Source: an uncultured Candidatus Competibacteraceae bacterium (GTDB taxonomy: Bacteria > Pseudomonadota > Gammaproteobacteria > Competibacterales > Competibacteraceae). From it: a stretch of DNA of 52,973 bases. The stretch spans positions 1 to 52,973 of the forward strand of contig CAIRMO010000051.1 of the NCBI GenBank assembly GCA_903879705.1. Reading direction: 5' to 3'. The notes beneath the pieces were generated by a model. That model did no database searches, was not told where the DNA came from, and saw only the letters and a list, made by a program, of their open reading frames with translations. This document shows positions 1 through 52,973 of the stretch, one piece after another (position 1 is the stretch's first letter; the number at the start of each line of letters is the position of its first letter). Position numbers and translations under genes: made by a program.

Positions 1-70
1 ATCCTGCCCGTGTTTAGCCCACGGGCAGGATGCCCGTGCTACGATAAATTCCACAACTTGAATCGGATTC
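1..70. repeat. Interspersed palindromic repeat, family A (copy 1)
   Basis: A 70-bp unit that recurs at 21872-21941 with only three differences. It contains inverted copies of a core reading ACGGGCA-N-TGCCCGT, followed by a conserved tail (GATAAATTCCACAACTTG and onward). Shorter relatives of the palindromic core lie at 5230-5275 and 25385-25432. All copies are outside genes, as expected of a REP/MITE-like element. The window opens inside this copy, so its left end is not visible. Confidence 0.8.
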
Positions 71-150
71 CTAATGTAGAGGTCCCGATGCAAAACCGGA
101 CATGCCTCAACGATGTTAGCGTTAGCCGTCGGGGCCGGGGCGGAAAGTCG

Positions 151-981
151 TCAGCAGATCGGCTGGGTGATCGTCGGCGAGCTGCTGGCGGGGACGTTGT
201 CGACGCTCTCGGTGGTGGCCGATACCCTGCTGGCCCGCAAGCCGCAGACCGGACACTCTGGCCAGCGTCCGACCCGCAACGTCCGCCATTCCATACGCTT
301 GGCGTCCAGCACCAGCAAGCGACCATTGAGCGTAGTCCCGATATGGGTCAGCAGTTTGATGGCTTCTACAGCCTGAAGGCTGCCGATCACCCCAACCACC
401 GGAGCCAGCACCCCGGTTTGCGCGCAGGTTTCAGCATTGCTCCGGGTATCGCGGTACAGGCAACGGTAACAACCGCCTTCCCCGCCCGGCTGCCAGACCA
501 GCACTTGCCCCTCCAGCCGAATCGCCGCCCCGGAGACCAGCGGGGTACCCATCTGCACACAGGCCAGGTTAATCGCCAGCCGGGTGGGCAAATTGTCGCT
601 GGCGTCTACCACCACATCCGCCTGCTGCACCTGATCCAGCAACTCCGCTGCCGTCAGCACCCGGGGAATGGCAACAACATCGACCAAGGGATTAAGCGCC
701 TGTAGCGCATCGCGGGCCGATTCGACCTTGGGCCGGCCAATATCGGCGCTCCGGTGAATGATCTGGCGTTGCAAGTTGGACAAATCGACCTGATCAAAAT
801 CAACCAGCGTCAACCGCCCCATTCCTGCCGCGGCCAGATACATCGCTGCCACCGATCCCAGCCCGCCCAGGCCGACAATCACGGCATGGGAACGGCGTAA
901 CCGGGCCTGACCGGCAATCTCGAACTCCGGCAACAGAATTTGCCGGCTATAACGCAACAGTTCTTCATCAGTCATATCCAT
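151..981 (-). CDS. moeB: MoeB/ThiF-type adenylyltransferase (E1-like)
   Basis: A 276-residue E1-like enzyme that would activate the C-terminal glycine of a small sulfur-carrier protein (MoaD or ThiS) by adenylation, for molybdopterin or thiazole synthesis in the cytoplasm. Visible features are the nucleotide-binding loop GLGGLG (37-42), the catalytic aspartate in DASDN (126-130), zinc ligands C171/C174 and C243/C246, and the conserved cysteine C186 before the GVLAPVVGVIGSLQA signature. The ATG at 981 is preceded by GGGGTGA at good spacing; a second ATG two codons on is possible. It is transcribed divergently from argA. No moaD, moaE or thiS is in view, so MoeB versus ThiF cannot be decided by context. 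The family is clear; the exact carrier is inference. Confidence 0.85.
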   Translation of the reverse strand: MDMTDEELLRYSRQILLPEFEIAGQARLRRSHAVIVGLGGLGSVAAMYLAAAGMGRLTLVDFDQVDLSNLQRQIIHRSADIGRPKVESARDALQALNPLVDVVAIPRVLTAAELLDQVQQADVVVDASDNLPTRLAINLACVQMGTPLVSGAAIRLEGQVLVWQPGGEGGCYRCLYRDTRSNAETCAQTGVLAPVVGVIGSLQAVEAIKLLTHIGTTLNGRLLVLDAKRMEWRTLRVGRWPECPVCGLRASRVSATTESVDNVPASSSPTITQPIC

Positions 982-1119
982 CAGTTTTCACCCCGGTCTC
1001 CAAAGCCCACTTCCCGTTATTTCTCTGATTCTGATGATGGCCCGGATTTTGTTCAAGCCGCATTCCTGCAACGGCTCTGGCATAATCGCCGGCCCTTCGT
1101 CCTCCGCAGAGCGCCCACT

Positions 1120-2430
1120 ATGGATGCCGATCACTTTGTCCAATGGTTCCGGCAGGCCAGTCCCTATATCAATGCCCATCGCGGCAAAACCTTTGTCGTG
1201 CTGTTTGGCGGTGAAGCGGTTGAAGCCGATTCTTTTTCCAGTCTGATTCACGATCTCGCCCTGCTGCACAGCCTCGGTATTCGCTTGGTGCTGGTTCATG
1301 GCGCTCGCCCGCAAGTCGAGGCACGCCTGCGCGAAGCCGGGCGCAATCTGCGCTATGTCAATGGCTTACGGTTGACCGACGGTGAGGATTTGCGCTACGT
1401 CAAACAGGCGATCGGTCGGGTGCGGATTCGCATTGAAGCGCGGCTGTCGTTGGGCATCGCCAATTCGCCGATGCACGGCGCTCAGTTGCGGGTGGTGTCC
1501 GGCAACCTGATTACCGCTCGCCCGCTGGGCATCCGCGACGGGATCGACTACGGCTTCACCGGCGAAGTGCGCCGGATCGATGACCGCGCCATCCGATTGT
1601 GGCTGGAGCAAGATGCCATTGTGCTGCTGTCGCCGCTGGGTTATTCGCCGACCGGAGAAATTTTCAACCTCAGCGCCGAAGATGTGGCCACCGCTACCGC
1701 GATCGCCCTGCACGCCGACAAGCTGCTGGTGTTGAGCGAAGGGTTGGAGCTGCGCGATCCCGGCGGGCAACCGATCCGTGAACTCAGTCCTGGCGACGCT
1801 GAACGGTTGTTGGTCGAATCGCCCGCTCTGACTGAGGATCATGCCCGCTATTTGCGCCAGGCGTTACGGGTTGGTCAGGCTGGGGTGCGCCGCGTTCACC
1901 TGCTCAATCGGCGGTTGAATGGGGCGCTGTTGCTGGAGCTGTTTACCCGCGATGGCGTGGGGGCGATGGTGGCCGCCGATCGCTATGAGGGGCTGCGATC
2001 GGCAACGATTGACGATGTTGGCGGGATACTGGAACGCATTCAGCCGCTGGAGGAGGACGGCACACTGGTGCGGCGGTCGCGGGAGCGGCTGGAAATGGAA
2101 ATTGACCAATTCAGTGTGCTGGAGCGCGATGGAACCATTATCGGTTGCGCCGCGCTGTACCCGTTCCCGAAAGAGCATTTAGGCGAGTTGGCCTGCGTGG
2201 CGGTGCAACCGGCTTATCGTAACCGGGGGCGCGCTGACGCCCTGCTCCAGTTCATCGAACGCCAGGCTCGAACCCAGGGTTTGCAACGGCTGTTCGTGCT
2301 GACGACCCGCACCGCCCACTGGTTTCGGGAACGCGGCTTTGAACCCGCTGAAGTCGCCGATCTGCCGATGCAAAAACAGGCGCTATATAACTGGCAGCGG
2401 CGCTCCAAAGTTTTTATCAAAACCCTGTAG
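1120..2430 (+). CDS. argA: N-acetylglutamate synthase (amino-acid N-acetyltransferase)
   Basis: Catalyses transfer of acetyl from acetyl-CoA to L-glutamate, the first step of arginine synthesis. The start at 1120 gives 436 residues, close to the usual bacterial ArgA length of about 440. An N-terminal amino-acid-kinase fold (about 20-270, with VVLFGGEAV and LVLVHGARPQVE) is followed by a GNAT acetyltransferase domain (about 290-436, acetyl-CoA motif VQPAYRNRGRADALL). The open frame extends upstream to 940, overlapping moeB, but those residues do not resemble ArgA, so the later ATG is chosen despite a weak ribosome site. In this family the kinase domain binds arginine for feedback control and has no kinase activity. 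Confidence 0.93.
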   Translation: MDADHFVQWFRQASPYINAHRGKTFVVLFGGEAVEADSFSSLIHDLALLHSLGIRLVLVHGARPQVEARLREAGRNLRYVNGLRLTDGEDLRYVKQAIGRVRIRIEARLSLGIANSPMHGAQLRVVSGNLITARPLGIRDGIDYGFTGEVRRIDDRAIRLWLEQDAIVLLSPLGYSPTGEIFNLSAEDVATATAIALHADKLLVLSEGLELRDPGGQPIRELSPGDAERLLVESPALTEDHARYLRQALRVGQAGVRRVHLLNRRLNGALLLELFTRDGVGAMVAADRYEGLRSATIDDVGGILERIQPLEEDGTLVRRSRERLEMEIDQFSVLERDGTIIGCAALYPFPKEHLGELACVAVQPAYRNRGRADALLQFIERQARTQGLQRLFVLTTRTAHWFRERGFEPAEVADLPMQKQALYNWQRRSKVFIKTL

Positions 2431-2472
2431 CCTGTAGACTGTTGCGCTTGTCCGTTCCCGTGAGAAACCGCC

Positions 2473-3276
2473 ATGTCGACCGCCGCCCCGTTGCGGGTGA
2501 TCCAACTCACTGATTTTCATATCAAGACTACCCCCGGCAGCCGGCTGTGGGGGGTGGATGTCGACGCCGGTCTCAGCGCGGTGCTGGCCTGCATCCAGGA
2601 GCGGCATCCTGAACCGGATTTCATGCTGGCGACCGGTGATCTGGTCGGCGACGAGCCGGAGGCGTATGACCGGGTGCGCGAGTTTCTTGAACCACTGGGG
2701 ATTCCGGTGTACTGCCTGCCCGGCAATCACGATTTCCCGGCGCGCATGGCGCAAACCCTGCGTCACGGTTGGGTGCGCTGGCAACGCAGTTTCATCGCCG
2801 GCGGCTGGCAGATCGTGCTGCTGGATTCCAGCGTTCCCGGTACCCCGGAGGGCCATCTGGCCTATGACGAACTGGCGTTTCTGGATACCGCGCTGGTCAT
2901 GCACCCGGACCTGCCGACTCTGGTTTGTCTGCACCACAATCCGGTGCCAACCGAAACGCCCTGGCTGGATACCATGACGGTCGCTAATGGCCCGGCGCTG
3001 TTTGCGGTGCTGGATCGTTATCCGCAAGTGCAGGCGGTGATTTGGGGCCACCTTCACGCTGAATTTTCCGCCCGGCGCGGCAAGGTTCAGCTACTGGGAA
3101 CGCCCGCCACCTGTATCCAGTTCAAACCCAAAACCCCGGAACCGCAACTGGACGACCTGCCGCCCGGCTATCGCTGGTTTGAACTCTATCCTGATGGCCG
3201 GCTGGAAACGGGCGTGGAACGCATTGCATTGACGACTTGCCCGCTGGATTTAACCCGACAAGTTCCGGCGGAATAG
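2473..3276 (+). CDS. cpdA: 3',5'-cyclic-AMP phosphodiesterase
   Basis: A 267-residue class III cyclic nucleotide phosphodiesterase that hydrolyses cAMP to AMP with two metal ions. All calcineurin-type metal motifs are present: D14-x-H16, GD (55-56), GNHD (84-87), the H154/H155 pair and GHLH (192-195). It begins 42 bp after argA on the same strand, with GTGAGAA as a moderate ribosome site. Length and motif spacing match CpdA. It would set cAMP levels for a CRP-type regulator, which is not in this window. Confidence 0.88.
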   Translation: MSTAAPLRVIQLTDFHIKTTPGSRLWGVDVDAGLSAVLACIQERHPEPDFMLATGDLVGDEPEAYDRVREFLEPLGIPVYCLPGNHDFPARMAQTLRHGWVRWQRSFIAGGWQIVLLDSSVPGTPEGHLAYDELAFLDTALVMHPDLPTLVCLHHNPVPTETPWLDTMTVANGPALFAVLDRYPQVQAVIWGHLHAEFSARRGKVQLLGTPATCIQFKPKTPEPQLDDLPPGYRWFELYPDGRLETGVERIALTTCPLDLTRQVPAE

Positions 3277-3298
3277 CCACTCTGGATAATCCAACCTT

Positions 3299-3856
3299 AT
3301 GAACAACAAAGACGATCTGGTTCGACATTATCACTGGCTGCGCCAGTACGGCCTGAATGACTCGCATAGCGGCAATGCCTCGATCCGGGACAGCGACGGC
3401 TTCTGGATCACCCCCACCGGTTGCTGCGCCGATACGCTGAGCAGCGGCGAACTGGTGGAATGCCGGCTTGATGGCGCGCTCGGCAAGGGCGCATCCATGG
3501 ACGCCCGCCTACATCTGGCGATCTATCAGGCCAATCCCGAAACCCGCGCCGTCCTGCACAGTCATGGCCCGTATTCGGTGGCAATGACGATGGATAACGA
3601 GGAATTTCTGCCGGCGGATTTCGAGGGCCAGCTTTATTTCAGCCGGGTACCGGTGCTAACTATTCCCTATGATCAGTACGAAGCCCGCTCGCCGGAAATG
3701 GTGGCCGAAATTCTGGCCGACTATCCGATTGCGGTAGTGCGTGGTCACGGCGTCTATGCCAACGCCAACTGCTTGAACCTGGCCTACAAGTGGACCTGTT
3801 CGCTGGAACTGTCGGCCAAGACCGCGTTTATTGCCCAGCAAGCCGGCAAAATTTGA
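3299..3856 (+). CDS. Class II aldolase/adducin family protein
   Basis: A 185-residue member of the zinc-dependent class II aldolase/adducin family, whose members include sugar-phosphate aldolases and epimerases. The three zinc histidines are present (H87, H89 in LHSHG; H150 in RGHG), as is the phosphate-loop motif SGNASIR (24-30). Where fuculose-phosphate aldolase has its catalytic glutamate (Glu73), this protein has aspartate D68 (ASMDARLHLAIY). It is somewhat shorter than typical family members. It lies 22 bp after cpdA, so may be co-transcribed, but no sugar pathway genes are nearby and the substrate is unknown. Confidence 0.75.
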   Translation: MNNKDDLVRHYHWLRQYGLNDSHSGNASIRDSDGFWITPTGCCADTLSSGELVECRLDGALGKGASMDARLHLAIYQANPETRAVLHSHGPYSVAMTMDNEEFLPADFEGQLYFSRVPVLTIPYDQYEARSPEMVAEILADYPIAVVRGHGVYANANCLNLAYKWTCSLELSAKTAFIAQQAGKI

Positions 3857-4020
3857 CCGGACGCTGCTTCTGCAACGGAAAGCGACGAACCCGGTCAACT
3901 AGAATGAGTGGACTTCAGAACCCCGCCTCATGCAGTGCCCGCGCCGCCATCGTGTTGCGCCTGGATTGCCGACAAAATTTCACGGCCTTGCCGCCCACTA
4001 TCGGAGAAGAGACAGCCGCC

Positions 4021-5229
4021 ATGCCACGCCCAAACTTAAAATTCAGCCACAGTTTGCTTCTGAGCGGGCTGGTCGCTGGTGCTGCACAAGCCACCATTTA
4101 TCCCTTGCCGCCCCCGGACACCGATGTGGTCGGTCAGGTCAAGGTTATGTATGCCGCCAAGGACGACACCCTGGTCGATATCGCCCGCCGGCATGGTCTG
4201 GGTTATGACGAGATTGTCCACGCCAACCCGGGCCTGGATCGCTGGGCGCCCGGCGAGGGAACGCCCATCGTGCTGCCCACCCGCCATATCCTGCCTAATA
4301 CCCCGCGCGAAGGGATCGTCCTTAACATCGCCGAAATGCGGCTCTACTACTACCCCAAGGCGGGTGTCGGCGAAGATCGGACGGTGGTCACCTATCCGGT
4401 CAGCATCGGGCGGATGGACTGGAAAACCCCGATGGGTTTGACCAAGGTGGTGGCCAAGGACATTGATCCGCCGTGGCGACCGCCGGCAGCGATCAAGGCC
4501 GAACACGCCGCCGAGGGTGACATTCTGCCGGACGTCGTGCCGGGCGGCCCCGACAACCCGCTGGGCCGGTTCGCCATGCGGCTGGGCGTTCCCGGCTATC
4601 TGATTCACGGCACCAACAAGCCCTATGGCATTGGGATGCGGGTCACGCACGGCTGTGTGCGGATGTACCCGGAAGATATTGAACGGCTGTTCGGGATGGT
4701 GCCGGTAGGAACGCCCGTGCGCCTCGTTGACCAGCCGGTCAAGGTGGGCCGGTTAAACGGCGCGCTGCTGCTGGAAGCGCATGAGCCGCTGGAGGAAGAC
4801 AACATTCCGATCAAAGTCACGGCGGAACAGGCCCGGCAAGCGGTGATCGCCAAGACCAGCCCGGAGATGGCCGGCGTGGATCAGGCGGCGCTGGACGTCG
4901 CGCTTGAGCAACTGAGCGGCATTCCGGTATCGATCGGCGCTCTGCCAGGTTCAGCGCCCGAAGGATCAACCGCTGGTCCGTCGCAGCGCGATGATCCGGC
5001 CAATCCTCCCGCCTATGGCCGAATGCCTGCTTACGGTGAGGTTCCCTATCGCCCGGCACCTGGCTATCCGCCCAACTATCCCCCTACCGCTGAACCACCA
5101 CCGGCCTATCCGCCCTACCCGATTGCGCCCCGCGCCCCTGCGCCTTACGGCAGCGCCAGACCGCCGATCCGGTCATCGGCTGGCGGCGATCCCGCCAATC
5201 CAGCATTGCCCGTGGCCAACCGCCTGTAG
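4021..5229 (+). CDS. L,D-transpeptidase with LysM domain (YbiS/ErfK type)
   Basis: A periplasmic cysteine transpeptidase of 402 residues. A signal peptide (about 1-24) is followed by a LysM peptidoglycan-binding domain (about 42-88) and a YkuD catalytic domain (about 97-235) with H196-G and the catalytic H210-G-C212. The C-terminal 80 residues are rich in proline and tyrosine. The frame is open back to 3790, but the ATG at 4021 follows GGAGAAGAGA and starts the signal peptide. Enzymes of this family either attach Lpp to diaminopimelate in murein or form 3-3 crosslinks. Its convergent neighbour is a murein lipoprotein gene, which favours the Lpp-anchoring role; that is inference. Confidence 0.87.
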   Translation: MPRPNLKFSHSLLLSGLVAGAAQATIYPLPPPDTDVVGQVKVMYAAKDDTLVDIARRHGLGYDEIVHANPGLDRWAPGEGTPIVLPTRHILPNTPREGIVLNIAEMRLYYYPKAGVGEDRTVVTYPVSIGRMDWKTPMGLTKVVAKDIDPPWRPPAAIKAEHAAEGDILPDVVPGGPDNPLGRFAMRLGVPGYLIHGTNKPYGIGMRVTHGCVRMYPEDIERLFGMVPVGTPVRLVDQPVKVGRLNGALLLEAHEPLEEDNIPIKVTAEQARQAVIAKTSPEMAGVDQAALDVALEQLSGIPVSIGALPGSAPEGSTAGPSQRDDPANPPAYGRMPAYGEVPYRPAPGYPPNYPPTAEPPPAYPPYPIAPRAPAPYGSARPPIRSSAGGDPANPALPVANRL

Positions 5230-5275
5230 AACGGGCATCCTGCCCGTTTCAACCCGGGCTGGAAGCCCGTGCCGC
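5230..5275. repeat. Interspersed palindromic repeat, family A (short copy)
   Basis: Immediately after the transpeptidase stop: ACGGGCATCCTGCCCGT followed by a GGGCT/AGCCC pair. The core matches the repeat at 1-70 but lacks its conserved tail. Confidence 0.65.
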
Positions 5276-5302
5276 GCCCGGAATAGCTAAAACTCAACCC
5301 AT

Positions 5303-5339
5303 AAAAAACCCCGCGCTTGTTGCCAGCGCGGGGTTTTTT
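5303..5339. terminator. Bidirectional rho-independent terminator
   Basis: A perfect hairpin with stem CCCCGCGC/GCGCGGGG and a 9-nt loop, flanked by A6 on the left and T6 on the right. It lies between the convergent transpeptidase (ends 5229) and lpp (ends 5366) and can stop transcription from both sides. Confidence 0.9.
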
Positions 5340-5365
5340 ATGGATCTGCCGTCAGGCAGCGATGT

Positions 5366-5602
5366 TCACTTGTACATCGACTTCTTGAACATCCGGTTGA
5401 TCTTTTCCTCAGTCGCCATGCTCATCGACTTGGCTTCCATCGCGATGGATTTGGCGTCGTTGGCGGTACCCATAGCGTTGCTGGCCATGCCCTTGGCTTC
5501 ATTGGCGTCATTCTGCACCTTTTGCAGGTCGCTGGTGCTGGCGCAGCCCACGGTCAGGCCGGCGATCAGGGCCAAGGCAGAAATCTTGATTAAGGTTTTC
5601 AT
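5366..5602 (-). CDS. lpp: Murein lipoprotein (Lpp/OprI family)
   Basis: A 78-residue outer-membrane lipoprotein. The signal peptide ends in the lipobox LTVGC with lipidated C20, leaving a mature chain of about 59 residues, the same size class as E. coli Lpp. The mature part is a continuous alanine- and methionine-rich helix with heptad spacing, which in this family forms a trimeric coiled coil, and it ends in lysine (SMYK), the residue that L,D-transpeptidases join to peptidoglycan. Ribosome site AGGGAG precedes the ATG. It has its own strong-looking promoter. It sits between two L,D-transpeptidase genes, which supports the assignment. Confidence 0.85.
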   Translation of the reverse strand: MKTLIKISALALIAGLTVGCASTSDLQKVQNDANEAKGMASNAMGTANDAKSIAMEAKSMSMATEEKINRMFKKSMYK

Positions 5603-5690
5603 TGGTTCAACTCCCTGGTTTAATTCAAAAAAAGCGCTAGACAGCTGTTGTTGTCCTGGCGCAACTCATTGTCGCAATACAACAAAAGCC

Positions 5691-5721
5691 ATTATACAAC
5701 GGAATTTTGATTTGCGGACAA
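5691..5721 (-). promoter_or_regulatory. Candidate sigma-70 promoter of lpp
   Basis: On the minus strand a perfect -10 hexamer TATAAT (5691-5696) has a weaker -35-like TTGTCC (5716-5721) 19 bp upstream. The start of transcription would lie near 5684, giving a leader of about 80 nt before the lpp ATG. A perfect -10 fits a lipoprotein of this family, which is usually very abundant. Confidence 0.5.
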
Positions 5722-5738
5722 TGCCACGTTAGCGCAAA

Positions 5739-6350
5739 TCAGCGAATCTCGACCCGCATCCCGACTTTCACCCAGGGTCTGAGCGCGTCGATCTGCCGGT
5801 TGTCCAGCGCAACACAGCCGCTAGTCCAGTTGATGCCCGCGCTATGGACGCCGGGATTGCCCGCGCCGATGCCATGAATACCGATCTGTCCGCCCAGCGA
5901 GGTGTCCTGCGGCGGGGTGCGGCCACTGCTCCAGGCAGCGCGAATTCGCTCATAGGTCAAGGCGTCGATCCGGCGTTCCCGCAGCGCCCGTTCAGCGTAG
6001 TCCGGATTGGGATAATCCAGACCGATGAAGGTTTTGAACCGGCTGTGGTCGTTGATCCAGCCGACCCGGAATACCCCCAGCGGCGTCTTGTTATCGCCAC
6101 GGCGATATTTTAAACCTGCGCCGCTGCTGCCCAGGGCAATCTGGCGGAACGACTCGATTGGGCGGTTGCCCTGCATGACGATCAGGGCATCGGCCTTGGT
6201 GTCAACCAGCAACCAGGGACCCGCCGGCAGCGCGGCGCTGTTTGCCAAAACCGGCGGCGGAATCGTCGAATCCAACCCGGTTGGGGCGCAGGCGCTGACC
6301 AGCCACGCCAGGCCGCCGATCAAGATCAACCGTTTACTAAACGTCCACAT
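5739..6350 (-). CDS. L,D-transpeptidase family lipoprotein
   Basis: A 203-residue protein with a lipoprotein signal (lipobox VSAC, C21) and a YkuD-type catalytic domain (about 45-203). The catalytic centre reads TSGCVAL with C179; the histidine normally two residues before the cysteine is serine (S177), a variant seen in part of the family. H159 in GIHG is the other conserved histidine. AGGTGA lies 7 nt before the ATG. It is upstream of lpp on the same strand with a 136-bp gap holding the lpp promoter. It could crosslink peptidoglycan or act on Lpp; it does not look like a recent duplicate of the LysM enzyme at 4021. Confidence 0.8.
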   Translation of the reverse strand: MWTFSKRLILIGGLAWLVSACAPTGLDSTIPPPVLANSAALPAGPWLLVDTKADALIVMQGNRPIESFRQIALGSSGAGLKYRRGDNKTPLGVFRVGWINDHSRFKTFIGLDYPNPDYAERALRERRIDALTYERIRAAWSSGRTPPQDTSLGGQIGIHGIGAGNPGVHSAGINWTSGCVALDNRQIDALRPWVKVGMRVEIR

Positions 6351-6421
6351 CAGCTACTCACCTGTTCATCGCGATGTCATCAGGGCGCGGTTTATAGGGC
6401 AGCCGGGGCGGCGATGCAAGT

Positions 6422-6883
6422 TCACGCCTCGGGGAAACGCGGATCCAGCACCATCTCGCTACGCAGGGAATTGCCGACAAAGCAATTTTCCTTGGCCTTG
6501 CGGTGGAGTTCGTTGACCGTGCTGACGTCGGGAAGGTGGGTGCCACTAAAGATCACCAAGGGCCGCAGCGTCAGGCGCGAGACCATTATCTTGCCCTGTT
6601 CGTTTTTGCCCAGTTCGGCCAGCGGCTCATCTTCGTAGCGGTCCACCGTCAATTTCCGCAGTGCGGCGATGGTCAGGAAGGTCAGCATGTGGCAACTGGA
6701 TAACGCCGCCAGCAGCGCTTCTTCCGGGTTGCTCATGTCGGGGTTTCCGGAATAGTCCGGGGCGGCCGATCCCTGCACAACCTGGCCACCAGCCAGCCGC
6801 CAGGTATGGCTGCGGTCGAAGGTCTTGTGATCGAAATCCGGCGTGGTCCGTTGCCAGTCGAGAAAGATGGAAAAAGTTGACAC
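6422..6883 (-). CDS. OsmC-family peroxiredoxin-like protein
   Basis: An OsmC/Ohr-fold protein with the two redox cysteines of the family, one in LSSCHMLTFL and one in ENCFVGNSL, expected to reduce organic hydroperoxides in the cytoplasm. The GTG at 6883 is chosen because GAGGAG lies 9 nt upstream and the product then begins STFSIFLDW, as is usual in the family (153 residues). An ATG at 6931 would add 16 unconserved residues and overlap the chemoreceptor stop as ATGA, but the GGGGGA before it is too close to serve as a ribosome site. It follows the chemoreceptor on the same strand. Confidence 0.82.
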   Translation of the reverse strand: MSTFSIFLDWQRTTPDFDHKTFDRSHTWRLAGGQVVQGSAAPDYSGNPDMSNPEEALLAALSSCHMLTFLTIAALRKLTVDRYEDEPLAELGKNEQGKIMVSRLTLRPLVIFSGTHLPDVSTVNELHRKAKENCFVGNSLRSEMVLDPRFPEA

Positions 6884-6927
6884 GGGGATTGGCTCCTCGG
6901 GAAAGGAATTGAACGGAAGGTCGTTGT

Positions 6928-8892
6928 TCATTCCCCCGGCGGGGATGTGGGCAAGCGCCGGGACGGCGGAGACAACGTCCTTGATTCTTCCAGCGTAAAA
7001 AAGCCCATCAACTGATGTAGTTCATGCGCCTGATGGCTCAAAGCATGACTTGCAGCCGCCGTCTTTTCCACCAGTGCGGCATTTTGCTGTGTGGTTTGAT
7101 CCATTTGCAGGATCGCCTTATTGACCTGTTGAATCCCGCTGGCCTGTTCCCGGGTCGCGGCCGCCATTTCGGCCACAATGTCATTCACCTTCTTGGCCGC
7201 CATCGCAATCTCGGCTAACGCCAGCCCGGATTGTCTGACCAATCGCCCGCCGTCTTTTACCTTGGCCACGCTGTCAGCAATCAGCCCCTTAATCTCCTCG
7301 GCGGCATCGGCGCTGCGTTGCGCCAGCTTGCGGACTTCACCGGCCACAACCGCAAAACCTCGCCCCTGTTCCCCGGCGCGGGCGGCTTCTACCGCCGCAT
7401 TCAATGCCAGCAGATTGGTTTGAAACGCCATTTCATCAATCACGCTGATGACCTCAGCCATTCGCCGACTGCTGGCGTTGATCGCACTCATCGCGACAAT
7501 AGTTTGTTCCGCCACTTGTCCGCCCTGTTCAGCCTGAGTGCGGGCAGCGCCAGCCAGTTGATTGGCCTGGACAGCGTTATCGGCGCTCTGTTGCACCGTG
7601 CTGGTCAACTCCTCCATGCTGGCGGCAATTTCTTCTAGCGCTGATGCTTGCTCTTCGGTGCGTTGCGACAAATCGCCGCTGTCGTGGGCAATTTCGTCTG
7701 CCGCCATATTCACCGTGTGCGAGGTCTCCCGCGCTACGCTGATCACCTGGCGCAGACCGTCAATCATCTCTTGCATCGCCTGCAACAAGTGGCCGACTTC
7801 ATCGCTGGAAGTGGTCGTAATCGCATCACTGAGATCGCCTTGGGCGATCCGATGAGCGACCATGATCACTTGCTGCAAGGGTTGCAGCAACCGCCGAATG
7901 ACGAACCCGCTGACCACGATCAACAGCATGAACACAATAGCCAGCGCCACTTGACTTTTGAAAATGACCTGGCGAAATCCCGGCATGAATTCAGCATCGG
8001 GAATCATAATGCCATAGAGATAGCCATTACTGACCGTCGAATAATAAACATGGTAAAGCGCATTGTTGAGGGTCACACTGGACTGTCCGACTTGACTCGC
8101 CTTACCCCGGATTTTAGTGAGCCACGGAACCTCGCTCGACTGTTTAAGCTTCATCTTTTCATCGGGAGTGTATAGCACGACCAGCCCGGAAGCGGCATCG
8201 ATCACGAACGACTCCATACTTGGGGTGATGCGGCTCTTGTTCAGTTGATCGAGAATGCCATCCAGCGCCCAGTCGGTAGTACTCAAACCCAGAATTTTAC
8301 CTTGCGCGCCCAGAATAAAGGCAGTAATAGTCACCATCGTGATTTTAGTGATTTCGTCATAAAAAGGCTTGACCCAATATAAATTCAACTCCCGTTTTTG
8401 GTTGCGATCCCAGTTTTCAGGCAAGGCTGTGGTATACCAAACCTGTTTGTGATAATTGAACGCCGGATCATTGTATTCCAAAGTGAATTCCAACTGGTCG
8501 CCTTTGCGATAAACATAGATACCGTCAAAAACTTGCTGCGGATCAAAAACATTAGGCTCAAACCAAAAACCGATTCCAAAGGCTTCCGGGATGCTGTCTA
8601 TCATTGTCGTCAGCAATCGCCGGATGGCAGGTTCCATATTGTAATTAGGGGCCGCTTGTTTCATGGCATGTAAAGCGCCAGCGCCAGCGGCAACACTATG
8701 GGCACTTAATTCAATCCGTCCGACCAGGCGATTGACCGTTTCGATATTCCTCATAAACAATCCCTTGACCTCGCTATCTCGCAGGCCTTCGAAGAGATTG
8801 CTGTTCTGGACGCTAAAAAAAAACATGACGCCGAATACTAGCAGTCCAGCACCAGCGAATAATAACACCAGTTTGCTGCGGATTGAGAACAC
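6928..8892 (-). CDS. Methyl-accepting chemotaxis protein (Cache sensor)
   Basis: A 654-residue transmembrane chemoreceptor. Order: short N-terminus, TM1 (about 8-28), periplasmic Cache-like sensor domain (about 30-310, with GIGFWFEPNVFDP and VWYTTALPENW), TM2 (about 313-332), HAMP (about 333-385) and a long cytoplasmic signalling hairpin whose tip contains FQTNLLALNAAVEAAR. No C-terminal CheR/CheB-binding pentapeptide is present. The periplasmic domain resembles those that bind small organic acids or amino acids, but the ligand cannot be named. No che genes are nearby, so it would feed an array encoded elsewhere. Confidence 0.9.
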   Translation of the reverse strand: MFSIRSKLVLLFAGAGLLVFGVMFFFSVQNSNLFEGLRDSEVKGLFMRNIETVNRLVGRIELSAHSVAAGAGALHAMKQAAPNYNMEPAIRRLLTTMIDSIPEAFGIGFWFEPNVFDPQQVFDGIYVYRKGDQLEFTLEYNDPAFNYHKQVWYTTALPENWDRNQKRELNLYWVKPFYDEITKITMVTITAFILGAQGKILGLSTTDWALDGILDQLNKSRITPSMESFVIDAASGLVVLYTPDEKMKLKQSSEVPWLTKIRGKASQVGQSSVTLNNALYHVYYSTVSNGYLYGIMIPDAEFMPGFRQVIFKSQVALAIVFMLLIVVSGFVIRRLLQPLQQVIMVAHRIAQGDLSDAITTTSSDEVGHLLQAMQEMIDGLRQVISVARETSHTVNMAADEIAHDSGDLSQRTEEQASALEEIAASMEELTSTVQQSADNAVQANQLAGAARTQAEQGGQVAEQTIVAMSAINASSRRMAEVISVIDEMAFQTNLLALNAAVEAARAGEQGRGFAVVAGEVRKLAQRSADAAEEIKGLIADSVAKVKDGGRLVRQSGLALAEIAMAAKKVNDIVAEMAAATREQASGIQQVNKAILQMDQTTQQNAALVEKTAAASHALSHQAHELHQLMGFFTLEESRTLSPPSRRLPTSPPGE

Positions 8893-9046
8893 GAACTATT
8901 TCCTCCAAATTACCGTAGTGGTTTAAGTCAGCAGCCAAATGATCAAACGGTAGTTTCGCTCATTTTTTTACCTTGTATAAGCATTCACATCCTCCTTTGG
9001 CAAGGGGGAGGTGAACGGTCACAACGGAAGAAGGTCGGGCGGTGGT

Positions 9047-9361
9047 TTACTTGCGGTCTGGCAGCAACGCTTTCAAGGCCGCCAGACCGCAGGCATCCCC
9101 ACCCAGCGCCTGCTCCAGCCCGGCGATGCGCTCGCGCAGTTGCTGGTTGATCGCTTCCTGGCGGGTCAGCAGCGCAGAGTTAGCGGACGTTAGCGCACTG
9201 GGCTGAGGCGGGATCAGCGCACTACCGAGCAACCCACCCGCCGCCAGCCCGCACAGCAGAATCGCCAGCGCCGCCATGCCCCAGACCCAGGCACGCTGAT
9301 GGCCGGGAATCATCGCCTCAGCCGTATAAATCGTGAATTGCGCAGATTCCTGCTTGTTCAT
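9047..9361 (-). CDS. Single-span membrane protein of unknown function
   Basis: 104 residues from the ATG at 9361, which has GAGGAG 10 nt upstream; a TTG at 9379 is possible but overlaps the preceding stop. One transmembrane helix (roughly residues 26-48) is followed by a periplasmic segment with a short predicted coiled coil (LTRQEAINQQLRERIAGLEQ) and two residues GGDAC. It is the last gene of the five-gene minus-strand operon, 14 bp after the large proline-rich protein. I recognise no family. Confidence 0.6.
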   Translation of the reverse strand: MNKQESAQFTIYTAEAMIPGHQRAWVWGMAALAILLCGLAAGGLLGSALIPPQPSALTSANSALLTRQEAINQQLRERIAGLEQALGGDACGLAALKALLPDRK

Positions 9362-9375
9362 GGTTATGACGCTCC

Positions 9376-11355
9376 TCAACGCTCTACCGTAAAGGTACTG
9401 ACCGGCACGGTGGTATTGGGCCGGACGGTGCCTTTGAAAACCGACTCCTGGCCGCCCCGGATCAGGCGCACCTGGAACGGCGTCTCGCCGGGATTGATTT
9501 CATCCTTGCGCGGCGCATAGCGGACGGCGATTTCATAGACGCCCGGTTCGATCTTGCCCGCCGGCCAGAAGGCGTTTTCTACTGGACGGTCGCGCAGTTG
9601 GTCACGGACGGCGTTGGCGTCCACATCCAGTGCGCCGCCGCACTCGGCAGGATGCTGATAGTCGAGTTGTCGGCCCGCCGGACAGCGCACCACCAAATCG
9701 AGATCGCTGCGGCTGTTCCACAGCAGGGCCGCAGTAATTTCGCCGGTGGCCGCGCCGGCGGCGGATAGCCGGTTGACAAACTCCTGGCGTTCCTCCGGCG
9801 TCGGAGCGGCCCTGACAGGCGGTTCAACCGGCGGCAATGGCCGTACCGGCCCAGTCGCCGGCCTCCGATCCAGTAGCGCCTCTTCCAATGTTCGCGCCGG
9901 CGGTTCGGTGCTGGAGGATGCGGCGGGGGCACGGGGCGCGGGTTTTGCCAACGCTGAATTGGGCTCAGCCGGCGGATTCTGCCCGCCGGGCGTCATACGA
10001 TCTGGCGCTGCGGGTGTTATCCCCGGCGTTACCCCGATGGGCGTGTCACCGGAATTGCGTCCGGACAACGCCAGTGAAGTGGTTGCCAAATCAGTTGGAA
10101 TCGCCGCCTCTGGCAACGCCGCGCGATCAGTGGTGGGCGCTGCCGTCGTGGATAAAACCGGCGGTGTACGGTCGTCATTCATGGGGACGGTGACCGCTCC
10201 GGTCGCTGGAATCGCAGACTGTCCCGGAATCGCACGGCCATTGCTGCTTGATTCCCGCCGGGGAGAAGCGGGCGCAGCGGCTGATCCGGGCAGCAGCGAA
10301 CACTGGCCGCATCGTTTAGCCAGTTGCGCCAACAAGACTTCCAACCGGACGCGCAACCCGGTTTCAGTGTCCTGGGCGACGGTCAGAGCGCCGGCAGCGG
10401 GATCGCCGACCATCGGATAAAGCGCTGGTTTTTTCAGCCAGGTCCACAATCCTGCTCCCAGCACCAGCAGAACGGCGAGCAAGGCGACCGTCCAGAAATA
10501 GCGGGAACCGATGACTACATAATGGAATGGCGCAGCAGGCGCAGTTTCTGCAACCGGCGACACTGTTTCCACACCCATGATCGGCGCAGATTCAGGCGAT
10601 GACTTCAATAGGGGTTCCACCGCCGGTATCGCTGGCGCTGATTCAGGTTTCAGGCGTGGTTTTGGTTCGGATAGCGATGGCGCGGATTCGCCGGTCGGCG
10701 CTGTAGCGAACGATGCTTCCGGCAAGGCCGGTGGCGCTGATTCCGGCAACGTGGACGGCGCTGGAGATTCCGGCAACGGTTCCAACGGAGCGCTGGCCAA
10801 TTCGGGCAGGGCGATCTCCGGGATTGCCACGTCGCGGAACGGCTCAGCGGTTTGAATGGGAAGCGGCGCTGGGCCGGCTCCAGAACCCTCTGGCGTCTCC
10901 CAGGGCCGGTCGGGCGCAAAGCCCCACCCGGTGATGACCGGTCGACCAGCGACCAGCAGGATCCCGCTGGCGGCTGGAGTAACCAGCACCCCTTTCAGGA
11001 TTGCCCCCAGTTGTATCCGTTGCGCATTCCCGGAAGCGGTGTAACGCTCCGCCAACTCCCGCCCGCGCCCGAGGATTTCCTCAATCCGGGCAAGCATGAC
11101 CCGGCGCTGATCTTCGGGCAGGTTGTCGAACGCCACCGGTTGCTGTTCAGGATCGCCTTCGGTGTACCAGTCAATGCGACCACGGACGCGATCCACCACC
11201 GGTTCGGCCAGCAGAGCCGCGGCATCCGCCCCCAACTGCTCGGTCAGCACGGCCCGGATCTGTGGATACAGCGTGTGCAGCGGCTGGCCAAAACCACCGG
11301 TTTCCCGCATTCCGTCGAAGGCACTACTGCTCAGTAAAATTTGCTCGGTCGCCAT
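9376..11355 (-). CDS. Large proline-rich membrane protein with C-terminal DUF2135-like domain
   Basis: 659 residues. Residues 1-150 form a globular N-terminal domain (with RGRIDWYTEGD and a helical arginine-rich stretch) that faintly recalls the start of SrfA-type proteins. A long proline/alanine/serine/glutamate linker follows, then one transmembrane helix (about 285-306), a second low-complexity linker with a CGQC pair, and a C-terminal beta-rich domain (about 540-655) with LLWNSRSDLDLVVRCPAG, GGALDVDAN and PGVYEIAVRY. That pattern resembles the YfaP/DUF2135 domain. The topology suggests a cytoplasmic N-domain joined through the membrane to a periplasmic beta domain. It is the largest protein of an operon with an orphan TAXI protein. 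Function is unknown. Confidence 0.65.
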   Translation of the reverse strand: MATEQILLSSSAFDGMRETGGFGQPLHTLYPQIRAVLTEQLGADAAALLAEPVVDRVRGRIDWYTEGDPEQQPVAFDNLPEDQRRVMLARIEEILGRGRELAERYTASGNAQRIQLGAILKGVLVTPAASGILLVAGRPVITGWGFAPDRPWETPEGSGAGPAPLPIQTAEPFRDVAIPEIALPELASAPLEPLPESPAPSTLPESAPPALPEASFATAPTGESAPSLSEPKPRLKPESAPAIPAVEPLLKSSPESAPIMGVETVSPVAETAPAAPFHYVVIGSRYFWTVALLAVLLVLGAGLWTWLKKPALYPMVGDPAAGALTVAQDTETGLRVRLEVLLAQLAKRCGQCSLLPGSAAAPASPRRESSSNGRAIPGQSAIPATGAVTVPMNDDRTPPVLSTTAAPTTDRAALPEAAIPTDLATTSLALSGRNSGDTPIGVTPGITPAAPDRMTPGGQNPPAEPNSALAKPAPRAPAASSSTEPPARTLEEALLDRRPATGPVRPLPPVEPPVRAAPTPEERQEFVNRLSAAGAATGEITAALLWNSRSDLDLVVRCPAGRQLDYQHPAECGGALDVDANAVRDQLRDRPVENAFWPAGKIEPGVYEIAVRYAPRKDEINPGETPFQVRLIRGGQESVFKGTVRPNTTVPVSTFTVER

Positions 11356-11407
11356 ATCCGCTGCGCCTCGTGAAGGTTCGTCATCCCGTTTTGCTACTGA
11401 CCACTGC

Positions 11408-11887
11408 CTACTGACCCGACGGCTGGGTGGTTGGAGACGATGTAGTGGCCGATTCGCTTAGCGCGATAGACAGCCCGCCGCCGCCCAGGGTCAGATCCAG
11501 GCCGTATTGCACATTCTGCAAATAAAGCGTGACGCCCTTTTCATTGCGCAGCATCGCGCTGCCGCCGCCCTGGAACAAGGTAAAACCGCCTTCAATCGCC
11601 ACATAGGTTCCGGGAAAATCGGCGATCTCACGCAAGCGATAAACCTGACCGAGCGCATCCACCTTGCTGACGCCCACCGTGGCCGCCTTCACCCCAGAAA
11701 TCGTGAATGGATAGTTTTTGCCTTTGAATTCAAGCGATCCCTGGCCTTGGCTATAGCCGAACAGCAGCCCGAATGCAGTGCTGGAAAATTGTAGCCGGCC
11801 ATCGAGTCGCCCATCCTGGGCCAGCGCTGCATCCATTCCCGTCGTCGCCACCAGCATTACCGTCAAGATCATCTGCGCTAATCGCAT
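11408..11887 (-). CDS. Exported beta-rich protein of unknown function
   Basis: 159 residues with a clear signal peptide (cleavage near ALAQ, residue 24). The mature part is glycine-rich and looks all-beta: GQGSLEFKGKNYPFTISG, VGVSKVDALGQVYRLREI, FPGTYVAIEGGFTLFQGG, GVTLYLQNVQYGLDLTLGG. Repeated GxG turns suggest a small barrel or sandwich. I cannot name the family with confidence. It lies 33 bp downstream of the TAXI-protein gene and upstream of the large membrane protein. The C-terminal tail (TTSSPTTQPSGQ) is encoded by a short imperfect repeat near 11393-11418 and may be a late extension. Confidence 0.65.
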   Translation of the reverse strand: MRLAQMILTVMLVATTGMDAALAQDGRLDGRLQFSSTAFGLLFGYSQGQGSLEFKGKNYPFTISGVKAATVGVSKVDALGQVYRLREIADFPGTYVAIEGGFTLFQGGGSAMLRNEKGVTLYLQNVQYGLDLTLGGGGLSIALSESATTSSPTTQPSGQ

Positions 11888-11920
11888 CGTCTTCTCCTCA
11901 AATGATGGACAAAAACCACT

Positions 11921-12994
11921 TCAGCCCACAGGTATCGTATAGGAAGGCCGCTCAAACTGGTTCAGCAACATTTTTTCCAGCTCGCGGTTGATATCTACGC
12001 CTAAGCCGCCTTCCTGGCCTGAAGCGCCGCTCTTGATGCTACTGCGCGAACACCGGTCCAGTGGCCAGACACCTACTTTTTCATCCAGTTTGACTTCCTT
12101 CCACTTGGGATGCCCGGACTGCTGGAGCTGGCTGAGATTGCCGCGAATCGCCTGGCTCAAGGCCACCAACTGTCGGCAGCGCTGGGCGAAATAGGGACTT
12201 TGCTTGCCGGAAAAATCAAAGCTCATCAGCACCGCCTTGACGGCAATGGTTGAGACTTTACCGTCCATCCAGTCGTAATCCGCCGTGCTGATCTGGGCCG
12301 ACGGGTACTCGTGCAACATCCGGGGATCGTCCAGCGGCACGAAATGGACATTCGCCAGTAATGGGGCGAAATCCGCCTTGGTCACCAGATTACCGAGCTT
12401 GGTGAACAGGCTGACCGGCTTGCCGGCCACATAGAACATGGCGTCAGCTTCGCCCTTGAGGACGGCAGTGACGCCTTGCAACGGCGGCAAATTCAGCAGT
12501 TCCGCCGGTTTGGTCCCGGTCAGTTGCAACAGATTTATCGTAGTCAGCCAGGTGCCGCTGCCCTGTTCGCCGACCACCACCCGTTTGCCCTGCAAGTCAC
12601 TGATCGACTGAATGGATTTGTTGGCGAACAGATGCACTTCTTCGTTGTAAAACGGAAAAATCAGTCGTAAGCGGCTGGCAACCTGGCGCATTTCCGGATT
12701 CTCGGACCGGCTGAGAAAGCCCAGCACGTCGGACTGCACAATGCCCAAGGCGGCGTTTTCCTTGCTGTTCATCCGCTTGATGTTGTCAATCGAACCCTGG
12801 GAATCCTTGACCAGAATGTCCAGGCCAACGGTTTTGCCGATGCCGGCAATGTCATTACCGAATTGAATATAAGTCCCGGTCTTTGAACCGGTCACCATCC
12901 CGATCTGTTTGGCATCGGTCTCCTGGGCGATGGCTAGCGCCAAACCAGCCCAACTGAGTAGAAATATCAGGCCACTCATCAGCAGACGGTTCAT
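11921..12994 (-). CDS. TAXI-family (TRAP transporter) solute-binding protein, orphan
   Basis: A 357-residue periplasmic binding protein of the TAXI (TRAP-associated extracytoplasmic immunogenic) class. A signal peptide (1-24) precedes the core, with IGMVTGSKTGTYIQFGNDIA at the start and VVVGEQGSGTW at the domain hinge. The ATG at 12994 follows CAGGAGT at 7 nt; the upstream start at 13012 has no such site. Known TAXI proteins hand dicarboxylates or amino acids to a fused DctQM permease. No permease gene is present anywhere in this window, and its operon partners are membrane proteins of unknown function. It may therefore act as a ligand sensor rather than in transport, which is inference. Confidence 0.82.
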   Translation of the reverse strand: MNRLLMSGLIFLLSWAGLALAIAQETDAKQIGMVTGSKTGTYIQFGNDIAGIGKTVGLDILVKDSQGSIDNIKRMNSKENAALGIVQSDVLGFLSRSENPEMRQVASRLRLIFPFYNEEVHLFANKSIQSISDLQGKRVVVGEQGSGTWLTTINLLQLTGTKPAELLNLPPLQGVTAVLKGEADAMFYVAGKPVSLFTKLGNLVTKADFAPLLANVHFVPLDDPRMLHEYPSAQISTADYDWMDGKVSTIAVKAVLMSFDFSGKQSPYFAQRCRQLVALSQAIRGNLSQLQQSGHPKWKEVKLDEKVGVWPLDRCSRSSIKSGASGQEGGLGVDINRELEKMLLNQFERPSYTIPVG

Positions 12995-13064
12995 GAAAAA
13001 TACTCCTGGCAATCAATGAAGTTCACGATCAATTCGCGCCCTGTCGCGTCCTGTTCATGGACAA

Positions 13065-14315
13065 TCAGGGTGATTTGGAGCGGTGTAGTCTTTTTTCCAG
13101 TTCCTGCACGGTCGGATCAAATTGCGATTTCAATTCGTCCTCCAGACTTCGTCCGGAATCTGGCGGCCGGGATGGCGCAGCCCGAGGTGACGGAGTCGTT
13201 GCAGGCGGCACCGGGGTTGACGCTGGCGGTTCGGACAGTACCGGATGCACCGGGATCGCCGGTTCTGGCGCTGGCTTTGGTTCTGGTGCGGGCACCGGTT
13301 CCGAGGCCGGTTTCGGCTCAGGGGCAGGCACCGGTTCCGGTGCCGGTTTTGGATCGGGCGCTGGCTTTGGCTCCGGGGACGCATAGGCTCTGACTGGTGG
13401 AACCGCGACCGGGGACGCAACGAACCGGGTGGGCTCGCCCCGGCGGATCAACCACCACCCGCCAGCGGCCATGGCAGCCACCAGGACCACCAGGGTTAGC
13501 AGGCCGATCAGCAACCCGGATTGGCTCCGCCGCGCTTCGTTGGTTGCGCCGGGAGTCGCTGCTGGGGATGGGGCGCGGATTGGTGGTTCCGGGGCCAACT
13601 CTGCCGGAACCGGGGGCGAAACCCTGCGTCCGGGTACGCTGACCGTCGGTTCCGGATCAACCGGAAGGTTCCGGTTCGCTGGGGAAGATCGTGCGCCTGA
13701 TGTAACGATCCGAGTCGCCTGGTCGTCGTCTGCTGGTTTCGGTGGTGGCGGCGGCGAGGGCCGGCCTGGCGCTGCGCGGGTGGACAGGTTCTCGTCCACC
13801 GGTTCGGCGCCGAAACTAATATCGGGAATCGGCATGTCCGGGATGGGCAAATCGGCGTCGCCTGCATCGGTCACCAGGGGCGCTGACGCTGGCGCGGGTT
13901 CGGGAGGGAGTTTCGGGCCGGCCTCGACCCGGACTCCACCGACCACTCGCCGTTCACTGCTCGCCGCGCCGGCTTCGATTTCCAGTTGCGGCGGCCAGGT
14001 GAATGTCACATCCGCCACGCTCGCCAACCCTTGGCCGCGCACCGCCAGCCGGTAAGGCATGTTTTCCAGTTGGAACGCCAGATCGGGAGGGATGACGAAC
14101 TTCAGCGCCTCGCCGCTGTACCAGACTTCCTGGGGTTGCAGCCAGCATTCCGCGCCCTGCCAGCCGTCCGGGCCCAGATGATTGTCAGTAAAGCCATGAC
14201 GGCGCAGGACGAACTCGAAAGTCTCCAGGCTGCGCGGCAACCCGCCGAGGGTAACGATGGCGTGTCCCAGCGGGCGGGCGGGATCTTCCGAAATGCGAAC
14301 TGAAAGCGCCGACAT
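13065..14315 (-). CDS. Proline-rich single-span membrane protein with PEPKPAP repeats
   Basis: 416 residues, first gene of the minus-strand operon. A globular N-terminal domain (1-125) reads like a beta-sandwich and contains DNHLGPDGWQGAECWLQP. A proline-rich cytoplasmic linker leads to one transmembrane helix (about 265-289). After it come near-repeats of P-A-P-E-P-K-P-A-P/S-E-P-V (about 312-352) and a short C-terminal helix (SLEDELKSQFDPTVQELEKR). The Pro-Glu-Lys repeats resemble TonB-like periplasm-spanning rods, but no TonB C-terminal domain follows. It shares the architecture 'globular domain - Pro linker - TM - Pro linker' with the 659-residue protein of the same operon. No function is assigned. 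Confidence 0.65.
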   Translation of the reverse strand: MSALSVRISEDPARPLGHAIVTLGGLPRSLETFEFVLRRHGFTDNHLGPDGWQGAECWLQPQEVWYSGEALKFVIPPDLAFQLENMPYRLAVRGQGLASVADVTFTWPPQLEIEAGAASSERRVVGGVRVEAGPKLPPEPAPASAPLVTDAGDADLPIPDMPIPDISFGAEPVDENLSTRAAPGRPSPPPPPKPADDDQATRIVTSGARSSPANRNLPVDPEPTVSVPGRRVSPPVPAELAPEPPIRAPSPAATPGATNEARRSQSGLLIGLLTLVVLVAAMAAGGWWLIRRGEPTRFVASPVAVPPVRAYASPEPKPAPDPKPAPEPVPAPEPKPASEPVPAPEPKPAPEPAIPVHPVLSEPPASTPVPPATTPSPRAAPSRPPDSGRSLEDELKSQFDPTVQELEKRLHRSKSP

Positions 14316-14532
14316 TCAATTCTCCAATGGACTGCTTTGAGGGGTTATCCGGGTCCGTCGCTCAAGACGGACCGAGCGTATTGATCATCATTGTAAGCGA
14401 AACACGGAATGCCACGGTTGCAATCTGGCCTGGAACTTCGCCGGCGGGCATCCCGGCCAGCGTGTTTCTCAATTATTATAGCCAACTGAAAAAATTGTCC
14501 TTTTGACTGATTTGATGACCCTGAGGTGAAAC
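14316..14532. promoter_or_regulatory. Divergent promoter region between the unknown operon and the PKS gene
   Basis: A 217-bp region between divergent transcription units. It contains a perfect 8-bp inverted repeat GGTCCGTC/GACGGACC with a 6-nt loop (14352-14373) and no T-run, so an operator or leader hairpin rather than a terminator. On the minus strand a perfect -10 TATAAT lies at 14475-14480, but the best -35 match (GGACAA) is poorly spaced. No convincing plus-strand promoter for the PKS was found. Confidence 0.35.
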
Positions 14533-17500
14533 GTGAGCGAAGGGATTGCCATTATTGGCATGGCCGGGCGCTTTCCCGGCGCAACGACCATTGATGAATT
14601 CTGGCGGATCGTTCGGGAAGGCGGCGATGCCATCACCGCTTTCAGCGAGGCGGAGTTGCTGGCTGCGGGCGTGTCCCGCACCGAACTGGCCGATCCGCAT
14701 TATGTGCTAACCGCTCCGGTGCTGGATGACATCGCTGGTTTCGACGCCCCATTCTTCGGCTTGAGCGCGGAGCAGGCCGAATGGTTGGACCCCCAGCATC
14801 GGCTGTTCTTTGAATGTGCCTGGGAAGCCTTGGAAATGGCCGGCCATCCGCCAGAACGCTTCAAGGGCGCGATCGGCGTGTTTGCGGGTTGTTCGATCAG
14901 TTCCTATCTACTGTTCAACCTGTTGCCAAGCCTGCGGGCCGGAGCTGCACCGGCGACGTTGCTGGCCATGATCGGCAATGAGAAGGATTATCTGGCCAGC
15001 CATCTGGCCTATCTGCTCGGCCTGACCGGCCCTAGTATCGGCGTGCAAACCGCCTGTTCGACATCGCTGGTCGCGGTGCATCTGGCCTGTCAAAGCCTGC
15101 TGGCCGGGGAATCCGATCTGGCGCTGGCCGGCGGCGCGAACGTGCGGGTCCCGCACCGGGTCGGCTACCGCTATGAAGAAGGCTCCATTTTGTCGGCGAC
15201 CGGGCAATGCCGCAGCTTCGATGCCGCTGCCGATGGCACCGTGTTCGGTTCGGGGGTGGGCGTAGTCGTGTTGCGTCGCCTGGCCGACGCGGTGGCGGAC
15301 GGTGATCCGATTCAGGCGGTGATTCCAGGTTCAGCGGTGAACAACGATGGCGGACGCAAGGCCGGCTACACCGCGCCGAGTGTGGACGGTCAGGCGGCAG
15401 TGATCGCCGAGGCGCTGGCGGTCGCTGGCGTGGAAGCGGCTTCCATCGGCTATATCGAAGCGCATGGCACGGGGACGCCCATCGGCGATCCGATTGAAAT
15501 CCGCGCCTTGAACGAGGTGTTCCGGGGTCTTCCCCAGGGCAGTATCGCGTTGGGCAGCGTCAAGGCGGCGTTTGGCCATCTGGAGGCGGCGGCGGGCGTG
15601 GTCGGACTGATGGCGGCGGCGCTGGCCGTTAAACACGGTCTGTTGCCGCCCATCGCCCATTTTCGGCAGGCTAATCCGCTGCTCGGTTTGGAGAAGACGC
15701 CGTTTATGCCCGCTGCCACGGCGCGGCCCTGGAGGTCTGGCGGGCCACGCCGGGCCGGGGTCAGCTCTTTCGGAATCGGTGGGACGAATGCGCATGTGGT
15801 GGTGGAGGAAGGGCCTCCTGGCACCTGCCCGGCGGCGCAGTCGAACCACCCCGGCGCTGCCCGCCACCCCGCCTCATCCAAGGAGGGGCATTGGTCGGTG
15901 CTATGCCTGTCGGCGCGAGATGAGGCGGCGCTGATTGAATTGCGTCAGCGTTATCGGGATGTTTTGACCGATGAGGCCGATTTTTCGGCACTCTGCCGGA
16001 CTGCGGCGTGGGGGCGGCGGCATTTTGAACAGCGGGTGGCGGTGGTCGCCGGTTCGACGATGGAGGCGCGGGAGTTGCTGGCCCAGGCAACCCCGGTGCG
16101 GATTGCACCACATCCCCGTTTGGGATTGTTATTCAGCGGTCAGGGCTGTTGGGTGGCAGGCGCTGGGCGGGGTTTGGCGACGTTGCCGGTGGCAGGCGCG
16201 ATTCTCGCCCGGGCCGAAGCGCTGGTTCCTGGCATTCAGGCCGCGCTGTCTGATCCAGCGGGCGATGGGACAAATACCGGGATCGCTCAACCGGCACTGT
16301 TTGCGCTGCAATGGGCGCTGGTCGCGCAATTACAGGCTTGGGGAATTGTGCCGGTTGCAGTGGCGGGACACAGCCTCGGTGAACTGGCGGCGGCGGCCAC
16401 CGCTGGAGTTCTCGGCTGGGAAGACGGGTTGCGGCTGGCAGCGGCGCGGGGCCGGTTGATGCAGGCGCTCCCATCCGGAGGAGCGATGGCGGCGGTATTT
16501 GCTGCGGCGAACGTGGTCCAGGCGACGCTCGGTTCTGAAGCCGCTACGGTTAATCTTGCGGCGTTCAACGCCCCGAAGACGGTCGTATTGTCGGGAGACA
16601 GTGCGGCGTTGCAGCAGGTATTGGGCCGGCTGACCGCTCAGGGCATCGCCCACCAGTGGCTGAAAGTGGCCCACGCTTTTCACTCGCCGCGCATGGAACT
16701 GATCCGGGCCGAACTGGACACGGTCGCTGCTGCCTTCCCGCAGCACCCGCCCCATCTGAACTGGGTGTCCACGCTGACCGGCGGCATGATCAGTCAGCCG
16801 TCTCTTGATCACTGGTCCCGCCATGCCCGCTACCCGGTGCGTTTCACCGAGGCGCTGCAAACACTGCATACGCTGGGCTGCACGGCGTTTCTGGAAATCG
16901 GTCCTGGCACGACCTTGACCGCATTGACCCGAATCCAGCAGGACTCCGCCTGCATCGTGCCCACACTGGCGGATGCTGATGAACCGCGTGCGCTGTTGAA
17001 CGCCGTTGCTGCGCTGTATGTCCACGGTCTGACTGTTGACTGGGCGGCTCTCCTTGGTTCCGGTCCCCGCGCATCCGTGCCGACGTATCCGTTCCAGCGC
17101 CGCCGCTATTGGCGCGATCCACCCCTCTTTCCCAACGCCTCTCCCCGCGTGGGAGAGGGGAGCCTCTTGCCCGGCCAGGCGTTTTCTACGCCACTGGCCC
17201 GGCGGTTGTTCGTTGCGACCTTGTACCCACACGCTCCCGACTGGCTGGATGAACATCGCGTCGATGACCGGGTGATCCTGCCTGGCGCAGTTCATGCCGC
17301 TCTGGCCTTGGCCGCCGGCCTGAACGGACTCAGCGCGTTGAGTATCGAGGCTCCGCTGACTATCGGCCCGGACGGCATCGAATTACAGACGATTCTCCAC
17401 GAAGAGGGCCGGGTGCAGATTTATGCCCGCGACCGTGGAGCGACCGCTTGGCAACGGTACGCCAGCGCCGAACCCGGGCGGGTTGCCGCCGATCTCGGTA

Positions 17501-20500
17501 TGGAGAATCTCGCGGCTCTGATGGCCCGTTGTGATACGCCGGTCTCCCCGGAATCGTTCTACCAACGACTGGAAGCCAGCGGGATTGCGCTGGGGCCGCG
17601 TTTCCGGCGTCTCGTGGACCTCCGCACCGGTCAGGACGAAGCGCTGGCCCGGTTGTGCGCGCCTGATGACCTGGAACCGAACGGTCTGCCGGTGCATCCG
17701 CTGGTACTGGATGCGCTGTTTCAGACGCTGGGTGCAGCACTGATCGGGACTGATCGCCCGGCGCATCTGCCCGTCGTGCTGGATGGGTTGCAACTGGCGG
17801 TGGCGGCCAATCCTGACGCCGCCGTTTGGTGTCACGCGATCTTGCGTTCGCCCCAGCCGGGCGATGACGGCCTGATCGGCGATCTTGGCCTGCTGGCCGC
17901 CGATGGAACCCGGTTACTCCAGGTTGAGGGTCTAGGCTGTCGGCCCGTGCGATCCGGGGCGGTCATTCGCCGTCATCTCTATACCCCGGTCTGGCGACCG
18001 TGCGACCCTGCCCGCTGGCCGGCGCCGTTAACCCTCGCCAGTGAGGTGGCCCGTACCGTTGATCTGGCCGACTACCTCGACTATTTGCCGCAACTGGATG
18101 CGCTGAGTACGGCCTATGTGGCGCAGGCCTTTATGGCGCTCGGCGCACGTTTTGTACCCGGCCAACCCGTCCAATTATCGGTTCCTGTCGCGCCCCGCTT
18201 TGTCCGGGTATTACCGCGCTTGTGGCGGATGCTGAAAGAGGACGGCCTGATCGACGCCCATCAGCGAACCGTGCGCGTTTCCGATACCGATCCCGAACGG
18301 CTGTTGACCGAAATTCGCGCCCGTTACCCGGCGCAGGCTCCGGAAACCGGAATGCTGGCTCGCTGCGGCGCAGCCCTGGCGGAGGTGTTGACCGGAACCG
18401 CCGAACCCTTGGACCTCCTCTCCCTAATCCGCTCTCCCATGAATGGAGGGGCAGGTACCCGGCGTTTACTGGAACAAGACGATGCCGGGGCGATTTATGC
18501 CGAATCGCGCTATGCCAGCGCCCTGAATCAACTGGCGGTCAAGGCACTCACCCGCGCTTTGCCACCGAACCTGCCCCTGCGGGTGCTGGAAATCGGTGGC
18601 GGCACCGGTGGGACCACGCGCCATTTGTTGCCCATCTTCCCCGCGACTACGGCGGAATACCGGTTTACCGATGTCTCTCCGGCCTTTCTGCTACCTGCGG
18701 AACAGACCTTCGCCGATTACCCGTTTCTGCACACCGCCCTGCTCGACATCGAACGCGACCCCGCCGCGCAGGGCATCGACGCGGGCGGTTATCACCTGGT
18801 CATCGCCGCTCATGTTCTGCACGCGACCCGTGACCTGGCCGAGGCCGTCGCTCATGCCGCTCAGGCCCTGATTCCCGGCGGTTGGCTCCTGTTGATCGAA
18901 GGTCTTCGTCCCTCGCGCTGGCTCGATCTGACCTTCGGCTTGACCGAGGGCTGGCAGCGCGGGGTGGATCGGGAACTCCGGCCCGACGATCCCCTGATCG
19001 ATGCCGATCATTGGCGTCGGCTGTTAGTCGAGCGGGGCTTTGATGAGGTCGCGGTGCTGACGCCCGGTTCAGGCCGGCTGGCCGATCAAGGTGTCATTCT
19101 GGCGCGTAAGAAGGCCACCTTGCCGAAAGCAGCCATGATCTGTCGGGCGGCGCTGGATGCGATCGATCCAGCGGCGGCGGTGCTGCCCATGCTGCAAACC
19201 GAACTGGGCCGGACGGCGCGCCTGCTGGTCGCAACCTGTGGCGCTCAACGCCTGCGGCCCTGGGAAACGCCCAATCCCGTCCAAGCGGCGGTGCTGGGAC
19301 TGGTCAAGGCGGCGGCGCTGGAGCGACCGACGACCCTGGTTCGACGGGTGGACCTCGATCCCCTCGACGAGAACAATGAGGCGACGTTGGCTATTGAAGC
19401 TGAAATTGACGATGGCGAGAGCGAAGTGGCCTGGCGCGACGGTCGGCGTTACGCCTTGCGGTTGACCCGTGCTGAAAGTGATCCGCCGTTACCCGATCGC
19501 TTCCGCTTGGCCCCGACAAACCCCGGCCTTCTTGACTCCTTGTCGCCCCAGCCGTTGCCGGAACGGATGCCGGGACCGGGTGAAGTGGGCATCGCGGTCG
19601 CCGCCGCCGGAGTGAATTTCAAGGACGTGTTGACGGTGTTGGGTACAGTGGATCGGGCATCGGGGATCGGGGATCCATTAGGCGGCGAGTGCGCCGGAAC
19701 CATCGTCGCGGTCGGTGCAGGCGTCACCGGATTCCACCTCGGCGACCGGGTGTTGGCGCTGGCGGGCGGTAGTTTGGCCAGTCACGTCATCGCGCCGGTT
19801 AGTCGCGTTGCCCATCTTCCTGCCGGCCTGACTTTGGAACAGGCCGCTGCGCTGCCGGTGGCTGCCAGCACTGCCTTGTACGCCTTGCGCGAAGGGGGGC
19901 GCTTGCAAACCGGCCAGCGCATCCTGATCCATGCCGCGACGGGTGGCGTCGGCCTGTTCGCTATCAAACTGGCGCGCGCGGCAAAAGCTGAAATATGGGT
20001 GACGGCGGGCGCTCCCTGGAAACGCGCCTGGCTGCGGCGGATGGGTATTCAGCACGTCTTCGATTCCCGCGATCCGGGATTCGCCGCCGAGGTGATGACG
20101 GCCACTGATGGCGAGGGGGTGGATTGGGTGCTGAACAGCCTGAGCGGAGAAATGATCCCCGCCAGCCTGTCGGTTCTTAAACCGGGAGGCCGTTTTATCG
20201 AGATCGGTCGCGCCGGAATCTGGAATGCTGCACAGGTTGCGACCCGGTTCCCGAAGGTCGATTACCGGATTGTCGCTCTCGATACCGCCAGCGAAGCCGA
20301 AGGTGGCCGGCTGCTGCACGCGGTGCTGGAGGCGGTTGCTGCCGGCGAGTTGTCGCCGCCGCCGCTGACCTTGTTGCCGATGAGCCGCGCTGCCGAGGCG
20401 TTCCGGCTGATGCAGCAGGCCCGGCATTTGGGCAAGATCGTTCTCACCCATCGCCCGCCATTCCGCTTCCGGCCGGATCGCGGCTATTTGATCACCGGTG

Positions 20501-21687
20501 GTTTGGGCGGACTGGGGTTGGCCGTTGCGGAATGGGCGGTCAGCCAAGGCGCACGACATCTGGCGCTGGTTTCCCGCCATGTGCCCGATGCGGAAACGGC
20601 TGCTCGGTTGGAAACATTGCGCGAGCGCGGTGCAACTGTGCAATTCATCGCGGCTGATTTGGCAGATGAGGCCCGGATTCACCGAATGCTGGCCGAATTG
20701 CACACCGTACTGCCGCCGCTGGCGGGCATTTTCCACGCCGCCGGGCGGCTCGATGACGCACCGCTGGCGGAACAAACCCCGGAACGTCTCGCCAAAGTCG
20801 CCGGCCCCAAACTGACGGTTGTTACCCCTTTGGCCACCGCGAATACTGATCTCGATGCCTTCGTCCTGTTCAGTTCTGCTGCTGGAGTGCTGGGTTCGCC
20901 CGGTCAGGCCAACCATGCCGCCGCCAGCGCCCGCCTGGACGCCCTGGCGCTCCACTATCAGGCGCAGGGGTGGCCGATGATCGCCATCGATTGGGGGGCC
21001 TGGCGCGACATTGGCGCGGCGGCCCGGCGGCAGGTGGGCGAACGGCTGGCGGAAACCGGCATGGGTGCATTGACCCCGGTGGAAGGGCTGGCGGCGCTGG
21101 CCTGGATTTTGGAACATCGACCAGCGCAGATTGCGGTGCTGCCGATTGACTGGCCCAAATTGCGCGGTCACTTCGGGGCGAATTTACCACCGCTGTTTCG
21201 TGAGTTATCCCTCACTCCCAGCCCCTCTCCCGTGCGGGGAAAGATCCGCCGGTGTCCACTCGCCACTCGCCACCCGCCACTCGCTCTCGATGACCTCGCC
21301 GTCTTATCGCCGGTGCATCGGATTGAACGCCTGGCCGGGTTGATAGAAGCTCAAGCACGGGGTTTGCTCTCCATTGGCGATGCACTACTGCGCCATGACC
21401 GGCCATTGAATGAACTGGGGCTGGATTCCCTGCTGGCGGTAGAACTGCGCAACCGGCTGAGCGTTCTGGCCGGGGCTTCCCTGCCGGCGACGCTGTTGTT
21501 CAATTATCCAACCATCGTAGCGCTGGCCGAACATCTGGCGGCGTTGATGCTGCCTGATTCACCACCTGAACCTGATTTCATCTCCCCTCAAGATCCAGCG
21601 GGCGCAATGGAAGAAGAGATTCTTTCCTTGGATGAAGACGATCTCGACGCCATTCTCCGGGAAATGGAACAGCGGCATTTGCAGTAA
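14533..21687 (+). CDS. Type I polyketide synthase, single reducing module
   Basis: A 2,384-residue complete module. Order and landmarks: ketosynthase (1-425, C175 in TACSTSL, EAHGTGTPIGDP, GHLEAAAG); acyltransferase (about 530-830, S614 in GHSLGE, HAFHS motif favouring malonyl-CoA); dehydratase (about 885-1160, H908 and D1060); C-methyltransferase (about 1330-1480, VLEIGGGTGGTT); enoylreductase (about 1670-1970, HAATGGVG); ketoreductase (1984-2200, GGLGGLG); acyl carrier domain (S2299 in LGLDSLLAVE); acidic C-terminal tail that may be a docking segment. GTG start with GAGGTG 5 nt upstream. It resembles iterative highly reducing synthases that make methyl-branched fatty chains. In the ketoreductase the usual catalytic Tyr and Asn of G-Q-x-N-Y-A-A-A-N are His2128 and Ser2132. 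No thioesterase, phosphopantetheinyl transferase or tailoring gene is adjacent. Confidence 0.93.
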   Translation: MSEGIAIIGMAGRFPGATTIDEFWRIVREGGDAITAFSEAELLAAGVSRTELADPHYVLTAPVLDDIAGFDAPFFGLSAEQAEWLDPQHRLFFECAWEALEMAGHPPERFKGAIGVFAGCSISSYLLFNLLPSLRAGAAPATLLAMIGNEKDYLASHLAYLLGLTGPSIGVQTACSTSLVAVHLACQSLLAGESDLALAGGANVRVPHRVGYRYEEGSILSATGQCRSFDAAADGTVFGSGVGVVVLRRLADAVADGDPIQAVIPGSAVNNDGGRKAGYTAPSVDGQAAVIAEALAVAGVEAASIGYIEAHGTGTPIGDPIEIRALNEVFRGLPQGSIALGSVKAAFGHLEAAAGVVGLMAAALAVKHGLLPPIAHFRQANPLLGLEKTPFMPAATARPWRSGGPRRAGVSSFGIGGTNAHVVVEEGPPGTCPAAQSNHPGAARHPASSKEGHWSVLCLSARDEAALIELRQRYRDVLTDEADFSALCRTAAWGRRHFEQRVAVVAGSTMEARELLAQATPVRIAPHPRLGLLFSGQGCWVAGAGRGLATLPVAGAILARAEALVPGIQAALSDPAGDGTNTGIAQPALFALQWALVAQLQAWGIVPVAVAGHSLGELAAAATAGVLGWEDGLRLAAARGRLMQALPSGGAMAAVFAAANVVQATLGSEAATVNLAAFNAPKTVVLSGDSAALQQVLGRLTAQGIAHQWLKVAHAFHSPRMELIRAELDTVAAAFPQHPPHLNWVSTLTGGMISQPSLDHWSRHARYPVRFTEALQTLHTLGCTAFLEIGPGTTLTALTRIQQDSACIVPTLADADEPRALLNAVAALYVHGLTVDWAALLGSGPRASVPTYPFQRRRYWRDPPLFPNASPRVGEGSLLPGQAFSTPLARRLFVATLYPHAPDWLDEHRVDDRVILPGAVHAALALAAGLNGLSALSIEAPLTIGPDGIELQTILHEEGRVQIYARDRGATAWQRYASAEPGRVAADLGMENLAALMARCDTPVSPESFYQRLEASGIALGPRFRRLVDLRTGQDEALARLCAPDDLEPNGLPVHPLVLDALFQTLGAALIGTDRPAHLPVVLDGLQLAVAANPDAAVWCHAILRSPQPGDDGLIGDLGLLAADGTRLLQVEGLGCRPVRSGAVIRRHLYTPVWRPCDPARWPAPLTLASEVARTVDLADYLDYLPQLDALSTAYVAQAFMALGARFVPGQPVQLSVPVAPRFVRVLPRLWRMLKEDGLIDAHQRTVRVSDTDPERLLTEIRARYPAQAPETGMLARCGAALAEVLTGTAEPLDLLSLIRSPMNGGAGTRRLLEQDDAGAIYAESRYASALNQLAVKALTRALPPNLPLRVLEIGGGTGGTTRHLLPIFPATTAEYRFTDVSPAFLLPAEQTFADYPFLHTALLDIERDPAAQGIDAGGYHLVIAAHVLHATRDLAEAVAHAAQALIPGGWLLLIEGLRPSRWLDLTFGLTEGWQRGVDRELRPDDPLIDADHWRRLLVERGFDEVAVLTPGSGRLADQGVILARKKATLPKAAMICRAALDAIDPAAAVLPMLQTELGRTARLLVATCGAQRLRPWETPNPVQAAVLGLVKAAALERPTTLVRRVDLDPLDENNEATLAIEAEIDDGESEVAWRDGRRYALRLTRAESDPPLPDRFRLAPTNPGLLDSLSPQPLPERMPGPGEVGIAVAAAGVNFKDVLTVLGTVDRASGIGDPLGGECAGTIVAVGAGVTGFHLGDRVLALAGGSLASHVIAPVSRVAHLPAGLTLEQAAALPVAASTALYALREGGRLQTGQRILIHAATGGVGLFAIKLARAAKAEIWVTAGAPWKRAWLRRMGIQHVFDSRDPGFAAEVMTATDGEGVDWVLNSLSGEMIPASLSVLKPGGRFIEIGRAGIWNAAQVATRFPKVDYRIVALDTASEAEGGRLLHAVLEAVAAGELSPPPLTLLPMSRAAEAFRLMQQARHLGKIVLTHRPPFRFRPDRGYLITGGLGGLGLAVAEWAVSQGARHLALVSRHVPDAETAARLETLRERGATVQFIAADLADEARIHRMLAELHTVLPPLAGIFHAAGRLDDAPLAEQTPERLAKVAGPKLTVVTPLATANTDLDAFVLFSSAAGVLGSPGQANHAAASARLDALALHYQAQGWPMIAIDWGAWRDIGAAARRQVGERLAETGMGALTPVEGLAALAWILEHRPAQIAVLPIDWPKLRGHFGANLPPLFRELSLTPSPSPVRGKIRRCPLATRHPPLALDDLAVLSPVHRIERLAGLIEAQARGLLSIGDALLRHDRPLNELGLDSLLAVELRNRLSVLAGASLPATLLFNYPTIVALAEHLAALMLPDSPPEPDFISPQDPAGAMEEEILSLDEDDLDAILREMEQRHLQ
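15841..15889. repeat. Repeat family D embedded in frame in the PKS KS-AT linker
   Basis: 49 bp beginning TCGAACCACCCCGGCGCT and ending ATCCAAGGAGGGG. The same unit occurs outside genes at 50624-50672. Here it is read as amino acids of the KS-AT linker (about residues 437-453, SNHPGAARHPASSKEG), between conserved domains. Confidence 0.75.
17121..17164. repeat. CTCTCCC/GGGAGAG palindrome embedded in the PKS AT-DH linker
   Basis: Contains CTCTCCCCGCGTGGGAGAG, an inverted repeat of the type found in intergenic repeats of many proteobacteria. It encodes part of the linker LFPNASPRVGEGSLLPG (about residues 868-884). Confidence 0.6.
18414..18453. repeat. Degenerate CTCTCCC palindrome embedded in the PKS linker before the methyltransferase
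   Basis: Reads CTCCTCTCCCTAATCCGCTC then CCATGAATGGAGGGG, a decayed member of the same palindrome class as 17121-17164. It encodes SLIRSPMNGGAG (about residues 1297-1308). Confidence 0.5.
21207..21287. repeat. Palindrome plus short tandem unit embedded in the PKS KR-ACP linker
   Basis: CCTCACTCCCAGCCCCTCTC with CGTGCGGGGA, then three or four imperfect CCACTCGCCA units. The translated stretch (LTPSPSPVRG, then RCPLATRHPP) is unlike the flanking ketoreductase and carrier domains and looks like inserted intergenic sequence. Confidence 0.6.
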
Positions 21688-21863
21688 GGGTATGCCGAGT
21701 CAAAAAGTGCGTTTTTCACCCGACCTGAGAGCAGAACGCCGTCGGATGGCTTTGCTGGTTTACTTCCTGGTATCCGCTTGAGTAGCGACAAGGTTCGGTT
21801 TCATCTGCCCAACCTGGCGGATCGCGGCTAAGATAGGGGCATCCTGAACCGGTTGTAGAGGCA

Positions 21864-21941
21864 GCACGGGCATCCTGCCCGTGTTTAGCCCACGGGCAAA
21901 ATGCCCGTGCTGCGATAAATTCCACAACTTGAATCGGATTC
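21864..21941. repeat. Interspersed palindromic repeat, family A (copy 2)
   Basis: Matches 1-70 at 67 of 70 positions over 21872-21941, including the non-palindromic tail. The remainder of the 296-bp gap between the PKS and fdxA holds no gene that I can support. Confidence 0.8.
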
Positions 21942-21983
21942 TTATAGCGCCTTCCTGTTGTCCGACCTTGCGGGGAATTGCCC

Positions 21984-22307
21984 ATGACCTTTGTCGTTAC
22001 CGAGAACTGCATCAAATGCAAATATACCGATTGCGTGGAAGTCTGCCCGGTAGATTGCTTCCACGAAGGACCAAATTATCTGGTCATCGATCCCGACGAA
22101 TGTATTGATTGCACCTTGTGCGAGCCGGAATGCCCGGTGCAGGCCATTTTCGCCGAGGATGATCTGCCCGCCGACCAGCAGCACTTTCTCGCCCTCAATG
22201 CCGAGTTAGCCAAGGAATGGCCGGTGATTACCGCCAAAAAGGATGCGCCGCCCGACGCCGATGACTGGAACAACAAGCCGGGCAAGCTGCAATACCTGGA
22301 ACGCTGA
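21984..22307 (+). CDS. fdxA: Seven-iron ferredoxin (FdxA, 3Fe-4S/4Fe-4S)
   Basis: A 107-residue electron carrier of the Azotobacter ferredoxin-I type. Cysteines are C9, C12, C17, C21, C25, C40, C43, C46 and C50. By family knowledge C9, C17 and C50 hold the 3Fe-4S cluster and C21, C40, C43 and C46 the 4Fe-4S cluster. The signature [19 protein letters not shown] and a long C-terminal extension confirm the class. The ATG at 21984 has GGGGA 8 nt upstream. Its redox partner is not evident in the window. Confidence 0.93.
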
Positions 22308-22400
22308 CGCCGGGATTCAGCCCACCCCGGTTGAAAAGACCCGTCCACGCCCCCAGTCTCGTGTTATTGCCCCATTCGGCTTCTGTGGATATCCAAACTA

Positions 22401-23264
22401 ATGAGCGAATCACCCTGCATTTTTGAAGTTACCCAACACAATTTCGCCACCGTGGTGGTGGAAAATTCCCAGCGGGTCCCGGTGCTGGTGGATTTCTGGG
22501 CTGACTGGTGCCAGCCCTGCAAGACCCTCACCCCGCTGTTGACCAAACTGGCCCAGGAATACCGGGGCGGATTCATCCTCGCCAAGGTCAATGCTGACAC
22601 CGAACGGGCGCTGGCCGGCCATTTTCAGGTGCGCAGCCTGCCGACGGTGATGGCGATCTGGCAGGGGCAAATCGTGGAGCAACTGGTGGGATTACAGCCG
22701 GAATCGGCCTACCGCCAGATCATTGACCAGTTCCACGCTGCGCCGGAGGAATCGCTTCAGGAGCAAATCGAGTTGCTTTGGGAGCGCGGCCATCGCCAGG
22801 AAGCCGTCGAACTGCTGCGCAAGGCGCTGAATCAGGAACCCGCCAGTAGCGAATTGAAGATCGCGCTGGCGGAGAAGTTGCTGCAAATGGATCAGGGCGA
22901 CGAAGTGCGAAGCCTGTTGCAAAGCCTGCCGGACGCGGAGCGCAACCGGCAGCCGGCCAGCGGACTGTTGGCACGGCTGCAATTCGCTGATCGGGCGCAA
23001 GGTGCACCCGATCGGGCCGCGCTGGAAGCACAAATCCAGGGCGATCCCGCCGCTTGCGCCGCCCGCCGGCAACTGGCCGCCCGGCTGGTCTTAGCGGGTG
23101 ACTACGAAGCTGCGCTGGAGCAGTTCATGGCTATCCTGCGACGCGATCCCCAATTCGAGGACGAGGCCGGACGCAAGGGCCTGATCGCTATGTTCGAGAT
23201 GCTCGGCAATGACCACCCGCTGACCATGACCTACCGGCGGCGGCTGTTCTCGCTGCTGCATTGA
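22401..23264 (+). CDS. cnoX: Thioredoxin-TPR co-chaperone (CnoX/YbbN family)
   Basis: 287 residues: an N-terminal thioredoxin fold with active site W-C37-Q-P-C40, then a TPR-like helical domain (about 115-287, EQFMAILRRDP). This is the arrangement of CnoX (YbbN), a holdase that protects clients from hypochlorous-acid damage and passes them to GroEL and DnaK. E. coli CnoX lacks the first active-site cysteine; this one has both, so it may also exchange disulfides, as reported for some relatives. It is followed after 18 bp by ftsY. The ribosome site is weak. Confidence 0.85.
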   Translation: MSESPCIFEVTQHNFATVVVENSQRVPVLVDFWADWCQPCKTLTPLLTKLAQEYRGGFILAKVNADTERALAGHFQVRSLPTVMAIWQGQIVEQLVGLQPESAYRQIIDQFHAAPEESLQEQIELLWERGHRQEAVELLRKALNQEPASSELKIALAEKLLQMDQGDEVRSLLQSLPDAERNRQPASGLLARLQFADRAQGAPDRAALEAQIQGDPAACAARRQLAARLVLAGDYEAALEQFMAILRRDPQFEDEAGRKGLIAMFEMLGNDHPLTMTYRRRLFSLLH

Positions 23265-23282
23265 CCTTACTGATCCCTCGCC

Positions 23283-24344
23283 ATGACCGATCTCCCATCC
23301 GCTGTCGCCCCGCCTGAACCCAGGAAACCCAGCCTGTTTGAGGTGCTGAACCGGCCAATTCATTTCCCGTTTGGCAAGGATCGCGCCCCCGCTACAGCGC
23401 CGGAATCCCCATCGATTGAACCTACATCCTTCGCCCGCTTGCGGGACCGGCTGCGCCGCACCCGGCACCATCTGGTTTCGGGACTGGCGGGACTGTTTGC
23501 CGGACGGAAACTCGATGATGAGGCGCTGGAAGAGCTGGAAAACCGTCTGTTGCTGGCTGATGTCGGGGTGGACGTCACCACCCGGATCATCCGGCGCTTG
23601 ACCGAGCGGGTTTCGCGCCAGGCGTTGCCCGATGCGTCGGCCCTGCTTGAGGCGTTGCGTGAGGAACTGCTGGCGATTCTCGCCCCTTGCCAGCAACCGT
23701 GGCAGCCCTCCGACTCCCGGCCCTACGTCATTCTTACAGTGGGCGTCAATGGGGCGGGCAAAACCACCACCATCGGTAAACTGGCCCAGCGGCTGCAAAA
23801 CGAAGGCCATTCAGTGTTGCTGGCCGCCGGCGACACTTTCCGCGCTGCCGCCATTGAGCAATTGCAGGTGTGGGGCGAGCGCAACCGGATCGCGGTCATC
23901 GCCCAGCGCCACGGCGCGGATTCCGCCTCGGTGATTTACGACGCGATTCAGGCCGGCCAGGCGCGGGGAATCGATGTCGTGATTGCCGACACCGCTGGCC
24001 GGCTGCACACCCAAGCCAACCTGATGGCGGAACTGAAGAAAATCAAACGGGTGATGGGCAAGGTTGATCCCACCGCCCCGCAGGAGGTATTGCTGGTGCT
24101 GGATGCCAGCACCGGTCAGAACGCCCTGAATCAGGCGGTGCAGTTCCATGAGGCCGTAGGGGTGACGGGCCTGATCCTGACCAAGCTCGACGGCACCGCC
24201 AAGGGCGGCATCGTGTTTGCCATCGCCCGCCGGCTGGGTCTGCCGATCCGCTTCATTGGCGTTGGCGAAAGCATTGAGGACTTGCGCGAGTTCGACGCCG
24301 CTGAGTTCGTGGCCGCCTTGCTGGAAGAGGAAAAAACCGATTAA
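23283..24344 (+). CDS. ftsY: Signal recognition particle receptor FtsY
   Basis: 353 residues. After a variable N-terminal region come the four-helix N domain (about 60-145) and the SRP-type GTPase G domain with [15 protein letters not shown] (about 154-168), the DTAGR loop (about 236) and [10 protein letters not shown] (about 300). It docks the SRP-ribosome complex at the inner membrane for co-translational insertion. In E. coli the order is ftsY-ftsE-ftsX-rpoH; here rpoH follows directly and the cell-division transporter genes ftsEX are missing from the locus. Confidence 0.95.
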
Positions 24345-24390
24345 TCGGGAACGAATTCAGTCGAAGGTTCGGCGGGCACTCATAACCGGT

Positions 24391-24417
24391 TTGGCACTCT
24401 TGCCGTGTGAGTGCTAA
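24391..24417. promoter_or_regulatory. CIRCE operator overlapping the rpoH promoter
   Basis: TTGGCACTC-N9-GAGTGCTAA matches the HrcA operator consensus TTAGCACTC-N9-GAGTGCTAA at 17 of 18 arm positions with the exact 9-nt spacer. The element overlaps a sigma-70-like promoter: TTGGCA (24391-24396), 18 bp, TAAAAT (24415-24420). An HrcA repressor bound here would cover both promoter hexamers of rpoH, whose ATG is at 24464. Confidence 0.88.
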
Positions 24418-24463
24418 AATTGGGCCATCCCAGTAATGAGTAAACGGAAGGAGTGAATTAACG

Positions 24464-25336
24464 ATGACCACAACTGCGCTGGTTCCCCGCATTGACCATC
24501 TACCGATTACGGCCGATAGCCTGGAAAGCTACATTCAGGCTGTCGGTCGGGCGCCGATGCTGAGCGTCGAGGAAGAGCAGGAGCTGGCTCAACGGCTGCA
24601 ACTGCGCCACGATCTGCAAGCCGCGCAACGGCTGGTTATGGCCCACCTGCGCTTCGTAGTGCATATCGCCCGGGGCTACATCGGCTATGGCTTGCCGCTG
24701 GCTGACCTGATTCAGGAAGGCAATGTCGGCCTGATGAAAGCTGTCAAGCGATTCGATCCAGCCTACGGGGTGCGGCTGGTATCGTTTGCGGTCCACTGGA
24801 TCCGTGCCGAAATTCACGAATTCATTCTTCACAACTGGCGGATCGTCAAGGTGGCCACCACCAAAGCCCAGCGCAAACTGTTCTTCAAGCTGCGCAGCTC
24901 CAAAAAGCGGTTGGGCTGGCTGAATCACGATGAAGTGAACACCATCGCCCGCGAGTTGGGGGTCAGCGCCGCCAATGTTATGGAAATGGAAGCGCGGCTC
25001 AGCGGCCACGACCTGCCATTCGACCCTGCCGACAACGACAGTGACGACGAGCATGAAGCCTTTACGCCCGCGGCCTATCTGCGCGACGAGCAGGCCAACC
25101 CGGCCGAGGCCTTGGAGCGGGACGATTGGGAAGAGCAGAGCACCCGCCGGTTGAGCGCGGCGCTGGAGCTGCTGGATCCCCGCAGCCGGGACATCGTGCA
25201 GCGTCGCTGGCTGAATGACGACAAGCCGACCCTGCACCAACTCGCTGCTGAATATCGGATTTCCGCCGAGCGCATCCGGCAACTGGAAGCCAACGCCATG
25301 AAAAAGCTGCGGACCGCATTGCCCGCGCTGGCCTGA
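24464..25336 (+). CDS. rpoH: RNA polymerase heat-shock sigma factor (sigma-32)
   Basis: 290 residues with sigma regions 1.2 ([12 protein letters not shown]), 2 ([19 protein letters not shown] and [15 protein letters not shown]), the RpoH box QRKLFFKLR near residue 135, and region 4 ([18 protein letters not shown]). It directs RNA polymerase to heat-shock promoters. AAGGAG lies 10 nt before the ATG. Uniquely for this neighbourhood, a CIRCE operator overlaps the promoter, so transcription is probably under HrcA control. It is the last gene of the ftsY stretch; a hairpin with T-run follows at 25439-25466. Confidence 0.95.
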
Positions 25337-25384
25337 ATCGGTGCGCATCACAGGACTTTCGCTTTGATCTCAAAACCGGACGTA

Positions 25385-25432
25385 GCACGGGCTTCCCGCC
25401 TGTGTTGAAACGGGCACGATGCCCGTTCCACA
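25385..25432. repeat. Interspersed palindromic repeat, family A (short copy)
   Basis: GCACGGGCTTCCCGCCTGTG followed by AACGGGCACGATGCCCGTT. The second half is a perfect ACGGGCA/TGCCCGT palindrome like those at 1-70 and 21864-21941. It lies between rpoH and murB. Confidence 0.65.
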
Positions 25433-25438
25433 GCAAGC

Positions 25439-25466
25439 GAAACCCGCCCGCGTGGCGAGGTTTTTT
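25439..25466 (+). terminator. Rho-independent terminator after rpoH
   Basis: Stem AACCCGCC/GGCG-A-GGTT (one bulged A) with a 5-nt loop, followed by T6. It ends at the alternative murB start at 25468, which makes the later ATG at 25489 the more likely one. Confidence 0.6.
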
Positions 25467-25488
25467 CATGGTTGGGAATAAACCGCCG

Positions 25489-26517
25489 ATGACCCTGCCC
25501 GCTTTCGTCCAGCGCGACGTATCCCTCGCCGATCTGAACACCTTCGGTCTGCCGGCCCGCGCCGCGTTGTTGGCCGCGATTGAAACACCGGCGCAACTCG
25601 CTGCCCTGATCGATTGGCCGGAATGGCGGAGCTGGCCGCGTTTTGTCCTCGGCGGCGGCAGTAACCTGATTCTTTCCGGCGATTTCCCCGGACTGATGCT
25701 TCAGGTGCGGATTCCTGGCCGGGAACTGATCGGCGAGAGCGCCGACGCCTGGCTGGTGCGGGCCGGAGCCGGGGAAAACTGGCATGACCTGGTGCGCTGG
25801 ACCCTGGCGCACGGCTGGCCGGGACTGGAAAATCTGGCGCTGATTCCCGGCACGGTGGGCGCAACGCCGATTCAGAATATCGGCGCTTACGGCCTGGAAA
25901 TCGCTGAGCGGGTGCAAGGCGTAGAGGCGGTGGACTTAACGAGCGGTGCAATGATCACGTTCGACCGGGCCGCTTGCCGTTTCGGCTACCGGGACAGCGT
26001 CTTTAAACACGAGGCCGCCGGGCGTTATCTGGTAACCACCGTCACGTTCCGTCTACCGAAACGCTGGCAACCACTCACCGGTTACGACGATGTGGCGCAA
26101 GAACTGGAAGCCCGGCAGATCGCCCATCCGACGGCGCACGACATCGCTGATGTGGTCATCGCCATCCGCTCCCGCAAGCTGCCTGACCCGGCACAGATCG
26201 GCAACGCTGGCAGCTTCTTCAAGAATCCACGGGTGGATGCCACCGCGTTTGCCCGGCTGACCGCCCACCATCCCGATTTGCCGCATTACCCGCAGTTGGA
26301 CGGGACGGTAAAACTGGCGGCCGGCTGGTTGATTGAACGCTGCGGCTGGAAAGGCCGGAATTTGGGGCCGGTGGGCGTTTACGAACAGCAGGCGCTGGTA
26401 CTGGTCAATCGCGGCGGGGCGCGGGGCGTCGATGTGTTGCGGCTGGCGCAGGCGATTCAGGTCTCGGTGCAAACGGTGTTCGGGGTCACACTGGAGCCGG
26501 AGCCGGTAGTACTCTAG
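25489..26517 (+). CDS. murB: UDP-N-acetylenolpyruvoylglucosamine reductase
   Basis: Reduces UDP-GlcNAc-enolpyruvate to UDP-MurNAc with NADPH and FAD, in cytoplasmic peptidoglycan precursor synthesis. The start at 25489 gives 342 residues, the length of E. coli MurB. The FAD-binding GGGSNLILS (about 57-65) and [17 protein letters not shown] are present, as are the type I YRDSVF loop and the proton-donor serine S242 in NAGSFFKNP. An in-frame ATG at 25468 would add seven residues but falls on the end of the preceding terminator. It is usually single-copy and essential. Confidence 0.95.
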
Positions 26518-26583
26518 CACTTGATAATCGGCCTGATCGCCCGCATTTAGCGTCCGAATCCCCTGAGCCGCGTTGAACCCATT

Positions 26584-29100
26584 ATGACTGACCACGAAGC
26601 CGAAGAAACCCTCGAAGCAGAAGTCGTGGGTGAGGACGACGAGAACGACGCGGACGACAACAACGAAAGGTCCGCCAATACCGTTGTCGCCGCTGCCGAT
26701 ATTCTGCCCATTACGATCTATCTGCTGCCACTGTCCGAACGGCCCTTCTTCCCGGCCCAGGCGTTGCCGTTACTCCTCAACGAAGAACCCTGGCTGCCGA
26801 CCATTGAAGCCGCCGCTGCCTGCGAACAACGGGTGATCGGCTTGGCGCTGGTCAAGCTTGACAGCGCAGAAAATGTCAGTCCCGATGATTTTTACGACGT
26901 CGGCACCGCTGCCCGGATGCATCAATTAACGCACAACGAAGGCCGGCTGCAATTCATTGCCCAAGGTCTCAAACGGTTCCATATTGAGCAGTGGCTGTCC
27001 ACTGTTCCCCCCTATCAGGTCCAGGTGAGCTATCCGAGTGAGGATGACGAGGCGGGTCCCGACGAATTGCGGGCTTATTCATTGGCGGTGATTAATACCC
27101 TGAAAGAACTGATTCCGCTCAATCCCCTGTACTCCGAAGAACTGAAGTTCTTTCTCAATCGTTTCAACACCCACGATCCATCGCCACTGGCTGATTTCGC
27201 CGCCAGCCTGACTACGGCCAGCAAGGGTGAATTACAGGAAATTCTCGCCACCGCGCCGGTGCTGGAACGGCTGAAAAAAGTCATCGTGCTGCTGAAGAAG
27301 GAACTGGAAGTCGTCAAGCTCCAGAGCCACATCCGCAAGCAGGTTGAAGAAAAGATGAGTGAGCATCAGCGCAAGTTTTTTCTGCGCGAGCAGCTCAAGG
27401 TCATTCAACAGGAACTCGGGATTGCCAAGGATGATCGCACCGCCGATGGGGACCGGTTCCGCGAGCGGTTGGCCACTCGCCAGGTTCCCGAACCGGCGTT
27501 GAAACGGATCCATGAAGAACTGGAAAAACTCGCCATTCTTGAAGCCGGGTCCCCGGAATATGCCGTCACCCGCAATTATCTCGATGCGCTGACCGATTTG
27601 CCGTGGGGAATCTACTCCACCGACAATCTCGATCTGAAACATGCCCGCGAGGTGCTGGATCGGGATCATGACGGGCTGGAGGACGTGAAAGACCGGATCA
27701 TCGAATTTCTGGCGGTGGGGGCCTTAAAAGGCCAGGTCGGCGGCTCGATCATTCTGCTGGTTGGCCCGCCCGGGGTGGGCAAAACCTCCATTGGCCGGTC
27801 AGTTGCCGCCGCGCTGGATCGCAAGTTCTACCGGCTCAGCCTGGGCGGGATGCGCGATGAGGCCGAGATCAAAGGCCATCGCCGCACTTATATTGGCGCA
27901 TTGCCCGGCAAGTTTATTCAGGCCATTCGGGAAGCGGGTACCGCCAATCCCGTCATCATGCTGGATGAAGTGGACAAGATTGGCGCGTCCTATCGCGGCG
28001 ATCCGGCCTCGGCGCTGCTGGAAGTGCTGGATCCGGAGCAGAACAACGAATTTCTCGATCATTATCTGGATGTGCGCTTCGATTTATCCAAGGTCCTGTT
28101 TATCTGCACTGCCAATCAACTCGACACCATTCCTGGGCCATTGCTGGATCGGATGGAAACCACCCGCCTGTCTGGCTACATCACCGCTGAAAAGCTGCAA
28201 ATCGCCCGCAATCATCTCTGGCCGAAACTGCTGGAACGCAGTGGCATGAGCCGGGATCGGATTCAACTTGATGAGGCGACGCTGCGCCAGATCATTGAGG
28301 GCTATGCCCGCGAGGCCGGGGTCCGTAATCTGGAAAAACAACTAGGACGGATTGTGCGCAAGAGCGCAGTCGAGATTGTCAATGGTCGTGAAGGATCGAT
28401 TGTGGTCGAACCGCTGGAACTGGATCGCTATTTGGGCAAGCCGCCATTCAAGCCAGAAACGCTGATGAGCGGACTGGGGGTAGTCACTGGACTGGCGTGG
28501 ACGGCAATGGGTGGGGTAACCCTTAATATCGAAGCGACCCGGGTTCACACCAAGAATCGCGGCTTCAAACTGACTGGGCGGCTGGGCGAGGTGATGCAGG
28601 AGTCGGCCAACATCGCCTACAGTTACGTCAGCGCCCATCTGGCGGAATACCAGGCGGATCCAAAGTTCTTCGATGAAGCCTTTGTCCATCTGCATGTCCC
28701 GGAGGGCGCAACCCCCAAGGATGGCCCCAGCGCCGGGATTACTATGGCGACCGCCTTGTTATCGCTGGCGCGGGGACAACAGCTAGAGCGGGCTTTGGCG
28801 ATGACCGGTGAATTGACTCTGACCGGCCTGGTGTTGCCGGTGGGCGGCATTCGTGAAAAGGCCATAGCCGCACGGCGGGTAGGCATTCACGAACTGATTC
28901 TGCCGGAAGCGAATCGGGGCGATGTCGAGGAGTTGCCGGATCATATTAAGGAGGGCTTGACCATTCATTTCGTGGAGCGGTTGCGGCAGGTGGTGGACTG
29001 GGCGTTCACCCCGGAAACGATCCAGACTTTGTCCATGGAAAAGGCGGAAGAGACAAAAAATACAAAAGGGCCGAAAAAGAGGAAACCGCGAATTGACTAG
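26584..29100 (+). CDS. lon: ATP-dependent protease Lon
   Basis: 838 residues, about 50 longer than E. coli Lon owing to an acidic N-terminal extension (residues 1-38, rich in Asp and Glu). Domains: LON substrate-binding (about 42-235), coiled coil, AAA+ ATPase with GPPGVGKT (about 394-401) and MLDEVDK, and the protease domain with catalytic dyad S716 (KDGPSAG) and K759 (GGIREKA). It degrades misfolded and regulatory proteins in the cytoplasm. The C-terminal tail is lysine-rich. The acidic head and divergence in the LON domain suggest it may be a second Lon rather than the housekeeping copy; the window cannot settle that. Its stop overlaps the next gene's start by 8 bp. Confidence 0.94.
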   Translation: MTDHEAEETLEAEVVGEDDENDADDNNERSANTVVAAADILPITIYLLPLSERPFFPAQALPLLLNEEPWLPTIEAAAACEQRVIGLALVKLDSAENVSPDDFYDVGTAARMHQLTHNEGRLQFIAQGLKRFHIEQWLSTVPPYQVQVSYPSEDDEAGPDELRAYSLAVINTLKELIPLNPLYSEELKFFLNRFNTHDPSPLADFAASLTTASKGELQEILATAPVLERLKKVIVLLKKELEVVKLQSHIRKQVEEKMSEHQRKFFLREQLKVIQQELGIAKDDRTADGDRFRERLATRQVPEPALKRIHEELEKLAILEAGSPEYAVTRNYLDALTDLPWGIYSTDNLDLKHAREVLDRDHDGLEDVKDRIIEFLAVGALKGQVGGSIILLVGPPGVGKTSIGRSVAAALDRKFYRLSLGGMRDEAEIKGHRRTYIGALPGKFIQAIREAGTANPVIMLDEVDKIGASYRGDPASALLEVLDPEQNNEFLDHYLDVRFDLSKVLFICTANQLDTIPGPLLDRMETTRLSGYITAEKLQIARNHLWPKLLERSGMSRDRIQLDEATLRQIIEGYAREAGVRNLEKQLGRIVRKSAVEIVNGREGSIVVEPLELDRYLGKPPFKPETLMSGLGVVTGLAWTAMGGVTLNIEATRVHTKNRGFKLTGRLGEVMQESANIAYSYVSAHLAEYQADPKFFDEAFVHLHVPEGATPKDGPSAGITMATALLSLARGQQLERALAMTGELTLTGLVLPVGGIREKAIAARRVGIHELILPEANRGDVEELPDHIKEGLTIHFVERLRQVVDWAFTPETIQTLSMEKAEETKNTKGPKKRKPRID

Positions 29101-29869
29101 AAACCTGCGCCCTCAACGGGTTTTCGGTTGGCGGGTCACTGGCGGTTTGTTGCTATTGGCGTTGTCGCTGGGCCCGGTTCAAGCGGGTTGCGACGATCCG
29201 CCGGCTCGGCGCGTTAACTGGCTGCGTTGCGACAAACCCGGCGCGGATTTGCACGGCGCGGATTTGCGCGAGGCGGTACTCACCCAGGTCAATCTGGCGA
29301 ATGCCCAAGTGGCCGGCGCTCGTCTGAATAACGCTGATTTGGGCGGTGCGACTTTGACCGATGCTGATTTCACCGGTGCGATCTTGACCGATGCCCGGCT
29401 GGTTTCGGCCCAATCAGAGCGGGCGGTATTCTCTGGCGCGAATCTGGCTGGAGCGCGGCTGGAACGGGCGGTGTTGACCGGAGCGAATCTGAGCGGTGCG
29501 GATCTGAGTGGGGCGCGACTGGATCAGGCGGATCTGCGCGGGGCAAACCTGACGGGATCCAAACTGGGTAAGGCGAATCTGGCGCAAGCCAATTTGGCCG
29601 GTGCGCAATTGCAAAATGCGGAGTTAAGCAGTGCAATCTTGAGTCGGGCGGTACTGGAGAATGCGGTATTGACCGGCGCGAAGCTGCAAGGCGCGAATCT
29701 GACTGGCGCTACCTTGATCGATGCCGATTTCAGCGGGGCGAATCTGGCCGGGGCGAATCTGGCCGAGGCCCGCCTGACCGGCGCTCGCTTCACTGACGCC
29801 AGGCTGGACAGCACCATCTGGCCGGATCGGCGGCGCTGTCAGCCCGCGTCGGTGGGCGAATGCCGGTAG
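29093..29869 (+). CDS. Exported pentapeptide-repeat protein
   Basis: 258 residues starting at a TTG that overlaps the lon stop; AGAGGAA is 8 nt upstream, so translation is probably coupled to lon. A signal peptide (about 1-33, LLLLALSLGPVQAGC) is followed by a cysteine-containing segment (CDDPPARRVNWLRC) and about 34 tandem A(D/N)LxxA pentapeptides from residue 45 to 240, which fold as a right-handed quadrilateral beta-helix. Such helices often serve as binding surfaces, and some mimic DNA, but an exported one is unlikely to act on gyrase. The role is unknown. Confidence 0.85.
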   Translation: MTRNLRPQRVFGWRVTGGLLLLALSLGPVQAGCDDPPARRVNWLRCDKPGADLHGADLREAVLTQVNLANAQVAGARLNNADLGGATLTDADFTGAILTDARLVSAQSERAVFSGANLAGARLERAVLTGANLSGADLSGARLDQADLRGANLTGSKLGKANLAQANLAGAQLQNAELSSAILSRAVLENAVLTGAKLQGANLTGATLIDADFSGANLAGANLAEARLTGARFTDARLDSTIWPDRRRCQPASVGECR

Positions 29870-29896
29870 GTTGCTTCGATGGATGTTACTCATTCA

Positions 29897-30043
29897 GTAG
29901 GTTTTCGCATTTAGGTCTCCCGGGTTCCGTCATTTCCGCGAATGCGGGAATCCAGTCAGCCGCTGAAAAACGGGATACCCGCGTTTGCGGGAATGACGAA
30001 CGGGGTGATTTTTGACTGGAAAAAGATAAAATCTATCGGGAAA
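29897..30043. repeat. Interspersed repeat family B (147-bp full copy 1)
   Basis: Shares its whole length with 41408-41554: a left flank (GTAGGTTTTCGCATTTAGGT), CCGTCATTTCCGCGAATGCG, a second GGGAATGACGAA half, and a right flank reading AAAAAGATAAAATCTATCGG. Partial copies are at 50691-50735 and 50989-51110. Its minus-strand translation gives the familiar spurious VIPANAGI peptide. It fills most of the 231-bp gap before the sensor kinase. Confidence 0.85.
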
Positions 30044-30100
30044 TGGCGTTGGACTTGAAACTTATACCCCATAATCTTGTGATTCCCGCGGGAAATTTCA

Positions 30101-32245
30101 ATGAAATACACGGTCAAGGTTTTACTGATTTTGGTCGTCGTCGTTACGATATTGCCGGTTTTTGTTGCAATCCCCTTCCATGTTGCCAATCTATTTCAGC
30201 GTGATCGAGCTGCGCTTGATCAATCCGTTCGACTGACCACTTTGGCGCTCCTTCAGGCCGTCGACGGGAATCTCCGCGCTGCCCAGAATGGCTTGGAACT
30301 GCTGGCTGGATCGGAGGAACTCAGGCGAGGTGATTTGGCGCAATTCTATAAGCGCGGCACCGATCTGGTGAATCTTGGCATGGCTAACAACGTGGTCGTG
30401 CTGGATGAAACCGGCCAGCAACTGATCAACACCCTTAAACCCCTTGGCCAGCCCTTGCCCAAGACGGGCAATATGACTAATGTGCGGCGGGTTTTTGAGA
30501 CCGGAAAGCCCGTGTTCTCGAATCTTTTTATGGGAGGCGCATCGAAGCGTTTGGTGGTCGACTATAGCGTTCCGGTCTCACGCGATGGCAAGGTGATCTA
30601 CGATTTAACTGCTGCCTTTCGTCCTGAACAACTGGGGAAGCTCCTTGATGAGCAGCACCTTCCTTCTGGATATGTTGCAGAAATTCTCGATAAAATGGGA
30701 ACAATCGTGGCGCGATCCAGCCAATCCGAAAAGTATGTCGGGCAGAAAACCGTAGCCGCTCTGCTAAAAGAAATGCAGGAATCCTCTACAGGAACATTGC
30801 AGACCGAGGATATAGACCGTGTGACTTCGTATATCTCATACACCCGATCGGCAGTCTCAGGATGGACGGTCGCCATTGCCGTTCCTCAAGAGTCTCTATT
30901 GGGCGAAACTAAAAAATATCTAATCATGCTCAGTTCGAGCGCATTAGTTCTACTCATTGTCGGTATCATGCTGGGCGCAAGAGTGGCCCAATACATCGCG
31001 CAATCGATCCATGCGCTCATCCCTGTCGCGCTGGCCCTTGGCGAAGGTAAACCGATCGAGATCCCCCGCGGCAAAATTGTTGAAGTGACATCGGTTGTTG
31101 ATGCTTTGGTGCGAGTGGAAGACGAACTGAATGTTCATCGGCTGCATCTCGAAGAACTGGTCTCCTTACGCACCGCCGAATTGGCGCTGGCCCGCGATGC
31201 CGCCGATGCCGCCAATCAGGCCAAGAGCATGTTCCTCGCCAACATGAGCCACGAGTTGAGAACCCCCCTCAACGCCATTCTCGGCTTCTCCAGTATTCTT
31301 GGTCGTGATTCAGGCTTCTCCGAATCGCAGAAGGAAACGCTGTCGATCATCCACAAGAGCGGCGACCACCTGCTCAACCTCATCAACGATGTACTCGACA
31401 TCGCCAAGATCGAAGCCGGGCGCATCACCGTACAAACGGCATCATTTGATCTGGGCGGTTTGATCCTCGATATCACTGACATGTTGCGCGGTCGCGCCCA
31501 AGAGAAAGGGCTACAACTGATCCTCGATCAAACCAGCACGTTCCCACGCTACATCGTCAGCGACGCGGCCAAGCTGCGGCAAATCCTGATCAACCTGATC
31601 TCCAACGCCATCAAAGCCACCGAGCAGGGCGGCGTCACTTTGCGGCTGGGGCTGAAAACGGACCCCCCCAACCTTCTGCTGATCGAAGTGGAAGACACGG
31701 GCTGCGGCATTAAGCCGGAAGACCAGGCCACTCTCATGCAGCCCTTCGTTCAAGTGGGTCCGCAGACCCAGCAGCAGGGTACGGGGCTGGGTTTGGCCAT
31801 CAGCCGCCAGTTTGTCGAACTGATGGGCGGCAACCTCACCTTCACCAGTACGCCCGGTCAGGGCAGCACCTTCCGGGTGGAACTCCCGGTGCCACTGGCG
31901 CAGCCTGATGAGATCCCGCAGATTCCCAAGGGGCGCGGAGAAGTGATCAGACTGGAACCCGACCAAGCCCCCTGCCGGGTGTTGGTGGTAGACGATCAAG
32001 TGGACAACCGGCTTTTGCTCCAGCGTTTGTTGGAAAGCGCAGGCTTTCAGGTGCAACTGGCCGAGAACGGCGCGGTGGCCGTGGAACAGTTCCAAAGCTG
32101 GCGACCGCATTTTATCTGGATGGATCAGCGGATGCCGGTGATGGACGGGCTGGAAGCGACCCGCCGCATGGGGCTGCTCGAATTGCCAGGTGAACTCCGC
32201 ACCGTAGTCGCTCATCAGCGTCAGGATGCCCAATCCGGAGGCTGA
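30101..32245 (+). CDS. Hybrid sensor histidine kinase with truncated receiver domain
   Basis: 714 residues. TM1 (about 6-27), periplasmic Cache-like sensor (28-280), TM2 (about 283-303), HAMP-like linker, HisKA with phosphoacceptor H384 (MSHELRTPLN), HATPase (about 500-605, GTGLGLAI) and the start of a receiver domain (about 627 onward, VLVVDDQVDN, phosphoacceptor D675 in WMDQRMPVMDG). After EATRR (near residue 688) the frame runs into sequence copied, in antisense, from the HATPase gene at 34220. The receiver therefore lacks its conserved Thr/Ser and Lys and ends in an unrelated 26-residue tail. Sensing and autophosphorylation may be intact, while phosphotransfer to its own receiver is probably lost. 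Confidence 0.88.
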   Translation: MKYTVKVLLILVVVVTILPVFVAIPFHVANLFQRDRAALDQSVRLTTLALLQAVDGNLRAAQNGLELLAGSEELRRGDLAQFYKRGTDLVNLGMANNVVVLDETGQQLINTLKPLGQPLPKTGNMTNVRRVFETGKPVFSNLFMGGASKRLVVDYSVPVSRDGKVIYDLTAAFRPEQLGKLLDEQHLPSGYVAEILDKMGTIVARSSQSEKYVGQKTVAALLKEMQESSTGTLQTEDIDRVTSYISYTRSAVSGWTVAIAVPQESLLGETKKYLIMLSSSALVLLIVGIMLGARVAQYIAQSIHALIPVALALGEGKPIEIPRGKIVEVTSVVDALVRVEDELNVHRLHLEELVSLRTAELALARDAADAANQAKSMFLANMSHELRTPLNAILGFSSILGRDSGFSESQKETLSIIHKSGDHLLNLINDVLDIAKIEAGRITVQTASFDLGGLILDITDMLRGRAQEKGLQLILDQTSTFPRYIVSDAAKLRQILINLISNAIKATEQGGVTLRLGLKTDPPNLLLIEVEDTGCGIKPEDQATLMQPFVQVGPQTQQQGTGLGLAISRQFVELMGGNLTFTSTPGQGSTFRVELPVPLAQPDEIPQIPKGRGEVIRLEPDQAPCRVLVVDDQVDNRLLLQRLLESAGFQVQLAENGAVAVEQFQSWRPHFIWMDQRMPVMDGLEATRRMGLLELPGELRTVVAHQRQDAQSGG

Positions 32246-32323
32246 GGGCGAATCGCCAACTGCATTCGCTTCGATGCGCTCCAGCAAGAGTTCATTAGGA
32301 TCACTGGCGGTGAGCTGTTCCAA
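32161..32323 (-). pseudogene. Partial duplicate of the slr1658-like HATPase gene (3' part)
   Basis: Aligns to 34261-34423 with about 11 mismatches in 163 bp, at an offset of exactly 2,100 bp and in the same orientation. On the minus strand it would encode about 50 C-terminal residues including SGLGILTLMSDYGAEF. It has no 5' part and now forms the 3' end of the sensor-kinase gene on the other strand. Confidence 0.85.
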
Positions 32324-32338
32324 TAACCAAGCGTTTAA

Positions 32339-32457
32339 TATTCAAAAACAGCAATTTCCAGATTACCCGGCTGCTGGCTGAAGAAAACGCTGATTGGACG
32401 CCAGAGCGTCTGGCAAACCGGCAACACTGGATGGCAAACCAGGTAACATCGATTTAG
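32339..32457 (+). pseudogene. Remnant resembling the C-terminus of a DUF262/DUF1524 (GmrSD-like) nuclease
   Basis: One frame reads SNFQITRLLAEENADW then TPERLANRQHWMANQVTSI and a TAG where the family typically has Trp near its end. The pattern of a conserved W, an R-x-x-W motif and a terminal 'SIW' resembles the C-terminal helix of DUF1524 HNH proteins from type IV restriction systems. Only about 40 codons remain. Assignment is from memory of the family pattern and is tentative. Confidence 0.35.
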
Positions 32458-32472
32458 CGGATCGCCCAGCTT

Positions 32473-33675
32473 TCATAAATCAAAATTGCTTTTTTCTTTT
32501 GGCGAGCCATCATGTTCTAATTCGACATCAAGGTGAAGATTAACGTCTTGATATAATGTGGTTTGATCGTTTAAACGATCATCAGAACCGTCAAGATACC
32601 ATGTCAACAGGGTGCCATCGCTGTCGATCATTACGCTCGAAGGTTGCTTCCAGCTTGGATTCCACTTTAAACGATCCTCCAATTTAAAATATGATTTTAG
32701 CAGTACTAATCGCTCCTTCACCCGGACATCAAGAATTGTTCCGTGGTACAAAACGATCTTGCCAATATCACTGAGTACTGCAAAACGGGGCTTAGATCGA
32801 CCCGAAAACTCACCACAAGCACTAATCTCACTGATCAAAGACAATCCCTTGTGCAGCGATGTTCTATGGTGACCCATACCGCGCATCGGGATTGCGTGAA
32901 ATAAATAATGGGCTTCAATACCATGTTGCCGAAGATAATCATATAACTCAACCAGTGTTTTAAAATCATCATTGACGTTTTTTAATAACGGATGTTGATT
33001 ATAAAAAACCATACCAATTTCTTTCAATTTTTTAATAGCTAAAATACACTCAGGCCAAAATTCTATTGGGTGATTAATGTTTAATCCAAGTTCGAAACGA
33101 AAATGGCGATAACGGTTAAAAATTGCCAACATGTTATCGTTAATGCGATACGGGTCTTGGAAAGGAACGCGGGTACCCATCCGAATAATTTTAACATTAT
33201 CAGCGTGTTTTGTTAACATTGCTAGCGTATGGTTCAGATGGGAGGTGGACAGCAATGGATCACCGCCAGTAATTAAGACTTCGTTAACATCGTCACGAAG
33301 GTTAGATGACCCGATATAACGCGCAGCCCGTTCAATATCATCATATTGCATCGTTTTAATCGGATATTGCCCTCGCAAACACCAGCGACAATGCGCCGCA
33401 CACGCTGTCGTTGGCTCAATCAATACCGTGCGCCGATATAATCTTTCAACTCCTATAAGTGGCGCTCCATCGAAATCGATATTAATCTCAGATTCATAGT
33501 GCCGCAGCCGCTCCGATGGATGAATAATATCTTCAAGCGGTGATTTGACATATTGATTAATAATTGCTTTTGTCCGCAGATCATTTTCCCCATATCTAGT
33601 AGTCAATTTGGAGATTTTTTCGCGCAGAAAAGGAGATATTAATTCTCGAAAATTACCTTTACTTGAACCAGCCAT
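32473..33675 (-). CDS. KamA-family radical SAM protein (lysine 2,3-aminomutase-like)
   Basis: 400 residues. The radical SAM cluster motif is C92-AAH-C96-RW-C99, followed by the SAM-binding GGDP (137-140). Residues 261-310 follow lysine 2,3-aminomutase (GMGHHRTSLHKG) and K306 in SDIGKIVLY falls where the PLP lysine is expected, although the usual glycine-rich loop is changed. It could be an aminomutase on lysine, glutamate or a peptide/natural-product substrate. The gene is visibly AT-rich against its GC-rich neighbours, with AT-ending codons, and sits between gene fragments, which points to horizontal gain. AAGGA lies 9 nt before the ATG. No partner enzyme is adjacent. Confidence 0.8.
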   Translation of the reverse strand: MAGSSKGNFRELISPFLREKISKLTTRYGENDLRTKAIINQYVKSPLEDIIHPSERLRHYESEINIDFDGAPLIGVERLYRRTVLIEPTTACAAHCRWCLRGQYPIKTMQYDDIERAARYIGSSNLRDDVNEVLITGGDPLLSTSHLNHTLAMLTKHADNVKIIRMGTRVPFQDPYRINDNMLAIFNRYRHFRFELGLNINHPIEFWPECILAIKKLKEIGMVFYNQHPLLKNVNDDFKTLVELYDYLRQHGIEAHYLFHAIPMRGMGHHRTSLHKGLSLISEISACGEFSGRSKPRFAVLSDIGKIVLYHGTILDVRVKERLVLLKSYFKLEDRLKWNPSWKQPSSVMIDSDGTLLTWYLDGSDDRLNDQTTLYQDVNLHLDVELEHDGSPKEKSNFDL

Positions 33676-33776
33676 AAAAGATCATCCTTGTTATGTATAG
33701 GAATCTGATCTGAGTCGTGGAAAGTTTGCTTCAAGCTCTGTATTCGTAAAAAGCACGAACAACAAATAACATATTG

Positions 33777-33799
33777 AAAATAAATAAGTTATTTATTTT
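33777..33799. terminator. AT-only hairpin downstream of the STAS gene
   Basis: Perfect 10-bp inverted repeat AAAATAAATA/TATTTATTTT with a 3-nt loop, followed by T on the plus strand and A on the minus. It lies 60 bp beyond the end of the minus-strand partner-switching operon and about 100 bp before the kamA-like start. The low GC makes a strong terminator doubtful; it may be an operator or a boundary of the acquired segment. Confidence 0.35.
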
Positions 33800-33858
33800 T
33801 GATGAATACGGCTATGAAAAACATCAATCTACAACGCCTAAAGGAGACCTATAGAGCA

Positions 33859-34212
33859 TCAGAGAATCTGCAAATCCAAGGCCGGAAACAATTTCTTCAG
33901 GTTCGGCAGCGACTTGGCATGCCACGGGATCCGCGCCGTCCCGCACACCCCGAGGCCAACCCCGCCCCGATTACGCACCTCGATCGTGAATTTCGCAAAC
34001 AGGTTGATTCCGGAGCTGTTGAGAAACTCCAGCCCCATCAGGTCCAAATCAATACGACCCTCATTAGCTTCCAGCACCTGTTTCATCAGGGCCTGAATCG
34101 GCGCGTAATCCTCCGGACTCGACAGACGCATCGTCCCCTCATAATGAATCGTGCTGCCATCGACCCAGACCCGATAGTCATTCGTCTTGATTTCCACTCT
34201 GAATTTCTCCAT
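33859..34212 (-). CDS. STAS-domain anti-sigma-antagonist-like protein (slr1659 type)
   Basis: 117 residues forming one STAS domain. The phosphorylatable serine site is intact in LEFLNSSGINLF (S66/S67). In partner switching the unphosphorylated STAS protein binds its HATPase kinase; phosphorylation releases it and a SpoIIE phosphatase reverses this. The HATPase gene lies 7 bp upstream and a SpoIIE phosphatase gene 5 bp beyond that, so all three should be co-expressed. It is the last gene of the operon. Confidence 0.83.
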   Translation of the reverse strand: MEKFRVEIKTNDYRVWVDGSTIHYEGTMRLSSPEDYAPIQALMKQVLEANEGRIDLDLMGLEFLNSSGINLFAKFTIEVRNRGGVGLGVCGTARIPWHAKSLPNLKKLFPALDLQIL

Positions 34213-34219
34213 ATCAGCG

Positions 34220-34771
34220 CTACAGCCGGAGGCTGGCGTGTGTTTGAATCATGACCGGAGCCGCCGCATCCGGCTGCTCGAATTGCCAAGTGAATTCCGC
34301 ACCGTAATCGCTCATCAGCGTCAGGATGCCCAATCCGGAGGCTGAGGGCGAAGCGCCAACCGCATTCGCCTCGATGCGCTCCAGCAGGAGTTCATTAGGA
34401 TCGCTGGCGGTGAGCTGCTCCAGCAGTTGCCCGAAACGCACGGCGACCCCCTCCGCGGCGTGATTGCGCACCCGAATCTCAAATACGCCGTCCGTGAAAC
34501 TCGCGTCCAGCTCGATTGAGTCCGCCGTGGCGTGCCGGAACTTCACCGCATTCTCCAGCAACTCGTTGGTCAGGTAATTGATCCCGTGATGTGCCTCATT
34601 CGCGTCCTTGCCGGCGCGCACGGCTTGCCCCGAGTAGAGTTCGCCGAGCAGTTCCGCAGTCGCGCCGCAATGCGCCCAGACCACCGGCAGCGAACCGTGC
34701 AGAACCAGCCGGCTGGACCAGTGTCCCGGAGCGGTTAAGTCCGGTCGTTGCGTACCAAAGCTTGCTTTCAT
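34220..34771 (-). CDS. HATPase anti-sigma-type kinase (slr1658 type)
   Basis: 183 residues with a GHKL ATPase fold: N-box NELLENAVKF (69-78, metal-binding N74) and G-box SGLGI (145-149). It would phosphorylate the adjacent STAS protein on serine. AGAGG stands 8 nt before the ATG. Its C-terminal coding part is duplicated at 32161-32323. The output partner is not a sigma factor in this window, so the pair may control another protein, such as the sensor kinase or the methyltransferase. Confidence 0.8.
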   Translation of the reverse strand: MKASFGTQRPDLTAPGHWSSRLVLHGSLPVVWAHCGATAELLGELYSGQAVRAGKDANEAHHGINYLTNELLENAVKFRHATADSIELDASFTDGVFEIRVRNHAAEGVAVRFGQLLEQLTASDPNELLLERIEANAVGASPSASGLGILTLMSDYGAEFTWQFEQPDAAAPVMIQTHASLRL

Positions 34772-34776
34772 TCCAT

Positions 34777-37149
34777 CTACCTCTGCTTTACCACGACGAG
34801 CGTGATGTCGTCGTGAATCTTCTGGTTTGCGATGTACGTCATCAGGTCGGCGATGATGCCGGTTTTAATCAACTCAGCAGAGTCGTTGGCGTACCGCGCC
34901 GCGCTCTCGCATAGCCTTTCAATGCCGTACAGCTCTCCGAGCGGATTCTCCGCTTCCGTGATGCCATCGGTGTGCAGAATCAGTACGTCCCCGCCGGCCA
35001 GTCGCAGTGAGCGAGTGGCCACGAAACTGGAGATGTCGGGCTCAAGACCGACCGGAAACCCAAGGTCGCCGGTGTCGATGCGCTCCACTGCCCCGCCGTT
35101 GCGGACGATCAGGACTTCCTCATGCTGGCCGGACAGGATCACCTCGCCGTCCTCGCGGAAGTCGACAAACGCCAGCGTCAGGTACTTATCGGACTCGGTG
35201 CGAACGATATTCTTGTAGATAACGCGGTTGAGAACGCTGAGGAACAGCACCGGATCGCTCTCGCCCTGCTCTTCAAGAGCGCGCGCCACCGACTGCACCA
35301 TCAGCATCAGCACCCCGCTCTCAAGCCCATGCCCGGTAACATCGCCGATGCCGACCTTGACGTTTCCGCCATTCTGCAACACGTCGTAATAGTCGCCACC
35401 GACTTCCTCCGCCGGCTCCATGAAAGTCGCGATGTCGAGTCGTTGCACAGCCTCCAGTTCGCTGCTTTTTGGCAACACCATCTTCTGCATGCGGCGGGCA
35501 ACGTCCAGCTCCGAACCCAGGCGGAGGTTTTCCTGCTTCAGCCGTTCGTTCAACAGGAAAATTTCCTGGCTGGCCGCGGCGAGTTCACGGGTGCGGTCCT
35601 TCACCCGTTGTTCGAGGTTCTCAGTGTGGTAACTGATGTCGGCGGCCATGCGGTTGAAGGCGATGCCGACTTCCCCAACTTCGTCGTCGGAAGGTGCAGC
35701 GATCCGTACCGAGTAATCCTTGTCCTTCAAGCGCCGGGCGGCTGCGGCGAGTTCCTGCAGGCCAGCCGAGATGGGTTTTGAAATCGCCACGATCACGATC
35801 AAAAGTACCAGCAGGGTCAGTATGCCCGTGATCGCAGCACTTTGAAGGATGCGCTGTAGCGACCGGTCAACCGACGCTTGGGCCGCCGTCATCGCGGCGT
35901 AGATCTCGGATTCCGGCACTACAAAGCCAAGTACGAGCTGGCTGCCGACAATGACTTTGCCGTTCCAGAGATTCCGTTTGTTGAGCCGCTGCAGGGTGAC
36001 GATGTACGGCGCTGAGACGCCGTTCCGCAACAGGTTGACGCGCATGATCCGGGTGCGGTCGTCAGTCGGAATGTCCAGGGATCGGATCTCGGCCTGACCA
36101 CTTTTGGTCAAGGTCCGGTCGACGCCGGTGACGCCCCGGCCGGAGGCGGCATTGGCGGTCACCAGTCCCAGCACCGCTTCCCCTTCCGGCCTGACCGCCA
36201 GCACATTGCCGTTTTCCATCGCGAGAAAGGCGAAACCCGTGTCGGCGACCTTGACGCTCTGGACGATCTCGGCGAGTTGATCAAGGGTGATGTCCACTGC
36301 CGTCATCCCGGCAACATTGCTACGGTCCTTGGTCCACAGCGGATAAAAATAGCTGACGATCAGCGCCGCAGTGGTGGCGTCGACATAGGGCTTGGTCGTG
36401 GTGATGTAGCTGTCCTTGACCGGCATCAGGCTTATATCCCTGAGCCACGCCTGCCACCCCTCGTAGACCCCCGGGAAGAAGAAATCCCAGAAATTGGCGG
36501 CATTGTGTCCAGGGTAGAGCTTGTCGTAGGTCTGCGCCTGGTCCGCATACGGCGTGGTGCGCATGATCGGCCGGTCTTTTGGGCCAACGTAGTAGAACTG
36601 TAGCTTGCGCGCCCCCCCGGTCATCAGGCTCCTGCTAACCAGGTCGAACACCGCGGTCTCGCGGATCAGGCGGTTGACGTCGGGTCGCGGCTTCTTGTTG
36701 GATCCGAGCAGGTAACCCCAGACACTGAGAACCGATGGCGCGCCTTTGGCGTTCTGAGCCCACTTGCCAACCGGGTCGTACTGGAGTGGCGTGCTGGGCT
36801 GCGCACCACCGGCGAGCGCGCTGCCGAGCGCATTGGCGATCTGCGGCCGGTCGATGAGATCCTGCATCGTGGCCGCCAGCGTGATGACTTCGGCGTGGGT
36901 TTCGTTGATGACGGCGTCGACGCGCAAGGCAGTGGTCTGAATATAGTTGGTCAGGTATTCCTGGCTCGCCCGGGTCAGGCCCTTCTGGATCTCGGCGGTG
37001 GCGTCGCTGGCCAGCAGTTTGGCATTACGCAGCGCTAGCGCCGTGGAGACCAGCATGCTGATGAGTACGACAGTTCCCACCGTCAGAATGAATTTGCCGC
37101 GAAATGTTTTGAGTCGCAGCCGCTGCTTGAGCGGGTGGGGGACGGGCAT
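34777..37149 (-). CDS. Membrane-bound SpoIIE-type PP2C phosphatase with Cache and HAMP
   Basis: 790 residues: TM1 (about 20-40), a large periplasmic Cache-like sensor (45-430), TM2 (about 435-455), HAMP (about 456-510), a coiled-coil signalling helix, and a PP2C/SpoIIE phosphatase domain (about 560-790). Metal motifs GGDYYD, GDVTGHG, HTDGITEAEN and HDDITLVVV are all present, so it should be active. It would convert an extracellular signal into dephosphorylation of the STAS protein. The ribosome site is poor, and it follows the methyltransferase gene by 18 bp. Confidence 0.9.
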   Translation of the reverse strand: MPVPHPLKQRLRLKTFRGKFILTVGTVVLISMLVSTALALRNAKLLASDATAEIQKGLTRASQEYLTNYIQTTALRVDAVINETHAEVITLAATMQDLIDRPQIANALGSALAGGAQPSTPLQYDPVGKWAQNAKGAPSVLSVWGYLLGSNKKPRPDVNRLIRETAVFDLVSRSLMTGGARKLQFYYVGPKDRPIMRTTPYADQAQTYDKLYPGHNAANFWDFFFPGVYEGWQAWLRDISLMPVKDSYITTTKPYVDATTAALIVSYFYPLWTKDRSNVAGMTAVDITLDQLAEIVQSVKVADTGFAFLAMENGNVLAVRPEGEAVLGLVTANAASGRGVTGVDRTLTKSGQAEIRSLDIPTDDRTRIMRVNLLRNGVSAPYIVTLQRLNKRNLWNGKVIVGSQLVLGFVVPESEIYAAMTAAQASVDRSLQRILQSAAITGILTLLVLLIVIVAISKPISAGLQELAAAARRLKDKDYSVRIAAPSDDEVGEVGIAFNRMAADISYHTENLEQRVKDRTRELAAASQEIFLLNERLKQENLRLGSELDVARRMQKMVLPKSSELEAVQRLDIATFMEPAEEVGGDYYDVLQNGGNVKVGIGDVTGHGLESGVLMLMVQSVARALEEQGESDPVLFLSVLNRVIYKNIVRTESDKYLTLAFVDFREDGEVILSGQHEEVLIVRNGGAVERIDTGDLGFPVGLEPDISSFVATRSLRLAGGDVLILHTDGITEAENPLGELYGIERLCESAARYANDSAELIKTGIIADLMTYIANQKIHDDITLVVVKQR

Positions 37150-37167
37150 GGGGGACGGTCTCGGGCG

Positions 37168-38325
37168 TCAGCGCGGTTTACGCGCCGAGGCCGCCCAGAT
37201 CGGCCATCCCGCGTAGCCCTTGGGGTGCAACGCAGCGAAGATGTGGTCCTGGAAGCCTTGCCGAAAGCGGGCGATAAACTCCGCGCTGTCGCCGCGCTGC
37301 ACCGCCATTTGTCCGGCAAAGAAGCCTTCCCAGGCGGCAACCACATCGGCGAAATCCTGCGGATCGCCGTCCAGGTTCGTGACCATGAAACTCTCCATGC
37401 GGACGTCGTCGAAACCGGCATCGCACAGATAACGGCGACTCTTCGGGCCGAATTCGATGTCCCCTTTGAAGTAGGCCCAGAGTCGGGCGACTTCGTTGTA
37501 AGTCCACTGGATGCTTTCGGCGCGCGGTTCACCGAGGCAGTGGGAGTTCTTCTCGTTGGTGATGTAGACGCGACCGCCCGGTTTGCAGACCCGGTACAGC
37601 TCCTTGAGGATGAGTTCCGGTCGGTCGAAAACCTGCACCGAGTGTCGGCAGGTCACGAAGTCGAACTGGTTGTCGTCGATCAACAGACTTGCGGCATCAC
37701 CCTGCACATACTCGATCGCGTCGATGCCAAAATCAGTGGCCACCCGGCGTGCGTAGGCGAGGCTTTGCGGGGCGTGGTCGATCGCCAACAGTCGCGCCGG
37801 TTGGAATTCCTTGTAGAGCAGAACGGCGAAATCGCCAATGCCACAGCAGACATCCGCGACGGTCATGCCCGGCTGCAAGCCGTGTCGCGGAAGTATTTTG
37901 CGCTCGTGACGCCAGGTCAGCTTGGTCTGGGTGCGCAGGACCGGGATGAAACGGGAATCCTCCAGCACCGACTGGCCGGGGTAGAACGCTTTGTCATATT
38001 GCTCGACGACAACATTGGGACCCAGCTGGCGAAGCAACGAAAACTTGCGCTCCTGCCAGCCGACGTAACTGGAGGTGATGACCACGATCCTGAGATCGGG
38101 CTTTTGCCTGCAAGCCCTTCGGACGAAGGTCACCACTTCGTGAAATCCGGCGTTATTCAGTTGAACCAGGCGCTTGGCGTTCAGGTACAGGGCACCACTG
38201 ACCGCGTCGAGGGCGTGGTCCAGAGTCCGACGCACTTCGATGAGTTCATCACCGCTGTGGGGACGGATGGCGCCGGCCAGTACGATTTCCTGGTTATTAG
38301 CATCGAAACGGACGGTGAACGACAT
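37168..38325 (-). CDS. STAS-SAM methyltransferase fusion protein
   Basis: 385 residues. Residues 1-120 form a STAS-like domain (LYLNAKRLVQLNNAGFHEVV) related in pattern to the 117-residue STAS protein of the operon, but the phosphoacceptor SS is replaced by N58-A59. Residues 140-385 are a class I methyltransferase with the SAM motif VADVCCGIGDFA (156-167), a D residue after beta-2 (LLAIDHAP) and a UbiE-like LYRVCKPGGRVY. The substrate is unknown. The fusion suggests a methyltransferase whose activity or location depends on a HATPase partner. AAGG lies about 9 nt before the ATG. The adjacent 169-residue degenerate HATPase is the obvious candidate partner. Confidence 0.82.
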   Translation of the reverse strand: MSFTVRFDANNQEIVLAGAIRPHSGDELIEVRRTLDHALDAVSGALYLNAKRLVQLNNAGFHEVVTFVRRACRQKPDLRIVVITSSYVGWQERKFSLLRQLGPNVVVEQYDKAFYPGQSVLEDSRFIPVLRTQTKLTWRHERKILPRHGLQPGMTVADVCCGIGDFAVLLYKEFQPARLLAIDHAPQSLAYARRVATDFGIDAIEYVQGDAASLLIDDNQFDFVTCRHSVQVFDRPELILKELYRVCKPGGRVYITNEKNSHCLGEPRAESIQWTYNEVARLWAYFKGDIEFGPKSRRYLCDAGFDDVRMESFMVTNLDGDPQDFADVVAAWEGFFAGQMAVQRGDSAEFIARFRQGFQDHIFAALHPKGYAGWPIWAASARKPR

Positions 38326-38351
38326 GCACGGGTGCCTTCAATGTGCGTGAG

Positions 38352-38861
38352 TTAGCGGGCCAGTTCGTCGAGGACGAAATCGACGATAATCGTCACCCGA
38401 TCGCTACTGCTGACGTCGAGCGCCACCTTGGCCTGATAGTCAGCCGCCAGCGCCATCAGGCCGATCTGCGGGTCGAACCGATGTTCATCGAGCATCGTCT
38501 TGACAAAATGCTCCGCGACGTCGGCCCGGCAGGCCTCGGCGACGGCTGACTCGTAGAACGTCCGGGTCGCGGCGTCGCAGGGTACGCTGAGTTCAATGCT
38601 GTCGCCCGGCCCACCCCGGTATACGGTGCAGGCGATCTCACCCGGTGCGTGATGGCACCGGAACGCGATTTCGAGCAGTTCATTCAGGACGGAGGAGAAC
38701 AGGTTGGCGTAGCGCAGGGAATCGGTGCGCCGCTGGCTGACCAGATTGGCGACGTAGCTCGAGATCCGGTCACAGTTGGACCAGTCCGCGGCGAATAAAC
38801 CGGTGCCGATGACTATGTCGAACACCCGGTCCTTGGCGGTGCTTTCGTAGCTTGCAGTCAT
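38352..38861 (-). CDS. Degenerate HATPase-like protein (probable pseudokinase)
   Basis: 169 residues, first gene of the operon. It keeps the outline of the 183-residue kinase: NLFSSVLNELLEIAFRC corresponds to the N-box, but the metal-binding Asn is isoleucine (I65), and QIGLMALAADYQAKV corresponds to the G-box SGLGILTLMSDYGAEF without its paired glycines. ATP hydrolysis is therefore unlikely. It probably binds a STAS domain without phosphorylating it, most simply that of the next gene. Homology to HATPases is inferred from two aligned motifs and operon position. Confidence 0.65.
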   Translation of the reverse strand: MTASYESTAKDRVFDIVIGTGLFAADWSNCDRISSYVANLVSQRRTDSLRYANLFSSVLNELLEIAFRCHHAPGEIACTVYRGGPGDSIELSVPCDAATRTFYESAVAEACRADVAEHFVKTMLDEHRFDPQIGLMALAADYQAKVALDVSSSDRVTIIVDFVLDELAR

Positions 38862-39004
38862 GACAACCCCAGCGGCTGGCGAGGATGAAGCGCGTTGAAA
38901 ATCGAGTGTCGTTGACGGTATTCAGCTCGAAAGTGTACTTTAGGTCGATATTTCGCACCAGCCTATTCGGGTCAAGGCACGCACCCCGATCGCAGAGGAA
39001 TAGC

Positions 39005-39937
39005 ATGACCGACCCGACCGATTCAACCTCCCCGGATACCGCCGCCGAGCGGGATTTACTGGCCGAAATTGCCGCTGCCCACGCCGAAATCGTGCGCCTG
39101 AACAGCGAACTGGAGGATCTGCAAATCCTCTATGAGGGGACCATCGAGCATGGCGAGGCGGTCGAAGATCAGTTGGCGGAGAGCAACATCCTCCTGCAGC
39201 AAATCCAGCGCCGATTGAATCAGGAGCTGGCGGAGGCCGAGAACTACATTATCGGAATTCTGCCAGCGCGCCGCGTTGAAACCCCGCGCACTGACTGGCA
39301 TTTTGTGCCATCGACTGAGTTGGGCGGGGACAGCTTCGGTTACCACGACGTCGATGCCGACCACTTGGCGATTTACCTGCTCGATGTGTGCGGGCACGGC
39401 GTCGGTGCGGCGCTGTTGTCGGTCACGGTGATCAACGTGTTGCGGTCGGCGGCATTGACCAGCACCGATTTTTGCGATCCTGCCGCCGTACTCGCTGCAC
39501 TGAATGAAACTTTCCCGATGGAAAAGCAGAACGATATGTATTTCACGATCTGGTACGGGGTCTACCAGCACTCGACCCGGCTGCTGCGCTATGCGAGCGG
39601 TGGACACCCGCCGTCGATCTTGTTGCATACCGCTAGCGATGGCACCCGGCAGGCCCAGCCCTTGGCGACGCCCGGCATGGCTATCGGCGTGATGCCGGGC
39701 ATTCACTACCCGTCTGCGGCGACCGAACTGGTGCCCGGCGACCGCTTGCTGGTGCTGAGCGATGGCGTGTACGAGATTGAGAAGGCTCCCGGAGTTCCGC
39801 TGGAGTTCAGCGAGTTCATTGAGTTCGTTACAGCCCCCGACGGCGATCATCCTGAACACATCTTCAACTGGATTAAGTCCTACGCCGGATCTGCCGTGCT
39901 GCCGGACGACTTCACGCTGCTGCGGCTGATATTCTGA
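39005..39937 (+). CDS. Soluble SpoIIE-type PP2C phosphatase with coiled coil
   Basis: 310 residues from the ATG at 39005, which follows AGAGGA. An N-terminal coiled coil (about 18-85) leads to a PP2C/SpoIIE domain (about 95-310) with GGD109, DVCGHG (127-132), SDGVYEIE and a terminal DDFTLLRL. The substitution of DSFG for the more common D-Y/F-Y-D beside the first metal site is mild. No sensor or membrane domain is present. It diverges from the partner-switching operon across 143 bp and gives the cluster a second phosphatase. Its 3' end overlaps folA by 58 bp. Confidence 0.85.
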   Translation: MTDPTDSTSPDTAAERDLLAEIAAAHAEIVRLNSELEDLQILYEGTIEHGEAVEDQLAESNILLQQIQRRLNQELAEAENYIIGILPARRVETPRTDWHFVPSTELGGDSFGYHDVDADHLAIYLLDVCGHGVGAALLSVTVINVLRSAALTSTDFCDPAAVLAALNETFPMEKQNDMYFTIWYGVYQHSTRLLRYASGGHPPSILLHTASDGTRQAQPLATPGMAIGVMPGIHYPSAATELVPGDRLLVLSDGVYEIEKAPGVPLEFSEFIEFVTAPDGDHPEHIFNWIKSYAGSAVLPDDFTLLRLIF

Positions 39938-40464
39938 GCGTGCGCTGACGGGTCGCCGTTGTTTTCGAGGTCATCGAACCGCTCCCAGCGCTGAAACCGG
40001 TACGGCCAGTTCTGATCAGCGTCAGCCACATGGGCTTCTTCCCAGACCAGCCGCCAATCCCGCTCATCCCATGCCGGGAACCAGACATCGCCGGGAATCT
40101 CGGCTTCAATTTGCGTCAAAACCAACCGGCCCGCCAACGACAAGGTTTGTTCGTATAGCGCCGCGCCGCCAATCACCATGAGTTCAGGAACAGCGCCGGC
40201 CAGGGTCAATGCTTCGGGCAGCGAGTGGGTGACCACGCAACCCGCCGCCCGATAGTCGGGATGGCCGCTCAGAACGATCATCTGCCGCCCCGGCAAAGGT
40301 CGGCCAATCGATTCCCAGGTGCGTCGGCCCATTAACAGTGGTTTGCCCATTGTGGTCTGCTGGAAAAACCGCAAATCCGCCGGCAAGCGCCACGGCAGAC
40401 GATTTCCACAACCAATCACCCGGTTGCGGGCCAACGCCGCGATCAGGGTGAGCCGTGCGGTCAT
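39880..40464 (-). CDS. folA: Dihydrofolate reductase
   Basis: 194 residues from the ATG at 40464, whose ATGA overlaps the apaH stop; the extra upstream codons of the open frame are not DHFR-like. Typical motifs: LIAALARNRVIGCGNRLPW, LLMGRRTWESIGRPLPGR and VIGGAALYEQ. It reduces dihydrofolate with NADPH for one-carbon metabolism and is the trimethoprim target. DHFRs usually end soon after the FQRWE strand; here about 30 further polar residues (ending STADPA) run antisense through the end of the phosphatase gene, giving a 58-bp convergent overlap. Confidence 0.94.
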   Translation of the reverse strand: MTARLTLIAALARNRVIGCGNRLPWRLPADLRFFQQTTMGKPLLMGRRTWESIGRPLPGRQMIVLSGHPDYRAAGCVVTHSLPEALTLAGAVPELMVIGGAALYEQTLSLAGRLVLTQIEAEIPGDVWFPAWDERDWRLVWEEAHVADADQNWPYRFQRWERFDDLENNGDPSAHAQNISRSSVKSSGSTADPA

Positions 40465-41288
40465 GGCGTAGGAATCAGGATCGCCGGGACGCTGAACGCT
40501 GGAACATCGGGCGCATCGAGGCGGATGGCGGTGAGCCGGTTGTCCCACGCGCAGCCGCTGTCCAAGGCGTAAATGCCCGGTGCCCGGTAGTAGCCCAGCG
40601 CCGCCCAGTGGCCGAAGATGATTTTGAGATCGGCGCTACGCCGGCCCGGTACCGCAAACCACGGCAACAAGCCTTTTTCCTGACTGCCTGGCGGTCCTTT
40701 TTCAGCGAAGGCCAGTGTTCCGTCCATCTTGCAAAACCGGATCCGGGTCAAGGCGTTGACGATGAACCGCAACCGGTCATCACCGCTTAAATCATTTCGC
40801 CAGCAACGCGGTTCGCTGCCAAACATCCGCCCTAGAAAAGCCGCGCCGTCCGGGCCGCGTAATACGGTTTCCAGTTCTGCCGCGCTGCGTTGGGCCAGCG
40901 GCAAATCCCACTGCGGCGGCAACCCGGCATGAACCAGGGTAAAGCCCAGTTCGGCATCGTGATGCAGCAGCGGCCGCTGGCGCAGCCAGTCCAGCAACTC
41001 AGCGGCATCAGGCGCATCAAGAACGGTGTGGAACGTATCTTTGCGCTTGGGCTTGGCCTGGCCAGCAGCGACCGCCAGCAAAGTCAGTTCGTGATTGCCC
41101 AGCACCGTAACCGCCCGTTCGCCCAGCCCGGAAACCAGTCGCAGCACATCCACCGACTGTGGGCCGCGATTCACCAGATCGCCGACCAGCCACAGGCGGT
41201 CAGTGGCGGGATCGAAGTTCAGCCGGTCGAGCAGCCGTCGCAACGGCTCGTAGCAGCCTTGAATATCGCCAATCGCGTAAATGGCCAT
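40461..41288 (-). CDS. apaH: Bis(5'-nucleosyl)-tetraphosphatase, symmetrical
   Basis: 275 residues. Hydrolyses diadenosine tetraphosphate (Ap4A) to two ADP. Calcineurin-type metal motifs are all present: GDIQGC at the start, GDLVNRG, GNHE, an H in LVHAGL and the final FGHWAALG. Start, length and end match ApaH. Translationally coupled to folA by an ATGA overlap; the apaH-folA neighbourhood is also found in enteric bacteria. Confidence 0.95.
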   Translation of the reverse strand: MAIYAIGDIQGCYEPLRRLLDRLNFDPATDRLWLVGDLVNRGPQSVDVLRLVSGLGERAVTVLGNHELTLLAVAAGQAKPKRKDTFHTVLDAPDAAELLDWLRQRPLLHHDAELGFTLVHAGLPPQWDLPLAQRSAAELETVLRGPDGAAFLGRMFGSEPRCWRNDLSGDDRLRFIVNALTRIRFCKMDGTLAFAEKGPPGSQEKGLLPWFAVPGRRSADLKIIFGHWAALGYYRAPGIYALDSGCAWDNRLTAIRLDAPDVPAFSVPAILIPTP

Positions 41289-41407
41289 GCGGTATCCTTT
41301 TCAGGGTGTTGCCGACAACGCCGGCCGTTGGGCAAGGATACAATGCCGACCCGTACATAAAATCGGTTCTGTCCTTTGACCTTGCAGGATTTTAATACCA
41401 ACCTCCG

Positions 41408-41554
41408 GTACGTTTTCACAGTTAGGTCTCCCGGGTTCCGTCATATCCGCGAATGCGAGAATCCAGTCAGCCGCTGAAAAACTGGATATCCGCTTTCGCG
41501 GGTATGACGAATGGGGTGATTTTTGACCTGAAAAAGATAAAATCTATCGGGAAA
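41408..41554. repeat. Interspersed repeat family B (147-bp full copy 2)
   Basis: Same length and structure as 29897-30043, including the right-hand AAAAAGATAAAATCTATCGG block, with scattered substitutions. It lies in the 503-bp gap between apaH and the coiled-coil gene. Confidence 0.85.
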
Positions 41555-41791
41555 CGGTATAACAAGCCTTTGGAGATCACGACTTCATGGAATCGACCGC
41601 TTTTGAATGGGGTGATGTGGTCTTCACCCTGTTCGAGGATGATTGCTAAGTCTTTCATTGGAGTGAGGTGCCGGTGGGGTTGTTGCCGTCAGTCACCTGT
41701 TAGTCATTATGAATAAACTTCAGAGTGGTCAAGGTCAAATAGCCCGGCACCACAGGCCGGGCCAACGGAAATGCCAGCAGGCTTATCGTCC
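41555..41791. other. Intergenic remainder with a possible gene remnant
   Basis: Apart from repeat B, the gap 41289-41791 holds no complete gene. On the minus strand a short frame from 41658 reads MKDLAIILEQGEDHITPFKS, which faintly resembles the first residues of AlbA_2/Schlafen-type ATP-binding proteins (E-D-x-x-x-Q-F-K), then runs into repeat B at about 41554. If real, it is a 5' fragment cut by the repeat. Confidence 0.3.
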
Positions 41792-42436
41792 TCACCAAAA
41801 CTTAGGGCTAAAACCTGGACGGTTTTTGATCTCCATCACCTGATCTCCCACTCCCAGCACGACTAAACCACACCGCTCTGCGTAATTCAATACGCTCTCC
41901 TCCACTGCCAGACTGGACAGAATCCCCACCACCGGGTAATCGACATATTCCGGGAAAAACTCCCGGAATGCCACGACTTCCTTGGTAAAGTGATCCACAT
42001 CGGCGCTGCGCAGCGTACTCTTGGTGCTGTTCAAACCGACCTGGCCACCAGCAGTCACGACAATCCCGTCAAATTCCCAAGTTCGTCCGTCCGGCAACCG
42101 CCGTTTGCGCCGCACCGACAAATCCGCCACCTCCTGACTCAGTATCTTCTGCACAACACGCGGCAAACTCGGTGCCACCAAGTCCTCGACCAGTGTTCCC
42201 ATCTTGTTCGCCAACTCGCCCCACCGTCGGTTCATCTCCCGATTGGCTTGGCGCATTTCATCCTTGAACGCCTTCATTTCATCCTTGAACTCCTTCATTT
42301 CATCCTTGAACGCCCGTAATTCAGCCTCCGTCCGCATTTGTGAGTTGTACACCTTGTTGAATTCGATCCCGACATTGAGAACAAATTCATGCACCATCTC
42401 TTCCAGTCGGTCTACCCGCTCTTCAAGATCGATCAT
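41792..42436 (-). CDS. Coiled-coil protein with PD-(D/E)XK-like fold, probably inactive
   Basis: 214 residues from the ATG at 42436 (GGAGG 5 nt upstream). Residues 1-90 are a coiled coil with three 7-residue repeats (FKDEMKE/FKDEMKA/FKDEMRQ), encoded by a 21-bp tandem repeat. Residues 95-214 look like the restriction-endonuclease-like domain common in cyanobacteria and archaea (DUF3782 style): WEFDGIVV gives the D, but the following E-x-K strand reads GLNSTKSTLR, with Asn in place of the acid. Nuclease activity is therefore doubtful. Such proteins are of unknown function. Confidence 0.65.
   Translation of the reverse strand: MIDLEERVDRLEEMVHEFVLNVGIEFNKVYNSQMRTEAELRAFKDEMKEFKDEMKAFKDEMRQANREMNRRWGELANKMGTLVEDLVAPSLPRVVQKILSQEVADLSVRRKRRLPDGRTWEFDGIVVTAGGQVGLNSTKSTLRSADVDHFTKEVVAFREFFPEYVDYPVVGILSSLAVEESVLNYAERCGLVVLGVGDQVMEIKNRPGFSPKFW
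42254..42316. repeat. 21-bp tandem repeat, three copies, in the coiled-coil gene
   Basis: Three copies of CATTTCATCCTTGAACGCCT (plus one base) with one or two differences each. Each encodes one heptad of the coiled coil, so copy-number change would alter its length by whole heptads without a frameshift. Confidence 0.85.
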
Positions 42437-42477
42437 CGCATCCTCCAAATTTCCAGTTTTTTCAACGGTGAAGTGTT

Positions 42478-42681
42478 TCAGATTACCGGGTCATGATCAA
42501 CGTCGGCACGAACAATATGCCCAAGTACCGCCATATTCATCCCGGTCGTCCGGATCAGGATACTCAGTATTTCCACTGCCGCCAATACGGCTTCCCGGTC
42601 GGCGAACAGCACAACGCCCGGATACAACAGGGCGGCTAAACCCATACTCAGAATCAGCGTGCGGCGGTGATGGCGAGACAT
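42478..42681 (-). CDS. Small hydrophobic protein of unknown function
   Basis: 67 residues from the ATG at 42681, with AAGGA 11 nt upstream; a TTG at 42705 would overlap the ppk1 stop. Basic N-terminus (SRHHRRTL) and two hydrophobic stretches (about 8-25 and 31-52) suggest one or two membrane spans. It lies immediately downstream of ppk1 on the same strand. No family recognised, and it may not be expressed. Confidence 0.45.
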   Translation of the reverse strand: MSRHHRRTLILSMGLAALLYPGVVLFADREAVLAAVEILSILIRTTGMNMAVLGHIVRADVDHDPVI

Positions 42682-42701
42682 GGCGATTGTGGTCCTTTCC
42701 G

Positions 42702-44960
<2,259 letters not shown>

Positions 44961-44991
44961 GATCATCACACCTTGATGGATTCTGCTTGGA

Positions 44992-46518
44992 TTATGGTTG
45001 TTTTGGCCCGTCGGCCAGCGCCGCTTCCAGCCGTGCGCACAGCGTTCGCAACACTTCGATTCGGGCATGGCGCTTATCATTGGCAGCAATCAGAGTCCAC
45101 GGCGCTTGGCGGGTGCTGGTGTGTTCCACGAGGTCGTTGACCGCCAGCTCGTAATCCGCCCAGCGTTCCCGGTTGCGCCAGTCCTCATCGGTCAGCTTCC
45201 ACGCCTTGTAGCCGATTTGGCCGCGTTCCTGGAACCGGCGCAACTGTTCTTCGGCGGTAATGTGCAGCCAGAACTTGAGCAACACGATCCCCCGCTCGAC
45301 CAGTTGCGCCTCGAAGTCATTGATCTCGGCATAGGCCCGTTGCCATTCGCGGGGCCGAGCGAAGCCTTCGATCCGCTCCACCAGCACCCGCCCGTACCAG
45401 CTCCGGTCGTAAATCGTCACCCGCCCGGCGCGGGGTAAATGCCGCCAAAACCGCCACAAATAATTATGGGCGGCTTCCTCGTCGGTGGGCGCGGCGATCT
45501 GGATCACCTGATAGTCGCGGGCATCCAGCGCGGCGGTAATCCGGCGAATACTGCCGCCCTTGCCGGCGGCGTCCCAGCCCTCGAACACCAGAATGGTGGA
45601 GACCTTGCGCTCGCGGGCAGTGCGCTGAAGGTGGTTGAGCTTAGCCTGATACCGTTTTAAATCGACGTTATAGTCGTCCTTGCCCGAGGTCTGGCTCATG
45701 TCCAGTTGCGACAGAATAGTGATCGGCGGCAACCCGCCCGCTTCCGGGGCTACCGACTTGGCCAGGCGAGTGTCCGCTTCGCTGTGGCCATTACTGACCG
45801 GCGCTTTCGCCTCTGTCAGCCGGACGTGGATCGCATCGCGGATGATGGTCGCCACTGCGACACTGCGATAGCGCTGGTCATAGCCCTCGACGATCTTCCA
45901 CGGAGCCAGACCGGTGCTGGTCTTCATCAGTGTGCGTTCAGCGGTGGCGATAAACTGGTCGTACAGATCCCAGTGCCGCCAGTCGCGCTTTGAAATCCGC
46001 CAGTGCAGCAGCGGATTTTTTTCCAGCTTGCGCAAGCGCTCCTTCTGAGCATCCCGCGACAGGTGCATCCAGAACTTCAGGATCAGCGCGCCATCATCAG
46101 CCAGGGTTTTTTCAAACGTCTTGATCCGCTCCAGCCGTTCGTCAAACTCGGCCAGGCCGATGTGACCATAAACCCGATCCAGAATCGGCATCGAGTACCA
46201 GGAACTCAAAAACAGGCCCATACGCCCCTTGGCCGGCAATTCCCGCCAGAATCGCCAGTATTCGGGCCGGTCGCGCTCCTCATCGGACGGTTCACCGAAG
46301 GCGCGAGTCATCAGCCAGCGCGAATCCATCCATTCATGCAGCCGGTTGACCGTTTCGCTCTTGCCGGCCCCATCCACCCCGGCGAAGACCACAATCACCG
46401 GAAAATCAGCGTTGCGCAGCTCAAGTTGCATCATTAGCAAATCTTCCCGGAGTTGCGGAACCTGTTGATGAAAGTCTTCCTTGGGCAATTTGCGCTGCAA
46501 TTCAGCGGTTCTGAACAT
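44992..46518 (-). CDS. pap: Polyphosphate:AMP phosphotransferase (class II PPK2, two-domain)
   Basis: 508 residues from the ATG at 46518 (MFRTAELQR, as in related proteins; GAGTG upstream). Two fused PPK2 domains each carry a Walker A motif: GVDGAGKS (47-54) and GWDAAGKG (about 311-318), with lid motifs FLSSWYSMP and YDRSWYGRVL. By family knowledge this class phosphorylates AMP to ADP using polyphosphate. Together with ppk1 it makes an ATP-regenerating loop: PPK1 stores phosphate and this enzyme returns it to AMP. Confidence 0.9.
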   Translation of the reverse strand: MFRTAELQRKLPKEDFHQQVPQLREDLLMMQLELRNADFPVIVVFAGVDGAGKSETVNRLHEWMDSRWLMTRAFGEPSDEERDRPEYWRFWRELPAKGRMGLFLSSWYSMPILDRVYGHIGLAEFDERLERIKTFEKTLADDGALILKFWMHLSRDAQKERLRKLEKNPLLHWRISKRDWRHWDLYDQFIATAERTLMKTSTGLAPWKIVEGYDQRYRSVAVATIIRDAIHVRLTEAKAPVSNGHSEADTRLAKSVAPEAGGLPPITILSQLDMSQTSGKDDYNVDLKRYQAKLNHLQRTARERKVSTILVFEGWDAAGKGGSIRRITAALDARDYQVIQIAAPTDEEAAHNYLWRFWRHLPRAGRVTIYDRSWYGRVLVERIEGFARPREWQRAYAEINDFEAQLVERGIVLLKFWLHITAEEQLRRFQERGQIGYKAWKLTDEDWRNRERWADYELAVNDLVEHTSTRQAPWTLIAANDKRHARIEVLRTLCARLEAALADGPKQP

Positions 46519-46788
46519 GGCGTTTTCACTCGGCGTAGATTGCGAAAATGGAACCGACGGATCACCTGGAAGTTCTGGCGGCGCACTCAAAAATCTGGAT
46601 GTTTTTATTTTCGATTCATTATGTTAAACAAATTCACCCAAAACAGCGAGTCCCGCCGCCGGCGCGGGCTTTGTGTTATCTTGACTTTAGAAGATACTGA
46701 CAAATGCTTGACTCTCCCGTTTGAGCCAGAACCGTCGCCTGACAGGGGTATCGGATGCTCAAGCCAATGAATAACCAAGGAGAACCTT

Positions 46789-47859
46789 ATGAAGCGACGG
46801 CTATTGGCCGGACTGATTCCCGCAGCGCTGGCGCTTTCCGGCCCGGTTCATGCGGACATTTACGCTTTCGTGGACAACAATGGAGTGCGGCATCTCAGCA
46901 ATATCCCTAATGACCCCCGCTACAAGCTGGTGATGCGCACCCCGGCTTACAGCAAGGAGTCCACCCGGCCTTCCAGTTATGCGCCCAGCAATCTGTACGC
47001 GCCCGGCGCCGTCACGTTCAGCCCGCGCAACTACACACCACGCATTGCCGGCACCCGCGCTTTCCGGGTCAATGAACAGAACCGCCAGCGCTTTGCCGCC
47101 GACGTGGATCGTATCGCCACCCAATACCGTCTGGAACCGGCGTTAATGCACGCCGTGATCAGCGCCGAATCCGCTTACAACCCGTGGGCGGTGTCCCCCA
47201 AGGGCGCAATGGGGCTGATGCAATTGATGCCGGGCACCGCCGAACGGTTCGGGGTCAGCAATCCCTACGATCCCATCGCCAACATGCACGGCGGCGCTCG
47301 CTATTTGCGCTGGCTGCTGGACCGGTTCAACGATACCCGGCTGGCGGTGGCGGGCTACAACGCGGGCGAGGGCGCGGTGCAAAAGTATGGCAACCAGATT
47401 CCGCCTTACCAGGAAACTCAGACCTATGTGGTGCGGGTCCTCGATTTTTACCAGCGCTACCGAACCGGTGGCCCGTCCTACAGCACGGTCGCCTACAATG
47501 CTGGCGGCGCTGCCCCGACCTACAACAGCGGCTATTCTGCTTATAACAACAGCAGTTCCGGCGGGTACCGGGGCAACACGGGTGGCTCCGGCGGGTATCG
47601 GGGCAACACGGGCGGCGTCACCATCATCACTCCGCGCACCAATGCCCGCCCGGCGGGAACCACCATCGTTTTAGGCAGCGCCGGATCATCCGCCATCCCG
47701 CGCACCTATCTGACGCCTACCGGTGGTCGAGTCGTCGTCGGCGCCAGCGGCGGGGCAGGCCGAAACTCCAGCCAGGTCACCATCAGGACCAATCCGAACT
47801 CGTCTGCCCGCGTTACTGCCGTGGTTAGCACCCCGATGTTCGCGGGCAATGACAAGTAA
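46789..47859 (+). CDS. Lytic transglycosylase (SLT family) with DUF4124-like N-terminus
   Basis: 356 residues. Signal peptide (1-22), a short DUF4124-like segment (IYAFVDNNGVRHLSNIPND), then the Slt catalytic domain (about 105-225) with catalytic E127 in ISAESAYNPWAVSPKGAMG, LMQLMPGTAERFGV and AGYNAGEGAV. The last 130 residues are low-complexity, rich in Gly, Ser, Thr and Asn, with a tandem SGGYRGNTGG. It cleaves the MurNAc-GlcNAc bond in periplasmic peptidoglycan, forming the 1,6-anhydro product. AAGGAG precedes the ATG. Confidence 0.9.
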   Translation: MKRRLLAGLIPAALALSGPVHADIYAFVDNNGVRHLSNIPNDPRYKLVMRTPAYSKESTRPSSYAPSNLYAPGAVTFSPRNYTPRIAGTRAFRVNEQNRQRFAADVDRIATQYRLEPALMHAVISAESAYNPWAVSPKGAMGLMQLMPGTAERFGVSNPYDPIANMHGGARYLRWLLDRFNDTRLAVAGYNAGEGAVQKYGNQIPPYQETQTYVVRVLDFYQRYRTGGPSYSTVAYNAGGAAPTYNSGYSAYNNSSSGGYRGNTGGSGGYRGNTGGVTIITPRTNARPAGTTIVLGSAGSSAIPRTYLTPTGGRVVVGASGGAGRNSSQVTIRTNPNSSARVTAVVSTPMFAGNDK

Positions 47860-47901
47860 ACCGCCGTCCAATCACTGAAAACACCAAGGTGAAACATCGC
47901 C

Positions 47902-50580
47902 ATGAAATTTACCTATCCCGGATTAACCGATCAGGAAGCCGAAGCGTCTCGTACCCAGCACGGTTCCAACGCCGTCGCCAGCCAGGAGGTCGAAACCTTC
48001 TGGGACAAACTGCTGGGCAATCTGAAAGACCCGATCATCATCATTCTGGTGGTCGCTTTGGGGATCACCATTTTGCTGTGGCTGTTCGGCCACGGCGAAT
48101 GGTACGAAAGCGTCGGCATCGCCTTTGCGGTGGTGATTGCAACCTTCGTCGCGACCTGGTCGGAACACAGCAACGAGCAGTCCTTCCAGAAATTGATGGA
48201 AGAAGCCTCGCTGATCGTGGTCAAGACCTTCCGCAACGGGCATTTGACCGAAATCTCGATTAACGCGCTGGTGGTTGGCGATTATGTCCTGCTGCAACCT
48301 GGCGACACCGTGCCGACTGATGGTTTGTTGGTTGCGGGCCATGCCGAGGTGGACGAAGCCGCCCTGACCGGCGAGTCCGAGCCGGTTAAGAAGACCGCGT
48401 GGCCGGAAGGTACCGATCCGGCGACGGAGGCGCATCGTCTGTTCCGCGCCGGTCTGCTGGTCGATGGTGAATGCGTGATGCAGGCCAGTGCGGTCGGCGA
48501 CCAGACCCGCTACGGTCAGACCATGAAGGAATTGCTGTCCGCCGAGAATCGGCTGTCGCCGTTGCAACACAAGCTGACGGTGCTGGGCGGCCAGATCGCC
48601 TTGTTTGGCTACATCGGCGCGGCCTTCATTTTTGCCGCGTTCATGTTCAACACCATGTTCCTGCAAGCCGTGAGCCTGGAGGTCTACTGGGCGCAAGCCA
48701 GCGGCATTATCGTCAAGGATTTCATCACCGCCGCAATTCTGTCCATCATCGTGGTCGTGGTGGCAGTGCCGGAAGGGTTGCCGATGATGATCGCTATGGT
48801 GCTGGCGATTAACATGAAGAAACTGCTGAACGTCAAGGTGTTGGTGCGCAAACTGCTGGGCATCGAAACCGCGGGCAGCCTGAATATCCTGTTTACCGAC
48901 AAGACCGGCACCCTGACCCAGGGGCGGCTCTCGGTCAGCGCCTTTCTGACGGGTACCGGGCAACGGCACGAAAAGCTGGAGGACATTCCCCAAATGTTGC
49001 GGGATACCGCTGGCTTCGCGCTGCGGAACAATACCAGCGCGGTGATCGACGCCAGCAACCCGAACGATCCGAAAATGGTCGGCGCGGATCGCACCGAGCA
49101 GGCGTTGTTGCGCTTCGTGCTGCCGTATCTGGCGCAGGCGGGCAACGTGGACATCGTCGATATCATCCCCTTCAACAGCACCCGCAAGTTTTCCGCCAGC
49201 CAGGTGACCGGCGACCGGACACTGACCTTGGTTAAGGGTGCGCCGGAAGTGATCCTGCAAAACTGCACCCGCTGTCTGGACGCCGAGGGCAACGCGGTTG
49301 AACTGGGCAATCGTGATGCCTTGCAGTCCGCCATGACCGAGTTATCGACCCGGGCCATGCGCCTGTTGGCGGTCGCGGTCACCGATACCCCGATTGACGA
49401 TAGCAAAGCGCTGCCGGCTAATCTGACTCTGGTCGGGGTGTTCGGGATGCGCGATGAATTGCGCGAAACTTCCTACGCTTCGGTTAAAACCGCCAAGCAG
49501 GCCGGCATTCACGTCATCATGATCACCGGCGACGCCAGGGAAACCGCCCAGGCGATTGCTAAAGACGTGGGACTGCTGGAGGACGATCCGCAGGCGGTCA
49601 TCCTCACGTCGGCGGATTTGGCGCAACTTTCCGATGATGAAGTGAAAGCGCGGTTGCCGCATCTGTATGTGGTGGCGCGGGCGTTCCCGACCGACAAGAG
49701 CCGGCTGGTCAAGTTGGCCAAGGAGCTGGGACTGGTGGCGGGGATGACGGGGGACGGGGTCAACGATGCGCCGGCGGTGAAAAATGCCGATGTCGGGTTT
49801 GCGATGGGCAGCGGCACCGAAATGACCAAGGAATCCAGCGACATCGTTATTCTCGATGACAATTTCTCGTCGTTGACCAAGGCGGTGCTGTACGGCCGCA
49901 CCCTGTTCAAGTCGATTCGCAAGTTCCTGATTTTCCAGTTGACCGTCGGCATCTCTGCGGTGCTGGTTGCCTTTCTGGGACCGTTCTTCGGCTACGATCT
50001 GCCGCTGACCATGACCCAGTTGTTGTGGCTGAATATCATTATGGACACCCTGGCCGGGTTGGCTTTTGCCGGTGAGGCGGCGTTGCAACGCTATATGCTG
50101 GAAAAACCGTTGCCGCGTAATGAACCGCTGATCAATGCCGATATGTGGTCGGCGATCCTGCTGAACGGTGGCGTGGTCGCCTTGTTCAGCTTGCTGTTTC
50201 TGACCAGCGGCTGGACTCATACCTTGTTCTCTGGCGGTCATGCGGTGGGCAGTCCCGCTGCACTGGCGAAGTTTCTGACTGCATTCTTCACCTTCTTTGT
50301 GTTTCTGCATATCTTCAACACCTTCAATGCCCGGACCCAGAGCTTAAATCTGTTGGAGAACTTTTTCGATAATCGGCTGTTCCCGATCATTATTCCGGGG
50401 ATTATGCTGATTCAAATCTTCTTCATTACCTTCGGCGGTGAAGTGCTGCGGACAGTGGGGTTGTCGGTTTCAGAATGGATGACTGTGCTATTACTGGCGC
50501 TTGTGATTATTCCAATTGATCTGTTGCGGAAGATTGCCAGAAATCAGTGGTTCGGTAATCCGGTGCGGCAGGAAAGCTAA
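47902..50580 (+). CDS. Calcium-transporting P-type ATPase (PMCA/SERCA-like)
   Basis: 892 residues of the P2-type ATPase family. Actuator TGES (about 156), M4 ion-binding VPEGLP (about 289-294), phosphorylation site D333 in DKTGTLT, the MITGD nucleotide-domain motif, and GDGVNDAP (about 617-624). Ten transmembrane helices are expected, with the C-terminal cation-ATPase domain intact. It pumps Ca2+ out of the cytoplasm using ATP. An AAGGTG site precedes the ATG. Specificity for calcium over other divalent ions is inferred from PEGLP. Confidence 0.9.
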   Translation: MKFTYPGLTDQEAEASRTQHGSNAVASQEVETFWDKLLGNLKDPIIIILVVALGITILLWLFGHGEWYESVGIAFAVVIATFVATWSEHSNEQSFQKLMEEASLIVVKTFRNGHLTEISINALVVGDYVLLQPGDTVPTDGLLVAGHAEVDEAALTGESEPVKKTAWPEGTDPATEAHRLFRAGLLVDGECVMQASAVGDQTRYGQTMKELLSAENRLSPLQHKLTVLGGQIALFGYIGAAFIFAAFMFNTMFLQAVSLEVYWAQASGIIVKDFITAAILSIIVVVVAVPEGLPMMIAMVLAINMKKLLNVKVLVRKLLGIETAGSLNILFTDKTGTLTQGRLSVSAFLTGTGQRHEKLEDIPQMLRDTAGFALRNNTSAVIDASNPNDPKMVGADRTEQALLRFVLPYLAQAGNVDIVDIIPFNSTRKFSASQVTGDRTLTLVKGAPEVILQNCTRCLDAEGNAVELGNRDALQSAMTELSTRAMRLLAVAVTDTPIDDSKALPANLTLVGVFGMRDELRETSYASVKTAKQAGIHVIMITGDARETAQAIAKDVGLLEDDPQAVILTSADLAQLSDDEVKARLPHLYVVARAFPTDKSRLVKLAKELGLVAGMTGDGVNDAPAVKNADVGFAMGSGTEMTKESSDIVILDDNFSSLTKAVLYGRTLFKSIRKFLIFQLTVGISAVLVAFLGPFFGYDLPLTMTQLLWLNIIMDTLAGLAFAGEAALQRYMLEKPLPRNEPLINADMWSAILLNGGVVALFSLLFLTSGWTHTLFSGGHAVGSPAALAKFLTAFFTFFVFLHIFNTFNARTQSLNLLENFFDNRLFPIIIPGIMLIQIFFITFGGEVLRTVGLSVSEWMTVLLLALVIIPIDLLRKIARNQWFGNPVRQES

Positions 50581-50623
50581 AGCCGGGTTGATCGGAATCC
50601 GATCGGCGTTGTGGACTCGGCGC

Positions 50624-50672
50624 GTCGAACCACCCCGGCGCTTCGCGCCAACCCTCCTTATCCAAGGAGGGG
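50624..50672. repeat. Interspersed repeat family D (intergenic copy)
   Basis: Begins TCGAACCACCCCGGCGCTTC and ends TATCCAAGGAGGGG. The same unit is embedded in the PKS gene at 15841-15889. A related CCTCC/GGAGG piece lies near 8989-9016. Confidence 0.75.
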
Positions 50673-50690
50673 AAAATTCACACCGCTTTT

Positions 50691-50735
50691 CGTCATTCCC
50701 GCGAATGCGGGAATCGAGTAACTCGCTGAAAATCG
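50691..50735. repeat. Interspersed repeat family B (partial copy 3)
   Basis: CGTCATTCCCGCGAATGCGG followed by GAATCGAGTAACTCGCTGA: the left half of the B unit without its flanks. Confidence 0.75.
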
Positions 50736-50825
50736 GCGCTATGCATTACCCCTCTTTTATCTAAGGCAAGGGGCAATAAATATTCCCCACTACGCCTGAC
50801 TCCAACACCGCCCAGCGGGTACCCA

Positions 50826-50904
50826 GTAGGGCGGATTAGCGAAGCGTAATCCGCCGTTCTGGCCGGTGCCACTGAAGGCGGGTTACGGCTGCGCCTAACC
50901 CGCC
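50826..50904. repeat. Paired inverted-repeat element, family C
   Basis: Two hairpins in opposite arrangement: GGCGGATTA-N8-TAATCCGCC (50830-50855) and GGCGGGTTA-N10-TAACCCGCC (50877-50904), bounded by GTAGGGCGG on the left and CCGCCCTAC on the right. This resembles BIME-type paired REP elements common in proteobacteria. It lies in the 618-bp gap 50581-51198, which contains no gene. Confidence 0.8.
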
Positions 50905-50905
50905 C

Positions 50906-50935
50906 TACCCGGTGTGGTTCTACCCGGTGTGGTTC
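50906..50935. repeat. Exact 15-bp tandem duplication
   Basis: TACCCGGTGTGGTTC occurs twice without a gap, directly beside the family C element. Confidence 0.85.
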
Positions 50936-50988
50936 CGAAGTTTCCGTCCAGACACTATTTATTGCGCCTTGCCTAATACCAATTCTCG

Positions 50989-51110
50989 GTAGGTTTTCGT
51001 ATTTATGGTCGTCATTCCCGCGAATGCGGGAATCCAGTGATCCGCTGCAAAATTGACTGGATACCCGCTTTCGCGGGTATGACGAATAAAGATAAGCGGG
51101 TATGACGAAT
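50989..51110. repeat. Interspersed repeat family B (partial copy 4, 3' end amplified)
   Basis: Has the left flank GTAGGTTTTCGTATTTA and both palindrome halves of family B. The last unit (AAGATAAGCGGGTATGACGA) is a second partial copy of the right half. It lacks the AAAAAGATAAAATCTATCGG right flank of the full copies. Confidence 0.8.
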
Positions 51111-51198
51111 TAAAGATTGTGACGAGCGAACCTCCTTTTTTATTCCGTGCCTTCCTTAGTTTTCCGTGGATAAAAAACCAAGTAGAGGAAATTCAGCC

Positions 51199-51474
51199 GT
51201 GAACGATACATCGCCGGAAGTAGAAGCCAAATTACAGGAATTGTTCATGCAACGATCCGGCGCGGAACGGGTGGAAATGGGCTTCGAGATGTTTTCCATG
51301 TCCCGGATTATGGTGACTTCCAGTCTCGAAGCCCAGGGTTATCGCGGCATTGAATTAAAAAAGCAGATTTTCCTGCGAACCTACGGCTCAGACTTTAGCC
51401 CGGAGACGTTGGATAAAATCTGTCAGGGATTGGAGGACAATATGGAACGGCAGCGACTCAAGAAAACCGGCTAA
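51199..51474 (+). CDS. Small conserved hypothetical protein
   Basis: 91 residues from the GTG at 51199, chosen because AGAGGA lies 9 nt upstream; a GTG at 51166 has no site. The sequence is soluble and helical (VEAKLQELFMQRSGAERVEMGFEMFS, shown here only as a helix-rich region; then KKQIFLRTYGSDFSPETLDK). It resembles a short family of unknown function found scattered in bacteria. It is followed after 19 bp by the HKD-protein gene, so the two may form an operon. Confidence 0.6.
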   Translation: MNDTSPEVEAKLQELFMQRSGAERVEMGFEMFSMSRIMVTSSLEAQGYRGIELKKQIFLRTYGSDFSPETLDKICQGLEDNMERQRLKKTG

Positions 51475-51493
51475 TCTGTTGGAGTGCAAAATC

Positions 51494-52102
51494 ATGCTGA
51501 ATCGCTGCATCATTATAATGCTCAGTCTGGGCGCGTTAATCTCCGCCACTCAAATTCTGGCTCAGGATATTGAACGGTTCGGTGGAACTGAGTCCGCAAC
51601 GTGTCCCGCAGTGAATGCCCCGCCTAGCCATGAGGTGGCTTTCGGGCCGGAAGCCGGCGCGGAAGCGCTTATTCTCAAAGTCATTGGCTGCGCCAGGACT
51701 GCAATCAGGATGGGCGCGTTTGCGCTGTCTTCGCCGGTAATCGTGGACGCGCTGATTGCGGCGCAACGGCACGGCGTCAATGTCCAGGTGGCGGCGGATT
51801 ATCGCCACAACGTCGTTGACGACGCCAAAGGCCGGGGCCGTAGCGCCTTGAGCCGGCTATCCCACGCAGGGATTTCGGTCCGGACTAATGCCATCTACCG
51901 CATTCATCACGACAAAATCATGATTGTGGATGCCCGCACGGTACAAACCGGCAGCTATAACTATGCGGCCTCGGCGAATCAAAATAGCGAGAATGTGTTA
52001 GTGATCTGGAACGATCCGGCATTAGCCGCTCAGTATTTGGCTCACTGGGAATCCCGATTTAAGGCGGGCGTCGCTTATTTGCCGGGAATTGACCAAAAAT
52101 AA
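51494..52102 (+). CDS. Exported phospholipase-D-like protein (single HKD, Nuc type)
   Basis: 202 residues from the ATG at 51494 (GGAG 9 nt upstream). Signal peptide (about 1-24, ending ILAQ) and one PLD domain with H139-x-K141-x4-D146 followed by TGSYNYAASANQNSEN. A single HKD of this size is typical of the Nuc/endonuclease group, which acts as a homodimer and cleaves nucleic acids or phosphodiesters. The signal peptide places it in the periplasm or outside. A hairpin follows the stop. Confidence 0.82.
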   Translation: MLNRCIIIMLSLGALISATQILAQDIERFGGTESATCPAVNAPPSHEVAFGPEAGAEALILKVIGCARTAIRMGAFALSSPVIVDALIAAQRHGVNVQVAADYRHNVVDDAKGRGRSALSRLSHAGISVRTNAIYRIHHDKIMIVDARTVQTGSYNYAASANQNSENVLVIWNDPALAAQYLAHWESRFKAGVAYLPGIDQK

Positions 52103-52122
52103 CCCCGCACGGCGGCGGGGTT
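52101..52122 (+). terminator. Terminator-like hairpin
   Basis: AACCCCGC-N6-GCGGGGTT at the end of the HKD gene. The T-run is short, so termination strength is uncertain. Confidence 0.5.
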
Positions 52123-52175
52123 GAGAGTAGCTGAGGGTTATAGCCGGGAAATAAACGCCCGGCCCCCGGCCCTGA

Positions 52176-52853
52176 TTACTGGGCTGGTTTATCGCACAGT
52201 AATACTGGCGGAGTGGCGTAAGTTTGCGCGGATACTGTCGAACCCGTCGCGCAGGTCGAATAATTCAGAGAGACTTTAGACGAACCGCTATAAGTGGGTG
52301 TGTTGTCTACCCACATAAACGACGGGCACATTGCCGTGAGCGTTGTTCCACCCCACGATACCAATTGGCACTGAGTTACCCAACTCCCTGGGGGCACGCC
52401 ATTCGCAGGGGCCTGTGGTCCGTTCAAACAATTGACCAGTCCATTGGCGTTTTGCAAGAAAGCATTTGGACATAACTGCCCATACACAAAAGACTGGTTT
52501 ACTCCACCACTAATAATCATTCTCCCGGCCTGGTTAGGGCAGGCGGTCCGAATCACCCCAACCCACTCATCATTAGGAATCTGTTCCACACTATAGTAAT
52601 ACGGAGTACACCCTTGAGGTTGTAGCCAAGGTCCTTGGGGTAAGTCAGGGTTAAATGTCGCAGTTTGATTGCCAGCACTGCCTGCATTAAAACCACATCT
52701 CAAGACACCGTCGATATTATCAAGTGTCACTGAGTTTAAAGGGCCATCGCAAACCTGGCTCACGTTGATCGTGTTTTCTACCGTATTTCCATCCATGTCC
52801 GCGCAGGACGCAGTAAGGACGCTGGGGTTTAGGTATACCTGACCGCGGTACAA
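52176..52853 (-). CDS. Cyanovirin-N-like (CVNH) lectin, 5' end truncated
   Basis: At least 225 residues with two CVNH-like regions. The first has SVLTASCADMDGNTV and LDNIDGVLRCGF; the second has PPGSWVTQCQL, TTLTAMCPSF, SLNYSTCATGS and VLLCDKP. Paired cysteines and the L-x-A-x-C motif fit mannose-binding cyanovirin relatives, which are usually secreted. Here no ATG, ribosome site or signal peptide is found; the first usable codon is a TTG, and the frame continues without homology to a stop near 52926, where a transposase-like gene begins on the other strand. The 5' end has probably been removed by insertion. Composition is less GC-rich than the core genes. Confidence 0.6.
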   Translation of the reverse strand: MYRGQVYLNPSVLTASCADMDGNTVENTINVSQVCDGPLNSVTLDNIDGVLRCGFNAGSAGNQTATFNPDLPQGPWLQPQGCTPYYYSVEQIPNDEWVGVIRTACPNQAGRMIISGGVNQSFVYGQLCPNAFLQNANGLVNCLNGPQAPANGVPPGSWVTQCQLVSWGGTTLTAMCPSFMWVDNTPTYSGSSKVSLNYSTCATGSTVSAQTYATPPVLLCDKPAQ

Positions 52854-52922
52854 GTTTAGATTTTTTCTAGCCGGGCTGATAGAATTGACCCTGCCTTCAA
52901 CCCCTGACAGAGGAAACCATCA

Positions 52923-52973
52923 TGGTTCAGCTGGAATTCACGGTCGAGGAACAGCACCAACTCCACTACGAAC
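52923..52973 (+). mobile_element. Start of a probable IS630-type transposase (runs off window)
   Basis: Seventeen codons beginning MVQLEFTVEEQHQLHYE, with AGAGGA 8 nt upstream. The opening resembles the helix-turn-helix N-terminus of IS630-family transposases, but the fragment is too short to be certain. It stands beside the broken 5' end of the CVNH gene. IS630 elements insert at TA; one TA lies at 52849-52850, at the edge of the conserved CVNH sequence. Confidence 0.35.

Follow-up and report, generated by a model that had tools for sequence, protein, structure and literature searches.

Locus organisation

The window, meaning the whole stretch of 52,973 bases that was analysed, carries rpoH between positions 24464 and 25336 with ftsY directly preceding it on the same strand. 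The open reading frame scores 409.1 bits against TIGR02392 (rpoH_proteo), above the cut-off of 323.1, and is a true rpoH. Its nearest counterparts among the named genomes are those of Candidatus Competibacteraceae and Candidatus Contendobacter, with 80 and 79% identity, and the DNA probably comes from a relative of these. In E. coli the gene next upstream of rpoH is ftsX, thus the ftsEX pair is absent between ftsY and rpoH here. The features of the locus are as follows.

23283-24344, + strand: ftsY, the upstream neighbour of rpoH (TIGR00064, 366.7 bits)
24375-24381, + strand: degenerate sigma-E-like -35, GGCACTC, 5/7 to GGAACTT; its AAC core is broken, unlike that of the other 29 rows of the family
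24391-24417, + strand: CIRCE operator TTGGCACTC-N9-GAGTGCTAA, predicted HrcA site, from motif scans; kept in 30/30 family members examined
24391-24396, + strand: -35-like hexamer TTGGCA in the left CIRCE arm, from the promoter scan; A-to-G at CIRCE position 3 in 31/114 class sites, 2 at the mirror position
24398-24402, + strand: degenerate sigma-E-like -10, TCTTG for TCnnA, over the left CIRCE arm and spacer, from the family comparison
24412-24420, + strand: extended -10-like TGC-TAAAAT, whose first six bases end the right CIRCE arm; TAnnnT in 101/114 class and 30/30 family sites
24421-24463, + strand: predicted short leader with Shine-Dalgarno-like GGAAGGAG at 24446-24453, from the sequence
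24464-25336, + strand: rpoH, sigma-32, 290 aa (TIGR02392, 409.1 bits; NF005143, 424.2 bits)

The intergenic region between ftsY and rpoH contains TTGGCACTC-TTGCCGTGT-GAGTGCTAA at 24391-24417 on the + strand. This agrees with the consensus TTAGCACTC-N9-GAGTGCTAA at 17 of the 18 arm bases, and the operator is therefore near the consensus that marks the HrcA/CIRCE regulon (1/18 mismatch). It is the sole match with three or fewer mismatches in the window. None of 100 dinucleotide shuffles of the window contained any CIRCE match, and a chance origin was dismissed on that ground. The mismatch scan and the shuffles together confirm the near-perfect operator, 17/18 arm bases, of the original prediction.

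A promoter-like sequence, TTGGCA-N18-TAAAAT, spans 24391-24420, with 10 of 12 hexamer positions matched and a TG ahead of the second hexamer. Its -35 and -10 hexamers and its spacer of 18 fall within the form of a housekeeping sigma-70 promoter (spacing 16-18 nt). The left CIRCE arm opens with the -35, while the right arm closes with TGC-TAA, the start of an extended -10 that is completed by AAT at 24418-24420, outside CIRCE. One promoter of this type was observed in 24250-24520 against a shuffle mean of 0.2 (sd 0.5), which bears out the claim that CIRCE overlaps it. The rpoH ATG at 24464 lies 43 nt past the -10 hexamer; the promoter had been correctly placed just 5' of rpoH, but the earlier distance of 44 bp is not what was measured. 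With regard to an RNA thermometer like that of E. coli rpoH, an Rfam search of 24300-24800 at E up to 1 matched no family. The RNA fold of 24426-24690, which takes in the leader and the 5' coding part, has a z of -1.44, and 16 of 200 shuffles fold equally well.

HrcA and its targets in the genome

The genome was scanned over 3.62 Mb in 148 contigs. The presence of hrcA had been named beforehand as a test, and one intact copy was found, at 341.6 bits to TIGR00331 (cut-off 197.2) and 229.5 bits to PF01628. The gene (contig C109; L003 1-3663) is alone on its stretch and separate from dnaK, which is on contig C145. Two neighbours were named by eye: immediately upstream, a recombinase-like ORF whose start is MerR-like, and downstream, in convergent orientation, a PurA-like ORF.

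Only two CIRCE sites with at most three mismatches occur genome-wide, one at rpoH (1 mismatch) and one at groES (0 mismatches). The suggested check for CIRCE at groESL thus returned a perfect site before groES, so that the operator at rpoH is the same as that of the groESL (class I heat-shock) system in the same genome. The reversed-pattern control gave 1 match over the whole genome at the same threshold, which puts the background at about one at the 3-mismatch level; the rpoH and groES sites are far better. The same genome-wide scan found no CIRCE with up to three mismatches near hrcA or dnaK.

Upstream of dnaK there are sigma-32-like sites, CTTGAA-N15-CCCCAC at about 835 nt and ATTGAA-N15-CCCCAC at about 109 nt before a GIDLGTT-like motif, both of them loose, shuffle-free matches. 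Another loose match, likewise without a shuffle control, is CTTGAA-N12-TCCCCT upstream of the groES CIRCE. Such looser sigma-32-like matches, for which there is no shuffle control, sit before grpE/dnaK and before groES, and the exact sigma-32 consensus CTTGAA-N12-16-CCCCAT has zero matches in the whole genome. Since dnaK has no CIRCE but does have sigma-32-like sites upstream, a cascade running from HrcA through sigma-32 to CIRCE-less genes is plausible on the sequence.

Co-occurrence of the rpoH CIRCE with hrcA

An evenly drawn sample of 185 genomes represented the class (Gammaproteobacteria in the GTDB sense). Of these, 130 have hrcA; an rpoH-like match is present in 184 and exceeds the cut-off in 168. 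The DNA upstream of rpoH was covered in 148 of the 185 genomes (150 rows), among the matches listed; the 37 left out comprise 20 with rpoH over the cut-off and 17 without one over it. Two genomes, G032 and G177, have two rpoH copies each and the better was counted. One copy in each carries a CIRCE-like site, with 1 mismatch in G032 (L193) and 3 in G177 (L165). G080, whose motif was missed in the batch scan, was scanned separately and brings 113 class sites to 114.

Within these 148 genomes, CIRCE with up to three mismatches lies upstream of rpoH in 104/111 that have hrcA versus 10/37 that lack it (Fisher test 3.6e-15, blind to kinship). Among genomes at least 95% complete, with G080 left out, the counts are 88/95 and 5/29. 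The hrcA-bearing genomes whose rpoH is without CIRCE are seven: G026, G072, G113, G121, G148, G151 and G172. Five of the ten hrcA-lacking genomes with an rpoH CIRCE are at least 95% complete, and their CIRCE-like sites are found in G016 (L260), G094 (L143), G128 (L192), G135 (L258) and G075 (L145). Candidate explanations for these five are that hrcA was missed or has diverged, that it was lost recently, or that another regulator uses the same site. To judge from these counts, hrcA in this class, as sampled, is nearly always accompanied by CIRCE at rpoH.

The named genomes show a similar division. At 24 of 80 rpoH loci the 120 nt preceding the match contain CIRCE with two or fewer mismatches; the next best locus has 5 mismatches, leaving a clean gap between CIRCE and non-CIRCE loci. 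hrcA was searched for in 50 of the 80, namely all 24 CIRCE genomes and 26 of the 56 CIRCE-less ones hand-picked for variety, and was found in 21/24 versus 0/26. The three CIRCE genomes with no hrcA match (L030, L037, L064) are metagenome bins. E. coli, stated in the original prediction to have no HrcA, indeed gave no match in the control genome list.

Within the window's own family, 33 of 39 genomes have an rpoH over the cut-off and 30 were examined; all 30, the window counted in, carry CIRCE at rpoH. The named, class and family samples overlap in part: L069 and G071 share hrcA coordinates, and the promoter sequences of L004-L007 turn up again among the family rows. The counts are kinship-blind. 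On these counts, CIRCE at rpoH is the usual arrangement among hrcA-bearing genomes of the sampled class and no local oddity.

The operator as a promoter

TAnnnT closes the CIRCE core in 101/114 class rpoH sites and in 30/30 family sites. As a control, 30 groES loci were kept from 181 genomes with groES, and 26 of them have CIRCE with at most three mismatches. The third base past CIRCE is T in 102/114 rpoH sites versus 3/26 groES sites (Fisher 1.2e-14). The two arms also differ in the changes they tolerate. CIRCE position 3 is G, turning the start of the left arm into TTG, in 31/114 rpoH sites, but just 2 sites show the mirror change on the right arm (p 1.3e-7); the G080 site, the 114th, has neither. 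The corresponding numbers among the 26 groES controls are 4 and 2. HrcA should be indifferent to which arm changes whereas a promoter directed towards rpoH is not, thus the left/right asymmetry reads as promoter. The rpoH CIRCE sites of the class therefore look to have been selected as promoters too. CIRCE positions 4-6 and 22-23 are invariant across 113 class rpoH sites; a promoter without an operator was ruled out because the arms are conserved beyond promoter need.

The arrangement at groES is different. In 19/26 controls (L262-L291) a -10-like hexamer ends on the first CIRCE base, and the groES operator, lying just 3' of this hexamer, would cover the start site. At rpoH, by contrast, CIRCE spans -35 to -10. 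From this comparison one operator is predicted to serve in two geometries.

Overlap of CIRCE with a sigma-E-like element

A second promoter-like element overlaps many of these sites. The search used the sigma-E consensus GGAACTT-N15-17-TCnnA, in which GGAACTT is the -35 and TCnnA the -10. A GGAACTT-like -35 starting 16 bases 5' of CIRCE matches at 5/7 or better in 61/114 class sites and at 6/7 or better in 44/114; the former count is 0/26 at groES. Offsets -17 and -15 contribute some further sites and offsets -30 to -18 give at most 4. Taking -15 to -17 together, 73/114 sites have a -35 of at least 5/7, of which 65 carry A as the twelfth CIRCE base as well, and 41/114 have no such -35. Two further offsets score high at the lower threshold, +2 with 31/114 at 5 or more and 0 at 6 or more, because of CIRCE's own fixed sequence, and -5 with 10/114 and 0, which takes in the TT that is fixed in CIRCE. 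An A stands at position 12 in 82/114 rpoH sites versus 8/26 groES sites (p 1.7e-4). Preceded by the TC in the left arm, this A completes TCnnA, a sigma-E-like -10 built from CIRCE bases. Among CIRCE-less rpoH upstream regions, the element at 6/7 or better plus TCnnA is limited to 10/36 of the class (shuffles of the 36 give 0.65) and 23/56 of the named genomes (shuffle-free).

Among the 30 family genomes, 18 have the sigma-E-like -35 at offset -16 and the other 12 have it at -17, and TCnnA is present in 26/30 rows. It is absent in the window, whose element is the lowest-scoring of its kind and the only one of the 30 family rows without the AAC core. GGCACTC with TCTTG falls short of a sigma-E promoter of the E. 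coli rpoH P3 type, and no exact GGAACTT-N15-17-TCnnA occurs anywhere in the window. Because the element is degenerate, sigma-E control of rpoH in this genome was dropped from the main claim, and the claim for the window is limited to HrcA and a sigma-70-type promoter. In this genome it is apparently the sigma-E input that has decayed, CIRCE and the sigma-70 promoter being retained. On the class-wide alignment, the sigma-E overlay belongs to the wider set of rpoH CIRCE sites, in most of which it is predicted to be nested with CIRCE.

At E. coli rpoH, TGAACTT-N16-TCTGA stands 121 nt ahead of the start codon and is presumably the sigma-E-dependent promoter P3. It shares its -35/-10 geometry with the sigma-E-like element that is nested with CIRCE at the majority of the 114 class sites; the window's own counterpart is degenerate. 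No CIRCE was seen by eye in the stretch inspected upstream of E. coli rpoH, in contrast to the window.

Discussion

Control of sigma-32 is taught from E. coli, where it acts mainly through translation, stability and the binding of chaperones. HrcA is a repressor whose activity depends on GroEL, and modulation by GroEL is the general model of HrcA function. We propose that 24391-24417 is an HrcA operator on the core promoter of rpoH, through which protein-folding stress would derepress rpoH together with groESL, with sigma-32 relaying the signal onward; we put the probability of this reading at roughly 0.83. HrcA control of sigma-32, the central claim of the original prediction, is supported at the level of sequence by (i) the presence of hrcA, (ii) CIRCE at both rpoH and groES and (iii) the co-occurrence of the rpoH site with hrcA across the class. 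On sequence grounds, repression of rpoH by HrcA is thus strongly implied.

When bound to CIRCE, HrcA would cover the -35, the spacer and the -10 and keep the housekeeping RNA polymerase off. Under protein-folding stress GroEL would be taken up by misfolded protein and HrcA activity would fall. The inactivity of HrcA would then jointly derepress both CIRCE targets in the genome, rpoH and groESL, and the extra sigma-32 would switch on CIRCE-less genes such as dnaK. What we infer in this scheme is that HrcA binds and represses, where transcription starts, how large the effect is, that GroEL provides the signal and which genes sigma-32 targets.

HrcA could instead repress rpoH as a direct heat sensor, unfolding or releasing DNA when warm, with GroEL occupancy mattering little. 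On either reading the evidence from sequence is identical. The general model of HrcA is nevertheless one of GroEL modulation, and groESL, as a co-target, supplies the feedback loop that the GroEL model requires. A precedent for direct sensing is indicated by the title of a study that describes the HrcA of Campylobacter jejuni as an intrinsic thermosensor (PMC8533110). We consider direct sensing unlikely here, although a serious competitor to folding-stress control.

The inverted repeat could also act in RNA, as a hairpin in read-through transcripts that alters the stability or translation of rpoH mRNA. CIRCE is an inverted repeat with perfect arms, ftsY closely precedes it in the same orientation and no terminator-like site was found in 24250-24520. 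Against this, the repeat would sit upstream of the predicted start, its presence tracks hrcA, and both the substitution asymmetry (left TTG and right TAA kept, 31 versus 2) and the conserved T three bases past CIRCE fit a promoter rather than a hairpin. An action in RNA is accordingly very improbable. A relic, whereby rpoH is no longer under HrcA and the sequence is kept as a promoter, is slightly more improbable still: 10/37 genomes lacking hrcA retain the rpoH CIRCE, which means that either the site can persist once hrcA is gone or hrcA escaped detection in them, but the other 27/37 have no CIRCE at rpoH, the arms are conserved far beyond promoter need, with positions 4-6 and 22-23 invariant in 113 sites, and the hrcA of this genome is present and intact.

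The RpoH of Geobacter sulfurreducens was reportedly studied by Ueki and Lovley in 2007. CIRCE had been predicted 51 nt before the rpoH start codon of that organism (Rodionov et al. 2004, PMC545781, Table 8). As in the window's genome, this site is accompanied by CIRCE at groESL, and HrcA control of sigma-32 was predicted in silico. The resemblance is incomplete. G. sulfurreducens belongs to another phylum (the delta group) and is the sole genome in that Table 8 with a CIRCE at rpoH, and the one constant HrcA target in the delta-group genomes of that paper is given as groESL. Its hrcA-grpE-dnaKJ carries CIRCE, whereas in the window's genome only groES and rpoH do. The sections of PMC545781 available to us make no mention of a sigma-E overlay at its rpoH. 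The same paper cites Permina and Gelfand (2003) for the beta, gamma and epsilon groups, and rpoH sites may already be contained in that work. In Xylella under nitrogen starvation, one report has hrcA up four-fold and rpoH up two-fold at differing times (PMC3224663); this does not look like simple HrcA repression of rpoH, though the times differ.

Among the titles and abstract openings brought up by full-text searches of an open-licence library, none concerned CIRCE/HrcA control of rpoH in this class or a CIRCE overlapping a sigma-E promoter, which speaks only weakly for novelty. This kind of arrangement is already known, and it may be the scale and the nested promoter design that are new.

For the hrcA-bearing Gammaproteobacteria (GTDB sense) as a whole, one compact element may serve three regulators of sigma-32. 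CIRCE would be nested with two promoters, one for sigma-E, with a -10 drawn from CIRCE bases, and one for sigma-70, with the two CIRCE arms as its -35 and -10, such that HrcA gates both housekeeping and envelope-stress input. The E. coli arrangement, sigma-E P3 and no CIRCE, would then be a remnant after hrcA loss, derived rather than ancestral. We hold this broader proposal to be evenly balanced between right and wrong. Should HrcA control rpoH in most relatives that have hrcA, the cell would gauge its folding capacity (GroEL) directly when the sigma factor gene is transcribed, and the two classical heat-shock circuits would merge in one cascade. If CIRCE also overlies a sigma-E promoter, cytoplasmic and envelope stress would converge on about 45 base pairs.

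Two other reading frames of the window may be mentioned. Positions 14533-21687 hold a 2384-aa type I polyketide-synthase-like ORF that scores far under the cut-offs of the whole-protein models it matched, and 29093-29869 encodes a 258-aa pentapeptide-repeat protein, for which several such families matched below cut-off.
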